Origin: Xanthomonas sp. 3793
GTDB taxonomy: Bacteria > Pseudomonadota > Gammaproteobacteria > Xanthomonadales > Xanthomonadaceae
Assembly: GCF_024806835.1 (NCBI RefSeq)
Contig: NZ_JANTYU010000001.1
Location: 434,001 to 498,000, forward strand
DNA: 64,000 nt
Reading direction: 5' to 3'
Made by a program: the position numbers and the translations under genes. The notes below the pieces were generated by a model. It did no database searches. It saw only the letters and a program-made list of their open reading frames with translations, and was not told where the DNA came from. This document shows, piece by piece, positions 1 through 64,000 of the stretch; the stretch's first letter is position 1, and every line of letters starts with the position of its first letter.

Positions 1-202
1 TCGCTGCGGTCTTGGAGGCCGCTGCCGGCTTGGCAACGGTCTTGGCCGCAGCTGCCTTCTTGGCAACCGGTTGCTTGGGAGCCGGAGCCGCCTTCTTGGC
101 GGCCGGTTTTGCAGCAGCGGGCGCCGCTGCCTTCTTCGCAGCGGGTTTGGCGGACTTCTTGGCGGCCTCTACGGCCTTTTTTGCAGGTTTTTTAGCAGCC
201 AC
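1..202 (-). CDS. dksA: N-terminal part of an Ala/Lys/Pro-rich protein, probably DksA with its xanthomonad extension (cut by window edge)
   Basis: Only the first 67 codons are inside the window. They read as a low-complexity run of Ala, Lys and Pro with repeated AAKK/PAAK blocks, very basic and probably disordered. The start is a GTG at 200-202, preceded by a good AAGGAAGAG ribosome site. From family knowledge, xanthomonad DksA proteins (RNA polymerase-binding stringent response factors with a C-terminal zinc finger) carry a long Ala/Lys-rich N-terminal extension, which is why DksA is preferred. The zinc finger itself lies outside the window, so a histone H1-like or AlgP-like protein remains possible. 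The gene is divergent from yidD. Confidence 0.55.
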   Translation of the reverse strand, partial: MAAKKPAKKAVEAAKKSAKPAAKKAAAPAAAKPAAKKAAPAPKQPVAKKAAAAKTVAKPAAASKTAA

Positions 203-286
203 GAAACGCTCTTCCTTGGTTCCCCCGGGGCCCGGGAAAGCGGGCCTTTATAACGTACCCCGCGGACCCCCGGCAACCACCTATTA

Positions 287-586
287 ATGCAACTGGCATA
301 TCATTGGCAAGTGATCGGACGCCTGCTCATCGCGCTGTTGCGCTTCTACAAGCTGTTCATCAGCCCGCTGCTCGGGCCGCGCTGCCGTTTTGCGCCCAGT
401 TGCTCGGAGTATGCGATGACCGCCATCGGCCGCTTCGGCCCGCTACGCGGGAGCTGGCTGGCCGCGCGCCGGCTGGGCCGCTGCCATCCCTTCCATCCGG
501 GCGGCTTCGATCCGGTACCTGACGCGCCCGCCTCCGCTGCCCCTTCCCCCTCTTCTTCCTGCAGTTGCAAAGGACCTCATCCATGA
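287..586 (+). CDS. yidD: Membrane protein insertion efficiency factor YidD
   Basis: Small protein of 99 residues that in other bacteria assists YidC-dependent insertion of inner-membrane proteins. It shows the YidD signature: a hydrophobic amphipathic N-terminus, [15 protein letters not shown], the cysteine block PSCSEYA near residues 38-44, and [18 protein letters not shown] near 65-78. The tail after residue 78 is a Pro/Ser/Cys-rich extension without known function. The stop codon overlaps the ATG of pyrC (ATGA), so the two are probably co-translated. YidD genes usually sit beside yidC/rnpA, so this location next to pyrC is unusual but the family match is clear. Confidence 0.85.
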
Positions 587-1932
587 GCCGAACCGTCATC
601 ATCAACGCCCGCCTGGTCAATGAAGGCAAGGAGTTCGACGCCGATCTCCTGATCGAGGGCGGTCGCATCGCCAAGATCGACAGCAAGATCACCCCGGATG
701 CAGGCGACACCGTGGTGGACGCGGCCGGGCGCTGGGTGCTGCCGGGCATGATCGACGACCAGGTGCATTTCCGCGAGCCGGGCCTGACCCACAAGGGCGA
801 TATCGCGACCGAATCGGGCGCAGCGGTGGCCGGCGGCCTGACCAGCTTCATGGACATGCCCAACACCAACCCGCCCACACTGAACTCGGCCGCACTGCAG
901 GCCAAGTACGATGCCGCCGCCGGGCGCGCCTGGGCCAACTACGGCTTCTACATGGGCGCCAGCAACGACAACCTGGCCGCGATCCAATCGCTGGACCCCA
1001 AGACGGCTCCGGGCATCAAGGTGTTCATGGGCGCCTCCACCGGCAACATGCTGGTCGACAATCCCGAGACGCTGGACGCGATCTTCCGCGACGCGCCGAC
1101 GCCGATCATCACCCATTGCGAAGACACCCCGACCATCGATGCGACGCTGGCGCAGTACAAGGAAAAATACGGCGACGCGTTGACCCCGGAGATGCACCCG
1201 GACATCCGTTCGCGGCAGGCCTGCCTGAAGTCTTCGCAGCTGGCGGTATCGCTGGCGCGCAAGCACAACACCCGCCTGCACGTGCTGCATATCTCCACCG
1301 CCGACGAGTTGGGGCTGTTCGAAGCCGGCCCACTGGTGGACGCCGACGGCAAGCTGCGCAAGCGCATCACCGCCGAGACCTGCATCCACTTTCTGCGCTT
1401 CGACCGCAGCGACTACGCGCGGCTGGGCAACCTGATCAAATGCAACCCCGCGATCAAGGACGCCGACGACCGCCTGGCCCTGATCGAAGCGCTGGCAGAA
1501 GACGTCATCGACGTGCTCGCCACCGATCACGCCCCGCATACCTGGGAAGAGAAGCAAAAGCCCTACGCGCAGGCACCGTCCGGGCTGCCGCTGGTGCAGT
1601 ACGCGCTGGTCGCCGCGCTGGAGCTGGTGCACGAGGGCAAGCTGCCGATCACCCGCATCGTGCAGAAGTTCGCGCATGCGCCGGCGCAGCTGTTCGATGT
1701 GGAAGAGCGCGGCTTTCTGCGCGAAGGCTACTTCGCCGATCTGGCGATGATCGACAACACCCCGTTCACGGTGAAGCGCGAGCAGGTGCTGTCCAAATGC
1801 GGCTGGTCGCCGTTCGAAGGCACCACCTTCCGCTCGCGCATCGCCGCAACCTGGGTCAACGGACAGCAGGTGTGGGATGGCGAACAGCTGGTCGGCAGCG
1901 CCGCCGGCCAGCGCCTGACCTTCGACCGCTGA
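583..1932 (+). CDS. pyrC: Dihydroorotase, long class I type
   Basis: Amidohydrolase of 449 residues expected to interconvert carbamoyl-aspartate and dihydroorotate in pyrimidine synthesis. Visible motifs are the metal region [14 protein letters not shown] (residues 54-67), the lysine in GIKVFMGAS that would be carboxylated, HCEDTP, HVLHIS and the catalytic-type Asp in ATDHAPH. The first histidine of the usual HxH pair is Gln60; only His62 is kept. Homologues carrying this [10 protein letters not shown] form are commonly annotated as dihydroorotase in several phyla, but the change leaves metal binding uncertain. The start at 583 is chosen because AAAGGA lies just upstream and it overlaps the yidD stop; an in-frame ATG at 565 is possible. 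The stop overlaps the next gene. Confidence 0.88.
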
Positions 1933-2771
1933 TGCGCGCAGCCTTCCTCGGTGCATGGCTGGCGCTGATGCCGGCCATGCTGAGTGCGGGTGCGGTGCAG
2001 GCGCAGGCCACAAACGAGGCTGGCGTGGTGTTCCCGGCCAGCGCGTCGCAAGGGGCGATGGTGATCGGCAAGGTGCCTGCCGGCAGCAGCGTGCAGTATG
2101 CGGGGCGCACCTTGCGTGTCAGCGGCTACGGCAGCGTGGTGTTCGGCATTGGCCGCGATGCCACCGGCCCGCTGCAGGTGCGCATCACCCTGCCCGATGG
2201 CACCCAGCGCACCAGCAGCATTGCGGTGACGCCACGCGACTGGCCAACCGAGCGCGTCAATGGCGTGCCACCCAAGACGGTGAACCCGCCTGCAGCCATT
2301 GCCGAGCGCATCAAACGCGAGCAGGCGCAAGTCACCGCCGCGCGCGATCGCGACGATGCACGGACCGATTTTGCGCAGCCATTCATCTGGCCGGTGCAAG
2401 GCCGTATCAGCGGCCGGTTCGGCAACGCGCGCGTGTACAACGGTCAACCGGGCGCGGGACACTCGGGCATGGACATCGCCGTACCGACCGGCACGCCGGT
2501 CAAGGCGCCGGCGGCCGGCGTGGTGACCTTTGCAGCGCCGGATCTGTATCTGACCGGCGGCACGCTGCTGCTCGATCACGGCTTTGGCATCAGCTCCAAT
2601 TTCCTGCACCTGTCGCGGATCGACGTCAAAGTAGGCGATCGGGTGGAACAAGGCCAAGTGATTGCCGCAGTGGGAGCGACGGGGCGGGCGACCGGACCGC
2701 ATCTGCATTGGGGGATGAATTGGTTCGATGTACGCATCGACCCCTTGCTGGTGCTTGAGCGCGGGAAGTAG
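1932..2771 (+). CDS. Secreted M23 (LytM-type) metallopeptidase
   Basis: Protein of 279 residues with a cleavable signal peptide (hydrophobic residues 4-20, AQA-type end near 25) and so a periplasmic or cell-wall location. The C-terminal half is a peptidase M23 domain with the zinc motifs HSGMDIA and HLHWG; both metal-binding regions look intact, so it may cleave peptidoglycan cross-links or activate amidases. The middle holds a small beta-rich region and a charged helix (IAERIKREQ). The ATG shares a base with the pyrC stop (TGATG), so translation is probably coupled. The last 49 bp are duplicated just downstream (see the repeat entries). Confidence 0.85.
   Translation: MRAAFLGAWLALMPAMLSAGAVQAQATNEAGVVFPASASQGAMVIGKVPAGSSVQYAGRTLRVSGYGSVVFGIGRDATGPLQVRITLPDGTQRTSSIAVTPRDWPTERVNGVPPKTVNPPAAIAERIKREQAQVTAARDRDDARTDFAQPFIWPVQGRISGRFGNARVYNGQPGAGHSGMDIAVPTGTPVKAPAAGVVTFAAPDLYLTGGTLLLDHGFGISSNFLHLSRIDVKVGDRVEQGQVIAAVGATGRATGPHLHWGMNWFDVRIDPLLVLERGK
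2722..2770 (+). repeat. Copy 1 of a 49-bp direct repeat (3' end of the M23 peptidase gene)
   Basis: This stretch encodes the last codons of the M23 peptidase. It recurs at 2843-2891 with one mismatch (g at 2730, a at 2851). The offset is 121 bp. Confidence 0.9.
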
Positions 2772-2842
2772 GTCTGCTGATCTGCTGACTCGTAGAACAC
2801 CGGCGCGGCAACCATGCCGGCAGCCAACTCTCTCTGCGGCGC

Positions 2843-2891
2843 GGTTCGATATACGCATCGACCCCTTGCTGGTGCTTGAGCGCGGGAAGTA
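2843..2891 (+). repeat. Copy 2 of the 49-bp direct repeat, non-coding remnant
   Basis: Near-exact copy of the end of the peptidase gene, including an equivalent stop codon (TAA here, TAG in the gene). It has no reading frame of its own and looks like the trace of a local duplication or of a gene-end replacement. Confidence 0.9.
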
Positions 2892-2912
2892 AATGCAGTT
2901 GGGCGGCTTCTC

Positions 2913-3021
2913 CCTTCTCCCCTCGGGAGAAGGTGGCGCGTAGCGCCGGATGAGGGTGCGGCGGCGGTGGGTTAACTGAGCAACCGTACCCTCACCGCAA
3001 CCCTCTCCCAGAGGGAGAGGG
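2913..3021. repeat. Compound palindromic intergenic element
   Basis: Contains two hairpins with related arms, CCTTCTCCC/GGGAGAAGG at 2913-2933 and CCCTCTCCC/GGGAGAGGG at 3001-3021, plus a small GGCGC/GCGCC hairpin at 2935-2947. It resembles the dispersed CTCTCCC-type repeats common between genes of this group. The rest of the 699-bp space from 2772 to 3470 shows only the 49-bp repeat and a possible promoter region for the ethanolamine genes (a TATAAC-like box near 3337-3342). Confidence 0.7.
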
Positions 3022-3470
3022 GCTTTCAGCGATTGCGGCCGCACGGCGACCTGTCGGCGATTCCACCCACTTGTCGATTGATCGGATGGATTTGCTGCGC
3101 GTGCGAAGCTATGCGGCACTAAAAGCGTGAGCCAATGACACGCCAGCGCCACTGTGTAAGCACAGGCAGACATGCTGAACTCGCAGACAAGACCAGACCG
3201 GGAACCGGTAACCGGGAGCTGCGCTGGTCCCTCCGGAACCGCAGGTCAAGCATCGGGAAACTTAATAAAGATCGGAACGCCGCCACGTTCCGCCACACCT
3301 ACCCGCTGCGCTTGTGTCCGTCGCCAGGCTTTGGGGTATAACCGGGAGAGCGTCGATCATTGCCGATGACAGCGACCGGTCAGCCAGCGATGGTCGATTG
3401 GTGTCGCGGCCCAGTCCCGGCAACCGGCGTGCTTCGTCTCCCCTCCCCCCGACTGCAGGAGATGTGCGAC

Positions 3471-4826
3471 ATGCGCAACGAGCAACTCAAGCCCACACTC
3501 GGTACCTGGCAGCTGTGGGGCATTGCAGTGGGTCTGGTGATCTCCGGCGAATACTTCGGTTGGAGTTATGGCTGGGGCACCGCCGGCACGCTTGGATTCC
3601 TGGTCACCACCGTGCTGGTTGCGGTGATGTACACCTGCTTCATCTTCAGCTTTACCGAGCTGACCACCGCCATTCCGAATGCGGGTGGGCCGTTCGCCTA
3701 CAGCCTGCGCGCGTTCGGGACGTATGGCGGGATGCTGGCAGGCCTGGCCACGTTGATCGAATTCGTCTTTGCACCACCGGCCATCGCGATGGCGATCGGT
3801 GCGTATCTGAATGTGCAGTTCCCCACGCTGGACCCACGTATCGCAGCCATCGGCGCGTACGTGATCTTCATGAGCTTGAACATCGTCGGCGTGGCGATTG
3901 CGGCCACCTTCGAGCTGATCGTCACCTTGCTGGCAGTGATCGAACTGCTGGTGTTCATGGGCGTGGTGGCACCGGGTTTCAGCGTGACGCGCTTCGCCGC
4001 CAATGGCTGGGCCGGCAGCGACGTCTTTGGCCCAGCGGCGATCTCCGGCATCTTTGCCGCGATCCCCTTTGCGATCTGGTTCTTTCTGGCGATCGAAGGC
4101 GCGGCGATGGCCGCCGAGGAAGCCAAGGACCCCAAGCGCACGATCCCGCGTGCCTACATCGCCGGCATTCTCACTCTGGTGGTGTTGGCGCTGGGGGTGA
4201 TGGTATTTGCCGGCGGCGTGGGCGACTGGCGCCAGCTCTCCAACATCAACGATCCGCTGCCGCAGGCGATGAAGGCGGTGGTCGGCACTAGTTCGACCTG
4301 GCTGCATATGCTGGTGTGGATCGGCCTGTTCGGCCTGGTGGCCAGCTTCCACGGCATCATCCTGGGCTATTCGCGGCAATTCTTCGCGCTGGCGCGTGCC
4401 GGCTTTCTGCCGCATGGGTTGGCGACGTTGTCGCGGTTTCGCACGCCGCATCGCGCGATCTTGGCCGGCGGCGCCATCGGCATTGCCGCAATCTGCAGCG
4501 ACAGCGTGGTGAAGATTCAGGGCATGTCGCTGACGGCGGCAATGATCACCATGTCGGTGTTCGGCGCCATCGTGATGTATGTGATGAGCATGCTCAGTTT
4601 GTTCAAGCTAAGGCGCAGCGAGCCCGGCCTGGAGCGTAGCTTCCGCGCGCCGGGGTATCCGGTGGTGCCGGCGATTGCGCTGTTGCTCGCGCTGGTCTGT
4701 CTGGTGGCGATGGTGTGGTTCAACCCGATCGTGGCGCTGATCTTCGTCGGCCTGCTGCTGTTCGGCGCGCTGTGTTGCGTGCTGAGCCTGCGCAGCCAGG
4801 CCTCGACTGTGGCCAACAGCAGATGA
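3471..4826 (+). CDS. eat: Ethanolamine permease, APC superfamily
   Basis: Integral membrane transporter of 451 residues with about twelve hydrophobic segments. It belongs to the amino acid/polyamine/organocation superfamily and most resembles ethanolamine permeases: GTWQLWGIAVGLVISGEYFGW at the N-terminus, TTAIPNAGGPFAYS, and EGAAMAAEEAKDPKRTIP after the middle. It should bring ethanolamine into the cytoplasm for the two lyase genes that follow. The start at 3471 has AGGAG nine bases upstream; an ATG at 3462 is too close to that site. The stop overlaps the eutB ATG, so the three genes form one translation-coupled operon. Confidence 0.85.
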   Translation: MRNEQLKPTLGTWQLWGIAVGLVISGEYFGWSYGWGTAGTLGFLVTTVLVAVMYTCFIFSFTELTTAIPNAGGPFAYSLRAFGTYGGMLAGLATLIEFVFAPPAIAMAIGAYLNVQFPTLDPRIAAIGAYVIFMSLNIVGVAIAATFELIVTLLAVIELLVFMGVVAPGFSVTRFAANGWAGSDVFGPAAISGIFAAIPFAIWFFLAIEGAAMAAEEAKDPKRTIPRAYIAGILTLVVLALGVMVFAGGVGDWRQLSNINDPLPQAMKAVVGTSSTWLHMLVWIGLFGLVASFHGIILGYSRQFFALARAGFLPHGLATLSRFRTPHRAILAGGAIGIAAICSDSVVKIQGMSLTAAMITMSVFGAIVMYVMSMLSLFKLRRSEPGLERSFRAPGYPVVPAIALLLALVCLVAMVWFNPIVALIFVGLLLFGALCCVLSLRSQASTVANSR

Positions 4827-6235
4827 GCGGCTTTGCCTGCACCGTTGGCGGCGAGCAGTTCCGCTTCGCCGATCTGAAGACCCTGCTGGCCAAGGCAACG
4901 CCGGCGCGTTCGGGCGATCAACTGGCAGGGCTTGCGGCCGACTCGGAGCGACAGCGTGTGGCGGCGCAGATGGCGCTGGCGGATCTGCCGTTGCGCCATT
5001 TCCTCGCTGAAGCGGTGGTGCCGTATGAAAGCGATGAAGTCACGCGGCTGATCGTCGACCGGCACGATGCCCACGCATTCGCTACTGTCGCCCACCTCAC
5101 CGTCGGCGGCTTTCGCGATTGGCTGCTGAGCGCGCAGGCCGACGAAGCCGCGCTGGCCGCACTGGCACCCGGACTGACTCCGGAAATGGTGGCCGCCGTG
5201 TCCAAGCTGATGCGCGTGCAGGACCTGATCCTGGTGGCGCAGAAGATCCGCGTGGTCACGCGCTTTCGCAATACCTTGGGGTTGCGCGGGCGGCTGTCCA
5301 CTCGCCTGCAGCCCAATCACCCCACCGACGACGCCACCGGCATTGCCGCCAGCGTGCTCGACGGGCTGTTGTACGGCAACGGCGATGCGGTGATCGGCAT
5401 CAATCCGGCAAGCGATAGCCTGGCGGCCACCACGGCGTTGTTGCGCATGCTCGATGCGGTGATCACCGGCTACCAGATCCCCACGCAGTCGTGCGTGCTG
5501 GCCCACATCACCACCACCATCGAGGCCATCAACCGCGGCGTACCGGTGGATCTGGTGTTCCAGTCCATCGCCGGCACGGAGGCGGCGAATGCCAGCTTCG
5601 GCATCAACCTGGCGTTGTTGCAGGAAGGCCATGAGGCGGGCGTGTCGCTGCGACGCGGCGGTGTCGGCGACAACGTGATGTATTTCGAAACCGGCCAGGG
5701 CAGCGCGCTGTCGGCCAATGCGCATCACGGCGTGGATCAACAAACCTGCGAAGTGCGTGCCTATGCGGTAGCCCGACAGTTCAAACCGCTGCTGGTGAAC
5801 ACCGTGGTCGGCTTCATCGGCCCGGAGTATCTCTACGACGGCAAGCAGATCATTCGTGCGGGGTTGGAGGATCACTTCTGCGGCAAATTGCTTGGCGTGC
5901 CGATGGGGTGCGATATCTGCTACACCAACCATGCCGAAGCAGACCAGGACGACATGGATGTCTTGCTGACCCTGCTCGGCACCGCCGGCATCAACTTCAT
6001 CATGGGCATTCCCGGCTCGGACGATGTGATGCTGAACTACCAGACGACCTCATTCCACGATGCGCTGTATGCGCGTCAGGCGCTTGGCCTGCGGGCGGCG
6101 CCCGAGTTCGAGCAATGGCTGGAGCAGCAAGGCATTTTGCGATTGCACGAGGATGGACGGTTTGCACTGGGCAGCGAGGTGCCCGCAGCATTTCGCCGCG
6201 CGTTGTCGCACTTTCCCAGCGGGGCGCCGCAATGA
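4823..6235 (+). CDS. eutB: Ethanolamine ammonia-lyase large (heavy) subunit
   Basis: Protein of 470 residues, close to the family length. EutB is the TIM-barrel catalytic subunit of the adenosylcobalamin-dependent enzyme that splits ethanolamine into acetaldehyde and ammonia. Family stretches seen include [32 protein letters not shown] and [13 protein letters not shown] near the C-terminus. It overlaps the permease by four bases upstream and eutC by four bases downstream. No microcompartment shell gene and no eutA-type reactivating factor is nearby, so this is the minimal cytosolic form of the pathway. Confidence 0.95.
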
Positions 6236-7053
6236 GCGAGCGGACAGACTCCCCGCACGATGCCTGGGCGCAACTGCGCCAGCTCACCCCTGCGCGCATC
6301 GCACTCGGACGGGTCGGTACCAGTCTGCCCACCGCAGCCCATCTGGATTTTCAGCTGGCGCATGCGCAGGCGCGCGATGCGGTGCATCTGGCATTCGACC
6401 CGGCGCCACTGCAGGCCGCGCTGGAACAACGTGGGCGCCGCAGCGTTCTGCTGCACAGCGCTGCGGCGGACCGGCACACCTATCTGCAACGCCCGGATCT
6501 TGGCCGTCGCCTGGCCGACGACGCTGCCACGCATCTGCGCGGACTCACCGCCGTTCATGGCGGCGGGCGTGATGTCGCGGTGGTGGTCGCTGACGGGCTC
6601 TCTGCGCTGGCCGTGCATCGGCATGCGGCGAACATGCTCGAACAGATCGATGCCCTGGCCGCGCATGAAGACTGGTCGTTGGCGCCGGTGGTGCTGGTTG
6701 CACAAGGACGCGTCGCCATTGGCGACGAGGTCGGCGAGCTGCTCAACGCGCGCGTCGTGATCGTCCTGATCGGCGAGCGGCCGGGTCTGAGTTCGCCAGA
6801 CAGTCTCGGCCTGTATCTCACCTACACGCCACGCGTCGGCCTGACCGATGCCGCCCGCAACTGCATCTCCAATATCCGCGCCGAAGGACTGAGTTACGCC
6901 GACGCCACGCATAAACTTGCGTTTCTGTTGCGCGAATCGTTCCGCCGCAAGTTGTCCGGTGTGCAACTCAAGGATGAAGCAGAGCAACCGGCGCTGCCGT
7001 CGGCCGGGCCTGCCGATGCCGCTCCGCGCACGTTCCTGTTGCCGGATGCGTGA
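6232..7053 (+). CDS. eutC: Ethanolamine ammonia-lyase small (light) subunit
   Basis: Protein of 273 residues that completes the lyase by helping bind adenosylcobalamin. Family features include [42 protein letters not shown], and the C-terminal RNCISNIR and EGLSYADA segments. The ATG lies inside the eutB stop (ATGA), so equal subunit synthesis is likely. It is the last gene of the operon; the next gene faces the other way. Confidence 0.94.
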
Positions 7054-7182
7054 CGTTCTGGCCTAAGGAGATGGAATCGGTCATGAGCAAGGCAGCCAGC
7101 CGAGCGCGTACTCCGCGTCACGCATCACACGCCATCCTGCGATCCTGGGGATGCGGACAGGCCGATGACAGCCTGCGTGCGG

Positions 7183-7479
7183 TCATCTTTCGCGCAGCGC
7201 CGGTTCACTGACGACTCCGTTGTCGTACACGGCCAGCGATGCTGGATGCACACCGTGGTTCGTCTCGAAATCGAAGCGGATGTCGCGCTCGATCGCAAAG
7301 AAACGCGTCGTCGATTCGGGATAGAGCGTGGCCGAGAAACTGCCGGCAACCAGTTCCAGATGGTTGCCATCGACGGTCACCGCAATGTCGCCGGCATGGA
7401 TTGTCGCTGGCAAATCGGATGCAATCGCGTCGACTGCGGCAAGAAGCGACAAGGCGATGAATAAATTGGCGAGTTTCAC
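7183..7479 (-). CDS. Small secreted hypothetical protein
   Basis: I do not recognise the family. The proposed GTG start at 7479 gives a 98-residue protein beginning VKLANLFIALSLLAAVDAIA, a clear signal peptide, so the mature part (about 80 residues, DLPATIHAGDI onward) should be periplasmic or secreted. It is beta-rich by composition and has no cysteine. A longer frame starting at 7644 exists but would put about 55 Arg-rich residues before the signal peptide, so it is disfavoured. The ribosome site is weak. It is convergent with eutC. Confidence 0.5.
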   Translation of the reverse strand: MKLANLFIALSLLAAVDAIASDLPATIHAGDIAVTVDGNHLELVAGSFSATLYPESTTRFFAIERDIRFDFETNHGVHPASLAVYDNGVVSEPALRER

Positions 7480-7681
7480 GCCGGATCCCGCTGTGGTGAA
7501 GTCCGACGGTAAACCTTGGCCCAACATCTGGCGCCGCCCGGAAGTCACCATGCCCGCTGGCCGCCGAGCCGAGCGATCGGGCCGCGATGCAACGTGCAGT
7601 GCATGGGCAATTGTAACCGCGCATCCATCTCGCACATCCGTCATCAGCCCACGGCGACCCGCTCATGGATGCGCATGACGC

Positions 7682-7972
7682 TTATGGCAGCGCGCCATCG
7701 TGCGGATTGCTTGCGGCATACCTGCTGGTCTGCAGCTCGCTGTCATGAACATGACGCAGTGCATTGCGCACGTTCTCGGGCAACCGGTCGACATCCAGCA
7801 CTACCTTGCCGGAATGCACATCGCGTACCGCCGATGCCTGCAGCACAAAATCGCCACCGTTCTCGATATTGACCACCAGCTCGGCACCGTCGTTGCGAAT
7901 CTCACGTACCGCGCCAACGCCAACCTCGCCGTCGCGCAAAAATACCATCTGGCCGATTTCGATCTGCTGCAT
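7682..7972 (-). CDS. Small hypothetical protein, PRC-barrel/DUF2171-like
   Basis: Protein of 96 residues preceded by a textbook AGGAGG ribosome site. The first 60 residues (MQQIEIGQMVFLRDGEVGVG, then VREI, ELVVNIENGGDFVL, DVHSGKVVLDV) have the alternating short beta-strand pattern of PRC-barrel or DUF2171-type domains, which are small cytoplasmic barrels of unknown role. The C-terminal third is charged and probably flexible. The family assignment is by pattern only. Confidence 0.65.
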   Translation of the reverse strand: MQQIEIGQMVFLRDGEVGVGAVREIRNDGAELVVNIENGGDFVLQASAVRDVHSGKVVLDVDRLPENVRNALRHVHDSELQTSRYAASNPHDGALP

Positions 7973-8259
7973 GTCAGCCTCCTGGCTGAGCGCCGCGGCA
8001 CAGCCGCGCTGTGCCTTGGCAGACGATCATTGCGCCGTCCGCTGTTGTGTGCCGGTGAAGCGCAGATCAGCGCCGCGTGGGCGCGCGCAACAAGGCACCG
8101 ACTGGCACATCCTTGCACATCGCGCGGACGGCTCCGCCAAGCGCTCCAATCCTGCAACGGCATGCGAACGCTAGCGCGCTGTCGGCAGGTGCCGGTGACC
8201 ACCGTGCAGGGAACTCAGCGCGCACACGCGGCCAGGCAGGCCGCATGTGCCCGTGGACA

Positions 8260-8748
8260 TCAACGCAGCGGGACGTCCGCCACCTTATCTTGATAATCCT
8301 TCTTCGGGTCCACACCGAACAACACCTTGATGCCGGCGAGCAGGCTTGACCCGTTGAGCCAGATCTGTGCATGGTCGGCGTCCAGACGCAACAACGCCAA
8401 CTTGGGATCGTCCTTGCCGCCTTCGTACCAGGCTGCGACGTACGGGTTCCACAAACGCTCGACCATGGCCGGATCGGTGTCCTCGATCAGCGAGCCGCTG
8501 ATACTGGCAAACAAATCATGGCCCTTGCTGCTGAAGGCGCCGATGACGCGACGGCCCTGCCCCAGCATCGCGATCAAGGCATTGTCCTTGGAGGTGAAAA
8601 ACCAGATGGGGCCGCCGCTGTCGCCTTCGATCTGTGCGGTCATCGGGCGCGCATGGCCATCTTCGACGCCATCCAGGCCGAGCATCACGGTGCGATCGGA
8701 TTTCAGGGCCTTCCAGAATTTTTCCTGTAGTTCTTTGGGATCTGCCAT
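8260..8748 (-). CDS. General stress protein of the pyridoxamine 5'-phosphate oxidase-like family
   Basis: Protein of 162 residues with the FMN-binding split-barrel fold of the general stress protein 26 type. Seen in sequence: MADPKELQEKFWKALKSDR, VMLGLDG, RPMTAQIE, IWFFTSKDNAL, and WNPYVAAWYEGGKDDPKLALL, which is a recurrent block of this family. Such proteins bind FMN and sometimes pyridoxal derivatives and are linked to stress survival; the exact reaction is not known. The ATG at 8748 has AGGAA five bases upstream; an in-frame ATG six codons earlier is also possible. Confidence 0.85.
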   Translation of the reverse strand: MADPKELQEKFWKALKSDRTVMLGLDGVEDGHARPMTAQIEGDSGGPIWFFTSKDNALIAMLGQGRRVIGAFSSKGHDLFASISGSLIEDTDPAMVERLWNPYVAAWYEGGKDDPKLALLRLDADHAQIWLNGSSLLAGIKVLFGVDPKKDYQDKVADVPLR

Positions 8749-9128
8749 TTCGGTTCCTGACATACGCGTTACTACGCGGGCCGCTGAGTCTGGAAGGCCG
8801 CATGCCCACGGCATGTGAGGACGCTGCGTGCAATGTAGCGGCAACCCAAAGCCACGTCGACAACGCGACGCAGTGGCGCGCGTTGCGACCTGCACCCGAT
8901 GCAAAGCGTGACCACTGCGCACATCCTGCACATTGCTTGGCACCATCGGCACCTGCAAGCGAACCCGGCAGTACCATCGCCCCTGCACCACATGCGAGGC
9001 GAGGTGAACTTCGACACGCCCGTGGCGCAAACTCCATCGCAGGCAACCGCGCTCGACGTTCACGCCGCGCCCTGCATCTGCGATATCCCACGTGTCTGAT
9101 GCGTCCCTTTCCAAGAGAGCGCCACACC
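8749..9128. other. Intergenic region between divergent stress-protein and pectin esterase genes
   Basis: 380 bp holding the promoters of both divergent genes. I searched by eye for a PIP box (TTCGB-N15-TTCGB) and found only isolated TTCG words. No RNA gene or clear terminator is visible. Confidence 0.5.
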
Positions 9129-10310
9129 ATGTCCGTCTCGCATATCCGCACGACCTGCATCGCCGCTGCACTGCTCAGTCTTGTCAGCGCCAATGCGGCC
9201 GCACTCACCGGCACCGCCTCACGCCCGCAGCTCACCAGCAGCGAAGCAGGCAGCTATACGATCGCCAAGGCCCTGGCCAAGGCCGGGCCGCTCACGGCCT
9301 TGGTCACCGACAACTGGAACCCCACCGCCGGCGTCGCCTTGCTCAGCGCGGACTATGCAGTGGCCGCCGATGGCTCAACGCGCTATCGCACCGTGCAGTC
9401 GGCGGTCGATGCGGCCGTGGCAGCAGGCGGCAGCACGCGCCGCTACATCAGTATCAAGGCCGGCACCTATACCGAACTGGTGTGCGTGCCGACCAACGCG
9501 CCGCCGCTGACCCTGTTCGGGCTGGGCACCGACGCCACCGATACCGTCATCCGCTTCAACAACGCCAACCCGACGCCCAAGCCGGCTGGCACGGCAAGTC
9601 ACCCCTGTGCCAGCAATGCGTCGGCGACCACGGTGGGCACCTCCAACAGCGCGACCGTGACGGTGCGTGCAGCGGGCTTCCAGGCGCGCCACCTGCGCGT
9701 GCACAACAGCTATGTCGAAGGGACCTATCAGGACAACAACCAGTCGGCCGTCGCCCTGGCGGTGCGTGGCGACCAGGCCAGCTTCGAAGACGTGCTGGTG
9801 ACTGGCAATCAGGACACCTTGCTGATCAGTGCGACCAATGCCGCCAACGTGATTCGCGCCTATTTCAAGAACAGCACGATCGAAGGCGATGTCGACTTCA
9901 TCTTCGGATCGGGCATAGGCGTGTTCGACAACGCCCTGATCCGCTCGGCGGGTACGCGCCTGGGCAGCAGTCGCGGCGGCTATATCTTCGCGCCGAGCAC
10001 GCGCCCGGGCAGCAGCTATGGGTTCCTGGCGATCAACAGCCGCTTTGTCGCCGGCTCCGGTTCGCCCGACAACCAGACCTATCTGGGCCGCGCCTGGGAC
10101 GAAGGTGTCAGCAATCTGGGTGCTTACGTCAATGGCACCTCGCCCAATGGCCAGGTGACGGTGCGCGACTCCAGCCTGGGCAGCCATATCCGCAAGACCG
10201 CGCCCTGGAATGCCTCCACCGCCAGCCGCCCCTATTGCAGCAGCGGCTGCACCAATTCGGCAAACCGCTTTTACGAATACGGCAATACCGGGGCCGGGGC
10301 CGCCGACTGA
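9129..10310 (+). CDS. Secreted pectin methylesterase (carbohydrate esterase family 8)
   Basis: Protein of 393 residues with a signal peptide (MSVSHIRTTCIAAALLSLVS, cleavage near ANAAA). It should remove methyl groups from plant pectin, preparing it for polygalacturonase. CE8 signatures are present: the Gln-Asp catalytic region VTGNQDTLL, the second Asp in GDVDFIFGSG, and YLGRAWDE with the substrate-binding Arg/Trp. Export through Sec and then the type II secretion system is expected for such enzymes in Xanthomonas. An in-frame ATG at 9099 would add ten residues before the signal peptide; 9129 gives a more usual signal. It lies just upstream of a polygalacturonase gene. Confidence 0.92.
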   Translation: MSVSHIRTTCIAAALLSLVSANAAALTGTASRPQLTSSEAGSYTIAKALAKAGPLTALVTDNWNPTAGVALLSADYAVAADGSTRYRTVQSAVDAAVAAGGSTRRYISIKAGTYTELVCVPTNAPPLTLFGLGTDATDTVIRFNNANPTPKPAGTASHPCASNASATTVGTSNSATVTVRAAGFQARHLRVHNSYVEGTYQDNNQSAVALAVRGDQASFEDVLVTGNQDTLLISATNAANVIRAYFKNSTIEGDVDFIFGSGIGVFDNALIRSAGTRLGSSRGGYIFAPSTRPGSSYGFLAINSRFVAGSGSPDNQTYLGRAWDEGVSNLGAYVNGTSPNGQVTVRDSSLGSHIRKTAPWNASTASRPYCSSGCTNSANRFYEYGNTGAGAAD

Positions 10311-10378
10311 TCCATCGCCACGCCAGCTGCGTTTTTTGCAGCGTCCTGGCAGCAACATTTAGGCCTGTCACCGCTACT

Positions 10379-10425
10379 CATCGCCTGTTGGCAATCCGCG
10401 TGATGCGGTGTGCCAACAGGCGATG
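10379..10425. terminator. Perfect 15-bp stem-loop after the pectin esterase gene
   Basis: Arms 10379-10393 and 10411-10425 (CATCGCCTGTTGGCA and its complement) are perfect, with a smaller CCGC/GCGG stem inside the loop. It starts 69 bp after the stop. There is no long T tract, so it may be a terminator or mRNA 3' stabiliser. Confidence 0.55.
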
Positions 10426-10491
10426 GTGTTGACCGCCCATCCGCTTGCGCGATGGCAACGCGTTATCGAATTGGGCACTGCGTTGGGTGAC

Positions 10492-10553
10492 TTCGGGGAC
10501 GCGGCGTCGAGTTCGCCCCTCCGACGTCGGCCGCCCGTATGAGGCACCAGGCT
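10492..10553 (+). promoter_or_regulatory. PIP box plus -10 element (putative HrpX-dependent promoter)
   Basis: TTCGG at 10492-10496 and TTCGC at 10512-10516 are separated by exactly 15 bases, fitting TTCGB-N15-TTCGB. A YANNNT -10 element, CAGGCT, lies at 10548-10553, 31 bases after the second half-site, within the 30-32 range known for HrpX-controlled promoters. The polygalacturonase ATG is about 150 bp downstream in the same direction. Confidence 0.7.
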
Positions 10554-10700
10554 TGCCGCTCCCCTGCGCAATCGACATCGCAACATCGATACCTGCACTG
10601 CATGCCCGGCGTACCAGGCACGGTCATACGGCTGTCATGCAACGTATCGCCGCTGCGCGCAGATCGCACCGTCGCCACGCCCCATCGGAGCCCTCCCCCA

Positions 10701-12371
10701 ATGCAATCTCCTTTCGCCTTTCCCGCCATCGCAGCACTGACGCTCGCCGTGTTCGGCATGACAAGCTTGCAGGCCGGCGCAGCGCGGCCGCACGGGCAGG
10801 ATGTGCCCGACACTGCTCACAGCATCTCCACCCGTTGGGGCGTGGTCCGGCAGCCGACCTTACCGACCCATATCTGCGCCACGCTAAAAGCCGCACTGAT
10901 GCCAGTGGCCGGTTCGTTGGACACGCTGGATCAGGACCCGGCCCACTCCAAGCGCGATACCGCGCGCCTGCAGGCAGCCATCGACGATTGCCCTGCCGGC
11001 AGCGCAGTGCATCTTGTCCCCGGCGATGCCGGCGAATCCGGCATGCTCAGCGGGCCGTTGACCATCAAGAGCGGGGTCACGCTATGGATCGATCGCGGGG
11101 TCACCTTGTTCGGCTCGCGCAATCCGCAGGACTACGACAACGGCCTGGGCACCTGCGGCACCGCCACCAGCGACAAGGCCAAGTCGTGTAGTCCACTGAT
11201 CCATCTCTCCGACACCGCCAACAGCGCCATTGTCGGCGCCGGCAAGATCGACGGCCGTGGCGGCAGCACGCTCACTGCCGGGCCCAATGCCGGCAAGGCC
11301 AGCTGGTGGGATCTTGCCTATCTCAACGTCACCCAGGGCTTGAGCCAGCACGTGCCGCGCCTGCTGCAGATCGACGACAGCACCGACGTCACCTTGTACG
11401 ACATCACCCTGGAGAACTCGCCCAATTTCCATGTCATCAGCGACAACGTGGTGGGCCTGACCGCGTGGGGCATCAAGATTCTGGCGCCCAGCCTGGTCTA
11501 TTCGCGTCCCGGCTACCGCTGCCCGGCAGGCAGTACCCCGGACGTCAATCCGCACGCGACCTGCTTCACGCCGGAGACTGCCAAGAACACCGATGGCTTC
11601 GACCCGGGCCAGTCGAAGAATGTGCTGCTGGCGTACTCGTATATCGGCACCGGCGATGACGGTGTGGCGATCAAGGCGCACGCCAACAGCAAGCGCAGCA
11701 TCGCCTCGGAAAACATGCTGTTCGCCTACAACCAGTTCTACTACACCCATGGTTTTTCGCTGGGCAGCGAAACCGATTCGGGCATGCGCCATATCGCCGT
11801 GCGTGGCTTGAGCATCGACGGCTTCAACGCCAACGATGTGCAGCGCGATCCCTACTCGGCCAATGGCCTGCGCATCAAGTCCGATGCCTCCCGCGGCGGC
11901 CAGGTCTACGACATCAGCTTCGAGAACATCTGCATGCGCGGGGTTGCGCGGCCGCTGGTGTTCGATGCCAACTACGCCAACCCGGCGACCCGCGACAAGC
12001 CCCCGCAGTTCAGCGGCATTTCGCTCAGTCACGTGCATTCGCTGGGTTCGACCACCTTGGGTGGCGGCGAATTGAGTTTCTATGGGTATCGCGACGCCGG
12101 CACTACCCGGCCGATCACCATCTCGCTGGACAATGTCGTGCTGGAAGGCGGCAAGGTCAGCTTCGCGCAGCCGCATTTCGGCGGGCCTGCGAGCAACCCG
12201 GGCGCGACGCACTTCACCTTCAAGGGCGGGCCGGTGAGCTTTTACGATCAGCTGACCGAATCGGTGCCCAACGATGTGCAGCTACAAGGCAAACCCGGCC
12301 CGGGCACGCCACTGCAATGCAATGACGCCTTCATTGCCTACCACTCGGTGCTGCCGGATTCGCCGATTTGA
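10701..12371 (+). CDS. Secreted polygalacturonase (glycoside hydrolase family 28)
   Basis: Protein of 556 residues with a signal peptide (MQSPFAFPAIAALTLAVFGM, then SLQAGA). It should hydrolyse demethylated pectin outside the cell. GH28 catalytic motifs are visible in order: NTDGFDPG, GTGDDGVAIK (the Asp pair), THGFSLGSET (here THG where GHG is usual) and RIKSD. Before them are right-handed beta-helix repeats such as GKIDGRG and LLQIDDSTDVTLYDITLENSPNFHV. A region near residues 265-290 with two cysteines looks like a surface loop insertion. The PIP box upstream suggests co-regulation with type III secretion through HrpX. Confidence 0.93.
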   Translation: MQSPFAFPAIAALTLAVFGMTSLQAGAARPHGQDVPDTAHSISTRWGVVRQPTLPTHICATLKAALMPVAGSLDTLDQDPAHSKRDTARLQAAIDDCPAGSAVHLVPGDAGESGMLSGPLTIKSGVTLWIDRGVTLFGSRNPQDYDNGLGTCGTATSDKAKSCSPLIHLSDTANSAIVGAGKIDGRGGSTLTAGPNAGKASWWDLAYLNVTQGLSQHVPRLLQIDDSTDVTLYDITLENSPNFHVISDNVVGLTAWGIKILAPSLVYSRPGYRCPAGSTPDVNPHATCFTPETAKNTDGFDPGQSKNVLLAYSYIGTGDDGVAIKAHANSKRSIASENMLFAYNQFYYTHGFSLGSETDSGMRHIAVRGLSIDGFNANDVQRDPYSANGLRIKSDASRGGQVYDISFENICMRGVARPLVFDANYANPATRDKPPQFSGISLSHVHSLGSTTLGGGELSFYGYRDAGTTRPITISLDNVVLEGGKVSFAQPHFGGPASNPGATHFTFKGGPVSFYDQLTESVPNDVQLQGKPGPGTPLQCNDAFIAYHSVLPDSPI

Positions 12372-12490
12372 ATCCCACGTGCCGAGCGCCACGGCAATCA
12401 CATGCGGATGCAACGCTTGCTGCGGTCTGCCGGTCGCAGCAAGCCATCGGTCCCAAGCCAACGATGTAACGGGCTTGCAACCGCCGCATC

Positions 12491-12540
12491 CGGCCGCACG
12501 GCCGTACCAGTGCGCTTGCACTGGTACGGCCGTGCGGCCG
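12491..12540. terminator. Perfect 23-bp inverted repeat with 4-nt loop between convergent genes
   Basis: Arms 12491-12513 and 12518-12540 are exact reverse complements rich in CGGCCG and separated by GCTT. It lies between the polygalacturonase stop and the stop of the leftward gene at 12553, a position suited to bidirectional termination. There is no T tract. Confidence 0.7.
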
Positions 12541-12552
12541 TCTCGCCTGCGC

Positions 12553-13242
12553 TCAGTCCGCGCCGCTAGCTGCGCGCCAGCTATGCCACAGCTGCTGCAC
12601 CGGCGGCGGATAGGCTGCCTTGCCGCCCAGTTCGCGCTGCAGACGCAACCGTGCCAGGCGCGACCACACCCGGTGCGGCCGTGCCAATGCCGGCTTGCGT
12701 GGCCACGCACGTAGCAGCTGCGTGCGCCAGGCAACCGTGGTGACGCCGCCGGGCGCGGCGCTGTCACCGGCCACGCGTTGCCGTGCGTCCAGCCATTGCA
12801 CCGACACCGCACTGGCATCGCCTGGCTGGCTGCGCGCAAACAACACCGCTTCCACAGCGACCACCGCCCCGGCAAAGCCACGCAGTTGATCCAGCGCCTG
12901 CTCCAGCGATGCCGGCTGCGCACGTGCTACCTGCATCGCCGGCAAGGTCTCGGCCAACTGCGCCCACGGCGCACGCACCGGCTCCAGCACGCGCCCCAGC
13001 GGGTGCCGCGAGCGTTGACCAGACCAGTCGCGCAGTTCCTGCTGCCACCACGCCAGCTTGGCATCGGCCGGCAGCGGGTCGCCGGCGATATTCATGATGT
13101 CCTCCCATTCCTGCAGCAAGGCGAACCAGGCCGCGGCCAGGTGCCGCTGCGGTTCGGGAACGAAAGGCTCGGCAACCGACCATTCCGGCCAGCGGGTTCG
13201 CCACTTGTCGAGAAAACTGTCGAGGGCGCTGGATTGGCTCAT
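12553..13242 (-). CDS. Squalene/phytoene synthase-like protein (function unproven)
   Basis: Protein of 229 residues, Trp-, Arg- and Ala-rich and predicted all-helical. The pattern RHLAAAWFALLQEWEDIM, KLAWWQQELRDWSGQRSRHPLGR and APWAQL resembles the head-to-head isoprenoid synthase (squalene/phytoene synthase) fold, including divergent members without proven catalysis. The two Asp-rich DxxxD metal motifs of active enzymes are not clearly present, so it may be a non-catalytic relative. It is the last gene of a leftward operon, 28 bp after gph and downstream of ubiG, which could connect it to isoprenoid or quinone metabolism (inference). Confidence 0.6.
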   Translation of the reverse strand: MSQSSALDSFLDKWRTRWPEWSVAEPFVPEPQRHLAAAWFALLQEWEDIMNIAGDPLPADAKLAWWQQELRDWSGQRSRHPLGRVLEPVRAPWAQLAETLPAMQVARAQPASLEQALDQLRGFAGAVVAVEAVLFARSQPGDASAVSVQWLDARQRVAGDSAAPGGVTTVAWRTQLLRAWPRKPALARPHRVWSRLARLRLQRELGGKAAYPPPVQQLWHSWRAASGAD

Positions 13243-13270
13243 GGCGGGTCCAGAAAAAAGTCAAAAAGAA

Positions 13271-13996
13271 TCAGGTCTGCGGCCACGTCGCCGGGTTCCA
13301 CAGCAGCTGCGGCTGGTCTACCAGCACATCGGCCTGCCAGCGCTCCGGCACGTCGTCATGCAGGCGATAGCCCCACAACACCGCCACCGACGGCATGCCC
13401 GCCGCGCGTGCCGCAAGAATGTCGCGCTCGTCGTCGCCCACATAGACGCACTGCGCAGGTGCAACGCCGATACGCTCGGCCGCAGTCAGCAATGGCAGCG
13501 GATGCGGCTTGCGCTCGGGCAAGGTATCGCCGCCGATCAGCACGGCGCAGCGCTGCTGCCAGCCCAGTTGCGGCAGGATCAACCGGGCCAGGTATTCGGG
13601 TTTGTTGGTGACGATGCCCCAAATGCAGCCGGCGCTTTCCAGTCGCACCAGCAGCTCTTGGACACCATCGAACAGCTGCGACTGCGTGCCGATCAAGGCT
13701 TCATAGCGGCTCAGGAATTCCGGCACCAGCGCCGCGCGCGCCGCGTCATCGAGCTCGGCGAAGGCCACGCCCAACATTGCACGCGCGCCCTTGGACACCA
13801 CCGGCCGCAGCTGCTCCAGCGCCACCGGCCCACGCTCCCGCGCGGCCAGCATCGCGTTGACGGTCGCCAGCATGTCCGGCGCGCTATCCAGCAAGGTGCC
13901 ATCCAGATCGAACAACACCGCGCGCGGAAACCTCGCAGCCGCCCCGTCGCTCTGCAGTCGTGTGCCGCCATCGGGACGGTGGGACTCGGCAGACAT
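13271..13996 (-). CDS. gph: Phosphoglycolate phosphatase, HAD superfamily
   Basis: Protein of 241 residues. Motif I is FDLDGTLLDSAPD, motif II is the Thr in GIVTNKPE, motif III the Lys in PERKPHPLP, and motif IV VGDDERD, all intact. It should hydrolyse 2-phosphoglycolate formed by DNA repair or oxygenation; related sugar-phosphate substrates are possible. The ATG at 13996 is chosen; the ORF extends further upstream into a poorly coding, repeat-like sequence. It lies 55 bp after ubiG in the same direction, as ubiG-gph pairs do in many proteobacteria. Confidence 0.88.
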   Translation of the reverse strand: MSAESHRPDGGTRLQSDGAAARFPRAVLFDLDGTLLDSAPDMLATVNAMLAARERGPVALEQLRPVVSKGARAMLGVAFAELDDAARAALVPEFLSRYEALIGTQSQLFDGVQELLVRLESAGCIWGIVTNKPEYLARLILPQLGWQQRCAVLIGGDTLPERKPHPLPLLTAAERIGVAPAQCVYVGDDERDILAARAAGMPSVAVLWGYRLHDDVPERWQADVLVDQPQLLWNPATWPQT

Positions 13997-14051
13997 CAAG
14001 CACGCACTCGCTGTTGCCAATCCCAAATCCCGACTCCCCAATCCCTGCTCG

Positions 14052-14771
14052 TCACGGCCTCACCGCGTACGCCAGATAATTGACCTCGGTGCGCGAGGAC
14101 AAGCGCGCGCGATTGCGCCACGGCTCGTACACCATGCCGCTGACGTCTTGCAGCTGCAGCTCGGCGCTGCGCAACCAGGCCGCAAGTTCTGCCGGCTTGA
14201 TGAAATCCTTGTAGTGATGCGTGCCCTTGGGCAGCAGCCGCGCGATGTACTCGGCGCCGACCACCGCCAGTGCGAACGCGGCCGGCGTGCGATTGAGCGT
14301 AGACAGGAACAGCTTGCCGCCCGGCTTGAGCAGGCTGGCGCAGGCGCGGATGATCGCGGTCGGGTCCGGCACGTGTTCGAGCATTTCCATGCAGGTCACC
14401 GCATCGAAGCTACCCGGCTGCTCGGCCGCCAGGTCTTCCACCGACTGCACGCGGTAATCCACCTGCACGCCCGATTCCAGGCTGTGCAGCCGGGCGACTT
14501 TCACCAGCTCCGGTGCCAGGTCGATCGCCGTGACCTGCGCGCCCAGGCGCGCCATCGACTCGCTGAGCAAGCCGCCGCCGCAGCCCACATCCAGCACGCG
14601 TGCGCCGGCCAGCTCCTGGCGCGCGGACACGTAGCCAAGGCGCACCGGGTTGAGCGCATGCAGCGGCTTCTGCGGGCCATCGGCGTCCCACCAGCGGTTA
14701 GCCAGCGCGGCGAATTTGTCCAGCTCGGCCTGATGGAAATTGCTGGAGGTGGATTGGGTCGTGGGATTCAT
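14052..14771 (-). CDS. ubiG: Ubiquinone biosynthesis O-methyltransferase
   Basis: Protein of 239 residues, matching the usual 240. It catalyses both SAM-dependent O-methylation steps of ubiquinone synthesis in the cytoplasm near the inner membrane. Visible are the start [18 protein letters not shown], the SAM-binding [13 protein letters not shown], the motif [13 protein letters not shown], and [13 protein letters not shown] and HHYKDFIKP typical of UbiG. The gene lies 29 bp after mtaD in a leftward operon. Confidence 0.95.
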
Positions 14772-14800
14772 GCGGAACTCCGTGATGCGATGACGCGCGG

Positions 14801-16150
14801 TCAGGCGCGGACGGTGCGGATGCGTTCGCGCCATTGCCGCGCATTGGCGACCAGGGCAGCGGTATCCATGTCGATCAGCTCGCGCTGCACCAGCTTGGGC
14901 TTGCCGGCGATCCACACATCGGTGACCTGATGACGGCCGGCGGCATAGATCAGTTGCGACAGCACATGATGCAACGGTTGTGTCTCCAGCGCAGACAGAT
15001 CCACGCAGACCAGATCGGCCTGCTTGCCGACTTCGATCGAGCCGATCCTGTCGCCGAAGCCCAGCGCGCGCGCGCCGCCCAGCGTGGCTGCGCGCAGCGT
15101 GGTGGCCGCATCCAGCGCGGTGGCATCGTTGGCCACGGCCTTGGCCAGGATCGCGGCGGTTCGGTTTTCGCTGAACATGTCCAGGTCGTTGTTGCTGGCG
15201 CAGCCGTCGGTGCCGATGGCCAGGTTCACCCCGGCACGCTGCAATGCGCAGGCCGGGCAAAAGCCCGATGCGAGCTTGAGGTTGGACTCGGGGCAATGCA
15301 CCACGCTGACGCCGCGCTCGGCGCACAGATGGATTTCTGCATCGGTGAGCTGGGTCATGTGCACGGCGATCAGGCGGTCGTTGACCAGGCCCAACCGATC
15401 CAGGCGTGCCAGCGGGCGCTGGCCGTATTGCTTGACCGAATCGGACACTTCCTGCGCGGTTTCATGCGTGTGCAGATGCACCGGCATGTCCAGCTGGTCG
15501 GCAAGCATGCGCACGCGCTCGAAGTTGGCATCGTTCACCGTGTACGGCGCATGCGGAGCGAACGCAGTGCCGATCAACGGATCGTCGCGCCATTGGTCGT
15601 GCAGCTCGCCGGCCCGCGCGAAGTATTGGTCGTCCGACGACGCCCAGGCAGTGGGGAAATCGATGATCACCGCGCCGACCAGCGCACGGAAACCGTGTTG
15701 CTTGTAGACCGCGGCCTGCACATCGGCAAAGAAGTAGTTTTCGTTGACGCAGGTGGTGCCGCCACGCAGCATTTCGGCGATCGCCAACGTGGTGCCGTCG
15801 GCCACGAACTCCGGCCCGATCACCGCCGCTTCCACCGGCCAGATGTGCTGCTGCAACCACACCATCAGCGGCAGATCGTCGGCAATGCCGCGCAGCAAGG
15901 TCATCGGGTTATGCGTATGCGCATTGACCAGGCCCGGCATCAGCGCCGCTTCCGGGCGCGAGACGGTCTGCTTCGGCGCAAACCGTGCGCGCGCTTCGGC
16001 AATCGGTGCGATCGCCACGATGACGCCGTTGCTGACCGCCACCGCGTGCTCTTCGAGCACCACCGCATGCGGTTCGATCGGCACCACGTAACCGGCTTCG
16101 ATCAACAGGTCGCACGCTTCGGGAGGGGCATTGGTCATGAGCGTATCCAT
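14801..16150 (-). CDS. mtaD: 5'-methylthioadenosine/S-adenosylhomocysteine deaminase (TRZ/ATZ-type amidohydrolase)
   Basis: Protein of 449 residues of the metal-dependent amidohydrolase superfamily. The metal site is given by [16 protein letters not shown], the His in [10 protein letters not shown], and the Asp in [13 protein letters not shown], as in the MtaD/SsnA group that deaminates methylthioadenosine or S-adenosylhomocysteine. Neighbouring ubiG produces S-adenosylhomocysteine, so a role in clearing this inhibitor fits (inference). A second start at 16138 is possible. It begins six bases after the stop of the preceding hypothetical gene. Confidence 0.85.
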
Positions 16151-16156
16151 AAAGGG

Positions 16157-17005
16157 TTAGTTGTCGAACGGCCAGCTGGGATCGCCAGCGGCCACAGGCA
16201 CGTAGCGCTGGCCGTTGTACTGCACTATCTGGCGCACGCGACGGGTGCGTTCGGTATCGGTGTCGCCGCCGGCGGCGCTTTCCCTGGTAGACACGTTGGC
16301 TGTCAGCACGATGTCCGCGTAGCCGGCATGTCCCTGCGGTGCCATGGCCAGGCTCAGATTGGCGACTTCGGTGATCACATCGCCCTTCCCCGGGCTGCAG
16401 GGCTCGCCTTTCACGCGTTGCCACGCATAGAGATCGCGTTGCAGTACCGGACGCAAGCTGCGCCCCTCGCGCACCAGCAGGGTCAAGGCCTGATTGCTGT
16501 AAAAATCCGGGCAACTGGGCCCACGCGCAGCGCTATGCACCACCACACCGATCGCGCGCACGCCCTTGGCCAGGTCGTAGCGCGCAGTATCCAGGCGCAG
16601 GCCGTCGGCAGCGAGTTCGAACGCGGCGTCCTCGCCCATGTCCTGCGCGTAAGACGCCAGCACCTTGCCGCTGGCGGCATCGAGCATGGCGACACGCAAC
16701 GCAATGTCGCGCTCGCTAGGCTCGGTCTGTGCGTCGCCAGCAAATGCGATTGCCGCCAGCCGGATGGCCGGATCGTTCGGCCACGGTTTGCAGCCCTGGG
16801 CCACCACCCGGTCGACCGACAGCGCAGTTGCGGCGCCGCCCACCCGGCCAGACGTCGCGATGGCCGCAACGGCGGCCACGTCAGCGTCGTCGCAGGTTGC
16901 GCCAGCCGTTTGCGCAACGGCCGGGCACGCTGCGAGCGCAGCCCACAGCCCCACCAGCACACCGGCACTGCGTACCGCTCGACCAGGCCAGCGTCCCGGG
17001 CGCAT
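16157..17005 (-). CDS. Secreted hypothetical protein in the efp operon
   Basis: Protein of 282 residues that I cannot place in a named family. It has an Arg-rich start followed by a signal peptide (SAGVLVGLWAALAACPAVAQ), so the mature part should be periplasmic. The body is soluble with scattered cysteines (TCDDADV, QGCKPWPND, GPSCPDF, GEPCSPGKG), which could form disulphides. The ATG lies five bases after the efp stop and the gene ends six bases before mtaD, so it is clearly cotranscribed, although its function has no obvious tie to EF-P. Confidence 0.75.
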   Translation of the reverse strand: MRPGRWPGRAVRSAGVLVGLWAALAACPAVAQTAGATCDDADVAAVAAIATSGRVGGAATALSVDRVVAQGCKPWPNDPAIRLAAIAFAGDAQTEPSERDIALRVAMLDAASGKVLASYAQDMGEDAAFELAADGLRLDTARYDLAKGVRAIGVVVHSAARGPSCPDFYSNQALTLLVREGRSLRPVLQRDLYAWQRVKGEPCSPGKGDVITEVANLSLAMAPQGHAGYADIVLTANVSTRESAAGGDTDTERTRRVRQIVQYNGQRYVPVAAGDPSWPFDN

Positions 17006-17010
17006 CCGGC

Positions 17011-17577
17011 TTACTTGACGCGCGCCGAGTATTCGCCCGAACGGGTGTCGACCTTGATCACTTCGTCCTGATTGACGAACAGCGGCACGCGCACCACTGC
17101 GCCGGTTTCCAGCGTCGCCGGCTTGCCGCCGCCACCGGAAGTATCGCCGCGTACGCCCGGGTCGGTCTCGGTGATCTTCAGTTCGACGAAGTTCGGCGGC
17201 TGCACCCAGATCGGTGCGCCATTCCACAGCGTCACGATGCAATCTTCCTCGCCCTTGAGCCACTTGTCGGCGCCGCCCATGCCCGCCTTGTCGGTCTGCA
17301 CCTGCTCGAAGGTTTCCGGGTCCATGAAGTGCCAGTACTCGCCATCGCTGTACAGGTAGCGCATGTCGGTATCGACCACGTCGGCCACTTCCACGTCGTC
17401 GGTGGCCTTCATGGTCATTTCGACCACGCGGCCGGACTTGATGAAGCGGTACTTCATGCGGGTGAAGGCCTGGCCCTTGCCCGGCTTGACGTATTCGGTC
17501 TCGGTGATGACCGCCGGTTCGTTGTTGACCAGGATCTTCATGCCGTTCTTGACGTCGTTCATGCCAACAGTGGCCAT
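17011..17577 (-). CDS. efp: Elongation factor P
   Basis: Protein of 188 residues, exactly the usual length. EF-P relieves ribosome stalling at polyproline stretches. It has three beta-barrel domains; the modified residue is Lys34 in KPGKGQAF, the lysine type that is beta-lysylated by EpmA/EpmB. The modification gene epmB is divergent, 101 bp away. The ATG at 17577 follows a GAGGAGCTGCACC ribosome site. It is the first gene of a leftward operon. Confidence 0.97.
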
Positions 17578-17678
17578 GGTGCAGCTCCTCGATAAGACCA
17601 CGACCCGCCACACGGTGGCCGGTCGGATTAGAATGGGGCGCCCGCCGCAACCGGCGGGCATTGGTTTTGTGACCGCAC

Positions 17679-18707
17679 ATGATAACCGCAGCCCCCGTCG
17701 CCTTACAGCCATCCCAGCCCACCGCCCTGCAGCCGCCGCGCTGGCAGCAGCAGTGGCGCGACGCCGTGCGCGACCCGCGCACGTTGCTGGAACTGCTGGG
17801 CCTGGACGCGCAAGCGGCCGGTATCAGCGCGGACGCAGCCGCGCAGTTCCCGCTACGGGTACCGCAGGCATTCGTGGCGCGGATGCAGCACGGCGACCTG
17901 CACGACCCGCTGCTGCGGCAGGTACTGCCGCTGGATGCAGAAATGCAGCCGGTGCCGGGCTACGGCCTGGATGCGGTCGGCGATGCCGCCGCCAAGACCG
18001 CCGCCGGGGTGATCCAGAAATACCGCGGTCGCGCCCTGCTGATCGCCACCGGCAGTTGCGCGGTGCATTGCCGCTACTGTTTCCGCCGCCACTTCCCGTA
18101 TGCGGAAGAAACCGCCGCGCGCGATGGCTGGCGTGAGGCGGTGGAGGCGATCGCTGCCGACCCGGACATCGACGAAGTGCTGCTGTCCGGCGGCGACCCG
18201 CTGTCGCTGGCCACACCAAAACTGGTCGAACTCACCGATGCCCTGGCCGCCATCGGGCACCTCAAGCGGCTGCGCATCCATAGCCGCCTGCCGGTGGTAC
18301 TGCCCGCGCGCGTGGACGCGCCCTTGCGGGCCTGGCTGCGCAGCCTGCCGTGGCCGGTGGCCTTCGTGATCCACGCCAACCATGCCAACGAATTCGATGC
18401 CGACGTGGACACCGCCATGCAGGCATTGCGCGGTGCCGGCGTGCAACTGCTCAATCAGGCGGTGTTGCTGCGCGGGGTCAACGACAGCGTGGACGCGCTG
18501 GCCGCGTTGAGCGAACGCAGCTTCGCCGCCGGCGTGCTGCCGTACTACCTGCATCAGCTCGATCGCGTAGCCGGCGTGGCGCATTTCGAAGTGGACGACG
18601 CCCGCGCACGCGCCCTGCATGCGGAACTGGCCACGCGGCTGTCCGGTTATCTGGTCCCGCGCCTGGTACGCGAAATCCCTGGCGATACCGGCAAACGGCC
18701 GCTGTAA
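17679..18707 (+). CDS. epmB: EF-P (R)-beta-lysylation radical SAM 2,3-aminomutase
   Basis: Protein of 342 residues related to lysine 2,3-aminomutase. It converts alpha-lysine to (R)-beta-lysine, which EpmA then attaches to EF-P. The radical SAM cluster motif is [16 protein letters not shown], followed by [10 protein letters not shown] and the C-terminal [15 protein letters not shown] with the PLP-binding region. The ATG at 17679 lies in the 101-bp region shared with the divergent efp promoter. It is followed by the palindrome array. Confidence 0.95.
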
Positions 18708-18732
18708 CCCCAACGCCCAACGCACCCTCTCG

Positions 18733-19239
18733 CAGGAGCGCACCCGGGCGCGACGAAGCCTTACCGATAAAGCCCCATCGCGCCCTGGTGCGCTCCTACG
18801 GGGTTATCGGGCACCGCGCCGCGCGCGAAATCCTCGACGAAAGGCCACGGCAACCACCCAGACCCAACGCACCCTGCCGTAGGAGCGCACCCGGGCGCGA
18901 TGAAGCCTTACCGATAAAGCCCCATCGCGCCCTGGTGCGCTCCTACGGGGTTATCGGGTACCGCGCCGCGCGCGAAATCCTCGACGAAAGGCCGCGGCAA
19001 CCACCCAGACCCAACGCACCCTGCCGTAGGAGCGCACCCGGGCGCGACGAAGCCTTACCGATAAAGCCCCGTCGCGCCCAGGTGCGCTCCTACGGGGTTA
19101 TCGGGCACCGCGCCGCGCGCGAAATCCTCGACGAAAGGCCACGGCAACCACCCAGACCCAGCGCACTCTGCCGTAGGAGCGCACCCGGGCGCGACGGAGC
19201 CCTACCGATAAAGCTCCTTCGCGCCCAGGTGCGCTCCTA
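18733..19239. repeat. Four tandem 147-bp repeats, each with a 66-bp palindrome
   Basis: Palindromes at 18733-18798, 18880-18945, 19027-19092 and 19174-19239 start exactly 147 bp apart. Each has about 21-bp arms (TAGGAGCGCACCCGGGCGCG and its complement) around a 24-nt loop containing CTTACCGATAAAG. The 81-bp linkers are also nearly identical; the last unit has only the palindrome. The array fills the space between convergent epmB and the GGDEF-EAL gene, ending six bases from the latter's stop. Similar palindromes occur at 24074 and 24259. Confidence 0.92.
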
Positions 19240-19245
19240 CGCTGT

Positions 19246-21363
19246 TCAGCCCGCGGCGATCAGCTTGACCATGTCGGCCGGGCTCAACGGCCTGCTGAAC
19301 CAGTACCCCTGCCCCAGGTCGCAACCGCGCTCGCGCAGCAGGTTGAATTGCGCTTCCTGCTCGATGCCTTCGGCCACCACGGTGATCCCCAGCGAATGGG
19401 CCATGTTGATGATGGCGGTGGTCAGCGCCAGATCGTCCGGGTCGCGCTGCAGGTCGGCGATGAAGCTCTTGTCGATCTTGACCCCGTCCACCGGCACCTG
19501 GCGCAAATGGCTCAAACCGGAGAAGCCGGTACCGAAGTCGTCCAGCCACACCTTCACCCCGGTGCGGTGCAGCTGATCGAGCAGGCTGGCGGCCATCATC
19601 TCGTCGCCGATCACCGCCGTCTCGGTCAGTTCCAGGTGCAGCCGCGCGGCCGGCAAGCCGGACTCGGCCAGGCACTCGGCCACGGTGTCGATCAGATCGC
19701 CGCTGCGCAGCTGGCGCGGCGACACATTGACCGAAATGAACAGGCCCTCGCCCACTTCCGGCCATTGCGCCGCTTCCAGGCAGGCCGCGCGCAGCACCTT
19801 GGGGCCGATCGTCTCGATCAGCCCGCTCTGCTCGGCGATATCGATGAAGGTAGAGGGCGCAATCGTGCCCAGCGCCGGGTGCTGCCACCGCAGCAGCACC
19901 TCCACGCCCACCAGTACGCGGTCGCTGGTGCGGTAGATCGGTTGATACACCAGCCGCAATTCGTCGCGCTCCCAGGCACCGCGCAGCTCGTGCTCCATGT
20001 GCACGCGACGCTCCACCGCATGGTCGGCCGCGCGGCTGTAGAAGCGGTGGCAGTTCTTGCCGGCGACCTTGGCCTGGTACATCGCGATGTCGCCGTTCTT
20101 CAACAGCGCGGTGGCATCGTTGGCATCGTCCGGAAACAGGGTAATGCCGATCGAGGTGCCCAGGAACACTTCACGGCCCTGCACGTTCAACGGGCGGCTC
20201 AACTCGTGCACCAGGCGGTCCGCCAGCTGTGCGGCGAGCAGGCTGACATCGCCGCTTTGCAGCAGGATCACGAACTCATCGCCGCCGAAGCGCGCCAGGA
20301 TCGCATCGTCGCCACCCAGCGCCGAAACCGCGCGGCTGATCCGGCTGGCGAACTGCAGCAAGGCCTCGTCGCCGGCCTCATGCCCTAGCGTGTCGTTGAC
20401 GCGCTTGAAGTCGTCGATATCGGCAAACAGCAGCGCCAGCTTGCTGTTGCTGCTGCGTGCGGTGTTGAGCAGGTGGTCCAGTCCTTCGCGAAAACCGAGG
20501 CGATTGGTCAGCCCGGTCAGCGCATCGGTGTAGGCCATATGACGCACTTCGCGGTCGTGCCGGGCGATGCTTTCGCTCATGCGGCCGAAGGCGGAAATCA
20601 GCTCGCCGATTTCGTCGTTGCGCGGATGCGGCGGCAGTTGCACGGCATAGTCGCCACGCTCGATCTGGCGTGCGGCCGCAGCCAGCAACCGCACCGGCGC
20701 CACCAGCGTGCGCTGCACATAGATCGCCAGCAGCACGCCCAGCGCCACCAGCGCGGCCAGCAGCACCAGCAACCAGCCCAGATCGCGTTTGCCGATCGCA
20801 TTGAGGTTCTCGACCAGGGTCAGGTTGGCGCCAGATTCGATCTTGCGCACCCGCTCGCGCGACATGCCCACGCGCACGCCGCCGATACGCTGATCGCCGA
20901 CCTTGATCGGCACCGTCACGTCCAGCACCTCGGGCGAGGATTGCAGCAACATCGCCTGCGCCGCCACCGCCCTGGCCGCGAGCGGGTCGTTCATGCGCTG
21001 TCCGTAGCGCTGCAGGTTGGGCGTGCCGTCGTGCACCAGCAGGCCGCGCCGGTCGAACACCAGCACATACGTCACCACTTGCTGACGCGACGCATTGCGC
21101 ACCAGCGCCCCCACCGCGCCCAGGTCGGAGTAATACAGCGGGTTGGCCAGCCCGGAGGCCAGCTCGGTCGCCAGCGTCTCGCCGCGGGTGCGCAGGCTGC
21201 GATCGAACAGCTCGTGCAGGATCTGCGCGCTCAGCCCGCGCACTTCGCGCTGCATCGCACTCTGGCGTTGCAACAGCGACGCCAGGATCGCGCCGACGAG
21301 CAACAGGGTCAGCGCCATGACCAACAGGAAACGTGCCTGCAACCCGAAGCGCACCTGACTCAT
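19246..21363 (-). CDS. Membrane-bound GGDEF-EAL protein (c-di-GMP synthase and/or phosphodiesterase)
   Basis: Protein of 705 residues. Order: membrane helix at about 12-31, periplasmic sensor domain at about 35-190, second helix at about 197-215, HAMP at about 216-268 (IYVQRTLVAPVRLLAAAARQ), GGDEF domain at about 278-438 with intact RFGGDEF, and EAL domain at about 448-700. The EAL signature reads GVEVLLRWQHP (EVL), which is a common active variant; the later DDFGTGFSGLSHLRQ is intact, so both activities are possible. It overlaps by four bases the gene for a periplasmic binding protein that precedes it, which suggests that protein supplies the signal. The palindrome array follows its stop. 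Confidence 0.9.
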   Translation of the reverse strand: MSQVRFGLQARFLLVMALTLLLVGAILASLLQRQSAMQREVRGLSAQILHELFDRSLRTRGETLATELASGLANPLYYSDLGAVGALVRNASRQQVVTYVLVFDRRGLLVHDGTPNLQRYGQRMNDPLAARAVAAQAMLLQSSPEVLDVTVPIKVGDQRIGGVRVGMSRERVRKIESGANLTLVENLNAIGKRDLGWLLVLLAALVALGVLLAIYVQRTLVAPVRLLAAAARQIERGDYAVQLPPHPRNDEIGELISAFGRMSESIARHDREVRHMAYTDALTGLTNRLGFREGLDHLLNTARSSNSKLALLFADIDDFKRVNDTLGHEAGDEALLQFASRISRAVSALGGDDAILARFGGDEFVILLQSGDVSLLAAQLADRLVHELSRPLNVQGREVFLGTSIGITLFPDDANDATALLKNGDIAMYQAKVAGKNCHRFYSRAADHAVERRVHMEHELRGAWERDELRLVYQPIYRTSDRVLVGVEVLLRWQHPALGTIAPSTFIDIAEQSGLIETIGPKVLRAACLEAAQWPEVGEGLFISVNVSPRQLRSGDLIDTVAECLAESGLPAARLHLELTETAVIGDEMMAASLLDQLHRTGVKVWLDDFGTGFSGLSHLRQVPVDGVKIDKSFIADLQRDPDDLALTTAIINMAHSLGITVVAEGIEQEAQFNLLRERGCDLGQGYWFSRPLSPADMVKLIAAG

Positions 21364-22289
21364 TCCATTTCATTCCTGACGTGCTGCAGGCCGGTGCTCA
21401 ATGCATCCAGACGCCTGCGACTCTCGCTATCCAGCGGGTAAAACGCGGTGGTGCCGAAGAAACGTTTGAGCGCCGGTGCGGCCTTCGGGTCGGAGGCGGC
21501 CTGCAGCAACACCACGCGCAGGCGGCGTTCCACTGCCGGGTCCATGCCGGAGCGCACCATTTCCACCGCCCGCGGCACCGGCGCGCTGCGGTACACGATG
21601 CGGAAATCGCGTTTGAACACCGGCGGCAGATGCCGCTCGTCGTCCCAATCGAGATTACTGAAGGCCCCGGCATCGATCAGGCGCTTGTGCACGAAAGCGG
21701 CGATGTTCAATTTGGAGCCGACCATCAGATAGCCGACCGAACCAGGCACCTGGGGGTCGTCCGGCGACAGCAGCACATCGCAGGCAATGCCGTTGCGCAT
21801 CAGCTCCAGCATCGGCACCAGATAGCCGCTGGTGGACGATGCATTCTGCAACGCCAGGCTATGCCCGCGCAGTTGCGTGAGCGAGCGGATCGGGCTGTCG
21901 CGGCGCACGAAGAACACCGTATGGAAGTCGCGCACACCGCCCCGCTCGGTCATCAGCAAGGGATGCACGCCGCCGCGCCGCTCCAGCAGCATCGCCGCAC
22001 CGGTGGTCTCGCTGACCCAGTCGACCCGGCCACGCCGCAGGTAACTGGACATCTGGCGCGCATCCGGCGCCATCAGGATTTCGCCCCGACGGATGCCCAC
22101 CTCGCGCATGCGCGGCACTACGTAGTCCAGCAGCGGTTTGAGTTGATCGTAATGTGTGGCGGGGTCATCGCTGATCCGCCCGAGCACCAATACCGAGGAG
22201 GGCGCTGCCGCAGCCGTCACGGCCAAGCCTGCACCGGCCACCAGCCAGCAGGCAATCAGACACCATTGTAGACCGCGCAAAACGGACAC
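21360..22289 (-). CDS. Periplasmic PhnD-like solute-binding protein
   Basis: Protein of 309 residues with a signal peptide (LQWCLIACWLVAGAGLAVTA). It resembles the phosphate/phosphite/phosphonate binding proteins of ABC importers: VLVLGRISDDPATHYDQLKPLLDYVVPRM, VDWVSETTGAAMLLERRGG, and LQNASSTSGYLVPMLELM. No ABC permease or ATPase gene is adjacent. Instead its stop overlaps the start of the GGDEF-EAL gene, so it is more likely a ligand sensor for that protein than a transport component. The true ligand cannot be read from sequence. Confidence 0.8.
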   Translation of the reverse strand: MSVLRGLQWCLIACWLVAGAGLAVTAAAAPSSVLVLGRISDDPATHYDQLKPLLDYVVPRMREVGIRRGEILMAPDARQMSSYLRRGRVDWVSETTGAAMLLERRGGVHPLLMTERGGVRDFHTVFFVRRDSPIRSLTQLRGHSLALQNASSTSGYLVPMLELMRNGIACDVLLSPDDPQVPGSVGYLMVGSKLNIAAFVHKRLIDAGAFSNLDWDDERHLPPVFKRDFRIVYRSAPVPRAVEMVRSGMDPAVERRLRVVLLQAASDPKAAPALKRFFGTTAFYPLDSESRRRLDALSTGLQHVRNEME

Positions 22290-22340
22290 TCCCCTAGAGC
22301 CGCGGACAGCCTAGCCGAATCTTTGAAGATGTGACAGACG

Positions 22341-23105
22341 TCAGTTTCCGGCACGCCTGGCCAGCATTGCCATGCGCTGCGCATCGGACAGGATGCCGCG
22401 GATCAGCCGCACCTCCTGCTCGGTCATCTCCGCGCGCAGCAGCAACCGCCGCAACTTGCGCATCGCCGACTCCGGCGCGCGGCCCTTGTGGAAGTCGATC
22501 TCGTCCAGGGTCTCGCCCAGCTGGCCGAACATGCCTTCCAGCTGCGCATGGCTGGCCGGCCCGTCGCGCAGGCCGGAGGCCGGTACCGGCGCGGGGTCGG
22601 CCTCGCCGGCGGCCAATTGCGCCAGCCGCACCTCATAGGCCAGCACCTGCACCGCCGCCGCCAGATTGAGCGAACTGAACTGCGGGTCGGACGGGATATG
22701 TACCGCCGCATGGCAGAGCTGCAATTCGTCGTTGGTCAGGCCGGTGCGCTCGCGGCCAAACACGAACGCCACCTCGGCCGGCTCGCCCGCCTTGGCCAGG
22801 GCGCGCTGCGCGCCTTCGTCCGGCAGCAATTCTTCCAGCGCTACACGGCGCGCCCGTGCGGTGCAGCCGATCACCAGCGTGCAGTCGGCCACCGCCTCGC
22901 CCAGCGTGTCGAACAGCGGCGCATTGCCCAGCACGTCCTCGGCACCGGCCGAGCGCCGATAGGCGTCTTCATCGAGCGCGCGCTCGGGAGCCACCAACAC
23001 CAGCCGCGAGACACCCATGGTCTTCATCGCACGCGCGGCGGCGCCGATGTTGCCTGGATGCTGGGTACCGACAAGAACAAAACGGATGCGCTGACTGACG
23101 GACAT
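22341..23105 (-). CDS. trmJ: tRNA (cytidine/uridine-2'-O-)-methyltransferase TrmJ
   Basis: Protein of 254 residues of the SPOUT (TrmH/SpoU) superfamily that 2'-O-methylates position 32 of certain tRNAs. Motifs are VLVGTQHPGNIGAAARAMK at the start, VAFVFGRERTGLTNDEL, and the knot region SSLNLAAAVQVLAYE. The C-terminal extension (MFGQLGETLDEIDF onward) is typical of TrmJ. It is divergent from suhB with 116 bp between starts, an arrangement also seen in E. coli. Confidence 0.93.
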   Translation of the reverse strand: MSVSQRIRFVLVGTQHPGNIGAAARAMKTMGVSRLVLVAPERALDEDAYRRSAGAEDVLGNAPLFDTLGEAVADCTLVIGCTARARRVALEELLPDEGAQRALAKAGEPAEVAFVFGRERTGLTNDELQLCHAAVHIPSDPQFSSLNLAAAVQVLAYEVRLAQLAAGEADPAPVPASGLRDGPASHAQLEGMFGQLGETLDEIDFHKGRAPESAMRKLRRLLLRAEMTEQEVRLIRGILSDAQRMAMLARRAGN

Positions 23106-23221
23106 GAACGGAGATTGGGGAGCTGTTCGGCCGTAGATGGTAAACTGCGCGGCCGGCTTTCGCGCCGGACCGCTCTTTTACCTTCGCCATCTCCGATTCT
23201 GCCTTCACGGGAGCTTTAACC

Positions 23222-24055
23222 ATGCAGAAACCCGCCGTCACCGTCATGGTCAAAGCCGCCCGCCTCGCCGGCAATGTGCTGTTGCGCGGTATCAACAAGC
23301 TGGATGCACTCAACGTCGTGCAAAAAGGCCGCATGGACTACGCCAGCGAAGTCGATGCCGATGCCGAGAAGGTCATCATCAAGGAACTCAAGCGCGGTTA
23401 CCCCGAGTACGCCGTGTTTGGCGAAGAAGGCGGCGTGCAGGGCGGCAAGAGTGGCCGTTACACCTGGGTCATCGACCCGCTGGATGGCACCAGCAACTAC
23501 CTGCGTGGGTTTCCGCACTACTGCGTGTCGATCGCCCTGGTGGAAAACGGCGAACCTACCGATGCGGTGATCTTCGATCCGCTACGCAACGAGCTTTTCA
23601 CCGCCAGCCGCGGCGCCGGCGCCGTGCTCAACGACCGCCGCATCCGTATCGCCGAGCGAAAGGATCTGGACGGCGCAATGATCCACACCGGCTTCCCGCC
23701 GCGCGAGCGCGCACGGATCAGTGCGCAGCTGAAGTGCGTCGATGCCCTGCTGGTCCAGGCCGAAGACGTGCGCCGCACCGGCTCAGCCGCGCTGGATCTG
23801 GCGTATGTGGCCTGCGGTCGCGCCGATGCCTACTTCGAAGCCGGCGTCAAAGCCTGGGACATCGCCGCGGGCGTGCTGCTGGTACGCGAGGCCGGTGGCC
23901 GCGTCTGCGACTACAAGGGCGCCACTCCGCCGCGCATGGACAATATGGGCCCGGAAACCCAGCAGATCGTGGCCGGCAACATCAAGATCAGCGACGCGCT
24001 GCAGAAGGTCATCGTCAACACCGGCTACGCCCGCGAATTCGACGCCAAGTTCTGA
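23222..24055 (+). CDS. suhB: Inositol monophosphatase family protein SuhB
   Basis: Protein of 277 residues. The metal-binding motifs are FGEEGG (E of motif 1), the [15 protein letters not shown] block, and [17 protein letters not shown]. SuhB hydrolyses inositol-1-phosphate in vitro and in E. coli also joins rRNA antitermination complexes. It has an extra C-terminal tail compared with E. coli SuhB (267). The ATG at 23222 has GGGAGC upstream. Two palindrome-plus-terminator units follow. Confidence 0.94.
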
Positions 24056-24073
24056 TTGCCTGCAGGCTAAAGG

Positions 24074-24190
24074 TAGGAGCGCACCTGGGCGCGACGAAGC
24101 CTTACCGTTAAAGCCCCATCGCGCCCAGGTGCACTCCTACACGACAAACTGCAACAACCGAAGAAGGCCGGGATCGATTCCGGCCTTCTT
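24074..24190. repeat. Palindrome plus terminator unit, copy 1
   Basis: A 66-bp palindrome (24074-24139) of the same family as the 147-bp array is followed by a hairpin, AAGAAGGCCGG/CCGGCCTTCTT, at 24161-24190. It follows the suhB stop by 18 bp. Confidence 0.85.
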
Positions 24191-24258
24191 GCGTTGCAGG
24201 GTCAGCATCGGCTGCGCCCGCGAGTTGGACGCCAGGCTCATGGGTTCCCTTGCAATCG

Positions 24259-24376
24259 TAGGAGCGCACCCGGGGGCGACGGGGGCTTTATCGGTACGGC
24301 TTCGTCGCGCCCAGGTGCGCTCCTACACGACAAACCGCAGCAAACAAAGAAGGCCGGGATCGCTCCCGGCCTTCTT
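24259..24376. repeat. Palindrome plus terminator unit, copy 2
   Basis: Duplicate of the unit at 24074-24190: palindrome 24259-24325 and a hairpin with 13-bp arms at 24347-24376. It ends 23 bp before the stop of the convergent superoxide dismutase gene, so the pair of units probably ends transcription from both sides. Confidence 0.85.
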
Positions 24377-24399
24377 GTGTCATAGCCTGCGCGCAGGAC

Positions 24400-25011
24400 T
24401 CAGGCGATCGCAGCGTGGTAGCGGCGCTCGACTTCTTCCCAGTTCACTGCGTTATAGAACGCGCCGATGTATTCCGGGCGACGGTTCTGGTACTTCAGGT
24501 AGTACGCGTGTTCCCACACGTCCAGGCCCAGGATCGGGGTATTGCCCTCAAACAACGGGCTGTCCTGATTGGCGGTGCTTTCCACCACCAGCTTCTTGTC
24601 CGGGGTCACGCTCAGCCATGCCCAGCCCGAGCCGAAGCGGCTGACGGCGGCCTTGGTGAAGGCTTCCTTGAACTTCTCGAAACCACCGATGTCCTTGTCG
24701 ATCGCCTTGGCAACTTCGCCCTTGGGCTCACCGCCGCCACTGGGCGACAGCACGGTCCAGAACAGCGAATGGTTGGCGTGGCCGCCACCGTTGTTGCGCA
24801 CCGGGCCCTGCAGGTTTTCCGGCAGGCTCTTCAGCTTGGACACCAGCTCGTCGATCGGCAGGTCGGCGTATTCGGTCCCTTCCAGCGCCGCGTTGACGTT
24901 GTTGATGTAGGTCTGGTGATGCTTGGTGTGATGGATTTCCATCGTCTGCGCATCGATGTTCGGTTCCAGCGCGTCGTAGGCGTAGGGCAACTGCGGAAGG
25001 GTGTAGGCCAT
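24400..25011 (-). CDS. sodA: Superoxide dismutase, Mn/Fe family (Mn type)
   Basis: Protein of 203 residues, cytoplasmic. Metal ligands are the His in [15 protein letters not shown], the His in [10 protein letters not shown], and [15 protein letters not shown] (Asp and His). The Gly-rich NNGGGHANH and the lack of AAQVWNH point to manganese. It converts superoxide to hydrogen peroxide and oxygen, and in plant pathogens helps resist the host oxidative burst. The start follows an AGGAGACACGC ribosome site. In Xanthomonas this gene has also been called sodM. Confidence 0.95.
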
Positions 25012-25274
25012 GCGTGTCTCCTGGACTTGCCGCCCGGCGAAGACCGGGCGTTGCGGGGTAGATGGTAAGGACGCCGACGGCGCTTACCAAGGGCAGCGGC
25101 AGGGAAACTTCATCCCATTCGAGCAGGGACCGCGCCCTGTTGGCTGCACACCTTGCACCAGCCCCCGGTTACTTGGATGTGAATCGCGCAGCCGCCCGGC
25201 CGCGTTCAAAGTCGACACAGTCGCGCGACGGCATACTTGCTCTGCCGCACACTCTTCGCTCCCGGAACGTCTTC

Positions 25275-25715
25275 ATGCGCAAGCCCGCTTTGCTGATCGT
25301 CGCCATCGTGCTGCTCGTCGCCGGCTTGTGGGGCATGCGGGCATTGCAGACGCCCAAGCCGCAGTTTGCGCCGCAGCTCAGCGCACCGATCGCCGCCACA
25401 CCGCCAGCGCGTCAGGTGCCGCACTTGCCGGCCTTTCTGCCGATCGAAGCCATGGCCACCATCGTCCTGATCCAGCGCGGCGGGCCGTTCCCGCATGCCC
25501 AGGATGGCAGCGTCTTCGGCAACCGCGAACACCGGCTGCCGGAGCGCCCGCGCGGCTACTACCGCGAATACACCGTCGACACGTCTGGCAGCACCGACCG
25601 CGGCGCACGCCGCATCGTTACCGGCGGCACCCCGCCGCAGACCTGGTACTACAGCGACGATCATTACCAGAGCTTCAAGTCGTTCCAGGGCCCGACACCG
25701 GAGCAGGCGCCATGA
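25275..25715 (+). CDS. Exported or membrane-anchored barnase-like ribonuclease (N1/T1 family)
   Basis: Protein of 146 residues. A hydrophobic N-terminus (residues 4-19) acts as signal peptide or anchor, followed by a Pro-rich linker and a microbial ribonuclease domain at about 60-140. Residues equivalent to the barnase catalytic set are visible: Glu98 in YYREYTV, Arg112/113 in RGARRIVTGG, and His130 in YYSDDHYQSF; FGNREHRLP is another family mark. It should cut single-stranded RNA, preferring guanine. The stop overlaps the ATG of a barstar-like inhibitor gene. Confidence 0.87.
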   Translation: MRKPALLIVAIVLLVAGLWGMRALQTPKPQFAPQLSAPIAATPPARQVPHLPAFLPIEAMATIVLIQRGGPFPHAQDGSVFGNREHRLPERPRGYYREYTVDTSGSTDRGARRIVTGGTPPQTWYYSDDHYQSFKSFQGPTPEQAP

Positions 25716-26137
25716 GCGCGGGCGACTTTGCGCTGGACCTGTCCGACCCGCAGCAATCGGGCGTCTATCAAGCCGACACCGACGATCTGGACACCATGGC
25801 TGCGCTGGCACGCGATGCCGGCCTGCGCATCCTGCGCGTGGATCTGGCCACCTGCAGCGACAAGCGCATGTTGTTGATGCGCCTGGCCACCCAACTGGAC
25901 TTCCCCGTCGGCTTCGGCCGCAACTGGGATGCCTTGAGCGATGCGCTGCGCGACCTGGCGTGGCTGCCCTCCCCGCGCGGCTACGCGCTATTGATCGACG
26001 GCGCCGAGGCATTGGCGCAGGCAGCGCCGAGCGAGCGCGATACCTTGCTGGACATTCTCGACGAAGCCGCCACCAGCTGGGCCACGCGCGAACTGACGTT
26101 TGCAGCGTTCGTGGCGCCGGCCAGCGCTTGCGATTGA
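25712..26137 (+). CDS. Barstar-family ribonuclease inhibitor
   Basis: Protein of 141 residues, cytoplasmic (no signal). The barstar signature is FGRNWDALSDALRDLAWLP near residues 68-86, whose Asp residues match the inhibitor face of barstar, and the ends have the alternating helix/strand pattern (LRILRVDLA, YALLIDGAEAL). It probably neutralises the ribonuclease of the preceding gene before export. The ATG lies in the upstream stop (ATGA), which guarantees co-synthesis. Confidence 0.88.
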   Translation: MSAGDFALDLSDPQQSGVYQADTDDLDTMAALARDAGLRILRVDLATCSDKRMLLMRLATQLDFPVGFGRNWDALSDALRDLAWLPSPRGYALLIDGAEALAQAAPSERDTLLDILDEAATSWATRELTFAAFVAPASACD

Positions 26138-26348
26138 ATGAGTCGGCTCACCATTGCTGCCTGAAGATGACAGGTGCGTTACCTGCATGCGCGGCGTCGC
26201 TTGCTTGTAGCTGAGCGCAACTTGCAAATGACGGCATGAGGCGCGGCCTGCGAAGCGTAGTCATCGCCCGCAGGGACGCAGCGACGCCTGCGCGAACAAA
26301 CAGCGCAGCGCGACACCCAAGGCCGGCACGCAACCGCGCGCCGGCGGA

Positions 26349-28241
26349 CTACTCCAGCTCGCTCCAGCGCGCGTATGCCGCATCCAGCTGCGCCTGCGCG
26401 TCGCTCAATGCTGCGGTGTGCGCGGTCATTGCCGCACTGTCGCGCTGATAGAACCCCGGGTCGTTCATTGCCTCGGTCAGCGCGGCGACCTGCTGCTCCA
26501 GCGTCTCGATCAAGCCAGGCAATTGCTCCAGTTCGCGCGCCTCCTTGTAGCTCAGCTTGCGCTTGGGCGCGGCATCCACCGCTGCCGCCGCAACTGCCAC
26601 GGGCGTGGTCGCTGCAGCAGTCGCCGAGGCCTTGGCGACCGCCATCGCGTTGGGCGCCGGGGTGCGCCGCTGGCGCAACGAATCGCTGTAACCGCCGACG
26701 TAATCGCCGATCAGGCCATCGCCTTCCATCACCAGCGTCGAGGTCACCACGTTGTCGAGGAAGTCGCGGTCATGGCTGACCAGCAGCAAGGTGCCGGTGT
26801 ACTCGCCCAGCAGCTCCTCCAGCAACTCCAGCGTCTCCACGTCCAGATCGTTGGTCGGTTCGTCCATCACCAGCAGGTTGGACGGCTGCGCGAACAGCCG
26901 CGCCAGCAACAGGCGATTGCGCTCGCCACCGGACAGGCGGGTGATCGGCGCGCGGGCGCGCTCGGGCGTGAACAGGAAGTCCTGCAGATACGCATGCACA
27001 TGTTTGCGCTTGCCGTTGATTTCCAGGAAATCGCGGCCTTCGGCCACGTTTTCGATGGCGCTCCAGTCCTCGCGCAGGGTCGAGCGGTACTGATCGAAAT
27101 ACGCAATCTGCAGATTGGTGCCGATGCGGATTTCGCCTTCCTGCGCCTGCAGATCGCCCAGCAGCAACTTGAGCAAGGTGGTCTTGCCGCTGCCGTTGGG
27201 GCCGATCAGGCCGATGCGATCGCCACGCTGGATGATGGTCGAAAAATCCTTGACCATCGTGCGCGCGCCGAACGCAAAGCCGACCTCCTTGGCCTCGATC
27301 ACCTTCTTGCCGGACGACTCGCCCTGCGAGACTTCCATACGCACATTACCGGTCAGATCGCGCCGCTGCACGCGCTCGTTGCGCATCGACTCCAGACGCC
27401 GCACACGGCCTTCGTCGCGGGTCCGCCGCGCCTTAATGCCCTGGCGGATCCAGATTTCTTCCTGTGCCAGCATCTTGTCGAAGCGCGCGTTTTCCTGCGC
27501 CTGCGCATTGAGCCGTTCTTCGCGGCGGCGCTCGTAATTGGCCCAGTCGCCCGGCCAGCTGGTGACCTGGCCACGGTCGATCTCGACGATGCGGGTGGCC
27601 AACGCACGCAAAAAGCGCCGGTCATGGGTCACGAACAGCACGCTGCCGTTCCAGCCTTTCAGGAACGACTCCAGCCAATCGATCGCTTCGATATCCAGAT
27701 GATTGGTGGGCTCGTCCAGCAGCAGCACATCCGGCGAGGACACCAGCGAGCGCGCCAGCAGCACGCGTCGCTTCATGCCGCCGGACAGCCGCGCAAATTC
27801 CGCATCGCCGTCCAGTTCCAGCTTGGTCAGCGTCTCGCCGACGCGCTGATCCAGCGCCCAGCCCTCGGCCGCGTCGATCTTGGCCTGCACCTTGCCGAAC
27901 GCGTCGGCGTCGAACACCTCGGCATGGCTGAGCTGGTGGAACTCGGCCAACCAGTGGCCCAACTCACCCAGGCCATCGGCCACCACATCGAACACGCTTC
28001 CGCCGGTGCCCTGCGGCACCTCCTGCTCCAGCCGTGCAATGCGCACGCCCTGCTGCACGCGCACTTCGCCGTCATCGGGCTTGAGCTCGCCGGCGATCAA
28101 TTTCATCAAGGTCGATTTGCCGGCGCCGTTGCGACCGATCAGGGCGATACGCTCGCCCGGCTCGATCGTGAGGTCGGTTTTTTCCAGCAACAAGGGGCCG
28201 CCGACGCTGTAGTCGACGCTTTGCAGAGTGATTAAAGGCAT
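26349..28241 (-). CDS. uup: ABC-F type ATPase Uup
   Basis: Protein of 630 residues without membrane segments. It has two nucleotide-binding domains, each with Walker A (GRNGAGKST near 36 and GPNGSGKTT near 345), signature (LSGGMKRR, LSGGERNR) and Walker B (LLLDEPTNHLD, LVMDEPTNDLD), joined by a charged linker. The C-terminal 90 residues are an Ala-rich linker and coiled coil (LSYKEARELEQLPGLIETLEQ region) that binds DNA in E. coli Uup. Uup affects precise excision of transposons and ribosome or replication-fork stability. Confidence 0.92.
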   Translation of the reverse strand: MPLITLQSVDYSVGGPLLLEKTDLTIEPGERIALIGRNGAGKSTLMKLIAGELKPDDGEVRVQQGVRIARLEQEVPQGTGGSVFDVVADGLGELGHWLAEFHQLSHAEVFDADAFGKVQAKIDAAEGWALDQRVGETLTKLELDGDAEFARLSGGMKRRVLLARSLVSSPDVLLLDEPTNHLDIEAIDWLESFLKGWNGSVLFVTHDRRFLRALATRIVEIDRGQVTSWPGDWANYERRREERLNAQAQENARFDKMLAQEEIWIRQGIKARRTRDEGRVRRLESMRNERVQRRDLTGNVRMEVSQGESSGKKVIEAKEVGFAFGARTMVKDFSTIIQRGDRIGLIGPNGSGKTTLLKLLLGDLQAQEGEIRIGTNLQIAYFDQYRSTLREDWSAIENVAEGRDFLEINGKRKHVHAYLQDFLFTPERARAPITRLSGGERNRLLLARLFAQPSNLLVMDEPTNDLDVETLELLEELLGEYTGTLLLVSHDRDFLDNVVTSTLVMEGDGLIGDYVGGYSDSLRQRRTPAPNAMAVAKASATAAATTPVAVAAAAVDAAPKRKLSYKEARELEQLPGLIETLEQQVAALTEAMNDPGFYQRDSAAMTAHTAALSDAQAQLDAAYARWSELE

Positions 28242-28254
28242 GGGCTGATTGTAC

Positions 28255-28330
28255 GGGAATCGGGAATGGTGAATCGGGAATGGAAAAGCCTCGCCGTTGC
28301 GATTCCCGATTCCCTACTCCCGATTCCCGC
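28255..28330. repeat. GAATCGGGAAT repeat element
   Basis: Contains GGGAATCGGGAAT (28255-28267) and GAATCGGGAAT (28271-28281) on one side and complementary GATTCCCGATTCCC (28301-28314) and CTCCCGATTCCC on the other, so it can fold back. It sits in the 100-bp promoter space between divergent uup and dbpA. A half copy of the same CCAATCCC/ATCCC type lies at 14018-14050 between ubiG and gph. Confidence 0.7.
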
Positions 28331-28341
28331 TAAAATGCGCC

Positions 28342-29718
28342 ATGAACGAATTCTCCGCGCTGCCGCTGTCGCCGGCCCTGGTCCCCGGCATCGACGCCCT
28401 TGGCTACACCGTCCTTACTCCCATCCAGGCGCAAAGCCTGCCGCCGATCCTGCAGGGGCTGGACGTCATCGCCCAGGCGCCGACCGGCAGCGGCAAGACC
28501 GCCGCCTTCGGGCTGGGCCTGCTGCAGAAGCTCGACCCGGCGCTGACCCGCGCGCAGGCGCTGGTGCTCTGCCCCACGCGCGAACTGGCCGACCAGGTCG
28601 GCAAGCAACTGCGCAAGCTGGCCACCGGCATCCCCAACATGAAGCTGGTGGTACTGACCGGCGGCATGCCACTAGGCCCGCAACTGGCCTCGCTGGAAGC
28701 GCACGACCCGCAAGTGGTGGTCGGTACGCCCGGCCGCATCCAGGAACTGGCCCGCAAGCGCGCCCTGCACCTGGGCGGGGTCCGCACGCTGGTGCTGGAC
28801 GAGGCCGATCGCATGCTCGACATGGGTTTCGAAGAACCCATCCGCGAGATCGCCAGCCGCTGCGACAAGCACCGCCAGAGCCTGCTGTTCTCGGCCACCT
28901 TCCCGGACATCATCCGCACGCTGGCGCGCGAGATCCTCAAGGACCCGATCGAAATCACCGTCGAAGGCGCCGACAGCGCGCCGGAAATCGACCAGCAGTT
29001 CTTCGAGGTCGACCCGACCTATCGGCAGAAGGCCGTCGCCGGCCTGCTGCTGCGCTTCAGCCCCGAATCCAGCGTGGTGTTCTGCAATACCCGCAAGGAA
29101 GTGGACGAGGTGGCCGGCTCGCTGCAGGAATTCGGTTTTTCAGCGCTGGCGTTGCATGGCGACATGGAACAACGCGACCGCGATGAAGTGCTGGTGCGTT
29201 TCGTCAACCGCAGCTGCAACGTGCTGGTGGCCAGCGACGTGGCCGCGCGCGGGCTGGACGTGGAAGACCTGTCGGCCGTGGTCAACTACGAGCTGCCCAC
29301 CGATACCGAAACCTACCGGCATCGCATCGGCCGCACCGCGCGCGCCGGCAAGCACGGCCTGGCGCTGAGCCTGGTGGCACCGCGCGAAGCGGCGCGTGCG
29401 CAGGCACTGGAAGCCGAACAGGGCCAGCCGCTGAAGTGGTCGCGTGCGCCGCTGGCCACCGCCCGCCCGGCGCAGCTGCCGCAGGCGGCGATGACCACGT
29501 TGCGGATCGACGGCGGCAAGACCGACAAGCTGCGCGCTGGCGACATCCTCGGCGCATTGACCGGCGAAGCCGGACTCTCTGGCGCGGCGATCGGCAAGAT
29601 CGCCATCTACCCCACCCGCTCCTATGTCGCCATCGCCCGCGCGCATGTCGCCAAGGCGCTGACGCACTTGCACGCAGGCAAGATCAAGGGACGCCGGTTT
29701 CGGGTCAGCAAGCTCTAA
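28342..29718 (+). CDS. dbpA: ATP-dependent RNA helicase DbpA
   Basis: Protein of 458 residues of the DEAD-box family. Motifs in order: Q motif YTVLTPIQAQ, APTGSGKT, PTRELADQ, TPGRI, VLDEADRMLDMG, FSATFP, VVFCNTRKEVD, ASDVAARGLDVE and HRIGRTARAG. The C-terminal 75 residues (MTTLRIDGGKTDKLR to GRRFRVSKL) form the DbpA RNA-binding domain that recognises hairpin 92 of 23S rRNA, so the role is late 50S ribosome assembly. The ATG at 28342 is preferred; the frame extends upstream only into the repeat element. Confidence 0.93.
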   Translation: MNEFSALPLSPALVPGIDALGYTVLTPIQAQSLPPILQGLDVIAQAPTGSGKTAAFGLGLLQKLDPALTRAQALVLCPTRELADQVGKQLRKLATGIPNMKLVVLTGGMPLGPQLASLEAHDPQVVVGTPGRIQELARKRALHLGGVRTLVLDEADRMLDMGFEEPIREIASRCDKHRQSLLFSATFPDIIRTLAREILKDPIEITVEGADSAPEIDQQFFEVDPTYRQKAVAGLLLRFSPESSVVFCNTRKEVDEVAGSLQEFGFSALALHGDMEQRDRDEVLVRFVNRSCNVLVASDVAARGLDVEDLSAVVNYELPTDTETYRHRIGRTARAGKHGLALSLVAPREAARAQALEAEQGQPLKWSRAPLATARPAQLPQAAMTTLRIDGGKTDKLRAGDILGALTGEAGLSGAAIGKIAIYPTRSYVAIARAHVAKALTHLHAGKIKGRRFRVSKL

Positions 29719-30031
29719 GCAACAGTCGCAGCCTGCGCGGGCGCACGAACCTTGCAGCGGTGCTGGCCGAGTCCAGCGAGTCTTGCTACACAGGAGGCGG
29801 CCGGTGCAATGCCGGCCGCGTGCCAGGCGTTGCTGGCGTGACGCCGTTGCATGCACCGGCAACCCGCGCCTGTCGCAAGGCACGATCAAGACCGACCAAA
29901 CGCACACCAGCGATGAGCGCTTGGCAGGCAGCCGAGCATGGCGGAAAGCCGCGATGCAGGTGCGTGCGGCACAGTCCGAACACCGATCACGTCGACCTTC
30001 CGCCAAGCGCGCTCAGCTCGGTCGTCCGACC
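29719..30031. other. Intergenic region between convergent dbpA and apt
   Basis: 313 bp with no convincing gene, RNA or strong terminator. Short open frames here lack start signals and coding bias. Confidence 0.5.
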
Positions 30032-30592
30032 TCAGTAAGCCAAGGTCGCCAGCAGCGGCACATCGTTGGCCCATTTCTCGCGGCCCTGCAGCGCCTTCAG
30101 CTCGACCAGCACCGCCGCACCGACGACCTCCAGCTCCAGCTGTGCGGCCAGCGCCAGCGCGGCACGCAGCGTGCCGCCGGTGGCCAGCACGTCGTCGACA
30201 ATCAGCACGCGCGCGCCGCGCGGCAGCGCGTCTTCATGCATTTCGATGCGATCGGTACCGTATTCCAGCGCATATTCCTGGATCAGCGTCCGCCCGGGCA
30301 GCTTGCCCGGCTTGCGCACCGGCACGAACCCGGTGCGCAGTTCGCGTGCCAGGGCTGCCCCGAGGATGAAGCCGCGCGCCTCGATGCCCAGCACCGCATC
30401 CAGCGGCGTGGTGCGCCAGGGCTGCGCCATTTCATCCAGCGCAGAGGCAAAATCCGGGCCGTCGGACAATAGCGGCGTGATGTCCTTGAACACGATCCCT
30501 GGCTTGGGAAAGTCGCCAATGTCGCGAATCCGTTCCGACCAGTGATTGGGGCCGGAGGCGTTGCTGCCGGCGCAGCGGGTACAGTCTGTCAT
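30032..30592 (-). CDS. apt: Adenine phosphoribosyltransferase
   Basis: Protein of 186 residues that salvages adenine to AMP with PRPP. Family marks: [21 protein letters not shown], the [10 protein letters not shown] loop, [23 protein letters not shown], and the PRPP motif [14 protein letters not shown]. The N-terminal 18 residues ([18 protein letters not shown]) are longer than in E. coli Apt and contain two cysteines; a later start is not obvious because no other ATG occurs. Confidence 0.95.
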
Positions 30593-30684
30593 GGTGGGAT
30601 GGCGTCGTTGCCAGTGGGGACAGCCGTATTCTAGGCTGCGCAGCCCTTGGCGCGGCAGTTACAGCGTCCGTGCGTCTGAGCGCG

Positions 30685-32241
30685 TCAGGAACTGCAGGAC
30701 AGCATCGAACACCCGGCGCGATCGCGCGCCCACTCCGGCCGGCGGGCTGCGAACGCGGCATTGCCGGGCTGGTCGTCATAGGGCCGGCGCATGACCTCCA
30801 GCAAATCCTGTACGCCCGATGGATCGCCCTGCTCGGCCTTGTCGATCGCCTGCTGCGCCAGGTAATTGCGCAGCACGTAACGCGGGTTGGCCAGGCGCAT
30901 CCGCTCGCGCCGTTGTTCCGGCGACAAGCTGTCCTGCTGCAACCGGAGGGCATAGCGCTGCAGCCAATCGTGCAGCTGCGGCGCATTCGCCTGGCGCTTG
31001 TCGTCGTCGTAGAACGCATCGCGCAGCAACTGCGGATCCGGATGCTCGGGTGTGACGTCGAGCAAGGCGCGGAAGGCCAGCGTCATGTCCATTTCCGCGT
31101 CGCGCATCAGCGCGCGCAGTGCATCGATCAGTTGCAGGTCCTCGTCGCGGCACTCGGCCAGCCCCAACTTGGCGGCGGTGTCGTTGCGGTCGCAGGCCAG
31201 ATATGTATCGCGAAAGCGATCCAGCCCCTGTTGCAAGGCAGCGGCGTCGGCGAACAGCGGCGCCAGCGCCTGCGCCAGCCGGCCCAGGTTCCAATACGCC
31301 ACCTGCGGCTGGGTGCCGAAGCGATAGCGGCGGCCCTGCGCGTCGGTGGTGTTCGGGGTCCAGTCCGGGTCGTAATCGTCGACCCACCCATACGGGCCGT
31401 AGTCGATGGTCAGGCCCAGGATCGACATGTTGTCGGTATTCATCACCCCGTGCACGAAGCCCACCCGCATCCAGTGCGCCACCATCACTGCCGTGCGTTC
31501 GCAGACCTGCGCGAACCAGGCTGCGTACAACGCCTCGCCCGTACCTTGCAGTTCGGGGAAATCGCGCGCGATGGTGAAGTCCGCCCATTGCCGCAGCAGC
31601 GCCATGTCGCCGCGCACGCTCGGCAATTCGAAATTACCGAAACGAACGAACGATGGCGCCACCCGGCATACGATCGCTCCCGGCTCCCGCTGCGGCCGGC
31701 CGTCGTAGAACATGTCGCGCACCACTGCATCGCCGGTGGTCACCAGGCTCAGCGCACGCGTCGTCGGCACGCCCAGGTGATGCATCGCTTCGCTGCACAG
31801 GAATTCGCGAATCGACGAACGCAACACGGCCCGGCCATCGGCGCCGCGCGAATACGGCGTGGGGCCGGCCCCCTTGAGCTGCAATTCGTGGCGCCCGCCA
31901 TCCACACCGACCGCTTCGCCCAGCGAAATCGCCCGGCCGTCGCCCAGTTGGCCGGCCCAATGGCCGAACTGGTGCCCACCGTAGTTGACCGCCCATGGCT
32001 GCATGCCCGGATACAGCGCATTCCCGCCAAAGACCTCGGCAAAGCGCGTGCTGGCAATCTCGGCCGCATCGAACCCAAGCAGCTGCGCCATCTCCGGCGA
32101 GTAAGCCAACACGCGCGGTGCGGCGACCGGCGTCGGCAACACCGACGACCAGGCCGCGCCGACCTCGCGACGGCGCGGCCCGTGCTCCGGGTCGCCGGGC
32201 AACTGCTGGCGCAGGCGATTATCAAAATGCAGGTCTGTCAT
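30685..32241 (-). CDS. selO: Protein adenylyltransferase SelO (YdiU)
   Basis: Protein of 518 residues with a pseudokinase fold that transfers AMP to protein Ser/Thr/Tyr. Seen in sequence: [19 protein letters not shown], the nucleotide-binding [39 protein letters not shown], and the catalytic region [22 protein letters not shown], where the Asp-Asn pair and the later Asp match the E. coli proton acceptor and metal ligands. The C-terminus ends CSMLSCSS; animal SelO proteins carry selenocysteine near this position, so this is the cysteine form. The role in E. coli is redox-stress signalling. Confidence 0.94.
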
Positions 32242-32522
32242 GCGCCAAGCCTAGGCCAGCGACGGTGAACTTGGCATGGGCGGCCGCCGCATCCGCGCTG
32301 GCGGGCGCCTCGTATTCTCCACTTCGCATGCCGACACCAAGCGAGCTCCTCCTGCACATGCTGGCGACAACAGATCAACGCTAATACGCAGCGCCATCGC
32401 CACGCTCCCGTAGCTGCGACGCAGTTGCGGATGCCACCACCGAACAAGGCGGAACGATTCAACACGCGTCGCCCGTCATCAGCCGCCTGGCTCCACACCT
32501 CTTCCCTCAACCGACATCGCCC

Positions 32523-33398
32523 ATGCCTCTTCGCGCCTCCCGCTGGATCCGTCCCGCCATCCTGCTGCTTGGCTCCCTCACGTTGACGGCCTGCAGCAGC
32601 GTGTTCTTTGGCGGCATCAATGCCGTCTCCAGTCGCGAGGGCGTCGTCGAACATCCCAACCAGGTGTTCGATCCGGAGCACGGCCTGGCCCTGGATGTCT
32701 ACCAGCCACGCGGTGCGGTGGGTGCACCAGTGGTGGTGTTCTTCTATGGCGGCACCTGGAAACGCGGCAAGCGCGCCAACTATCGCTGGATGGGTGAGGC
32801 CCTGGCCCGTCAAGGTGTGGTCGCAATGGTGGCCGACTACCGCAAGTACCCGCAGGTGGGGCTGCAAGGCTTCATGGCCGACGCCGCCCGCGCGACCGCA
32901 TGGAGCGCCCGGCATGCGCGCGAATATGGCGGCGACCCCAAGCGACTGGCGGTGATGGGGCATTCGGCCGGCGCCCATATCGCCGGTCTGCTGGCGACCG
33001 ATGGCCACTGGCTACAGGCGCAAGGCCTTCAGCCCCAGCAGCTATGCGGCTTTGTCGGCCTGGCCGGCCCCTACGATTTTCTTCCGATGACCGACCCCGA
33101 ACTTGTCGAGATCTTCGGCACCTCGCAGGACGAGCAGGCCAGGTCGCAGCCGGTCCTGCATGTCGACGGCAACGAGCCGCCGATGCTGTTGTTGCATGGC
33201 GATGCCGACCGCGTCGTTGAGCCACAGAACAGCACCGCGCTGGCTTCGGCCATGCGTGGCGAGGGCAAAAACGTACAGGTCAAGCTCTACCCAGGAGTCG
33301 GCCACATGGGTCTGGTGCTCGCCTTCCGCAAGCCGCCGGCCGACTCGCCGGAACTGCGCGACACCCTGCACTTCCTTCGTCAGTGCCAGGCACCCTGA
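32523..33398 (+). CDS. Alpha/beta hydrolase lipoprotein
   Basis: Protein of 291 residues. The N-terminus ends in a lipobox (LGSLTLTACSS), so it is probably a membrane-anchored lipoprotein. The alpha/beta hydrolase fold is shown by FFYGGTW (oxyanion region, Tyr in place of the usual His), the nucleophile elbow GHSAGAH, an Asp in LLLHGDADRVVEP and His in GVGHMG, a complete catalytic triad. It is probably a carboxylesterase of the hormone-sensitive-lipase/BD-FAE type; the substrate is unknown. It is convergent with a glutathione S-transferase gene. Confidence 0.85.
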   Translation: MPLRASRWIRPAILLLGSLTLTACSSVFFGGINAVSSREGVVEHPNQVFDPEHGLALDVYQPRGAVGAPVVVFFYGGTWKRGKRANYRWMGEALARQGVVAMVADYRKYPQVGLQGFMADAARATAWSARHAREYGGDPKRLAVMGHSAGAHIAGLLATDGHWLQAQGLQPQQLCGFVGLAGPYDFLPMTDPELVEIFGTSQDEQARSQPVLHVDGNEPPMLLLHGDADRVVEPQNSTALASAMRGEGKNVQVKLYPGVGHMGLVLAFRKPPADSPELRDTLHFLRQCQAP

Positions 33399-33523
33399 GG
33401 TGGGGCTGGCGCACGTCATGCACCGCTGAATAACTGCTGCCCCGGCAAGCCCGCTGGCTCAGCAGGCGCCGCCGCTACAGCAACCACGTGGCTGGCAACG
33501 TCATGCCGTTGCCGGCCCTGGCA

Positions 33524-34222
33524 TCAGTCGTTGCTATTGCGGCCCATCAGCGCATAGGGGCCACCCTTCTTCAGTGCAGCCTGGTACGCAGGGCGCGCCT
33601 CGATCCGCTCCAGGAACGCGCGCAATTGCGGGTAGCTCTCCAGCCCGCCGCCGCGCGCGGCGGCAGCCTGCGCCGGAAAACTCATCTGGATGTCGGCAGC
33701 GGTAAAGCGTTCGCCGGCAAACCAGGCGTTGGCCTGCAGCGACTGTTCCATCCAATCCAGATGCAACTTCACCTGCGGGCCGACAAAACCCGACATCGCC
33801 TTGTCCACGATGGCACGCGCGATGGGCTTGGCAAAGAACGGCATCGGCGCGCTGCGGATACGAGCGAAGATCAGCGTCATCAGTAGCGGCGGCATCGCCG
33901 AGCCTTCGGCGTAGTGCATCCAGTAGCGGAACTGCTGACGTTCGGGTGAGTCGATGGGGCGTGCAGGCGGCGACAACGCGCATTCGGTGTCGTAGCGCTC
34001 GGTCAGGTAGTCGAGGATGGCGCCCGACTCGGCGATGGTCAGGTCGCCATCGACAATGATCGGCGACTTGCCAAGCGGGTGGATCGCGCGCAACTCCGCC
34101 GGGGCCAGCATGGTCTTGGGATCGCGCTCGTGGCGCACGATCTGGTAAGGCAGTGCCAACTCCTCGAGCAGCCACAGCACGCGCTGCGAACGGGAGTTGT
34201 TGAGATGGTGAACAGTGATCAT
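33524..34222 (-). CDS. Glutathione S-transferase
   Basis: Protein of 232 residues. The N-terminal thioredoxin-like domain (about 1-80) contains NNSRSQRVLWLLEEL with the candidate catalytic Ser, LGKSPIIVDGDLTIAESGAILDYL with the conserved Ser that binds the glutamyl part of glutathione, and a C-terminal all-helical domain with FTAADIQMSFP. It is cytoplasmic and probably detoxifies electrophiles. The start at 34222 is preferred over 34237 because MITVHHL is the usual beginning of the first strand. Confidence 0.88.
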   Translation of the reverse strand: MITVHHLNNSRSQRVLWLLEELALPYQIVRHERDPKTMLAPAELRAIHPLGKSPIIVDGDLTIAESGAILDYLTERYDTECALSPPARPIDSPERQQFRYWMHYAEGSAMPPLLMTLIFARIRSAPMPFFAKPIARAIVDKAMSGFVGPQVKLHLDWMEQSLQANAWFAGERFTAADIQMSFPAQAAAARGGGLESYPQLRAFLERIEARPAYQAALKKGGPYALMGRNSND

Positions 34223-34572
34223 GGCAAGCGGCCGCACACGGAAAGCGTCATCCTAACCATCCGGACGTCGTTGCCGTGCGCAAGCCGTGCCGCGGCCGCG
34301 ATGTAGTGCGCCGCGCAGTGGCCCAGCCATTTGCCTGCTCGCGGCGAGCAACGCTCCACATGCGGGCCGGCGTCTGTTGCAGGCGGTGCCACGTAGTCGA
34401 TGACGCCGGGACGAAAATTCGGCAGGCCGCAGAAATCACCCACGGCCTGGATGCAGAAGACCAGCCATCTCCGATGACACAAGCCCCGCTGCACGGGGTA
34501 CGCAGCGGACAATAAAAAACGCCGGCCGCTTGCGCGACCGGCGTTTTTGGCAACCCTAAGGTTGCAGACGGA
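34223..34572. other. Intergenic region between GST and cold-shock genes
   Basis: 350 bp. The right end holds the cold-shock gene terminator (34515-34548) and the left end should hold the GST promoter. I see no further gene; the overlapping frame at 34248-34742 is a shadow of the cold-shock gene region. Confidence 0.5.
34515..34548 (-). terminator. Rho-independent terminator of the cold-shock gene
   Basis: GC-rich hairpin AAAAACGCCGG/CCGGCGTTTTT around a GCAA-type loop with A and T tracts on both sides, 25 bp after the stop codon. Confidence 0.9.
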
Positions 34573-34788
34573 TTAGACCGCCTGCACCTGGTCAGCCTGC
34601 ATGCCCTTCTGGCCCTGCACGGCGACGAAGGTGACCTTCTGGCCTTCCTGCAGCGACTTGAAGCCGGTGCCCTGGATGGCACGGAAGTGCACGAACAGGT
34701 CCGGGCCGCTTTCCGGGGTGATGAAGCCGAAGCCCTTGGCATCGTTGAACCACTTCACGGTACCGCTCTGACGTGATGCATCTGACAT
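34573..34788 (-). CDS. Cold-shock protein, CspA family
   Basis: Protein of 71 residues forming a single OB-fold nucleic-acid binding domain. Both RNA-binding motifs are present: KGFGFI (RNP1) and DLFVHF (RNP2), with GTVKWFNDA at the start. It should act as an RNA chaperone. The ATG at 34788 has GGAGTTAGTAAA upstream; a frame extending to 35049 is non-coding. The space to the divergent yaiI gene is 268 bp, which leaves room for the long structured leader common in cold-shock mRNAs. A clear terminator follows. Confidence 0.95.
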
Positions 34789-35056
34789 TTTACTAACTCC
34801 TGAACTATAGATGGATAAATCGCAGCGTCCGAAAAGCCGGAGCTGAGACTGAGTTGCAGGCGTTGGTAAAGCGGAACGATGAAGCGAGATCTGTAACGAT
34901 CCGGCTGCACCAGGCCACGATTCACGGTGACCCTTGCAAACACAGTGCGTGCACAGTACTCGTGTTTTCGGCAAAAAGCGACACCTTGCGTCAAATCTTT
35001 TGCCGTCAGGCCAAATCCGACTGTCTGTCGGGCCCATCCCCATCCACAATCACTCG

Positions 35057-35542
35057 ATGAATACGCCTCCAGCACCGAGACGCGCGCAGATCTGGGTCGA
35101 TGCCGATGCCTGCCCTGCGGTGATCCGCGACATCCTGTTCCGCGCCGCAGCACGCACCGGCATTGCCGTGACCCTGGTCGCCAACCACTATCTCAGTACG
35201 CCTTCCCTGCCCCATGTACGCGCCTTGCAGGTGCCCGGCGGCCCGGACGCGGCCGACGATGCGATCGCCGAACGGGTGGCCGCGGGTGACCTGGTGGTGA
35301 CCCAGGACATCCCGCTGGCTGCGCGCGCGCTGGAAGCAGGCGCCGCGGCGGTCGGGCTGCGCGGCGAAGCGTTCACCAGCAACACCATCGCCGAGCGCCT
35401 GTCGGTGCGAGGCTTCATGGAAGAGCTGCGCGGTGCCGGCATCGCAACCGGCGGGCCAGCGGCGCTGCATGCCCGCGATCGTCAGGCCTTCGCCGCCCAG
35501 CTGGACCGCTGGCTGGCTGGGCAACCACGCGCGCGGACGTAA
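35057..35542 (+). CDS. yaiI: UPF0178 family protein YaiI/YqxD
   Basis: Protein of 161 residues of a widespread family of unknown function with a PIN-like/NYN fold. Family marks: [16 protein letters not shown] at the start, [41 protein letters not shown], and [17 protein letters not shown]. The conserved acidic residues suggest nuclease ancestry (inference). The ATG at 35057 matches the family start; the frame extends upstream without homology. Confidence 0.92.
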
Positions 35543-35598
35543 CGCGCCGTAGCTGGGACGGGCGCGTATCATGAGCGCCCTTTGCAATCGGCATCCTG

Positions 35599-36147
35599 AT
35601 GGCCCTCACCGCCACCGTCCGCAGGGCGGAGCTCCAGATCAGCGACATGGACCGCGGCTACTACGCCAACCATTCGCTGACCCTGGCCCAACACCCTTCC
35701 GAAACCGACGAGCGCCTGATGGTGCGCCTGCTCGCGTTCGCCCTGTTCGCCGATGACCGCCTGGAATTCGGCCGCGGTCTCAGCAACGACGACGAGCCCG
35801 ACCTGTGGCGGCGCGACTACACCGGCGACCCGGACCTGTGGATCGACCTCGGCCAGCCCGATGAAAGCCGCGTGCGCAAGGCCTGCAACCGCTCGCGCGA
35901 AGCGGTGGTCATCGGCTACGGCGGTCAGGCTACCGAGACCTGGTGGAAGAAGCACGCCAACGCCATGGGCCGGCACCGCAACCTGCGCGTGATCGAACTC
36001 GACTCCCAGGCCACCGAAGCGCTGGGCGCGCTGATCCAGCGCGGCATGCGCTTTGATGTGATCATCCAGGACGGCGAAGTGCAGATGCTGGCCGACCACG
36101 GCAGCGTCACCCTGACCCCGATGGTGCGACAAGCGCCGGCCGAATGA
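35599..36147 (+). CDS. yaeQ: YaeQ family protein
   Basis: Protein of 182 residues with the family sequences ALTATVRRAELQISDMDRGYY, HPSETDERLMVRLLAFALFA, GRGLSNDDEPDLWRRDYTGD and IDLGQPDESRVRKA. YaeQ has a nuclease-like (PD-(D/E)XK) fold and was linked to haemolysin transcription as a multicopy suppressor; its biochemical role is unclear. It overlaps the next gene by four bases (ATGA). Confidence 0.94.
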   Translation: MALTATVRRAELQISDMDRGYYANHSLTLAQHPSETDERLMVRLLAFALFADDRLEFGRGLSNDDEPDLWRRDYTGDPDLWIDLGQPDESRVRKACNRSREAVVIGYGGQATETWWKKHANAMGRHRNLRVIELDSQATEALGALIQRGMRFDVIIQDGEVQMLADHGSVTLTPMVRQAPAE

Positions 36148-37325
36148 ACATGCGGTGCGACGTGCTGGTCATCGGTGCCGGGGCTGCCGGCCTGATGAGC
36201 GCCTTCACCGCCGGCCGGCGTGGCCGTCAGGTACTGGTGCTGGACCACGCCAACAAGGTCGGCAAGAAGATCCTGATGTCCGGCGGCGGGCGCTGCAATT
36301 TCACCAATACCGGGACCGCGCCAGGCAACTTCATTTCCGCCAATCGCCATTTCTGCAAATCTGCGCTGGCGCGCTACAGCCCGGGCGATTTCGTCGAGCT
36401 GGTGGAGCGCCATGGCATCGCGTATCACGAAAAAGAGCTGGGCCAGCTGTTTTGCGACATCTCGTCCAAGCAGATCGTGCGGCTGCTGCTGGACGAGTGC
36501 GAGGCGGCCGGGGTGCAGATCCACACCCAGTGCGAGGTGCGCTCGGTCCGTCGCGACAGCGACGGTTTCACGCTCGACACCAGCCTGGGGCGCGTGCAGG
36601 CGCAATCGCTGATCGTCGCCACCGGCGGGCTGTCGATACCCAGCATGGGCGCCAGCGGCTTCGGCTACACCCTGGCCAGACAATTCGGCCATGCGCTGCT
36701 GCCGACGCGCGCCGGGCTGGTACCGCTGACCTTGAGCGGCAAACATCAGGAACGTCTGCAGGACCTGTCCGGTCTCGCCCTGCCGGTGGAAGCGCACTGC
36801 AACGGCGCCAGCTTCCGCAACTTCATGCTGCTCACCCATCGCGGCGTCAGTGGGCCGGCGATCCTGCAGATCTCTTCGTATTGGCAGCCTGGCGACGACT
36901 TGCGGCTCGACCTGCTGCCGGGACACGACGCGGGCGCGTGGCTGCGCGAGCAGAAACAGCAGCGCGGCGCCACCGAGCTGCGCAATGTGCTGGGCGATGT
37001 GCTGCCGCGACGCTTTGCGCAACGCCTGTGCGAGGTGTGGTTGCCGGACAAGCCGGTGCGCCAGCTGGATCCGCCGCAGTTGCAGGGCGCGGCCGAGCTG
37101 CTCTCTGCCTTCCCGCTGATCGCCAGCGGAACCGAGGGCTACCGCACTGCTGAAGTCACCCTCGGCGGTGTCGATACGAATCAGGTCTCCAGTGCGACCA
37201 TGGAGTCGCGGCTGGTGGCTGGCCTGTACTTCGTCGGCGAAGTGCTGGACGTCACCGGCTGGCTTGGGGGATACAACTTCCAGTGGGCCTGGGCATCCGG
37301 CCACGCCGCCGGCAGCGCAGCCTGA
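36144..37325 (+). CDS. HI0933-family FAD-dependent flavoprotein (YhiN-like)
   Basis: Protein of 393 residues. The dinucleotide-binding motif is VLVIGAGAAGLMSAFTAGRRG, followed by KVGKKILMSGGGRCNFTN, TGGLSIPSMGASGFGY, a central inserted domain, and the C-terminal FAD site GLYFVGEVLDVTGWLGGYNFQWAWASG. It probably carries out a flavin-dependent oxidation or reduction in the cytoplasm; the substrate is unknown for the family. The coding overlap with yaeQ implies one transcript. Confidence 0.92.
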   Translation: MNMRCDVLVIGAGAAGLMSAFTAGRRGRQVLVLDHANKVGKKILMSGGGRCNFTNTGTAPGNFISANRHFCKSALARYSPGDFVELVERHGIAYHEKELGQLFCDISSKQIVRLLLDECEAAGVQIHTQCEVRSVRRDSDGFTLDTSLGRVQAQSLIVATGGLSIPSMGASGFGYTLARQFGHALLPTRAGLVPLTLSGKHQERLQDLSGLALPVEAHCNGASFRNFMLLTHRGVSGPAILQISSYWQPGDDLRLDLLPGHDAGAWLREQKQQRGATELRNVLGDVLPRRFAQRLCEVWLPDKPVRQLDPPQLQGAAELLSAFPLIASGTEGYRTAEVTLGGVDTNQVSSATMESRLVAGLYFVGEVLDVTGWLGGYNFQWAWASGHAAGSAA

Positions 37326-37553
37326 TCACGCCGCACGGCATTGCGCAGCACCGACTGCGTACGCAGTGAGCGATGCAGCGTGATTGCCGTGGCGTCCGCG
37401 AGGATCGACGCACCAAGGCCCGGTCGCGGCCCTGCGCGAGTTCACCGGCGGCCCATTACTTGCGCCACGTCTCACACTGGATGCGGCATGATCCACACAC
37501 ATGGACGTGCCAAACCCCTTCGTGTATTAAAGCCCGTCTCCAGGGAGCCGCGC

Positions 37554-39623
37554 ATGCAAAAAGGCAAAGATCTCACCCTCCGCCTGATGATCGTCGATGA
37601 CAGCGTGGAGAGTGCCGAGACCATCGTCACCGCGCTGCGCAACGGCGGCATCGCGGTACGTCCGTCGCGGCCGCAAAACCAGGAGGAACTGGCCAGCATG
37701 CTGTCGGGCCAGATCGATCTGGCCATCCAGGGCCAGGCCCAGCAGGTGCCGATGAGCGCGCTACAGGCGCAGATCGCCGGCAGTGGCAAGGACATTCCGA
37801 TCATCCTGCTGGCCGAGCGCATCGAGGAAAATGCAGTGGTCGAGGCCGCTGCGCATGGTATCCGTGCGATCGCGCTGCGCCAGCGTCCGGAACATCTGCT
37901 GGCCCTGGTGCGTTCGGAGTGGGCCGACCTGCAGGCGCGTCGCGGCCTGCGCCGCATCGAAGCGCAGATGCGCGAAACCGAGCGGCGCTGCGATGCGCTG
38001 ATCGCCTCCTCGCGCGACCCCATCGCCTACGTGCACGAAGGCATGCATATCCGCGCCAACGAGGCCTATCTGGAGATGTTCGGCTTCGAGTCGTTCGACG
38101 ATGTCGAGGGCGTGTCGTTGCTGGACATGATCGCCGCGCAATACGTGGACGACTTCAAGCAACTGCTCAAGGCCATGGCCAAGGGCGAGCCGCCGCCGGC
38201 GCAGTACAAGGTCGACGCACGCCGGCTGGAAGGCGACACCTTCCCGGCGACGATGGAATTTGCCACCGCCACGTATGAAGGCGAGCCGTGCATCCAGGTG
38301 GTGTTCCGCCGCCGCGAGGAGTTCGACCCGGAACTGGCGCGCGAGGTCGAAGACCTGCGCCAGCGCGACCAGGTCACCGGCCTGCTCAACCGCCCCACCT
38401 TCATGGTGGCGCTGGAACAGGCGGTGGCGCGCGCCGGCCGCAGCGAAGGCCAGTCCGGCTTCCTGCTGATCGAGCCGGATCACTACAGCCGCATCCTTCC
38501 CGAGATCGGCCTGGACTCGGCCGACGCCTTGATCGCGGCCATGGCCGCGCACGTGGCCGGCATCGTCGATGAGAGCGTGGTGGCTGCACGCTTCGGCGAG
38601 CACAGCTTTGCCCTGTTGCTGGACGGCAACTACGCACGTACCCACGCGCTGGCGGAAACGGTGCGCGATGCATTCGCGCAGCATGTTTTCAGCGTCGGCT
38701 CGCGCTCGGCCACGGTCACGGTGAGCATTGGCGGCGTGCAGATCGGCGAAAAGATCGCCAGCATCGGCCAGGTGCTCAATCGCGGGACCGAAGCGGTGCG
38801 TACCACTGCCGAACTCGGCGGTAACGCGGTCAGCATCTACGACCCGGCCGCTGCCGACCGGGCCGAGGAAGAGCGCATCGAGCGTTGGGTCGCGCAGCTG
38901 CGCGAGGCGCTGGTCGGCGATGGGTTCCTGCTGCATTACCAGCCGGTGCTCAATCTGCAGGGCGAGCCGCTGGAGCTGTATCAGGCGTTCCTGCGCCTGG
39001 ATCGCAACGGCGAGATGATGTCGCCGAATGCCTTCATGGCCATCGCCGAAGAGCACGACCTGATCACCGAAATCGACCGCTGGGTGGTGGCGCGCGCCAT
39101 CCGTCAGCTCGGCGAGCGGCAACGTGCGGGACACACTACGCACCTGCTGGTGCGCATCGGGCCGAACTCGTTCTCCGACCCGCAGATGATCGACACCATC
39201 CGCGAGCAGTTGGCGGTGTACGGCGTGCCGGGCGAGCGCCTGTGGTTGCAGACGCCCGAATCGAAGGTGTTTACGCATCTGCGTAATGCGCAACAGTTTC
39301 TGGCGGCGGTGTCGGCGATGGGCTGCAAGGTCGGGCTGGAGCAGTTCGGTTCGGGTCTGGATTCGTTCCAGCTGCTCGCGCATTTCCAGCCGGCCTTCCT
39401 CAAACTGGACCGCGGCATCACCGGCGACGTCGCCTCGGCGCGCGAGAGCCAGGAAAAGATCCGCGAAATCACCTCGCGCGCGCAGCCGGCCGGCATTTTG
39501 ACCGTGGCCGAATTCGTGGCCGATGCGCAGTCGATGAGCAGCTTCTTCAGCGCGGGCGTGGATTATGTGCAGGGAGATTTCGTCGCACCCACCGGCCCGC
39601 TGATGAACTACGAATTCGGCTGA
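37554..39623 (+). CDS. fimX: FimX-type c-di-GMP receptor with degenerate REC-PAS-GGDEF-EAL domains (type IV pilus control)
   Basis: Protein of 689 residues. Domains: REC-like 1-125 (no phosphorylatable Asp in the QIDLAIQGQ region), PAS about 140-250, GGDEF about 265-425 and EAL about 435-689. The GGDEF signature is GEHSF and the EAL signature is YQAFLRL, with GLEQFGSG instead of the metal-binding DDFGTG, so neither synthesis nor hydrolysis of c-di-GMP is expected. This is the arrangement of Xanthomonas FimX (FilP in X. oryzae), which binds c-di-GMP through its EAL domain and contacts a PilZ protein and, through it, PilB to regulate twitching. The ATG at 37554 has CAGGGAG upstream. A strong terminator follows. 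Confidence 0.9.
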   Translation: MQKGKDLTLRLMIVDDSVESAETIVTALRNGGIAVRPSRPQNQEELASMLSGQIDLAIQGQAQQVPMSALQAQIAGSGKDIPIILLAERIEENAVVEAAAHGIRAIALRQRPEHLLALVRSEWADLQARRGLRRIEAQMRETERRCDALIASSRDPIAYVHEGMHIRANEAYLEMFGFESFDDVEGVSLLDMIAAQYVDDFKQLLKAMAKGEPPPAQYKVDARRLEGDTFPATMEFATATYEGEPCIQVVFRRREEFDPELAREVEDLRQRDQVTGLLNRPTFMVALEQAVARAGRSEGQSGFLLIEPDHYSRILPEIGLDSADALIAAMAAHVAGIVDESVVAARFGEHSFALLLDGNYARTHALAETVRDAFAQHVFSVGSRSATVTVSIGGVQIGEKIASIGQVLNRGTEAVRTTAELGGNAVSIYDPAAADRAEEERIERWVAQLREALVGDGFLLHYQPVLNLQGEPLELYQAFLRLDRNGEMMSPNAFMAIAEEHDLITEIDRWVVARAIRQLGERQRAGHTTHLLVRIGPNSFSDPQMIDTIREQLAVYGVPGERLWLQTPESKVFTHLRNAQQFLAAVSAMGCKVGLEQFGSGLDSFQLLAHFQPAFLKLDRGITGDVASARESQEKIREITSRAQPAGILTVAEFVADAQSMSSFFSAGVDYVQGDFVAPTGPLMNYEFG

Positions 39624-39647
39624 TCCAACCGAAACCGGTCACACAGA

Positions 39648-39684
39648 ACAACAAAAAACCCGCAATGCGCGGGTTTTTTGTTGT
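39648..39684 (+). terminator. Rho-independent terminator after fimX
   Basis: Arms 39648-39663 and 39669-39684 (CAAAAAACCCGC and its complement) pair perfectly over 16 bp with a 5-nt loop, A tract before and T tract after, 25 bp after the stop. Confidence 0.93.
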
Positions 39685-39849
39685 CTTTCAACCCGATACC
39701 TGGTCGACCGGTTTCCGCCCAGGTCATGCAGCGGGCACTGTTTGGTTGAACCTGGGCGGCACGCTCATGTGGCCGTTGCACCAATGACCGATGCTGATTG
39801 CTGCAGCGGCTTCCGCATCACACGGAGCCGCCGCGATCTCGGATGCCGC

Positions 39850-40728
39850 TTACAGTGCCGCAGCATTGGCCGCCCGCAGCGCGGTGATGCGCTCGCTCAG
39901 CGGCGGGTGGCTCAGGAACAGGCGACGCAAGCCGTCGCCGACGCCACCGGAGATGCCGAACGCCTGCACCTGCGAGGGCAAGGTGCTCTGGCCATGGTTG
40001 AGCGACAGCCGCTCCAGCGCGGCGATCATCTTGTTGCGTCCGGCCAGCTGCGCGCCACCGGCGTCGGCGCGGAACTCGCGGCGGCGCGAGAACCACATCG
40101 CGATCATGGTCGCGAACATGCCGAGCAGCATCTCCAGCGCGAACACGATGATGTAGTACGCAAAGCCGCGGCCGCCCTCGCGGTTGCCCGACAGGGCACT
40201 GTCGATGACGCCGCCGACCACACGCGCCAACACGATCACGAAGGTATTCAACACACCTTGCAGCAGCGCCATTGTCACCATGTCGCCATTGGCGACGTGG
40301 GCGATCTCGTGGCCGAGCACTGCCTCGGCTTCGTCCTGGCTCATGTTCTGCAGCAGCCCGGTGGAGACCGCGACCAACGCATTGTTGCGATTGGCGCCGG
40401 TCGCGAAGGCATTGATTTCCGGGCCCTCGTAGATCGCTACTTCCGGCATGCCGATGCCGGCGGCCTGCGCCTGACGCCGCACCGTCTCCAGCAACCAGCG
40501 CTCGGTCGGTGTGCGCGGCTCGGTGATCACCTGCGCGCCGGTGCTGCGCTTGGCCATGAACTTGGACAGCAGCAACGAGACGAACGCGCCGCCGAAACCG
40601 AAAATGGCGCCCATCACCAGCAGGCCGCTCATCTGTGCGGAATTGACGCCCAATACCGACATCACAATGCTGGCGAGGAACAACACCGCCAGGTTGGTCA
40701 GCAGGAACAGGAAAATGCGGTTGAACAT
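39850..40728 (-). CDS. htpX: Membrane protease HtpX
   Basis: Protein of 292 residues with two N-terminal membrane helices (about 4-25 and 34-54), the zinc motif HEIAH near residue 140, two more hydrophobic segments at about 150-215, and the third ligand Glu in [12 protein letters not shown]. It is an inner-membrane M48 metalloprotease that degrades damaged membrane proteins together with FtsH. It is divergent from gluQ and convergent with fimX. Confidence 0.95.
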
Positions 40729-40825
40729 GACGCGCTTGCTCCACTCATCGGGGGTGACCTGCTGCGGATCTGCGGCCGTCGCGGCTTGAAATCAAGCAAG
40801 CACCTGACCGACGATTCAGCTGTCT

Positions 40826-41725
40826 ATGCCACACCCTCCCTACCGCGGCCGCTTCGCGCCCTCCCCGACCGGCCCCCTGCACTTCGGCTCGCTGCTGGCG
40901 GCATTCGGCAGTTGGTTGCTCGCCCGTCATGCCGGTGGGCAGTGGTGCGTGCGCATCGAGGACATCGACCCGCCACGCGCCGAGCCGGGCGCGTCCGAAC
41001 GCCAGCTGCACAGCCTGGCCGCGTTCGGGCTGACATCCGACCTGCCGGTGATCCGGCAATCGGACCGCGATGCGCACTACAACGACGCAATCGCCACACT
41101 GCTGGCGAGCGGGCTGGCGTTCGAATGCAGCTGCAGTCGCGCCGATCTGGCCCGGATGGGCGGTATCCACCACACCTGCGTGGCGGCGCTGGGCGACCGG
41201 CGCGCGGTGCGCCTGCGCGTGCCGCCCCAGGGCCCGGTCGGCTTCGACGATGCGCTACAAGGCCACGTACGGCAGGACGTCTACGCCGACGTCGGCGATG
41301 TCGTGCTGCGTCGCGCCGATGGCTACTGGGCTTACCAGTTGGCGGTGGTGGTGGACGATGCTGCGCAGGGCATCACCGATGTCGTACGCGGCGCAGACCT
41401 GCTCGACTCCACCCCGCGCCAACTCCTGCTGCAACGCGCCCTGGACTTGCCCCAGCCACGCTACCTGCACCTGCCGCTGATCCTGGATGCCGATGGCCGC
41501 AAATTATCCAAATCGCACGGCGCGCCCGCACTGGACGACACCGACCCGTTGCCGGCGCTGCATGCCGCCTGGCAGGCGCTGGGCCAGCCGCCGTCGGCCC
41601 TGCCGCAGCAGGGAGGCATCGATGCGTTGCTGCGGCATGCCGTGCAGCATTTTTCGCCCGAGCTGCTGCCGCGCACCGCCACCCTGGGCAGCGATGGGCG
41701 CGCATCGCTGCCCGGGCGTGACTAG
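40826..41725 (+). CDS. gluQ: Glutamyl-Q tRNA(Asp) synthetase
   Basis: Protein of 299 residues, a truncated glutamyl-tRNA synthetase without anticodon-binding domain. It attaches glutamate to queuosine at position 34 of tRNA(Asp). Motifs: [21 protein letters not shown] (HIGH-like), [18 protein letters not shown] (zinc site), [15 protein letters not shown], and KLSKSHGA (KMSKS-like). The queuosine pathway gene queG lies about 10 kb away in this window, so the organism is expected to make the substrate nucleoside. Confidence 0.93.
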
Positions 41726-41809
41726 AATTGCGACCCAGCACCGGCATCCGGGCGCGGCGTCTGCGCCGGCACCCCGATCCTCCGGCCTTCCCCGCTTAAT
41801 GGAGTCGTC

Positions 41810-42550
41810 ATGACATCTCGCGTCGCATTGGTCACCGGCGGCACCGGCGGTATCGGTACCGCCATCTGCAAGCGCCTGGCCGACCAGGGCCACAAGGTGG
41901 CCAGCAACTTCCGCAACGACGAAAAGGCGCGCGACTGGCAGCAGCGCATGCAGGCGCAGGGTTACGCATTTGCCCTGTTCCGTGGCGATGTAGCCTCCTC
42001 CGAGCATGCGCGCGCCCTGGTCGAGGAGGTGGAGGCATCGCTGGGGCCGATCGAGATCCTGGTCAACAATGCCGGCATCACCCGCGACACCACCTTCCAC
42101 CGCATGACCGCCGAGCAGTGGCACGACGTCATCAACACCAACCTCAATTCGGTGTTCAACGTCACCCGCCCGGTGATCGAAGGCATGCGCAAGCGTGGCT
42201 GGGGCCGGGTCATCCAGATCAGTTCCATCAACGGGCTCAAGGGCCAGTACGGCCAGGCCAATTACGCCGCGGCCAAGGCCGGCATGCACGGTTTCACCAT
42301 TTCGCTGGCGCGCGAGAACGCCGCCTTCGGGGTCACCGTCAACACGGTCTCGCCCGGTTACGTGGCCACCGACATGGTCATGGCGGTGCCGGAAGAGGTA
42401 CGCGCCAAGATCGTGGCCGATATCCCCACCGGGCGGCTGGGCCGCCCGGAAGAGATCGCCTACGCGGTGGCATTCCTGGTGGCGGAAGAGGCTGCCTGGA
42501 TCACCGGATCCAATCTGGACATCAACGGCGGCCACCACATGGGCTGGTAA
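41810..42550 (+). CDS. phbB: Acetoacetyl-CoA reductase (NADPH)
   Basis: Protein of 246 residues of the short-chain dehydrogenase family. Cofactor motif TGGTGGIGTAIC, catalytic Ser in ISSINGLKGQYGQ and YAAAK Tyr/Lys are intact; NNAGITRDTTFHRM and the C-terminal NGGHHMGW are typical of PhaB. It makes (R)-3-hydroxybutyryl-CoA for polyhydroxybutyrate. Thiolase and synthase genes are not beside it, but the PHB regulator gene phaR follows. The start has TGGAGT upstream. Confidence 0.92.
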   Translation: MTSRVALVTGGTGGIGTAICKRLADQGHKVASNFRNDEKARDWQQRMQAQGYAFALFRGDVASSEHARALVEEVEASLGPIEILVNNAGITRDTTFHRMTAEQWHDVINTNLNSVFNVTRPVIEGMRKRGWGRVIQISSINGLKGQYGQANYAAAKAGMHGFTISLARENAAFGVTVNTVSPGYVATDMVMAVPEEVRAKIVADIPTGRLGRPEEIAYAVAFLVAEEAAWITGSNLDINGGHHMGW

Positions 42551-42564
42551 CGTTTGCTGCAACT

Positions 42565-42612
42565 TTGCGGTGCAGCATGGATTTTGCATAAAAACCATGC
42601 TGCGCAACATTT
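42565..42612. promoter_or_regulatory. TGC-rich hairpin between phbB and phaR (terminator and/or PhaR operator candidate)
   Basis: GCAGCATGG at 42572-42580 pairs with CCATGCTGC at 42595-42603, extended by TTGC/GCAA, and followed by CATTTTT, which fits a terminator. The same stretch (from 42555) holds several TGC/GCA words such as TTGCTGCAA and GTGCAGCA, like the TGC-rich sites bound by PhaR in other bacteria. Both readings are possible. Confidence 0.5.
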
Positions 42613-42709
42613 TTAATGTGTCCGCTTAAGCAAATAAGGCCGTTTGGCTGTTGCAACCGCTGCTGCGCTGCGCCATCCTGCGCGCACTATCAGTGTGAGT
42701 GAACGTTCC

Positions 42710-43279
42710 ATGGCCGGACTTCGCATCATCAAGAAGTATCCCAATCGCCGTCTCTACGACACCGAGATTTCCAGCTATATCACCATCGAAGATGTGCGCC
42801 AGTTGATCATCGACGGCGAGGAGTTCGAAGTCCGCGATGCCAAGAGTGGCGAAGATTTAAGTCGTGCCGTCTTGCTGCAGATCATCGCCGACCGCGAACA
42901 GGACGGCGAGCCGATGCTCTCCACCCAGTTGCTGAGCCAGATCATCCGCTTCTACGGGGACTCGCTGCAGGGCTTCATGGGCAATTACCTGGAACGCAGC
43001 ATGCAGGTGTTCCTGGACCAGCAGCAGCAGTTCCGCCAGCAGATGGGCAACCTGCTCGGGCAGACCCCGTGGGCGATGATGAACCAGCTCACCGAGCGCA
43101 ACCTGGAGTTGTGGCAGGAATTCCAGCGCAACTTCGGCGCCGGTTTCGGTCGTCCGGGCGGCCCCGGCACGCCGCCGACGCCGCCTGGCGCCGGCAGCAT
43201 GGGCAGTGGCCCGATGGGCACCGGCACGCACGGTGGCGCATCAAGCAGCACCACCGGCAAGGCACGCAACCGCGGATGA
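42710..43279 (+). CDS. phaR: Polyhydroxyalkanoate synthesis repressor PhaR
   Basis: Protein of 189 residues. The N-terminal DNA-binding domain is the conserved IIKKYPNRRLYDTEISSYITIEDVRQLI, followed by the PHB accumulation regulatory segment (SRAVLLQIIADREQDGEPMLSTQLLSQIIRFYG) and a Gly/Pro/Ser-rich tail. PhaR binds both PHB granules and promoters of phasin genes, releasing the genes when polymer accumulates. The ATG at 42710 is chosen; a GTG at 42695 would add five residues. The gene follows phbB after 159 bp. Confidence 0.9.
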   Translation: MAGLRIIKKYPNRRLYDTEISSYITIEDVRQLIIDGEEFEVRDAKSGEDLSRAVLLQIIADREQDGEPMLSTQLLSQIIRFYGDSLQGFMGNYLERSMQVFLDQQQQFRQQMGNLLGQTPWAMMNQLTERNLELWQEFQRNFGAGFGRPGGPGTPPTPPGAGSMGSGPMGTGTHGGASSSTTGKARNRG

Positions 43280-43290
43280 GCTCGCTCCTC

Positions 43291-43320
43291 GCGCCTTCCA
43301 GCCTGAGCGGCTGGAGGCGC
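43291..43320. terminator. Hairpin between convergent phaR and TraB/GumN genes
   Basis: GCGCCTTCCAGCC pairs with GGCTGGAGGCGC with one bulged base. It lies 11 bp after the phaR stop and 14 bp before the stop of the leftward gene, so it may serve both. Confidence 0.7.
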
Positions 43321-43334
43321 GACCAGACGCTTGA

Positions 43335-44297
43335 TTAGTGGCCGGCCTGCTGCGCGCAGGCCGAGCACATCCGCTGCACGTGGTAGCCACGCGCACGCAA
43401 GCGCTCCACGACTCCGTCGTTGCCCAAAAGATGCAGGGCGCCCACCACCACCAGGGTGGTTCCACTGTGCTTGCCCAGCTGTTTTTCCAGCCGCGGCACC
43501 CAACGCGCATTGCGCTCGACGTTGATGTCCTGATACAGCGCCGGATACTGACGGCGCATGTCTTCGGCCATCTGCGTCGATAGCGTGTGCACGTCGCCAT
43601 CGCGCCAGGCCGCATGCAGCCGACGCAGCTGATCGGTGGTATCGGCCTCGTCCAGCGCCTCTTCCAGCAGCTGATGCTGCTCGGTGGGCGACATGCCATC
43701 CAGCAGGGCGATCTGTTCTTCGGCGCGCTCCAGGCCGTCGGCGGGCTTGCCCCTGGCCTGCGCCTGATCCATCAGGTAATGATCCAGGCCCGCGTTCGGG
43801 TCCATGCCTTGCCGGGTCATTTCGGCCAGGCTGACCGACAGTGCGACGAACCACGGTTTGAGCGACTGCAAGGCATCGATCGACATGCCGTACTTGCGCG
43901 CGTAGGCACTGAGTGCCTGCCAGGTCTTTGCATCCAGCACATCCTGCAGAGTGCGACCATCGGTGCGTCGTGCCACTTGCAGCATGCGGGTGGCCAGCTG
44001 CGGCGATTGCGCATCGGACGGCGGCAGCTCGAACAGCAGACGGTCGGCCTTGGCGAATGCCTGCATCACATCCGGCGACAGCGGGTAATCGCTGGGTTTG
44101 AGCACGTGGAACGAGCCCAGCAGGTAGAGCGTGCCGCCCTTGCCATCGACCTTCCACAGCAGCGGCACCGGCGGGCCGGCAGGCGCCCGGTCGGCACCAC
44201 GCGCCCAGGCCGGTGCCATCCCCCCACCCCACAGCGCCAGACCGATCATCGCCCCGCCGCACCACGCGGCAACACGCGCGCGCAGGCGCACGCTCAT
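43335..44297 (-). CDS. TraB/GumN family protein
   Basis: Protein of 320 residues with a signal peptide (VAAWCGGAMIGLALWGGGMAP, then AWA). It carries the GxxH motif GSFHVLKPSDYPLS near the start and ALHLLGNDGVVERLRARGY near the end, typical of the TraB/PrgY/GumN family, a putative metalloprotease group. The name comes from gumN next to the xanthan cluster, but this copy is elsewhere and its role is unknown. The ATG at 44297 has AGAGGTGAT upstream; the gene follows the DUF1684 gene after 33 bp. Confidence 0.85.
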   Translation of the reverse strand: MSVRLRARVAAWCGGAMIGLALWGGGMAPAWARGADRAPAGPPVPLLWKVDGKGGTLYLLGSFHVLKPSDYPLSPDVMQAFAKADRLLFELPPSDAQSPQLATRMLQVARRTDGRTLQDVLDAKTWQALSAYARKYGMSIDALQSLKPWFVALSVSLAEMTRQGMDPNAGLDHYLMDQAQARGKPADGLERAEEQIALLDGMSPTEQHQLLEEALDEADTTDQLRRLHAAWRDGDVHTLSTQMAEDMRRQYPALYQDINVERNARWVPRLEKQLGKHSGTTLVVVGALHLLGNDGVVERLRARGYHVQRMCSACAQQAGH

Positions 44298-44330
44298 CGC
44301 ATCACCTCTCACCGGGTCCACCTCATCACG

Positions 44331-45266
44331 TCAGTGCGGCACCTTGTAGGTTTTCTCGCCGGCAGCAACCGCCAGATCGATCCGGTTTTCCGGCGGCGGC
44401 AACGGGCAGGTTGCAAAGGGGGTAAACGCGCAGGGCGGGTTGTAGGCGCGATTGAAGTCCACCACGACATGACCGGACGCATCCGGCACGTCCAGATCCA
44501 GGAAGCGCCCGGCCGGATAGCTGCCGTGCCCACTGGTGCGGTCGGCGAACACGACGAACGCCGGCCGCCCGGGTTCGCCGATCGTCTCCAGGCGATAGGT
44601 CTTGCCGTCGCGCTCGAATTCGACGGCGCCGGCATTGGATTGCTCGCTGCTGATGCCGACGATGTCCACGATCGGAATGGTCTTGCCGACATCGTTGGGG
44701 ACGTAACGTGCGTCGATGCGCCAGGAGGGATCTGTCGGCCAGTACTCCAGCCCGGCGAACTGGCTGCGCGAGGGCGCGTCGGCATGCTTGACCCGCAGTG
44801 CGTAGCGGTCGCCGCGATGGATCAGGCTGAGCACGCCCTTGCCATCGTCGAAATGGATCAACGTAGGCTGCGGATCGCGATCGGACTGGAAGCGGATCCT
44901 GCCAGCCAGCGGCTTGCCACCCACGGTAAGCGCGGCGCCACGTTCGGGCACGAACCACACCGCCCCGCCCTCGCTGGACACCATGCCCATCTTCGGCGGC
45001 CCGACCGCAAGCTGGATGCCGCTATCGGCGCTACTGCCGATGTAATGCGCCTTCAGCGACAGCCAATGCAGACCGACCAGGCTGGTCCAGCCATCGGGGG
45101 CGCGCAGTTCGTTGATCCGGCTTTCGCGCCAGGCGGCATTGTCGGCCAGAAATGTCTTGTCCAAGGCAACCGGTGCGGCCGGTGGCGGCGCATCGCGCCC
45201 ACATCCGGCCAGCGTCGCGACCACCAGCATGCCGAGCAGCCAGCCCTTCCCCATGTGCACCGCCAT
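44331..45266 (-). CDS. DUF1684 family lipoprotein
   Basis: Protein of 311 residues with a lipobox (LVVATLAGCG), so it is membrane-anchored. DUF1684 marks are WRESRINELRAPDGWTSLVGLHWL, GGAVWFVPE, PPCAFTPFATCPLPPPENR near the C-terminus and YPAGRFLDLD. The family is widespread and of unknown function. The ATG at 45266 shares a base with the mutL stop (TGATG) and has AGGGGG upstream, which argues against the longer frame. Confidence 0.87.
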   Translation of the reverse strand: MAVHMGKGWLLGMLVVATLAGCGRDAPPPAAPVALDKTFLADNAAWRESRINELRAPDGWTSLVGLHWLSLKAHYIGSSADSGIQLAVGPPKMGMVSSEGGAVWFVPERGAALTVGGKPLAGRIRFQSDRDPQPTLIHFDDGKGVLSLIHRGDRYALRVKHADAPSRSQFAGLEYWPTDPSWRIDARYVPNDVGKTIPIVDIVGISSEQSNAGAVEFERDGKTYRLETIGEPGRPAFVVFADRTSGHGSYPAGRFLDLDVPDASGHVVVDFNRAYNPPCAFTPFATCPLPPPENRIDLAVAAGEKTYKVPH

Positions 45267-47137
45267 CACCGCCCCCTGAGAAACCAACGATCGATATCGC
45301 TCAGCGTAAACCGAGCCCAGGTGGGTCGGCCATGATTGCACTGACCCGAGCGCTCGGTGGCTTCCATATCGCGCAGCAAGGCGTTCATTTCCGGCACGGT
45401 GAGGCGACGGTTGGCGCGCACCGCGCCGTGGCAGGCCATGGTCGACAGCAGTTCGTCGCGCGCGCTGGCGATGCGGCGGCTCTGGCCGTGCTCGCGCAGG
45501 TCGCCAAGCACATCGCGCAGCAACGCCTCCGGCTCGGCATTGGCCAGCAAGGCCGGAATACTGCGGACGTGCAGCGATTGCGGGCCGGCGCGGGTGATCT
45601 CGAAGCCCAGGCTCGCCAGCGTCTCGGCTTCGCGTTCGGCGGTGTCGGCCTCGCGTTCGCCCACTGCCAGCGTCATCGGCACCAGCAACGGCTGCGCATG
45701 CAGGCCGATGCTGTCGTGCGCGTTCTTGAGCCGTTCGTAGCCGATGCGTTCGTGCGCGGCATGCATGTCCACCACGATCAGGCCTTCGGCGTTCTCGGAC
45801 AGGATGTAGATGCCGTGCAATTGCGCCACCGCATAGCCCAGTGGCGGCACGCCGCTGTCTTCGGCCGTCGCTGGCAAACCGGCCCCGGAAAACTGCGGCA
45901 CGCTGGCGGACTGCTGCGCATGGCCCGACGGCGGCGCATACAACGCGCTATAGGCTGCGCGCGCTTCGTCCACACGCAGGCCCAATGGCGTCTGCGAGGG
46001 CGTCCAGTTGGCGTAGCTGCCCAAGCCGCCGCCACTGCCGGATGCGCCGGCATGGGTTGCGGAACCGCCGCCAACGAGGTTGCCCATTCCGCCAGCGGCC
46101 GCGTAGCCGGCGCCATCGCTGCCGATGCTGTTGGGCGTGGCGCCGGCGCGCGTCTGTGCCAGCGCATCCTGCAAGGTGCGATAGACGAAGTCGTGAATCA
46201 GCCGCGCTTCGCGGAAACGCACCTCGTGCTTGGCCGGGTGCACGTTGACGTCCACGCGCGCCGGGTCCAGCTCGAGAAACAGCACGTACGCAGGCTGGCG
46301 GCCATGGAACAGCACGTCGCCGTAGGCCATCTTGACCGCATGCGCCACGCTGCGATCACGCACCGAGCGGCCGTTGACGTAGAGATATTGCTGGTCGGTA
46401 CTGGCCCGCGAGTAATGCGGTTGCGCGACCCAGCCATGCAGCCGCAGGCCGGCGCCGCTGTGATCCACACGCAAGGCCTGCCGCGCGAAGTCCTCGCCCA
46501 AGGTTTCGCCCAGCCGCGCATCCGAATACAGATCGCCTGGCTTGTAGCGGCGCGACGGTTTGCCGTTGTGCGCCACGCGCAATTCCACATCCGGGCGCGC
46601 CAATGCCAACGAGCGCAGCCACTCTTCGATATGCCCGAGCTCGGTACGCTCGGCACGCAGAAACTTGCGCCGTGCCGGCACGTTGAAGAACAACTCGCGC
46701 ACTTCCACCGTGGTACCGGGCGCATGCGCGTGCGGTGTCACCTCGCCAAGCCGCCCGCCTTCGATCTGCAGCGCCGAGCCGTGTTCGGCATCGTGCCGGC
46801 GCGAGATCAGCGTAAAGCGGCTGACCGAGGCGATCGAAGGCAAGGCTTCGCCGCGGAAGCCGAGCGTGGCGACAGTTTCCAGATCGTCCAGCGAGGCGAT
46901 CTTGCTGGTGGCATGCCGCGACACCGCCAACGGCAGCTCATCGGGCGTAATGCCACCGCCGTTGTCGCGGATGCGGATCAGGCGCACGCCCCCCTCTTCC
47001 AGATCGATGTCCACGCGGGTGGCACCGGCATCGAGGGCGTTTTCGACCAATTCCTTGACCACCGACGCGGGACGCTCGACCACTTCGCCGGCAGCGATCT
47101 GGTTGATCAGGATCTCGGGCAACTGACGGATCGCCAT
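45266..47137 (-). CDS. mutL: DNA mismatch repair protein MutL
   Basis: Protein of 623 residues. The N-terminal GHKL ATPase (about 1-335) shows [34 protein letters not shown] and [21 protein letters not shown] Gly/Ala/Ser-rich linker (about 335-425) leads to the C-terminal dimerisation domain. That domain contains [14 protein letters not shown], matching the endonuclease signature DQHA-x2-E-x4-E except for Met at the second position; such MutL proteins nick DNA themselves in bacteria without MutH. It is part of the nnr-tsaE-amidase-mutL cluster conserved in gammaproteobacteria. Confidence 0.95.
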
Positions 47138-47275
47138 CAGCGCGCGCTTGAGCGCTGGCAGCGCAAAACAGGGTGGATGTCGGGGGTGGCAGGCAAGACG
47201 AACGTCGGCACGGCAATCCGGCGGCGCGCAGGCGCCGTCGCTCAGGGAATCAGTACGGAATGATAGCCGAGCGGG

Positions 47276-48973
47276 TCAGCGACTGCCGCCGGCCACGGTG
47301 CCGACGGCATCGGCCTCGGCCTGCGCGCGCGCGGCGAACAAGGTGCCCGGCGGCGGCTGACGGGTGAAGAAGGTATCGATGCCATCCAGCACGGCGGCGG
47401 CGATCTTGCGCTGGTAGGCCGGGTCGATCAGGCGGCGTTCTTCATCCGGGTTGGAGATGAAGGCGGTTTCGACCAGCATCGCCGGCATGTCGGAGGTGCG
47501 CAGCACTGCGAAATTGGCGCGTTCCAGCTGCGGCTTGTGATTGTTGCCGATGCGCTTGAGGCCACCGAGCACATGGCCGGCGGCATCCTCGGAGGCCTTC
47601 ATGTGGCCGCTCTGCGCCAGGTCCAGCAGCACATTGGCCAGCGTGCTTTCGGTCTGTTGCAGACGCACGCCACCGACCAGGTCGGCGGCGTTTTCCTTAT
47701 CGGCCAACCAGCGCGCGCGTTGCGATGAGGCGCCCTTGGTCGACAGCACGTAGACCGACGAACCGGTCGCACTGCGATTTTCTGCAGCATCGGCATGGAT
47801 GGAAATGAAGATGTCGGCCTTCGCAGCCCGCGCCTTTTGCGCGCGCATCGGTAATGGAATGAACACGTCGGTGTCGCGGGTCAGGTACGCCTTCATACCG
47901 GGCGTGGCGTTGATCTGGCGTGCCAGTTCGCGGCCGACCGCCAGGGTCACGTCTTTTTCGCGCTTGCCGGTCGGGCCCATCGCACCCGGATCCTGGCCGC
48001 CGTGGCCGGGATCGATGGCGACGATCAACGGCCGCATGCCCGGCGCCATCTTGACGCGCGATGCCTCGCTGGGCAGCACCGGGCGCGGTGGCAGATCGTC
48101 GTTTGCAACGGCGCCGGGCGCAGTACCGGAGACCACGGCGCCGGCGCCGGCAACTGCCATCGGCGTGCTGCCGCCATTCAAAATTGCAGCGGCGGATGCA
48201 CCGCCTGCGGACGTTGCACCGGCCGCAGGCGTGGCGGGATTCATGGCGACCCGATTGGCTGGATTGCCGACCGCAGCCGCCTGCGTGGCAGCAGCGGGCG
48301 TTCCCGGGCGCGGCGTCGGCACACCGGTGGCAACCGTGGTTGGCACGGCTGCGGGCGTGACCGTCGGCATCGCCGCCGCAGGCACGACGGCCGGCGCTGA
48401 CGGCGGCGGCGGTGTTGACGGCACGGACAAGGCACGTTGCGCTGACGCGGCCAGGGCAGCGGTTGCACGCGCGGCCTCGGCCTGTGCGTTGAGCGGACGT
48501 GGCGGCGGCAGTGCGGCAGGCGTACTGGCCGCAACGGAAGTGGCAGCCGCAGGCGCCGGATCGCCCGGCCACTCGATCACAAGGGTCGAAGCACTGCCCA
48601 GCGTCTGCATCTGCGGCTTGAGCGCGGTCACCGGGCTTGCCAGCTCGAACACCACCCGGAACGTGCCCGGCACCGGCTGCCCGGTGCGCACCGAGGTGAC
48701 CAGGCCGTTGGCCGGCGGCAACTTCAAGCCACGTGCGGCTGCCGACTCCGGGAAATCCACCACCAAGCGATTGGGGTTGGCCAGTGACAGCGTCTTGAAC
48801 CCGCCGCTGCCGGCCAGCTGGATTTCTGCACGCGTGCCGGTGGCGCCGGTACTGACGCCGACGCTCTTGATCTCGCCGGCCCACGCAGCAAAAACCGCCA
48901 GGCTGAGGCTGGCGGTCAGGGCGTAAGCGCAGAAGTGTCGGATCCCCGGTGTCATGGCGCTGGATTCAATCAT
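47276..48973 (-). CDS. amiC: N-acetylmuramoyl-L-alanine amidase with AMIN domain
   Basis: Protein of 565 residues. Signal peptide, then an AMIN domain (about 35-150; IKSVGVSTGATGTRAEIQL, RLVVDFPES) that targets the septum, a long Ala/Pro/Thr-rich linker (about 155-320), and an Amidase_3 catalytic domain (about 325-550) with IAIDPGHGGQDPGAMG-like zinc motif, FISIHADAAENRSATG and the Glu in VETAFISN. It cleaves septal peptidoglycan during daughter-cell separation. By gene order it equals E. coli amiB; xanthomonad annotations usually say AmiC. The start could also be 48955. Confidence 0.9.
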   Translation of the reverse strand: MIESSAMTPGIRHFCAYALTASLSLAVFAAWAGEIKSVGVSTGATGTRAEIQLAGSGGFKTLSLANPNRLVVDFPESAAARGLKLPPANGLVTSVRTGQPVPGTFRVVFELASPVTALKPQMQTLGSASTLVIEWPGDPAPAAATSVAASTPAALPPPRPLNAQAEAARATAALAASAQRALSVPSTPPPPSAPAVVPAAAMPTVTPAAVPTTVATGVPTPRPGTPAAATQAAAVGNPANRVAMNPATPAAGATSAGGASAAAILNGGSTPMAVAGAGAVVSGTAPGAVANDDLPPRPVLPSEASRVKMAPGMRPLIVAIDPGHGGQDPGAMGPTGKREKDVTLAVGRELARQINATPGMKAYLTRDTDVFIPLPMRAQKARAAKADIFISIHADAAENRSATGSSVYVLSTKGASSQRARWLADKENAADLVGGVRLQQTESTLANVLLDLAQSGHMKASEDAAGHVLGGLKRIGNNHKPQLERANFAVLRTSDMPAMLVETAFISNPDEERRLIDPAYQRKIAAAVLDGIDTFFTRQPPPGTLFAARAQAEADAVGTVAGGSR

Positions 48974-49025
48974 CCAACTGCGTGAATTGCAAGGTGATTT
49001 CCCTTAATAATCCGTAACCTGGCGT

Positions 49026-49526
49026 TCATTCTTCTTGTCCGCTGACAAAAAAGGGCTGCAACTCGGCCTGTTGGGCCGCGGCATGCAGCCAGTCGCGTCC
49101 GGCAGGGCTGCGAGCCAGCAGCCTTACGCTGCGCCCATCGCCATCCACGGCCAGTTCCACATCCAGATCCACTGGCGGCAGGATGCCTGCGCCGCGCTCC
49201 GGCCATTCGACCAGCCACAAACTGGCACTACCCTCGTCCAGGCCTAGGAAATCCAGCTCGCCGGCATTGCCGATGCGGTACAGATCCAGATGCCAGGCTT
49301 CGTCGCCGCTGCTCAGCGGATAACGCTCGACCAGGGTGTAGGTCGGGCTGCGGATCGGGCCGGTGACGCCAAGCGCACGCAGTAACGCGCGCGCAAGCGT
49401 GGATTTGCCCGCGCCCAGGTCGCCATGCAGCTGGACCATGGCCGTGGCGGGCCGCACCGCTGCCAGGGCGCGGCCTAGCGTTTCGGTCGCCTCGGCGTCG
49501 GCCAGATGTGCATCGAGCTGATTCAT
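49026..49526 (-). CDS. tsaE: tRNA threonylcarbamoyladenosine biosynthesis ATPase TsaE
   Basis: Protein of 166 residues. Walker A is GDLGAGKSTLARALLRALG, followed by SPTYTLVERY and HLDLYRIGNAGELDFLGLDE and WLVEWPERG, all standard for TsaE. With TsaB and TsaD it makes the t6A modification of ANN-decoding tRNAs. The ATG lies in the nnr stop (ATGA overlap). The C-terminus is slightly longer than in E. coli. Confidence 0.94.
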   Translation of the reverse strand: MNQLDAHLADAEATETLGRALAAVRPATAMVQLHGDLGAGKSTLARALLRALGVTGPIRSPTYTLVERYPLSSGDEAWHLDLYRIGNAGELDFLGLDEGSASLWLVEWPERGAGILPPVDLDVELAVDGDGRSVRLLARSPAGRDWLHAAAQQAELQPFFVSGQEE

Positions 49527-51010
49527 GCGTCGGCTCCGGCATTGGCGAGGCGACGCAGCTGCGGCAGCAGATCGGTAGGCAACAGGCCGCGCTCGCCATC
49601 GCGCGCGGCCGCATCGCCGGCACAGCCGTGCAGCAACGCGCCAAGGCTGGCGGCATCGAAGGCCGACCAACCCTGCCCCAGCAATGCGGCGATCACCCCG
49701 GTCAGCAGGTCGCCCATGCCGCCGACGGCCATGCCGGGGTTGCCGGCGTCGATGATGCGCGGGACCACATGCGGGGCAGCCACTACCGTGCCGGCCCCTT
49801 TGAGCACCACCACCGCATCGAAGCGCTGGGCCAGCGCGGCAGCAGCGGCCAGGCGATCGCGCTGCACCTGCGCGGTGGGCAGTCCCAGCAGCCGCCCTGC
49901 TTCGCCGGGATGCGGTGTCAGTACCCGCGGGCCGCGCCGTGGTGCGGCGGTGGCCGCCAGCAGATTGAGGCCATCGGCATCGATGACCAAGGCGCTGTCC
50001 GACCCCAGCACGCCCTGCCACAACGCCCGTGCCCAGTCGTCCTGGCCCAGGCCCGGCCCAAGCGCAACGACATCGGCGGCTCCGGCCAGTGCGGCGATGT
50101 CGTCGTCGGCCTGCGTGGCGCGCACCATGGCTTCGGGGCAGCGCGCCAGCAGCGGGGCGACATGTTCGGCGCGGGTGGCGACCTGCACCAGCCCGGCGCC
50201 GCTGCGCAAGGCGGCTTCGGCGGTCAGCATGATCGCGCCGCCGCTGCCGAGATTGCCGCCCACGCACAGTACCCGCCCCGATTCGCCCTTGTGCGTATTG
50301 CGCCGGCGCGGCCGCAACTGCGCGGCCAATGCATCGATGCCCCAACCGTGTGCGGCCGGCTGTAGCCCATCGAAGGCGGAGGCCGGCACGTCCAGCGAGG
50401 CAATGCCGCGTTCGCCCGCATGGTCCAGTGCGTCGCCGGTATACAGGCCAATGTGCGGCACGATGAACTGCAAGGTGCTATGCGCGCGCACCGCGGTCCC
50501 GAACGCCACGCCGTGGTCGGCATCGATCCCGCTGGGCACATCCAGCGCCAGCACCGGGGCGCCTGCCGCGTTGATGGCCTCGATCAACGCGGCAGTCTGC
50601 GCATCCGGGGCGCGGTTCAGGCCGATGCCGAACAGCGCATCGACGACGACATCGGCCTGCGCCAGCGCGTATGGAAACAGCTCGATCGCACCGCCAACCG
50701 CCAGATAGTCGGTGCAGGCGCGCTGGGACAGCGCCGAGGCCGGGCCGTACTCGGGCAGATGCACCACGCACACTCGGCGCCCGGCCCGCTGCGCCAGCCG
50801 CGCAAGCACGTAGCCATCGCCGCCGTTGTTGCCGGTGCCGCACACCACCACGATGCGGCGCGCCTGCGGCCAGCGTTCCAGCAACCATTGCCAGGCCGCC
50901 TGCCCGGCGCGTTGCATCAAGGTGTAGCCATCGCCACCCAGCAGCGTGGTGGCCTGCGCATCGAGCGTGCGCGCGGCAGCGGTGTCGTAAAGAGCGAGCG
51001 GTGCGTACAT
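49523..51010 (-). CDS. nnr: Bifunctional NAD(P)H-hydrate epimerase/dehydratase
   Basis: Protein of 495 residues that repairs hydrated NAD(P)H. The N-terminal YjeF_N epimerase domain (about 1-215) shows VVVCGTGNNGGDGYVLARL and VDALFGIGLNR and DVPSGIDADHG. The C-terminal ADP-dependent dehydratase domain (about 225-490) shows KGESGRVLCVGG, LTPHPGEAGRLL, VLKGAGTVVA and the catalytic NPGMAVGGMGDLLTGV. The start at 51010 is taken because the longer frame runs through the divergent queG gene. Confidence 0.94.
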   Translation of the reverse strand: MYAPLALYDTAAARTLDAQATTLLGGDGYTLMQRAGQAAWQWLLERWPQARRIVVVCGTGNNGGDGYVLARLAQRAGRRVCVVHLPEYGPASALSQRACTDYLAVGGAIELFPYALAQADVVVDALFGIGLNRAPDAQTAALIEAINAAGAPVLALDVPSGIDADHGVAFGTAVRAHSTLQFIVPHIGLYTGDALDHAGERGIASLDVPASAFDGLQPAAHGWGIDALAAQLRPRRRNTHKGESGRVLCVGGNLGSGGAIMLTAEAALRSGAGLVQVATRAEHVAPLLARCPEAMVRATQADDDIAALAGAADVVALGPGLGQDDWARALWQGVLGSDSALVIDADGLNLLAATAAPRRGPRVLTPHPGEAGRLLGLPTAQVQRDRLAAAAALAQRFDAVVVLKGAGTVVAAPHVVPRIIDAGNPGMAVGGMGDLLTGVIAALLGQGWSAFDAASLGALLHGCAGDAAARDGERGLLPTDLLPQLRRLANAGADA

Positions 51011-51034
51011 GTCGGGAATTCTATACTTGCCGCC

Positions 51035-52102
51035 ATGTCTGCCGCCGTCACCCGCCCCGACCCCACCGACGCTGCCGCGCGCATCCGTGCGCTTGCACGC
51101 GAAGCGGGCTTTCAACGCTGCGGCATCACCGGCATCGAGCTGGGCGAAGACGAGGCGCACCTGCGCAGCTGGCTGGAAGAAGGCCTGTACGGAACGATGC
51201 ACTGGATGGCCCAGCACGGCGACAAGCGCTCCCGTCCGCAGGAACTGGTGCCGGGCACCTTGCGGGTGTTGTCGGTGGGCATGGATTACGGCCGCAAGGA
51301 CGACAGCGAGGCCTGGACGACCTTGCACGATGGCACCCGTGCTTACGTGGCGCGTTATGCACTGGGCCGCGATTACCACAAGTTGATGCGCAACCGGCTG
51401 CAGAAACTGGCCGAGCGCATCCAGGGCGAGATCGGTGCGTTCGGCTACCGCGTGTTCGTCGATTCCGCTCCGGTGCTGGAGCGCGCGCTGGCGCGCAACG
51501 CGGGGCTGGGCTGGATCGGCAAACACACTTGCCTGATCGACCGCAATGGCGGGTCTTGGTTCTTTCTGGGCGAGATCTACCTCGATCTGCCATTGCCCAT
51601 CGACACGCCCGCCACCGCGCACTGCGGCACCTGCACGCGCTGTATCGACATCTGTCCGACCCAGGCCATCATTGCGCCGTATCGGCTGGATGCGCGCCGC
51701 TGCATCGCCTATCTCACCATCGAGCACGATGGCCCGATTCCCGAAGACATGCGCAAGCCGATCGGCAACCGCATCTTCGGCTGCGACGACTGTCAGCTGA
51801 TCTGCCCGTGGAACAAGTTCGCCCAGCGCACCGACGAGGCCGACTTCCGCGCCCGCAACGAGTTGGATGTGGCGACGCTGCCGCAGCTGTTTGCCTGGGA
51901 CGAAGCCGAGTTCCTGCGCCGTACCGAAGGCAGCCCGATCCGCCGCAGCGGCCACGCGCGCTGGCTGCGTAACATCGCCGTGGGCATGGGCAATGCGCCA
52001 GGTACGCCGGAGGTATTGGCGGCACTGGAAGCGCGTCGCCACGATGCCTCCGAGCTGGTGCGCGAACACGTGGGCTGGGCACTGGCACAGCACGGTCTTT
52101 GA
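51035..52102 (+). CDS. queG: Epoxyqueuosine reductase
   Basis: Protein of 355 residues that performs the last step of queuosine synthesis in tRNA, using cobalamin and two [4Fe-4S] clusters. Cluster ligands are in CGTCTRCIDICPTQAI and CDDCQLICPWN with the preceding CIAY. Other marks: SVGMDYGRKD, ALGRDYHKLMR and GWIGKHTCLIDR. The ATG at 51035 is only 24 bp from the nnr start on the other strand. A link to gluQ is functional, since GluQ acts on the Q-modified tRNA. Confidence 0.95.
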   Translation: MSAAVTRPDPTDAAARIRALAREAGFQRCGITGIELGEDEAHLRSWLEEGLYGTMHWMAQHGDKRSRPQELVPGTLRVLSVGMDYGRKDDSEAWTTLHDGTRAYVARYALGRDYHKLMRNRLQKLAERIQGEIGAFGYRVFVDSAPVLERALARNAGLGWIGKHTCLIDRNGGSWFFLGEIYLDLPLPIDTPATAHCGTCTRCIDICPTQAIIAPYRLDARRCIAYLTIEHDGPIPEDMRKPIGNRIFGCDDCQLICPWNKFAQRTDEADFRARNELDVATLPQLFAWDEAEFLRRTEGSPIRRSGHARWLRNIAVGMGNAPGTPEVLAALEARRHDASELVREHVGWALAQHGL

Positions 52103-52156
52103 CGCACAGACCAATGTGCTCACCCATGGCGTGCGCCACTACGGGATAATGCCGCG

Positions 52157-53494
52157 ATGGCCGACCGCAACCAACAGATCCTCACTCCCAGCCAGCTCAA
52201 TACGCTGGCGCGCGACCTGCTGGAAGGAAGCTTCCCGCTGGTGTGGGTGGAAGCCGAACTGAGCAGCGTCACCCGCCCGTCCTCGGGCCATCTGTATTTC
52301 ACGCTCAAGGATGCGCGCGCGCAGATCCGCTGCGCGATGTTCAAGCCCAAGAGCACCTGGTTGAAGTTTCAACCGCGCGAAGGCCTGCGCGTGCTCGCAC
52401 GCGGCCGTTTGACCCTGTACGAGGCACGCGGCGACTACCAGCTGGTGCTCGACCATATGGAGGAAGCCGGCGAAGGCGCGTTACGGCGGGCCTTCGACGA
52501 ACTGCGCGCGCGGCTTGCGGCAGAAGGCCTGTTCGATGCCGAGCGCAAGCAGCCCTTGCCTGCCCACGTGCGGCGGCTGGCGGTGATCACCTCGCCCAGC
52601 GGCGCAGCGGTGCGCGACGTACTCAGCGTGCTGGCGCGGCGCTTTCCGCTGCTGGAAGTGGATCTGTTGCCGTCGCTGGTGCAAGGCGACAGTGCAGCAG
52701 CGCAAGTCACCTCGCTGCTGCAGCGCGCCGATGCCTCCGGGCGTTACGACGTCATCCTGATCACCCGTGGCGGCGGCTCGCTGGAGGATCTGTGGGCGTT
52801 CAACGACGAACGCCTGGCGCGTGCGATTGCCGCCGCGCAGACGCCGGTGGTGTCGGCGGTCGGTCACGAGACCGACTTCAGCCTCAGCGATTTTGTCGCC
52901 GACGTGCGTGCACCGACGCCGTCGGTGGCGGCCGAATTGCTGGTGCCCGACCAGCGCGAACTGGTGGCACGGGTGCGGCGCGCACACGCGCGCATCGCCC
53001 AGCTGCAGCAACATGCCTTGGGCAATGCGATGCAACGCGCCGACCGGCTGGCATTGCGCTTGCGTGCACATAGCCCGCAGGCGCGCTTGCAGCTGCTGCA
53101 GCGCCGCCAGGAAGAGGCCGGCCGGCAGTTGCGAGCGCGCATGACCCAGCTGCTGGAACGTCTGCAGGCCCGCGTACAACGCGGGCAGACGCACCTGCAG
53201 GCGCACAACCCGCAACGCAATCTGGCCAGTTTGCAGCAGCGGCTGCGCGCATTGCACCCGCAGGCGGCCATGCAACGGCGGCTGCAGCACGATCAACTGC
53301 GATTGCGCGGGCTGGCGCGCTCGCTGGAAGCGGTCAGCCCGCTCGCCACCGTGGCGCGCGGTTACGCCATCGTGACCCGCTCCGCCGATGGCGGCGTGGT
53401 GCGCAGCGCCGCCGACGTGACGCCGGGCGAGCGCCTGCGTGCGCAACTGGCCGATGGCAGCATCCAGGTGCGCGTCGAACGCGGCGATGACTGA
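52157..53494 (+). CDS. xseA: Exodeoxyribonuclease VII large subunit
   Basis: Protein of 445 residues. The N-terminal OB-fold domain (about 1-105) shows [12 protein letters not shown]-like sequence and [18 protein letters not shown]; the catalytic domain shows [36 protein letters not shown] and [24 protein letters not shown]; the rest is a long coiled coil rich in Gln, Arg and Leu. With XseB it degrades single-stranded DNA from both ends. The gene is 54 bp after queG. The small subunit gene is not nearby. Confidence 0.95.
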
Positions 53495-53661
53495 GAGCGG
53501 CTGAAAAACCTAGCGAGCGCTTGCCTGTCAGTGAGTGCAGCGGTTTTGTCGGCCGCGCCTTGGTGGATGCAGTCAGACGTGCAGGTCAACCGCTGAGTGA
53601 GTCGAATGCGCGGTGCCCTCACCGCTTGCAGGACACGCCGTGAATCCGTCAATGGAGGCTC

Positions 53662-53685
53662 GATGGCGGCATCCATGCCGCCATC
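53662..53685. repeat. Perfect 11-bp palindrome GATGGCGGCAT...ATGCCGCCATC
   Basis: Stem 53662-53672 and 53675-53685 with a two-base centre. Its core GCGGCATCCATGCCGC is the reverse complement of the inner hairpin at 53799-53814, so both belong to one repeat family. Confidence 0.75.
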
Positions 53686-53769
53686 GGTCCCGCAAGCGGC
53701 GAGGACACCGCACCAGAGAGTGAGTCGGTTGCTTTGTTGAAAACATGCACACCGACACACTCGACTGGT

Positions 53770-53870
53770 CCTTGCCCGCCCACCGTCGCGGGACTTAAGC
53801 GGCATGGATGCCGCGCTAGAGCTTGCAAGGACGTACTTGCAGCGTGTCCCGCGAGGGTGGGCGGGCAAGG
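53770..53870. repeat. 101-bp branched inverted-repeat element
   Basis: Outer arms 53770-53793 and 53847-53870 are complementary over 24 bp with one mismatch. Inside are two further hairpins: GCGGCAT/ATGCCGC at 53799-53814 and GCAAG/CTTGC at 53825-53840. Folded, it would give a three-way-junction shape. It fills part of the 483-bp space between convergent xseA and the VirJ-like gene; apart from the palindrome at 53662 I see no gene there. Confidence 0.8.
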
Positions 53871-53977
53871 GCCCTGCAGCAAACTCGCAGATCAGCTGCT
53901 CCGCAACTGATGTATCCAAGGTGTTCGATCACTCCACCTGTCAACTCGCTCGTGTGCCGTTGGCATCGCGTCGCCCC

Positions 53978-55231
53978 TCACCCCCGGCTGGGCCTGGGCG
54001 TCTGCACCGCACGCTGCCAGCCCTGCATCAGCACGCCGGCCAGCACCACCGGATCGTGATCGAAGTGATGCCCACCGGGCCGCATCACGACGTCCACGCC
54101 GCGCGTACGCAGCTCCGGGCACAGCGTGTCTTTTTCTTCGCTGCCGTAGATGCACTGCAGACGCTGCGCATCCAGCGACTGGATCGCAGGCTCGACATCG
54201 CGCTCGGCATCGTTGTGCCAGCCCAGCCAGCCGCCGACACGGACCTTGAAGTCGGCCTGGTGGGCAAGCCCCAGCAGGCTGACGAACTGCACCGAGGCGC
54301 GCCGCTGAGGCGAGATTTCCGGATAGGCGAACGGCAGCACGTCGGCGCCGAACGAGTAACCGACCAGCGCCACGTGCTGGATATGCCAGCGTTGCTGGTA
54401 GGTGGCGATCACCCGGTCCAGATCCGCGCCGACCTGCTGCGGGGTACGGCTGGCCCAGAAGTAGCGCAGGCTGTTCCAGCCCACGACGGACACGCCCTGC
54501 TGCTGCAACTGCGCGGCAATGCCCTTGTCCAGCTCGCGCCAGCCGCCATCGCCGGACAGCATCACCACCAGCCTGTCGCTGCCGGGTGCGTGCATTTCGA
54601 CCAGCGGCAGATCGCCAAGACCCTGCGCCTGCGCTGCCTGGAAATGGCCGCGCGTGGCTGCAGCAATCTGCACCGGGCTGGCATCGTCGACCAGATCGTC
54701 CAGGAAGCCCTGGTTGGCATCGGGCATATCGCGCGAACAGGCCAGGCCCGCATCCTTGGTGCCGGCGTCGGCCACCACCGCGCCGCCGAGCACGTCCGGC
54801 GCCGCAGACGCCAGAGCCTGACGCGCCAGCACGGCGCCATCGCCCTGCCCCACCAGCACCGGCGGCAGGAACGCATCCACGTGTTCGGCACGCAGCACTT
54901 TCTTGCCCAGCCGCTCGGCGTCGTCGGCCAGCGAGCTGCACGCGGCGCGGTGCGAGCGCACGCGTTCGCGGTAGCTGGCGGTATCGATCACTGCCACCAG
55001 CGCGCCGTCGTTGCTCAGCATGTCGGCAAGCTGCTGCGCCTGCTGCGGATGGCCGCTATCGGGCAACAGCACCACCATCGCCTTGGGTGCGCCTTCCGGA
55101 CGGACCACTTCCACCGAACGGTAATGCCCGGCGATGTTGCCGTCCTGCATATGCCGCGCCACGGCGAAACCGCTGCCGCCGATCAGCAGGATTGCCACGA
55201 CCCAACGAAACAGTTTGATCCCCATGCCCAT
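53978..55231 (-). CDS. VirJ/AcvB family protein
   Basis: Protein of 417 residues with an N-terminal signal or anchor (LFRWVVAILLIGGSGFAVA). It has a first divergent alpha/beta-hydrolase half (MVVLLPDSGHP, VLVGQGDGAVLA) and a second half typical of VirJ: LVVMLSGDGGWRELDKGIAA, VVGWNSLRYFW, VALVGYSFGADVLPF and PGGHHFDHD, with a possible Ser-Asp-His triad. In Agrobacterium, AcvB/VirJ are periplasmic virulence proteins, and AcvB hydrolyses lysyl-phosphatidylglycerol. No mprF-type gene is adjacent here. It is in the same direction as, and 140 bp downstream of, the SUMF1-domain gene. Confidence 0.85.
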   Translation of the reverse strand: MGMGIKLFRWVVAILLIGGSGFAVARHMQDGNIAGHYRSVEVVRPEGAPKAMVVLLPDSGHPQQAQQLADMLSNDGALVAVIDTASYRERVRSHRAACSSLADDAERLGKKVLRAEHVDAFLPPVLVGQGDGAVLARQALASAAPDVLGGAVVADAGTKDAGLACSRDMPDANQGFLDDLVDDASPVQIAAATRGHFQAAQAQGLGDLPLVEMHAPGSDRLVVMLSGDGGWRELDKGIAAQLQQQGVSVVGWNSLRYFWASRTPQQVGADLDRVIATYQQRWHIQHVALVGYSFGADVLPFAYPEISPQRRASVQFVSLLGLAHQADFKVRVGGWLGWHNDAERDVEPAIQSLDAQRLQCIYGSEEKDTLCPELRTRGVDVVMRPGGHHFDHDPVVLAGVLMQGWQRAVQTPRPSRG

Positions 55232-55371
55232 CGCAGCAGTCCTTCAGAAGCGCTGGCGCTTCGACCTCGGTCCGCGCCAACGGTTCCGGCCTGGAGCAGG
55301 CGAGTGTTCGCTGCGGTTAAGCCATGCGACCCGGCGCCACTCCCGCGCCACATTCCCCGCACCCCGCGCGC

Positions 55372-57237
55372 CTAGATCCCTCGTGCCAGCCGGAAGCCGA
55401 TGCGCGCACTGGTGGTATCGGAGTCCTGCGATTGCCGCCAGGCCGCCCGCGTCTGCTGCGGCGAATTGGCCCAGCTGCCGCCGCGGATCATGCGCTGCCG
55501 GCAGCCGGGGTTGAACCACGCCGCACCGTCGGCCGGCGCGCGACGGTAGCTGGCATGCCAGCAGTCGGCCACCCACTCGCTCAGGTTGCCGCCCATGTCG
55601 TGCAGGCCCCAGGCGTTGGCGCGGAAGCTGCCGACCGGCGCCGGGCCCCAGAAGCCGTCGCCGTAGCCGACAAAGCCGTTATTCCAGTGCCGGCCGCTGC
55701 GCGAGACATCGTTGCCGCCGGTGAAGTTGCCCGCATCCAGCGGCGGCGAGCCGGCATTGCCCCAGGGATAGCGCCCGGTGGTGCCGGCGCGCACCGCGTA
55801 CTCGAACTCGGCCTCGCTGGGCACGTGGTAATGACGTCCGGTCTGTTCGGACAGCCATGACGCATAGGCTTCGGCGTCGCGGATGCTGACATGCATGACC
55901 GGGCTGTTGGGCGCGGCCTGCGCGCCGTTGTAGTCGGACTGCCAGTCCACGCCGCTGCGGCGGATGAAATTGCCGCTGCGCTCGTCGTACACCACTGAAT
56001 GGCCGCGCCGGGTGGCGCGAGGACGCGCGCCGGTGGCTTCGACGAATTGACGGAACTCGGCCACCGTCACCTCGGTGATCGAGAGCGCGAAGCCGCGCGC
56101 AAAGCGCACGTAGTGCGCCGGGCGCTCGTTGTCGGATGCGCCCGGCTCGGCATCGCCCGCCCCCATCTGGAACGCGCCATGCGGCACCACGATCATCTGC
56201 GGCCCGCGGCCACCGACCTTGAGCCCGTCGGTGAAGACCTGTCCGGGGCGGAAGCTGCCGTAGTGGGTGGCCAATTCCAGGCGACGCCGCAGATCGCCGG
56301 CCATCGGGTCGCCGGGGTCGGCAATGCGCAGCACTTCGGCGAGTTTCTCGCCGGCGGCCTTGAGCCCGCGCGGCGAGGTCAGATCGTGCAGCCCGGCATC
56401 GTGCAAGGCCGCGATCTGCCCGCGCCGGGTGCGCTCGATGCGCGCGCGTGCGTCGGCGATGGTGGGCGCGCGGTCGCGCACCTGCCCGGCCATCTGCAAC
56501 CAGTACCGTGCGCCGATGAAATCGGCGGCGTCGGCAGCCAGTTCGGCACGTTCCAGCAGGCTGCTTTCCACGGCGGCCAGTCCCTGGCGTGTGCGTGGGT
56601 TGTCCGGGTCCAGCTGCGCGGCATCGCGAAAATTCGCCAGCGCGCCATTGCCGTCTTCGCCCAGGCGACCACCGCGCAGGTCTTCTTCACCGGCGCGATT
56701 GAAACCGAGCACGCGTTGCGCAGTTTCCACCTCGCTCTGCAAGGCGCGTACCTTCGGGTCCTTGGGTGCGAGCGCCAGGGCCACGATGGCGAGCTCGCGC
56801 GCCTGTTCGAGCGCATCGTCCTGCCGATCGGTCTGTGCAACCAGCGCCCGGCCGCGTTCGATCAAGCGCGCGCGTGCCTGTTCCAGGCCGCGCCGACTGG
56901 CCGCATCCTTGCCGCCGCTGCGTTGTTCGATTGCCAGGTACAACGGGATCGCATCGTCCGCATCGCGATACAGGCGGTCGTCCTGCAAGGCCTGGTCGGC
57001 GCGCTTGCGTGCCTGCGCCACTGGCTCCTCGCCCAGATCCACCGTCGGCGGTTGCCACTGCGCGACCGTCTCGGCGGATTCTTCGCCACCGATGGACACA
57101 TTCGGCTTGCTCGCTTGCGCGGGCGCTACCGGCTGTCGCGCAGCGGCAGGCGCCGGCGCGGGGGCACGCGAACAGGCGCATATGCTCAGCACGACCAATG
57201 CCCACGCCGCGATCCGGTTGCCGCACTTGCCCACCAC
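55372..57237 (-). CDS. Lipoprotein with C-terminal SUMF1 (formylglycine-generating enzyme-like) domain
   Basis: Protein of 621 residues. A lipobox (LSICACS) gives a membrane-anchored, periplasm-facing protein. Residues about 60-330 are helical with TPR-like features (ARKRADQALQDDRLYRDADDAI, AQLDPDNPRTRQGLAAVE). Residues about 345-620 form a SUMF1 domain: MIVVPHGAFQMGAGD, ITEVTVAEFRQFVEAT, PVMHVSIRDAEAYASWLSEQTGRHYHVPSEAEFEYAVRAG, and MIRGGSW. The active-site cysteines of true formylglycine-generating enzymes are absent (RGGSWANSPQQTRAAW), so a binding or other enzymatic role is likely. It is divergent from rnd. Confidence 0.85.
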   Translation of the reverse strand: MVGKCGNRIAAWALVVLSICACSRAPAPAPAAARQPVAPAQASKPNVSIGGEESAETVAQWQPPTVDLGEEPVAQARKRADQALQDDRLYRDADDAIPLYLAIEQRSGGKDAASRRGLEQARARLIERGRALVAQTDRQDDALEQARELAIVALALAPKDPKVRALQSEVETAQRVLGFNRAGEEDLRGGRLGEDGNGALANFRDAAQLDPDNPRTRQGLAAVESSLLERAELAADAADFIGARYWLQMAGQVRDRAPTIADARARIERTRRGQIAALHDAGLHDLTSPRGLKAAGEKLAEVLRIADPGDPMAGDLRRRLELATHYGSFRPGQVFTDGLKVGGRGPQMIVVPHGAFQMGAGDAEPGASDNERPAHYVRFARGFALSITEVTVAEFRQFVEATGARPRATRRGHSVVYDERSGNFIRRSGVDWQSDYNGAQAAPNSPVMHVSIRDAEAYASWLSEQTGRHYHVPSEAEFEYAVRAGTTGRYPWGNAGSPPLDAGNFTGGNDVSRSGRHWNNGFVGYGDGFWGPAPVGSFRANAWGLHDMGGNLSEWVADCWHASYRRAPADGAAWFNPGCRQRMIRGGSWANSPQQTRAAWRQSQDSDTTSARIGFRLARGI

Positions 57238-57330
57238 CTGCTCCTTCCAGTGCTCTGCCGCACGACAGGCGATCGCGACGTTAGGCTATTCTGCGCGTTC
57301 TGCGCAAACCTCGCTGTCGACGGAAATCAC

Positions 57331-58425
57331 GTGCCCCATTGGATCACCCACCCCTCCGAGCTGAGCGAACGCCTGCAGGCATCGCGTCCGTCCCGCATTG
57401 GCCTGGATACCGAGTTCATTCGCGAACGCACCTACTGGCCGCAACTGGCGCTGGTGCAAATGGCCATCGGCGAGGAGATCCTGTTGATCGACCCGCTGAT
57501 CCCGGGCATGAACGAAGCGCTCAAGGAGTGGTTGACCGCCACCGACATCGTCAAGGTGATGCATAGCGCCAGCGAGGACCTGGTCACCTTCAGGTGCGCA
57601 TGCGGCGTCTTGCCGCGGCCGTTGTTCGACACCCAGATCGCTGCCGCGCTGGCCGGTATAGGCGGCGGCATGGGCTATCAGAAGCTGGTGCAGGAAGTGA
57701 CCGGCACCTTGCTGAGCAAGGGCGAGACGCGCTCGGACTGGATGCGTCGCCCGCTGTCGGCATCGCAACTGGAATACGCCGCCGATGATGTGCGTTACCT
57801 GTTCGCGATTCACGACGAGCTCACCGCCCTCCTTACCCAACAGGATCGCCTGGGCTGGCTGGCCGAAGACGCCGAGCGCCTGCTCGCCACGGTCGAGCAC
57901 GATGACGGCGAGCGCTGGCCGCATGTAAGCCTGCGCACTGCACAGTTTCTGGAGCCGGCGGCGCAACGTCGGCTGCTGCGGCTATTGCGCTGGCGCGACC
58001 TGCAGGCGCGTCAGAGCGACCGCCCGCGCAGCTGGATCCTGGACAACGAACTGGCCAGCCAGCTGGCGCGGTTTCCGCCGGCCGATCTGGACGCCCTGCT
58101 GCGCCAGTTCGACAAGTTTCCCAAGGCGCCACGCAAACTCGCCAATGCGGTGTGGGACGCGCTCAACACGCCGTTGCCCGACGAAGACACCGCACCGCTG
58201 GCGCAGGCCGCCACCGACGGCAACAAGGCCGTGCTCAGGCGCTTGCAGGATGCGGTGGCGCAGCGCAGCCGCGAGCTTGGCTTACCGGATGGTCTGCTCG
58301 CCTCGCGCCGGCATCTGGAAACCCTGATCGAGCAGCACAGCTGGCCCGCCGCACTGGGCCAGTGGCGTCGCCAGATGCTGGAAGCGCAGCTGATGCCGCT
58401 GCTGGCCGACACCACGGCGCCATAG
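57331..58425 (+). CDS. rnd: Ribonuclease D
   Basis: Protein of 364 residues. The DEDDy exonuclease domain (about 1-190) shows GLDTEFIRERTYWPQLALVQ, VKVMHSASEDL, DTQIAAALAG and the Tyr/Asp of LEYAADDVRYL. One or two HRDC domains follow. It trims the 3' ends of tRNA and other small RNAs. The start is a GTG at 57331 (VPHWITHPSEL), since the long frame upstream runs antisense to the SUMF1 gene; GGAA lies just before it. A hairpin follows the stop. Confidence 0.92.
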   Translation: MPHWITHPSELSERLQASRPSRIGLDTEFIRERTYWPQLALVQMAIGEEILLIDPLIPGMNEALKEWLTATDIVKVMHSASEDLVTFRCACGVLPRPLFDTQIAAALAGIGGGMGYQKLVQEVTGTLLSKGETRSDWMRRPLSASQLEYAADDVRYLFAIHDELTALLTQQDRLGWLAEDAERLLATVEHDDGERWPHVSLRTAQFLEPAAQRRLLRLLRWRDLQARQSDRPRSWILDNELASQLARFPPADLDALLRQFDKFPKAPRKLANAVWDALNTPLPDEDTAPLAQAATDGNKAVLRRLQDAVAQRSRELGLPDGLLASRRHLETLIEQHSWPAALGQWRRQMLEAQLMPLLADTTAP

Positions 58426-59017
58426 GCCCCGCGTGAGGCGAACGCAGACGACAACAGCCCGCAGCGATGCGGGCTGTTCCCAGGTGCGGTGCGCTGCTGG
58501 CGACGCGTTCGGGTCAGTCCTTGTCTTGCCCAACGGGCCAGGTCTTGCTGAAGACGATCGATCCCTGCCCCCGGGCCCTTGCGCTGGCGCCGCGACTTCT
58601 CCGGCACATTGCGCAAGCTGAAGCCATCGGTACGGTGCAGCCTGGGTCATTCCGACCACGGCAGCGGCAATGCGACCGGCGCACCGTCCCCAGGTGTTCA
58701 TCGCATGCGCCTTGCTCCGGAACCGCAGCGCATCGATTCCGTCGACAACAAAGCGATCACAGGCGCGTGGGCCGGTGCTCCACGTGTCCTCGCTCGTTGC
58801 GTGCTCCTGTATCTTCATGGCCGGGGTCGCTGGCCTGCGTGTAAGCTGGGCAGCGCCCGCAACGACAATGCGAAGGCGGCCGAGCAGCGCTTGTGAAAAG
58901 CGCTGTTCACGCCACGTGCAAGCACCAGCACACGCAGCGGTCTCCCCCGGGCCGCATGCCATAATGGCGCTCGCCCTAGGGCGGCGTCTCCACTCTTTAT
59001 TCCGAGGCCATACCTCT
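58426..59017. other. Long intergenic region before the H-NS-type gene
   Basis: 592 bp. It starts with the rnd terminator (58453-58478). Near the right end there is a CATAAT box at about 58968, a plausible -10 for the H-NS-type gene, followed by a GCCCTAGGGC palindrome. I find no frame with convincing start and bias between these points. Confidence 0.5.
58453..58478 (+). terminator. Hairpin terminator after rnd
   Basis: AACAGCCCGCA pairs perfectly with TGCGGGCTGTT around GCGA, 27 bp after the stop; the T tract is short. Confidence 0.8.
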
Positions 59018-59419
59018 GTGAGCAATACTTCTTCGAAACTGGATTCCATCGCGCAAGCCAAAGCCAAGCTGCTGGACGAGCTGCAGAAGCTGGAAGAACA
59101 GGAGAAAACCGAGCGCGCGAGCGAGGCATCCTCTGCGCATGCCACCATCGTGTCGCTGCTCGAGCAGTTTGCCGGCCATTTCAACACCAAGCAGCGCAAC
59201 GATATCGCGTCCTACCTGGGCGCCACCTCTGCGCGCAAGGAAGTGGTCAAGAGCGGCCGTAGCGAAGTGAAGCCGAAGTACGAACTGCCGCACACCGGCG
59301 AGACCTGGTCCGGCCGTGGCCGTACCCCGAAGGCCTTCGCGGCCTGGGAAGGCTCGGTGTCGTACAAGGAATGGAAGGCCAAGAACCCGGACCTCAAGTT
59401 CCCGCTGGTGCGCGAGTAA
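59018..59419 (+). CDS. H-NS family nucleoid-associated protein
   Basis: Protein of 133 residues starting at a GTG (VSNTSSKLDSIAQ). The N-terminal half is a charged coiled coil for oligomerisation (IAQAKAKLLDELQKLEEQ), and the C-terminal domain carries the core DNA-binding motif GETWSGRGRTPKAF, an AT-hook-like loop as in H-NS/BpH3/HvrA proteins. Xanthomonas H-NS-type proteins (for example the Xrv group in X. oryzae) influence virulence gene expression and silence AT-rich DNA; which member this is cannot be decided here. A tRNA-Ala gene follows 86 bp downstream. Confidence 0.85.
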   Translation: MSNTSSKLDSIAQAKAKLLDELQKLEEQEKTERASEASSAHATIVSLLEQFAGHFNTKQRNDIASYLGATSARKEVVKSGRSEVKPKYELPHTGETWSGRGRTPKAFAAWEGSVSYKEWKAKNPDLKFPLVRE

Positions 59420-59505
59420 TTCCTGGCGCTGGTGCGTCGGTTGGCGCGGTCCGCTGCCGGCCGCATTGGCGAACCGCGCGGCATGTGGTTAGAATCCAAG
59501 CACGT

Positions 59506-59581
59506 GGGGCGGTAGCTCAGCTGGGAGAGCGTCGCGTTCGCATCGCGAAGGTCGAGGGTTCGATCCCCTTCCGCTCCACCA
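59506..59581 (+). tRNA. tRNA-Ala (anticodon CGC)
   Basis: 76 nt with an encoded CCA. Acceptor stem GGGGCGG/CCGCTCC contains the G3:U70 wobble pair that identifies alanine tRNAs. D arm GCTC...GAGC, anticodon stem TCGCG/CGCGA with loop TTCGCAT (anticodon CGC, reading GCG codons), and T arm GAGGG TTCGATC CCCTT fit the cloverleaf, with a G-T pair in the T stem. Confidence 0.97.
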
Positions 59582-59596
59582 CCGCATCGAACCAAA

Positions 59597-59622
59597 AGCC
59601 TCGGACATCCACGTCCGGGGCT
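59597..59622 (+). terminator. Hairpin terminator after tRNA-Ala
   Basis: AGCCTCGGAC pairs with GTCCGGGGCT (one G-U pair), followed by CTTTCGTTT. Confidence 0.85.
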
Positions 59623-59733
59623 CTTTCGTTTCTGCCGATGCAAGCCAGCCGGACGGCCGGGGTGCAGGCCATGCCGCCGGTATCACATCGCGCGCGCTAA
59701 CGTCCGCCTCTCCATCACAGCGGACCCTTCGCC

Positions 59734-59910
59734 ATGAGCAACCAACAGCGCCAACCCGACAATGCCGGCGACGACGCCAGCGGCGTTTCCGACAGCCAGG
59801 AATCGCGCAAGCAGGACGAGGCGGCCAAGCAGCGTCCGGGCCAGGAAGACCTGAAAGTGCATGACGAGCACAGCCGCCGCCCCAAGGGCAATGCCGGCCA
59901 GGGCGAATGA
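59734..59910 (+). CDS. Small disordered hydrophilic protein (58 aa)
   Basis: I do not recognise the family. The frame starts MSNQQRQPDNAGDDASG and ends PKGNAGQGE; it has no hydrophobic segment and consists almost only of charged, polar and Gly residues, so it is predicted to be disordered. Support for coding is the strong G/C bias at third codon positions and the frame ending cleanly before the next promoter region. The ribosome site is weak. Similar small Asp/Lys/Gln-rich proteins are found as stress-related hypothetical proteins, but no function can be given. Confidence 0.6.
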   Translation: MSNQQRQPDNAGDDASGVSDSQESRKQDEAAKQRPGQEDLKVHDEHSRRPKGNAGQGE

Positions 59911-60112
59911 CTGCCACGCCCGAGGCTGGCAGGACTGCGGCGTCGGAGTGGAATCGCCAGCGCTTACCGCCGCCTGCCGATGTGGCAAGATCTTCAAACG
60001 TCGGCCGCCGGGGGTAGCCGACGTTTCAACGGACGGTATGGCGCACGCGATGGCAGCGACCATTGATGCAGACATTTGATCGCCTTGACGGCGCTTGTTG
60101 CAAAGGCCTTGC

Positions 60113-61198
60113 ATGCAGCTTCCAGACGCACCCGCGTTGCACCTGATCCACGCGACCTTGTTGCCGGGCGACGTTGGCGCCTTGCTGGGTGCGCGCGCAC
60201 CGGCCAATGAAGACGAGCGCCTGGCCACGCTGCACGCCTACCGGCTGCTGGATACCGCGCCCGAGCCGCAGTACGACGCGCTGGCCGCCGATGCCGCTGC
60301 GCTATGCCGCACGCCGATGGCGCTGATCTCGCTGGTCGACACGCAGCGGCAGTGGTTCAAGTCCAGGATTGGGATGCAGCCGAGCGAGACGCCACGCACG
60401 CTGTCGTTCTGCGCCCACGCCATCCTTGCGCCCGATCAGCTGATGGAAGTGGCCGACACGCATCTGGATGCGCGCTTCGTCAACAACGCGCTGGTCACCG
60501 GCGAGCCGCAGATCCGCTTCTACGCCGGCGCCCCGTTGCTGACGTCCGATGGCATTGCGCTGGGTACCTTGTGCGTGCTCGATCGCACGCCGCGGCGGCT
60601 GTCCGGTGCCGAGCGCGAAGCGTTACGGGCACTGGCGCGGCAGGTAGTGGACACCATCGAATTACGGCGTGCGGCCGAGCTGGTTGAGCTGGATGGGTTG
60701 CGCGACACGCTCACCGGTCTCTGGAACCGTGCAGGGTTGGAGCATGGCCTGCAAACGCTGCAAGACCCATGCGCCGCAGGGTCGGAATGGTCGCTGGGCT
60801 GTTTGCTGATCGATCTGGATGGCTTCAAGCGGCACAAGCTGCAAGCCGGCGTTGCCGCAGCGGAAGCGACGCTGGTGCAGGCAGCAAGACTGGTCGAAGC
60901 GCAGCTGCCGCCTGTCGCCATCGTGGCGCGGCTCGACTGCGATCGGTTGTGCGTGGCGATGCCGGCTGCGGCAGCGCCTGCTGCCATGCAGGCTGCCGGA
61001 GACATCCGCCAGGCGGTCGAGACCGCACGCTGGCCCACCGGTACGCTGACCGTCAGCATCGGGGTGGTCGATGTGCCCGCCGGCGAGACGCTCGACAGCA
61101 ACACCTTGCTGGCACGTGCACGGCATGCGCTGCAGGGCGCGATCTGCGCTGGACGCAATCGCGTGCAGCGGTTCAGCGGCTGGCATCTGCAAGGCTGA
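60113..61198 (+). CDS. GAF domain protein with degenerate GGDEF domain
   Basis: Protein of 361 residues without membrane segments. A GAF domain spans about 30-185 (ATLHAYRLLDTAPEPQYDALA, LISLVDTQRQWFKSRIGM, RTLSFCAHAIL, APLLTSDGIALGTLCVLD), as in many cytoplasmic sensor proteins. A GGDEF-like domain follows at about 195-360 (DTLTGLWNRAGLEHGL, LLIDLDGFK), but the signature is LDCDRL and the domain is shortened, so diguanylate cyclase activity is not expected. It could bind c-di-GMP, GTP or a partner. The ATG at 60113 has AAAGG seven bases upstream. Confidence 0.85.
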   Translation: MQLPDAPALHLIHATLLPGDVGALLGARAPANEDERLATLHAYRLLDTAPEPQYDALAADAAALCRTPMALISLVDTQRQWFKSRIGMQPSETPRTLSFCAHAILAPDQLMEVADTHLDARFVNNALVTGEPQIRFYAGAPLLTSDGIALGTLCVLDRTPRRLSGAEREALRALARQVVDTIELRRAAELVELDGLRDTLTGLWNRAGLEHGLQTLQDPCAAGSEWSLGCLLIDLDGFKRHKLQAGVAAAEATLVQAARLVEAQLPPVAIVARLDCDRLCVAMPAAAAPAAMQAAGDIRQAVETARWPTGTLTVSIGVVDVPAGETLDSNTLLARARHALQGAICAGRNRVQRFSGWHLQG

Positions 61199-61526
61199 TA
61201 CCCGCTCGCGCTGCGCTGCTTGAACTAACCTTACTTCGTGCAGTGAGCAGCAGTGGGTGCACGCCAGGCACGCCGGACCGCCCACACACGCAGCTGCGTG
61301 ACGCGTGCATCGACGCGCCCTCGGAGATCTGAGCCAGAGTGCCACCGTACGTCGCCAGTTGCGTGGGCGAAAAACGACGGGCGACCTGTTGCCTGCGTAC
61401 GCTGCCCAACCGACGCGACCCGGTCACGGCTCAAGGCGACTCACGCTGCGCAGTCTGCTCCCTGCACGCTGACAGTCGCCTGCACGCTCAATCGACCGGC
61501 ATGGCGCGCCATGACTCACGCGACCC
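61199..61526. other. Intergenic region between convergent GAF/GGDEF and cheW genes
   Basis: 328 bp. No hairpin terminator, RNA gene or coding frame stands out. Confidence 0.5.
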
Positions 61527-62036
61527 TCAGGCAGCCAGCGCGTCGGCGTTGCCGGCAATCTCGTCCACCTGTAGCACCTGCTCCATCTCCAGCAGCACCA
61601 CGAAGCGCTCGCCCACCTTGCCCATGCCACGCAGCAGGTCGCGGCGGATATGCGTGCCGAAGGCCGGCGCCGCTTCGATGTCCTGATCGGCCAGTTCGAT
61701 CACCGCGTTGACCGCATCGACCAGCACCCCGATCACCTGCGGTCCCTGCGCCTGTTCGGTGGCCAGGATCACGATGCAGCTGCGCTTGTTGATGGCGCTG
61801 TCGGCACGCCCGAGCCGCGCCTGCAGGTCCACCACCGGCACCACTGCGCCGCGCAGGTTGATCACCCCGCGCACGCAGGCCGGCATCGATGGCACCGGCG
61901 TCGGGGCGCGGTACTGGATGATTTCGCGAATGCCAAGAATGCTGGTGGCGAAGGTTTCGCCGTCCAGCTGGAAGGTCAGGTACTGGGCCGCCGCATCGGC
62001 GTCGCCAGGCATCACATCGGGGGTCTGTGCAGTCAT
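61527..62036 (-). CDS. cheW: Chemotaxis coupling protein CheW
   Basis: Protein of 169 residues consisting of one CheW domain: QYLTFQLDGETFATSILGIREIIQY, PACVRGVINLRGAVVPVVDLQ, IVILATEQAQG, and GVLVDAVNAVIELADQDIE. It links chemoreceptors to the kinase CheA at the membrane. It starts 11 bp after the stop of the chemoreceptor gene, so both are on one transcript. No cheA is in the window. Confidence 0.94.
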   Translation of the reverse strand: MTAQTPDVMPGDADAAAQYLTFQLDGETFATSILGIREIIQYRAPTPVPSMPACVRGVINLRGAVVPVVDLQARLGRADSAINKRSCIVILATEQAQGPQVIGVLVDAVNAVIELADQDIEAAPAFGTHIRRDLLRGMGKVGERFVVLLEMEQVLQVDEIAGNADALAA

Positions 62037-62047
62037 CGATCGGTCTC

Positions 62048-63706
62048 TCAGAAGCGGGCGAACTGGCCTTCGTCCGGGCCCTCGGACATCGCGTACGCCG
62101 GTGCGGCATTGCTGCGCCAGCCGCGCGCACCGGTCGCACGTACCGGGCGTGCGACCGCCGCCTTGCCGCGCTTGGGCGGCGTGCTCACAGGCCCCTGCCC
62201 GCCCAGGCGGAAGAACGCCATGCTCTGCTGCAGCTGCTCGGCCTGCGCGCTCATTTCTTCGGCGGTGGCGGCCAGTTCTTCGGACGCGCTGGCGTTCTGC
62301 TGGGTGGTCTGGCTCAACTGCACCACCGCCGAGTTGATCTGGCTCACGCCCGAGGATTGTTCTTCGGATGCGGCGGAAATTTCCTGCACCAGATCCGAGG
62401 TGCGCTTGATGCTGGGCACGATGGTGTCGAGCAGGCGGCCGGCGCGGTCGGCCAGCTCCACACTGGAACTGGCCACCTCGCCGATTTCCTGCGCGGCCAC
62501 CTGGCTGCGTTCGGCCAGCTTGCGCACTTCGGCGGCAACCACCGCAAATCCCTTGCCATGCTCGCCGGCACGCGCCGCTTCGATGGCGGCATTGAGCGCC
62601 AGCAGATTGGTCTGATAGGCGATGTCGTCGATGATGCCGATCTTCTGCGCGATCTGCTTCATCGCCTGGGTGGTGGCGACCACCGCTTCGCCACCTTCGA
62701 TGGTTTCCCTGGCAGCCTGGGTGGCCATGCCATCGGTGATGCGGGCGTTCTCGGTGTTCTGGCTGATCGATGCGGTCATCTGCTCCAGCGAGGCGCTGGT
62801 TTCTTCCACGCCGGCCGCCTGTTCGCTGGCGGCCTGCGACAACGACTGCGCAGTGGCGCTGACTTCTTCGGAGGCGCTGGCCAGGGTCTCGGCGCTGGTA
62901 TTGACCTCGCCCACCACCTGCGACAGCTTCTGCACCATGGTGCGCATGGCTTCGAGCAGCTGCGCGGTCTCGTCGCGACCATGCACGTCGATGCGCATGG
63001 TCAGATCGCCCTCGGACAAGCCGTTGGCGACCGTGACGGCGCGCCGGATCGGGCCGGTGACGCTGCGGCTGATCACCACGCCAAGCACCGCGCCGAGCAG
63101 CACGCCGCCACAGATGATGGCTACCAGCAGTTTGGAACTGCGCGCGTGGATGGCGCCGGTTTCGGCGTTGGCCGAGGCCGCGCTGCGCTCGCGCAGGCCG
63201 CTCAGGTCCGTCATCAGGTTATCCACCTCATCCGAGCTTGCGCGGACCGCACGCGACAACGCGGCCAGTTCCGGATTGGCTTCGCGCAAGGCCTCACGGT
63301 TGGCGGCCTCGATGAAACGGCCGCGCTCGTCCAGATACTTCTGCCAGGCGCGGTCGAACTGCGCGAGCTTGTTCTTGCCCTCTTCGGTCTGGAAGCTGCC
63401 GCGCGCACGGGTCATGTAATCGACCACCTTGGCGGTGTACTTGTCGATGTTCTGCACATGCGACTGGCGCTCTTCCGCGCTGCTGGCCAGCAGCAGGTTG
63501 GCGCGCGCGCGGCCGGCATAGATCAGGTTGATGTTGGCTTCCTTGACGTTGGACAGGCCCAGCAATTCGCGCTCGTACAGCGAGGTCGACAGGTCGCTGA
63601 TGCGTCCAGAGTTCGAATAGCCCACCCACCCGATGCAAGCGCCGATCGCCGAGACGATCAGAAACGCCACGATCAGCCGGGTTCCGATTTTGAAGTTGCC
63701 TAACAT
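62048..63706 (-). CDS. Methyl-accepting chemotaxis protein
   Basis: Protein of 552 residues. Membrane helix at about 10-30, a periplasmic four-helix-bundle sensor (about 32-190), second helix at about 192-212, HAMP at about 213-265, and a cytoplasmic signalling coiled coil with the hairpin region ([27 protein letters not shown]). The C-terminus ends in GQFARF and lacks the NWETF-type pentapeptide that tethers CheR, so adaptation probably depends on other receptors. The ligand is unknown. It is preceded by a sigma-28-like promoter and followed by cheW. Confidence 0.93.
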
Positions 63707-63814
63707 TGGGAAGTTCTCTTGAGTGATGCGTGGGCTGCATGCGGTGCATGGGCAATCGACGGTGCTGCGCGTGCCGATCGCACGCTGCGGACTCGTCTAA
63801 CCAATCGTTGATAG

Positions 63815-63841
63815 CTATCGGCGATGGCGAAACACGCTTGA
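63815..63841 (-). promoter_or_regulatory. Sigma-28 (FliA) type promoter of mcp-cheW
   Basis: On the minus strand TCAAGCGT (63834-63841) is followed after exactly 11 bases by GCCGATAG (63815-63822). The consensus is TAAAGTTT-N11-GCCGATAA; the -10 matches at 7 of 8 positions and the -35 at 5 of 8. It lies about 110 bp before the mcp ATG. The rest of the 294-bp region 63707-64000 shows only the palindrome at 63949. Confidence 0.72.
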
Positions 63842-63948
63842 GATGTGGCCCCTCGTACAGCGCCCATTTATGCAGACGGATATGCGGTTTTGTGACAGGG
63901 CTGGCGCTCCTGACCCGGCTTGTTCGGAAAAACCCTACCCCTGATTGA

Positions 63949-63969
63949 CGGACTGTCCGGGACAGTCCG
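63949..63969. repeat. Perfect 10-bp palindrome with 1-nt centre
   Basis: CGGACTGTCC, one G, then GGACAGTCCG. It lies upstream of the sigma-28-like promoter and near the window edge. It could be an operator for a neighbouring gene outside the window or part of a terminator. Confidence 0.6.
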
Positions 63970-64000
63970 CAGAGACATCACGACCGTGCGGCTAGACTGG

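Follow-up and report, generated by a model that had tools for sequence, protein, structure and literature searches.

Described HrpX-dependent polygalacturonase promoters

Plant-inducible promoter (PIP) boxes and their associated -10 elements have been described (PMC7831014, PMC3285194, PMC3534599), the latter printed as YANNNT in PMC3285194 and as TYNNNT in PMC4468381. The polygalacturonase gene pairs pghAxc/pghBxc and pehA/pehD have been given as HrpG/HrpX targets (PMC7036363, PMC5003339). Briefly, in Jacobs et al. 2015 (PMC4468381) a PIP box and -10 element precede pehD in most Group 2 xanthomonads, with the box approximately 210-250 bp before the start codon, while the Group 1 homologues are given without a PIP box. 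Table 1 of the same paper lists one deviation from the box for X. campestris PehD and an X. oryzae gene without a PIP box. In X. cannabis lacking a type III secretion system pehD was up-regulated 49-fold with hrpX and 426-fold with HrpG*, and HrpX dependence of orthologues is credited there to Wang 2008 and Guo 2011. Two polygalacturonase genes of X. campestris pv. raphani, pglA1 and pglA2, were up-regulated 90-fold and 14-fold under HrpG*, and both are marked "yes" for a PIP box (PMC4652430).

The locus described here is the orthologue of this known promoter in one more species, and the link between HrpX and pectinases is already known. It resembles the Group 2 pehD (PghBxc, PglA) promoter in the orthologous gene, the box type, the spaced -10 element, the range of distances to the start codon and its presence in strains without a Hrp type III system. 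It differs in that the species is another one and in that the -10 element CAGGCT fits YANNNT and not TYNNNT.

Promoter elements upstream of pehD

The window, the whole 64,000-nucleotide stretch of Xanthomonas sp. 3793 DNA that was analysed, contained the following features at the locus.

9129..10310, plus strand: pectinesterase gene upstream of pehD (PF01095, E 2.2e-29), lacking its own PIP box
10492..10516, plus strand: PIP box TTCGG-N15-TTCGC, predicted HrpX site (exact match, found in 29/29 orthologues with invariant half-site columns)
10502..10504, plus strand: central CGG at spacer positions 6-8 of the box
10548..10553, plus strand: -10-like element CAGGCT (YANNNT), 31 bases 3' of the box (A10549 and T10553 invariant in 29)
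10687..10690, plus strand: likely ribosome-binding site GGAG, 10 nt before the ATG
10701..12371, plus strand: pehD-like GH28 polygalacturonase gene, 556 aa (PF00295, E 1.4e-39; 29 orthologues in the genus)

A sequence-only reading of the window had proposed a perfect PIP box with a correctly spaced -10 element before a polygalacturonase gene, and both were confirmed. The two TTCGB direct repeats, TTCGG (10492-10496) and TTCGC (10512-10516), are separated by 15 bases on the plus strand, and CAGGCT falls within the 30-32 bases expected for HrpX targets. The box starts 209 bp before the ATG at 10701, which fits the distance published for pehD, and together with the GH28 domain this identifies the downstream gene as pehD (PghBxc/PglA). 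A longer in-frame ORF begins at 10539, upstream of the -10 element, which makes this position an improbable start codon; the ATG at 10701 is preceded by the GGAG. A consensus scan of 10250-10720 detected neither a sigma-70 promoter nor a T-tract terminator.

Chance expectation of the motif

The exact TTCGB-N15-TTCGB pattern occurred once in the window, so that the pectinesterase gene indeed has no box of its own as had been proposed, and dinucleotide shuffles of the window gave a mean of 1.36 matches (sd 1.05) with at least one match in 76 of 100 shuffles. Across the 5.2 Mb genome there were 83 matches (42+41) compared to 95 (48+47) for a reversed control pattern, and the bare motif therefore carries no weight, in agreement with the earlier estimate of about one chance match per 64 kb. 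A chance PIP-like string without function would be compatible with these counts. The spaced -10 element is more restrictive since YANNNT occupied a random three-offset slot at 4.1% (plus strand) and 3.7% (minus strand) of window positions, giving approximately 0.05 expected combinations of box and spaced -10 per window where one was observed. Downstream of the 83 genomic matches YANNNT peaked at offsets 30-32 (11/83), while the other 39 three-base offset bins averaged 3.1 and never exceeded 7.

The 83-site survey was rejected as a list of regulon members, as most of the eleven sites with a -10 element lie in long stop-free frames and resemble chance matches. By reading of the loci, pehA, pehD and a lipase-like gene are plausible members. 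The lipase-like gene (L119, G000:C2:115622-116796, PF03583) has a PIP box with CATAGT at a spacing of 31 and is a candidate HrpX target. A further site (L155, G000:C4:677257-678431) has a PIP box with TAGACT, also at a spacing of 31. It lies in a region that lacks long open frames, 89 nt ahead of an ORF of 125 aa with no Pfam match, and we leave its membership undecided.

Conservation of the promoter among orthologues

Sixty-one genomes were searched for relatives of the locus, thirty-four of them within the genus including that of the window. A pehD orthologue was found at approximately 73% identity or more in 29 of the 34 and was not found in G001, G010, G011, G018 and G033, with G018 retaining a 23-residue remnant. 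An exact PIP box was located upstream of all 29 orthologues, at a distance of 179-230 nt for the 27 loci where the start could be placed (those of L013 and L036 are doubtful). YANNNT was kept in 27/29, at a spacing of 31 in twenty-six and of 32 in L037, while L030 and L034 have an imperfect element with A in the first place. Conservation of both half-sites had been suggested as a check on the box and gave this positive outcome.

An alignment of 330 nt upstream (29 distinct rows) contained 14 invariant columns, all inside the box or the -10 element: the half-sites account for nine, the spacer for three (10502, 10503 and 10509) and the -10 element for two (A10549 and T10553), the latter being the only invariant columns among the 305 outside the box. 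Removal of L013 and L036 added one invariant column, 10529, and removal of the most divergent L037 as well brought the number to 22, including GAG at 10688-10690 of the likely ribosome-binding site. The relatives are not independent of one another, and invariant and variable columns were contrasted within the identical set of sequences. Twenty-three named loci with full-length matches agreed with these results and were not added to the counts since most or all represent genomes already counted.

Whatever the motif frequencies allow, the retention of both half-sites in 29/29 orthologues amid mostly variable flanking sequence rejects a chance match in practice, and we regard that explanation as extremely improbable.

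On the plus strand upstream of the pehD promoter a further PIP match was present in eight of the 23 named loci, seven of them 2.27-2.46 kb upstream of pehD and that of L050 at -644. By reading, these eight near-identical strings fall within the coding region of the gene on the far side of the esterase.

The pectinesterase gene and the intergenic gap

A rival reading is that the box is real but pehD is also, or mainly, transcribed by read-through from the pectinesterase gene with HrpX as one input only. An esterase stretch was located within 600 nt upstream in 19 of the 29 loci (own included; short or partial in L022, L028 and L031), and no T-tract terminator was found between the genes. However, the gap measures 390 nt here, and its 180-nt stretch 10311-10490 has a stronger predicted fold than shuffled sequences (z -3.69) without a T tract. 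The ten loci without an esterase stretch within 600 nt have also kept the box. On balance we consider read-through as an additional or main route an unlikely explanation, with a small though appreciable probability.

The gap also contains a perfect 14-bp inverted repeat, 10380-10393 pairing with 10411-10424, which may act as an attenuator or terminator or may be a repeat element.

Among 198 genomes drawn from the family, eight matched pehD at E 1e-60 or better. Of these, G222 alone comes from outside the genus, with a homologue of 66% identity over residues 6-556. In this genome no HrpX orthologue was found apart from an E 4e-4 match to the DNA-binding end, HrpB4 was not found, and no PIP match was present on either strand in 2.7 kb around the start of the homologue. 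The joint lack of HrpX and box is consistent with an HrpX promoter in the genus. The esterase match in G222 stops 108 nt before the pehD homologue (L181), an arrangement that would favour read-through, compared to 283-505 nt in the 19 genus loci, of which L013 has a doubtful start. The promoter may thus have been gained together with the longer gap, which as a comparison with one outgroup genome is suggestive only.

The central CGG and the pehA paralogue

The genome encodes a pehA-like gene (C3:359145-360536) with its own PIP box approximately 142 nt before the ATG and a -10 element of TAGAGT. A box with YANNNT at a spacing of 30 was present in all 30 pehA loci that were fetched, while a 31st genome (G027) carries the gene in pieces and was left out. 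The pehA (PghAxc) promoter is thus similar to that of pehD in the gene type, the PIP box, the spaced -10 and a central CGG, but differs in the spacing of 30 rather than 31 and in the -10 sequence (TAGAGT in 29/30, TAGATT in one). Its own box and -10 element in 30/30 loci were counted in favour of HrpX control of pehD.

The CGG at spacer positions 6-8 was present in 28/29 pehD boxes and 29/30 pehA boxes. Hrp-region boxes of relatives bearing a type III system share the overall pattern TTCGB-N15-TTCGB-N30-32-YANNNT but differ in lacking the triplet, which was found in none of 57 sites with a PIP box and -10 element (38 distinct; CG in 2/57) sampled from 12 stretches in 10 of the 24 relatives that have the system. 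It was also absent from the nine other such sites of the genome itself and occurred there in six of the other 81 PIP matches taken as background. A general role of the CGG as an HrpX feature is ruled out by the 0/57 and 0/9 counts.

These patterns raise the possibility that another regulator overlapping the PIP box, with the CGG as its mark, is the main one to act on the site and HrpX is secondary. The invariant spacer columns and the presence of the CGG in pehA boxes but not in the hrp-region boxes are in line with this, as is the account in PMC4468381 that pehA of X. campestris is additionally controlled by Clp and RpfF. The same source reports that HrpX alone induces pehD strongly in X. cannabis, and the invariant half-sites with the A and T of the -10 element follow the HrpX pattern. 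Hrp-region boxes likewise keep operon-specific spacers, so a conserved spacer need not mean a second factor, and the CGG could reflect a common origin of the pehD and pehA promoters, a second factor or coincidence. We therefore regard control mainly by another regulator as quite improbable.

As a speculative and rather doubtful joint proposal, the pehD and pehA boxes may form a sub-class of HrpX sites, TTCGB-N5-CGG-N7-TTCGB, in which the CGG would be under selection, read by HrpX or a second factor, and would set an enzyme arm of the regulon apart from the injection-system arm, the pehD box having arrived with the wider gap and been kept where the injection system is absent. The shared CGG was not found in the literature searched, and it may well have been described in print.

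HrpX and type III secretion genes

A 476-aa AraC-type protein encoded in the same genome (G000:C2:355329-356756) was taken as HrpX. An OmpR-type gene adjoins it and an HSP90-like gene lies on the other side, and a nearby ORF was assigned as radA from ORF reading alone. We take the AraC-type and OmpR-type proteins to be HrpX and an HrpG-like regulator, names that draw on length and neighbours, since an NCBIfam scan returned no model naming HrpX. HrpX was found in 33 of the 34 genus genomes, with G027 carrying it in two pieces, and was not found in G002, where the assembly is 81% complete and the PIP box is kept. The hrpG-hrpX pair has been located between radA and hsp70 (PMC4468381).

HrpB4 and HrpB2 were found in the identical 24 of 34 genus genomes. 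Neither was found in the genome of the window; the HrpB2 search of that genome alone lacked a positive control and hence was repeated over the 61 genomes, where it matched in 24. Judged from these two families, the Hrp type III system appears to be absent from this genome while HrpX is present. A one-contig genome of the same species (G120) has identical HrpX, box and -10 sequences, and HrpB4 was not found in it. Ten genus genomes lacked both HrpB4 and HrpB2, and nine of them had HrpX, the exception being the incomplete G002. Eight of the ten have pehD, with the box and YANNNT kept in 8/8 and HrpX in 7/8 (again all except G002). Four PIP matches at G000:C4:293-296 kb were rejected as a hrp cluster from ORF reading alone.

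The earlier proposal that the pectinase is placed under the type III secretion regulator is supported as to the regulator, while the type III genes HrpB4 and HrpB2 were not found here. HrpX control of the polygalacturonase gene agrees with the box in 29/29 and the -10 element in 27/29 orthologues and with the published induction of an orthologue (PMC4468381). Against it were counted the imperfect YANNNT of L030 and L034, the box in G002 although no HrpX was found, and the mismatch of CAGGCT with the TYNNNT of PMC4468381. On this evidence we consider it very probable that 10492-10553 is an HrpX-activated promoter of pehD acting in a HrpG to HrpX pathway, with a product probably exported by type II secretion; two T2SSG pseudopilin genes of the type II system were detected in the genome. 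HrpG would raise HrpX, which as an AraC family protein would bind both TTCGB direct repeats, set 20 bp apart, and recruit RNA polymerase to the weak -10 element 31 bases downstream, so that transcription would start near 10560 and yield a GH28 polygalacturonase. For this organism we infer HrpX binding, the start site, the secretion route and induction in the plant.

Significance

The locus offers a natural example of a pectinase gene that would have stayed under HrpX control in genomes where Hrp type III genes were not detected. The footprint among orthologues marks the bases of the HrpX promoter that were kept, namely TTCGG and TTCG in the half-sites plus the A and T of the -10 element, and supports YANNNT as the -10 pattern, to which the central CGG of the pectinase boxes is a small addition.
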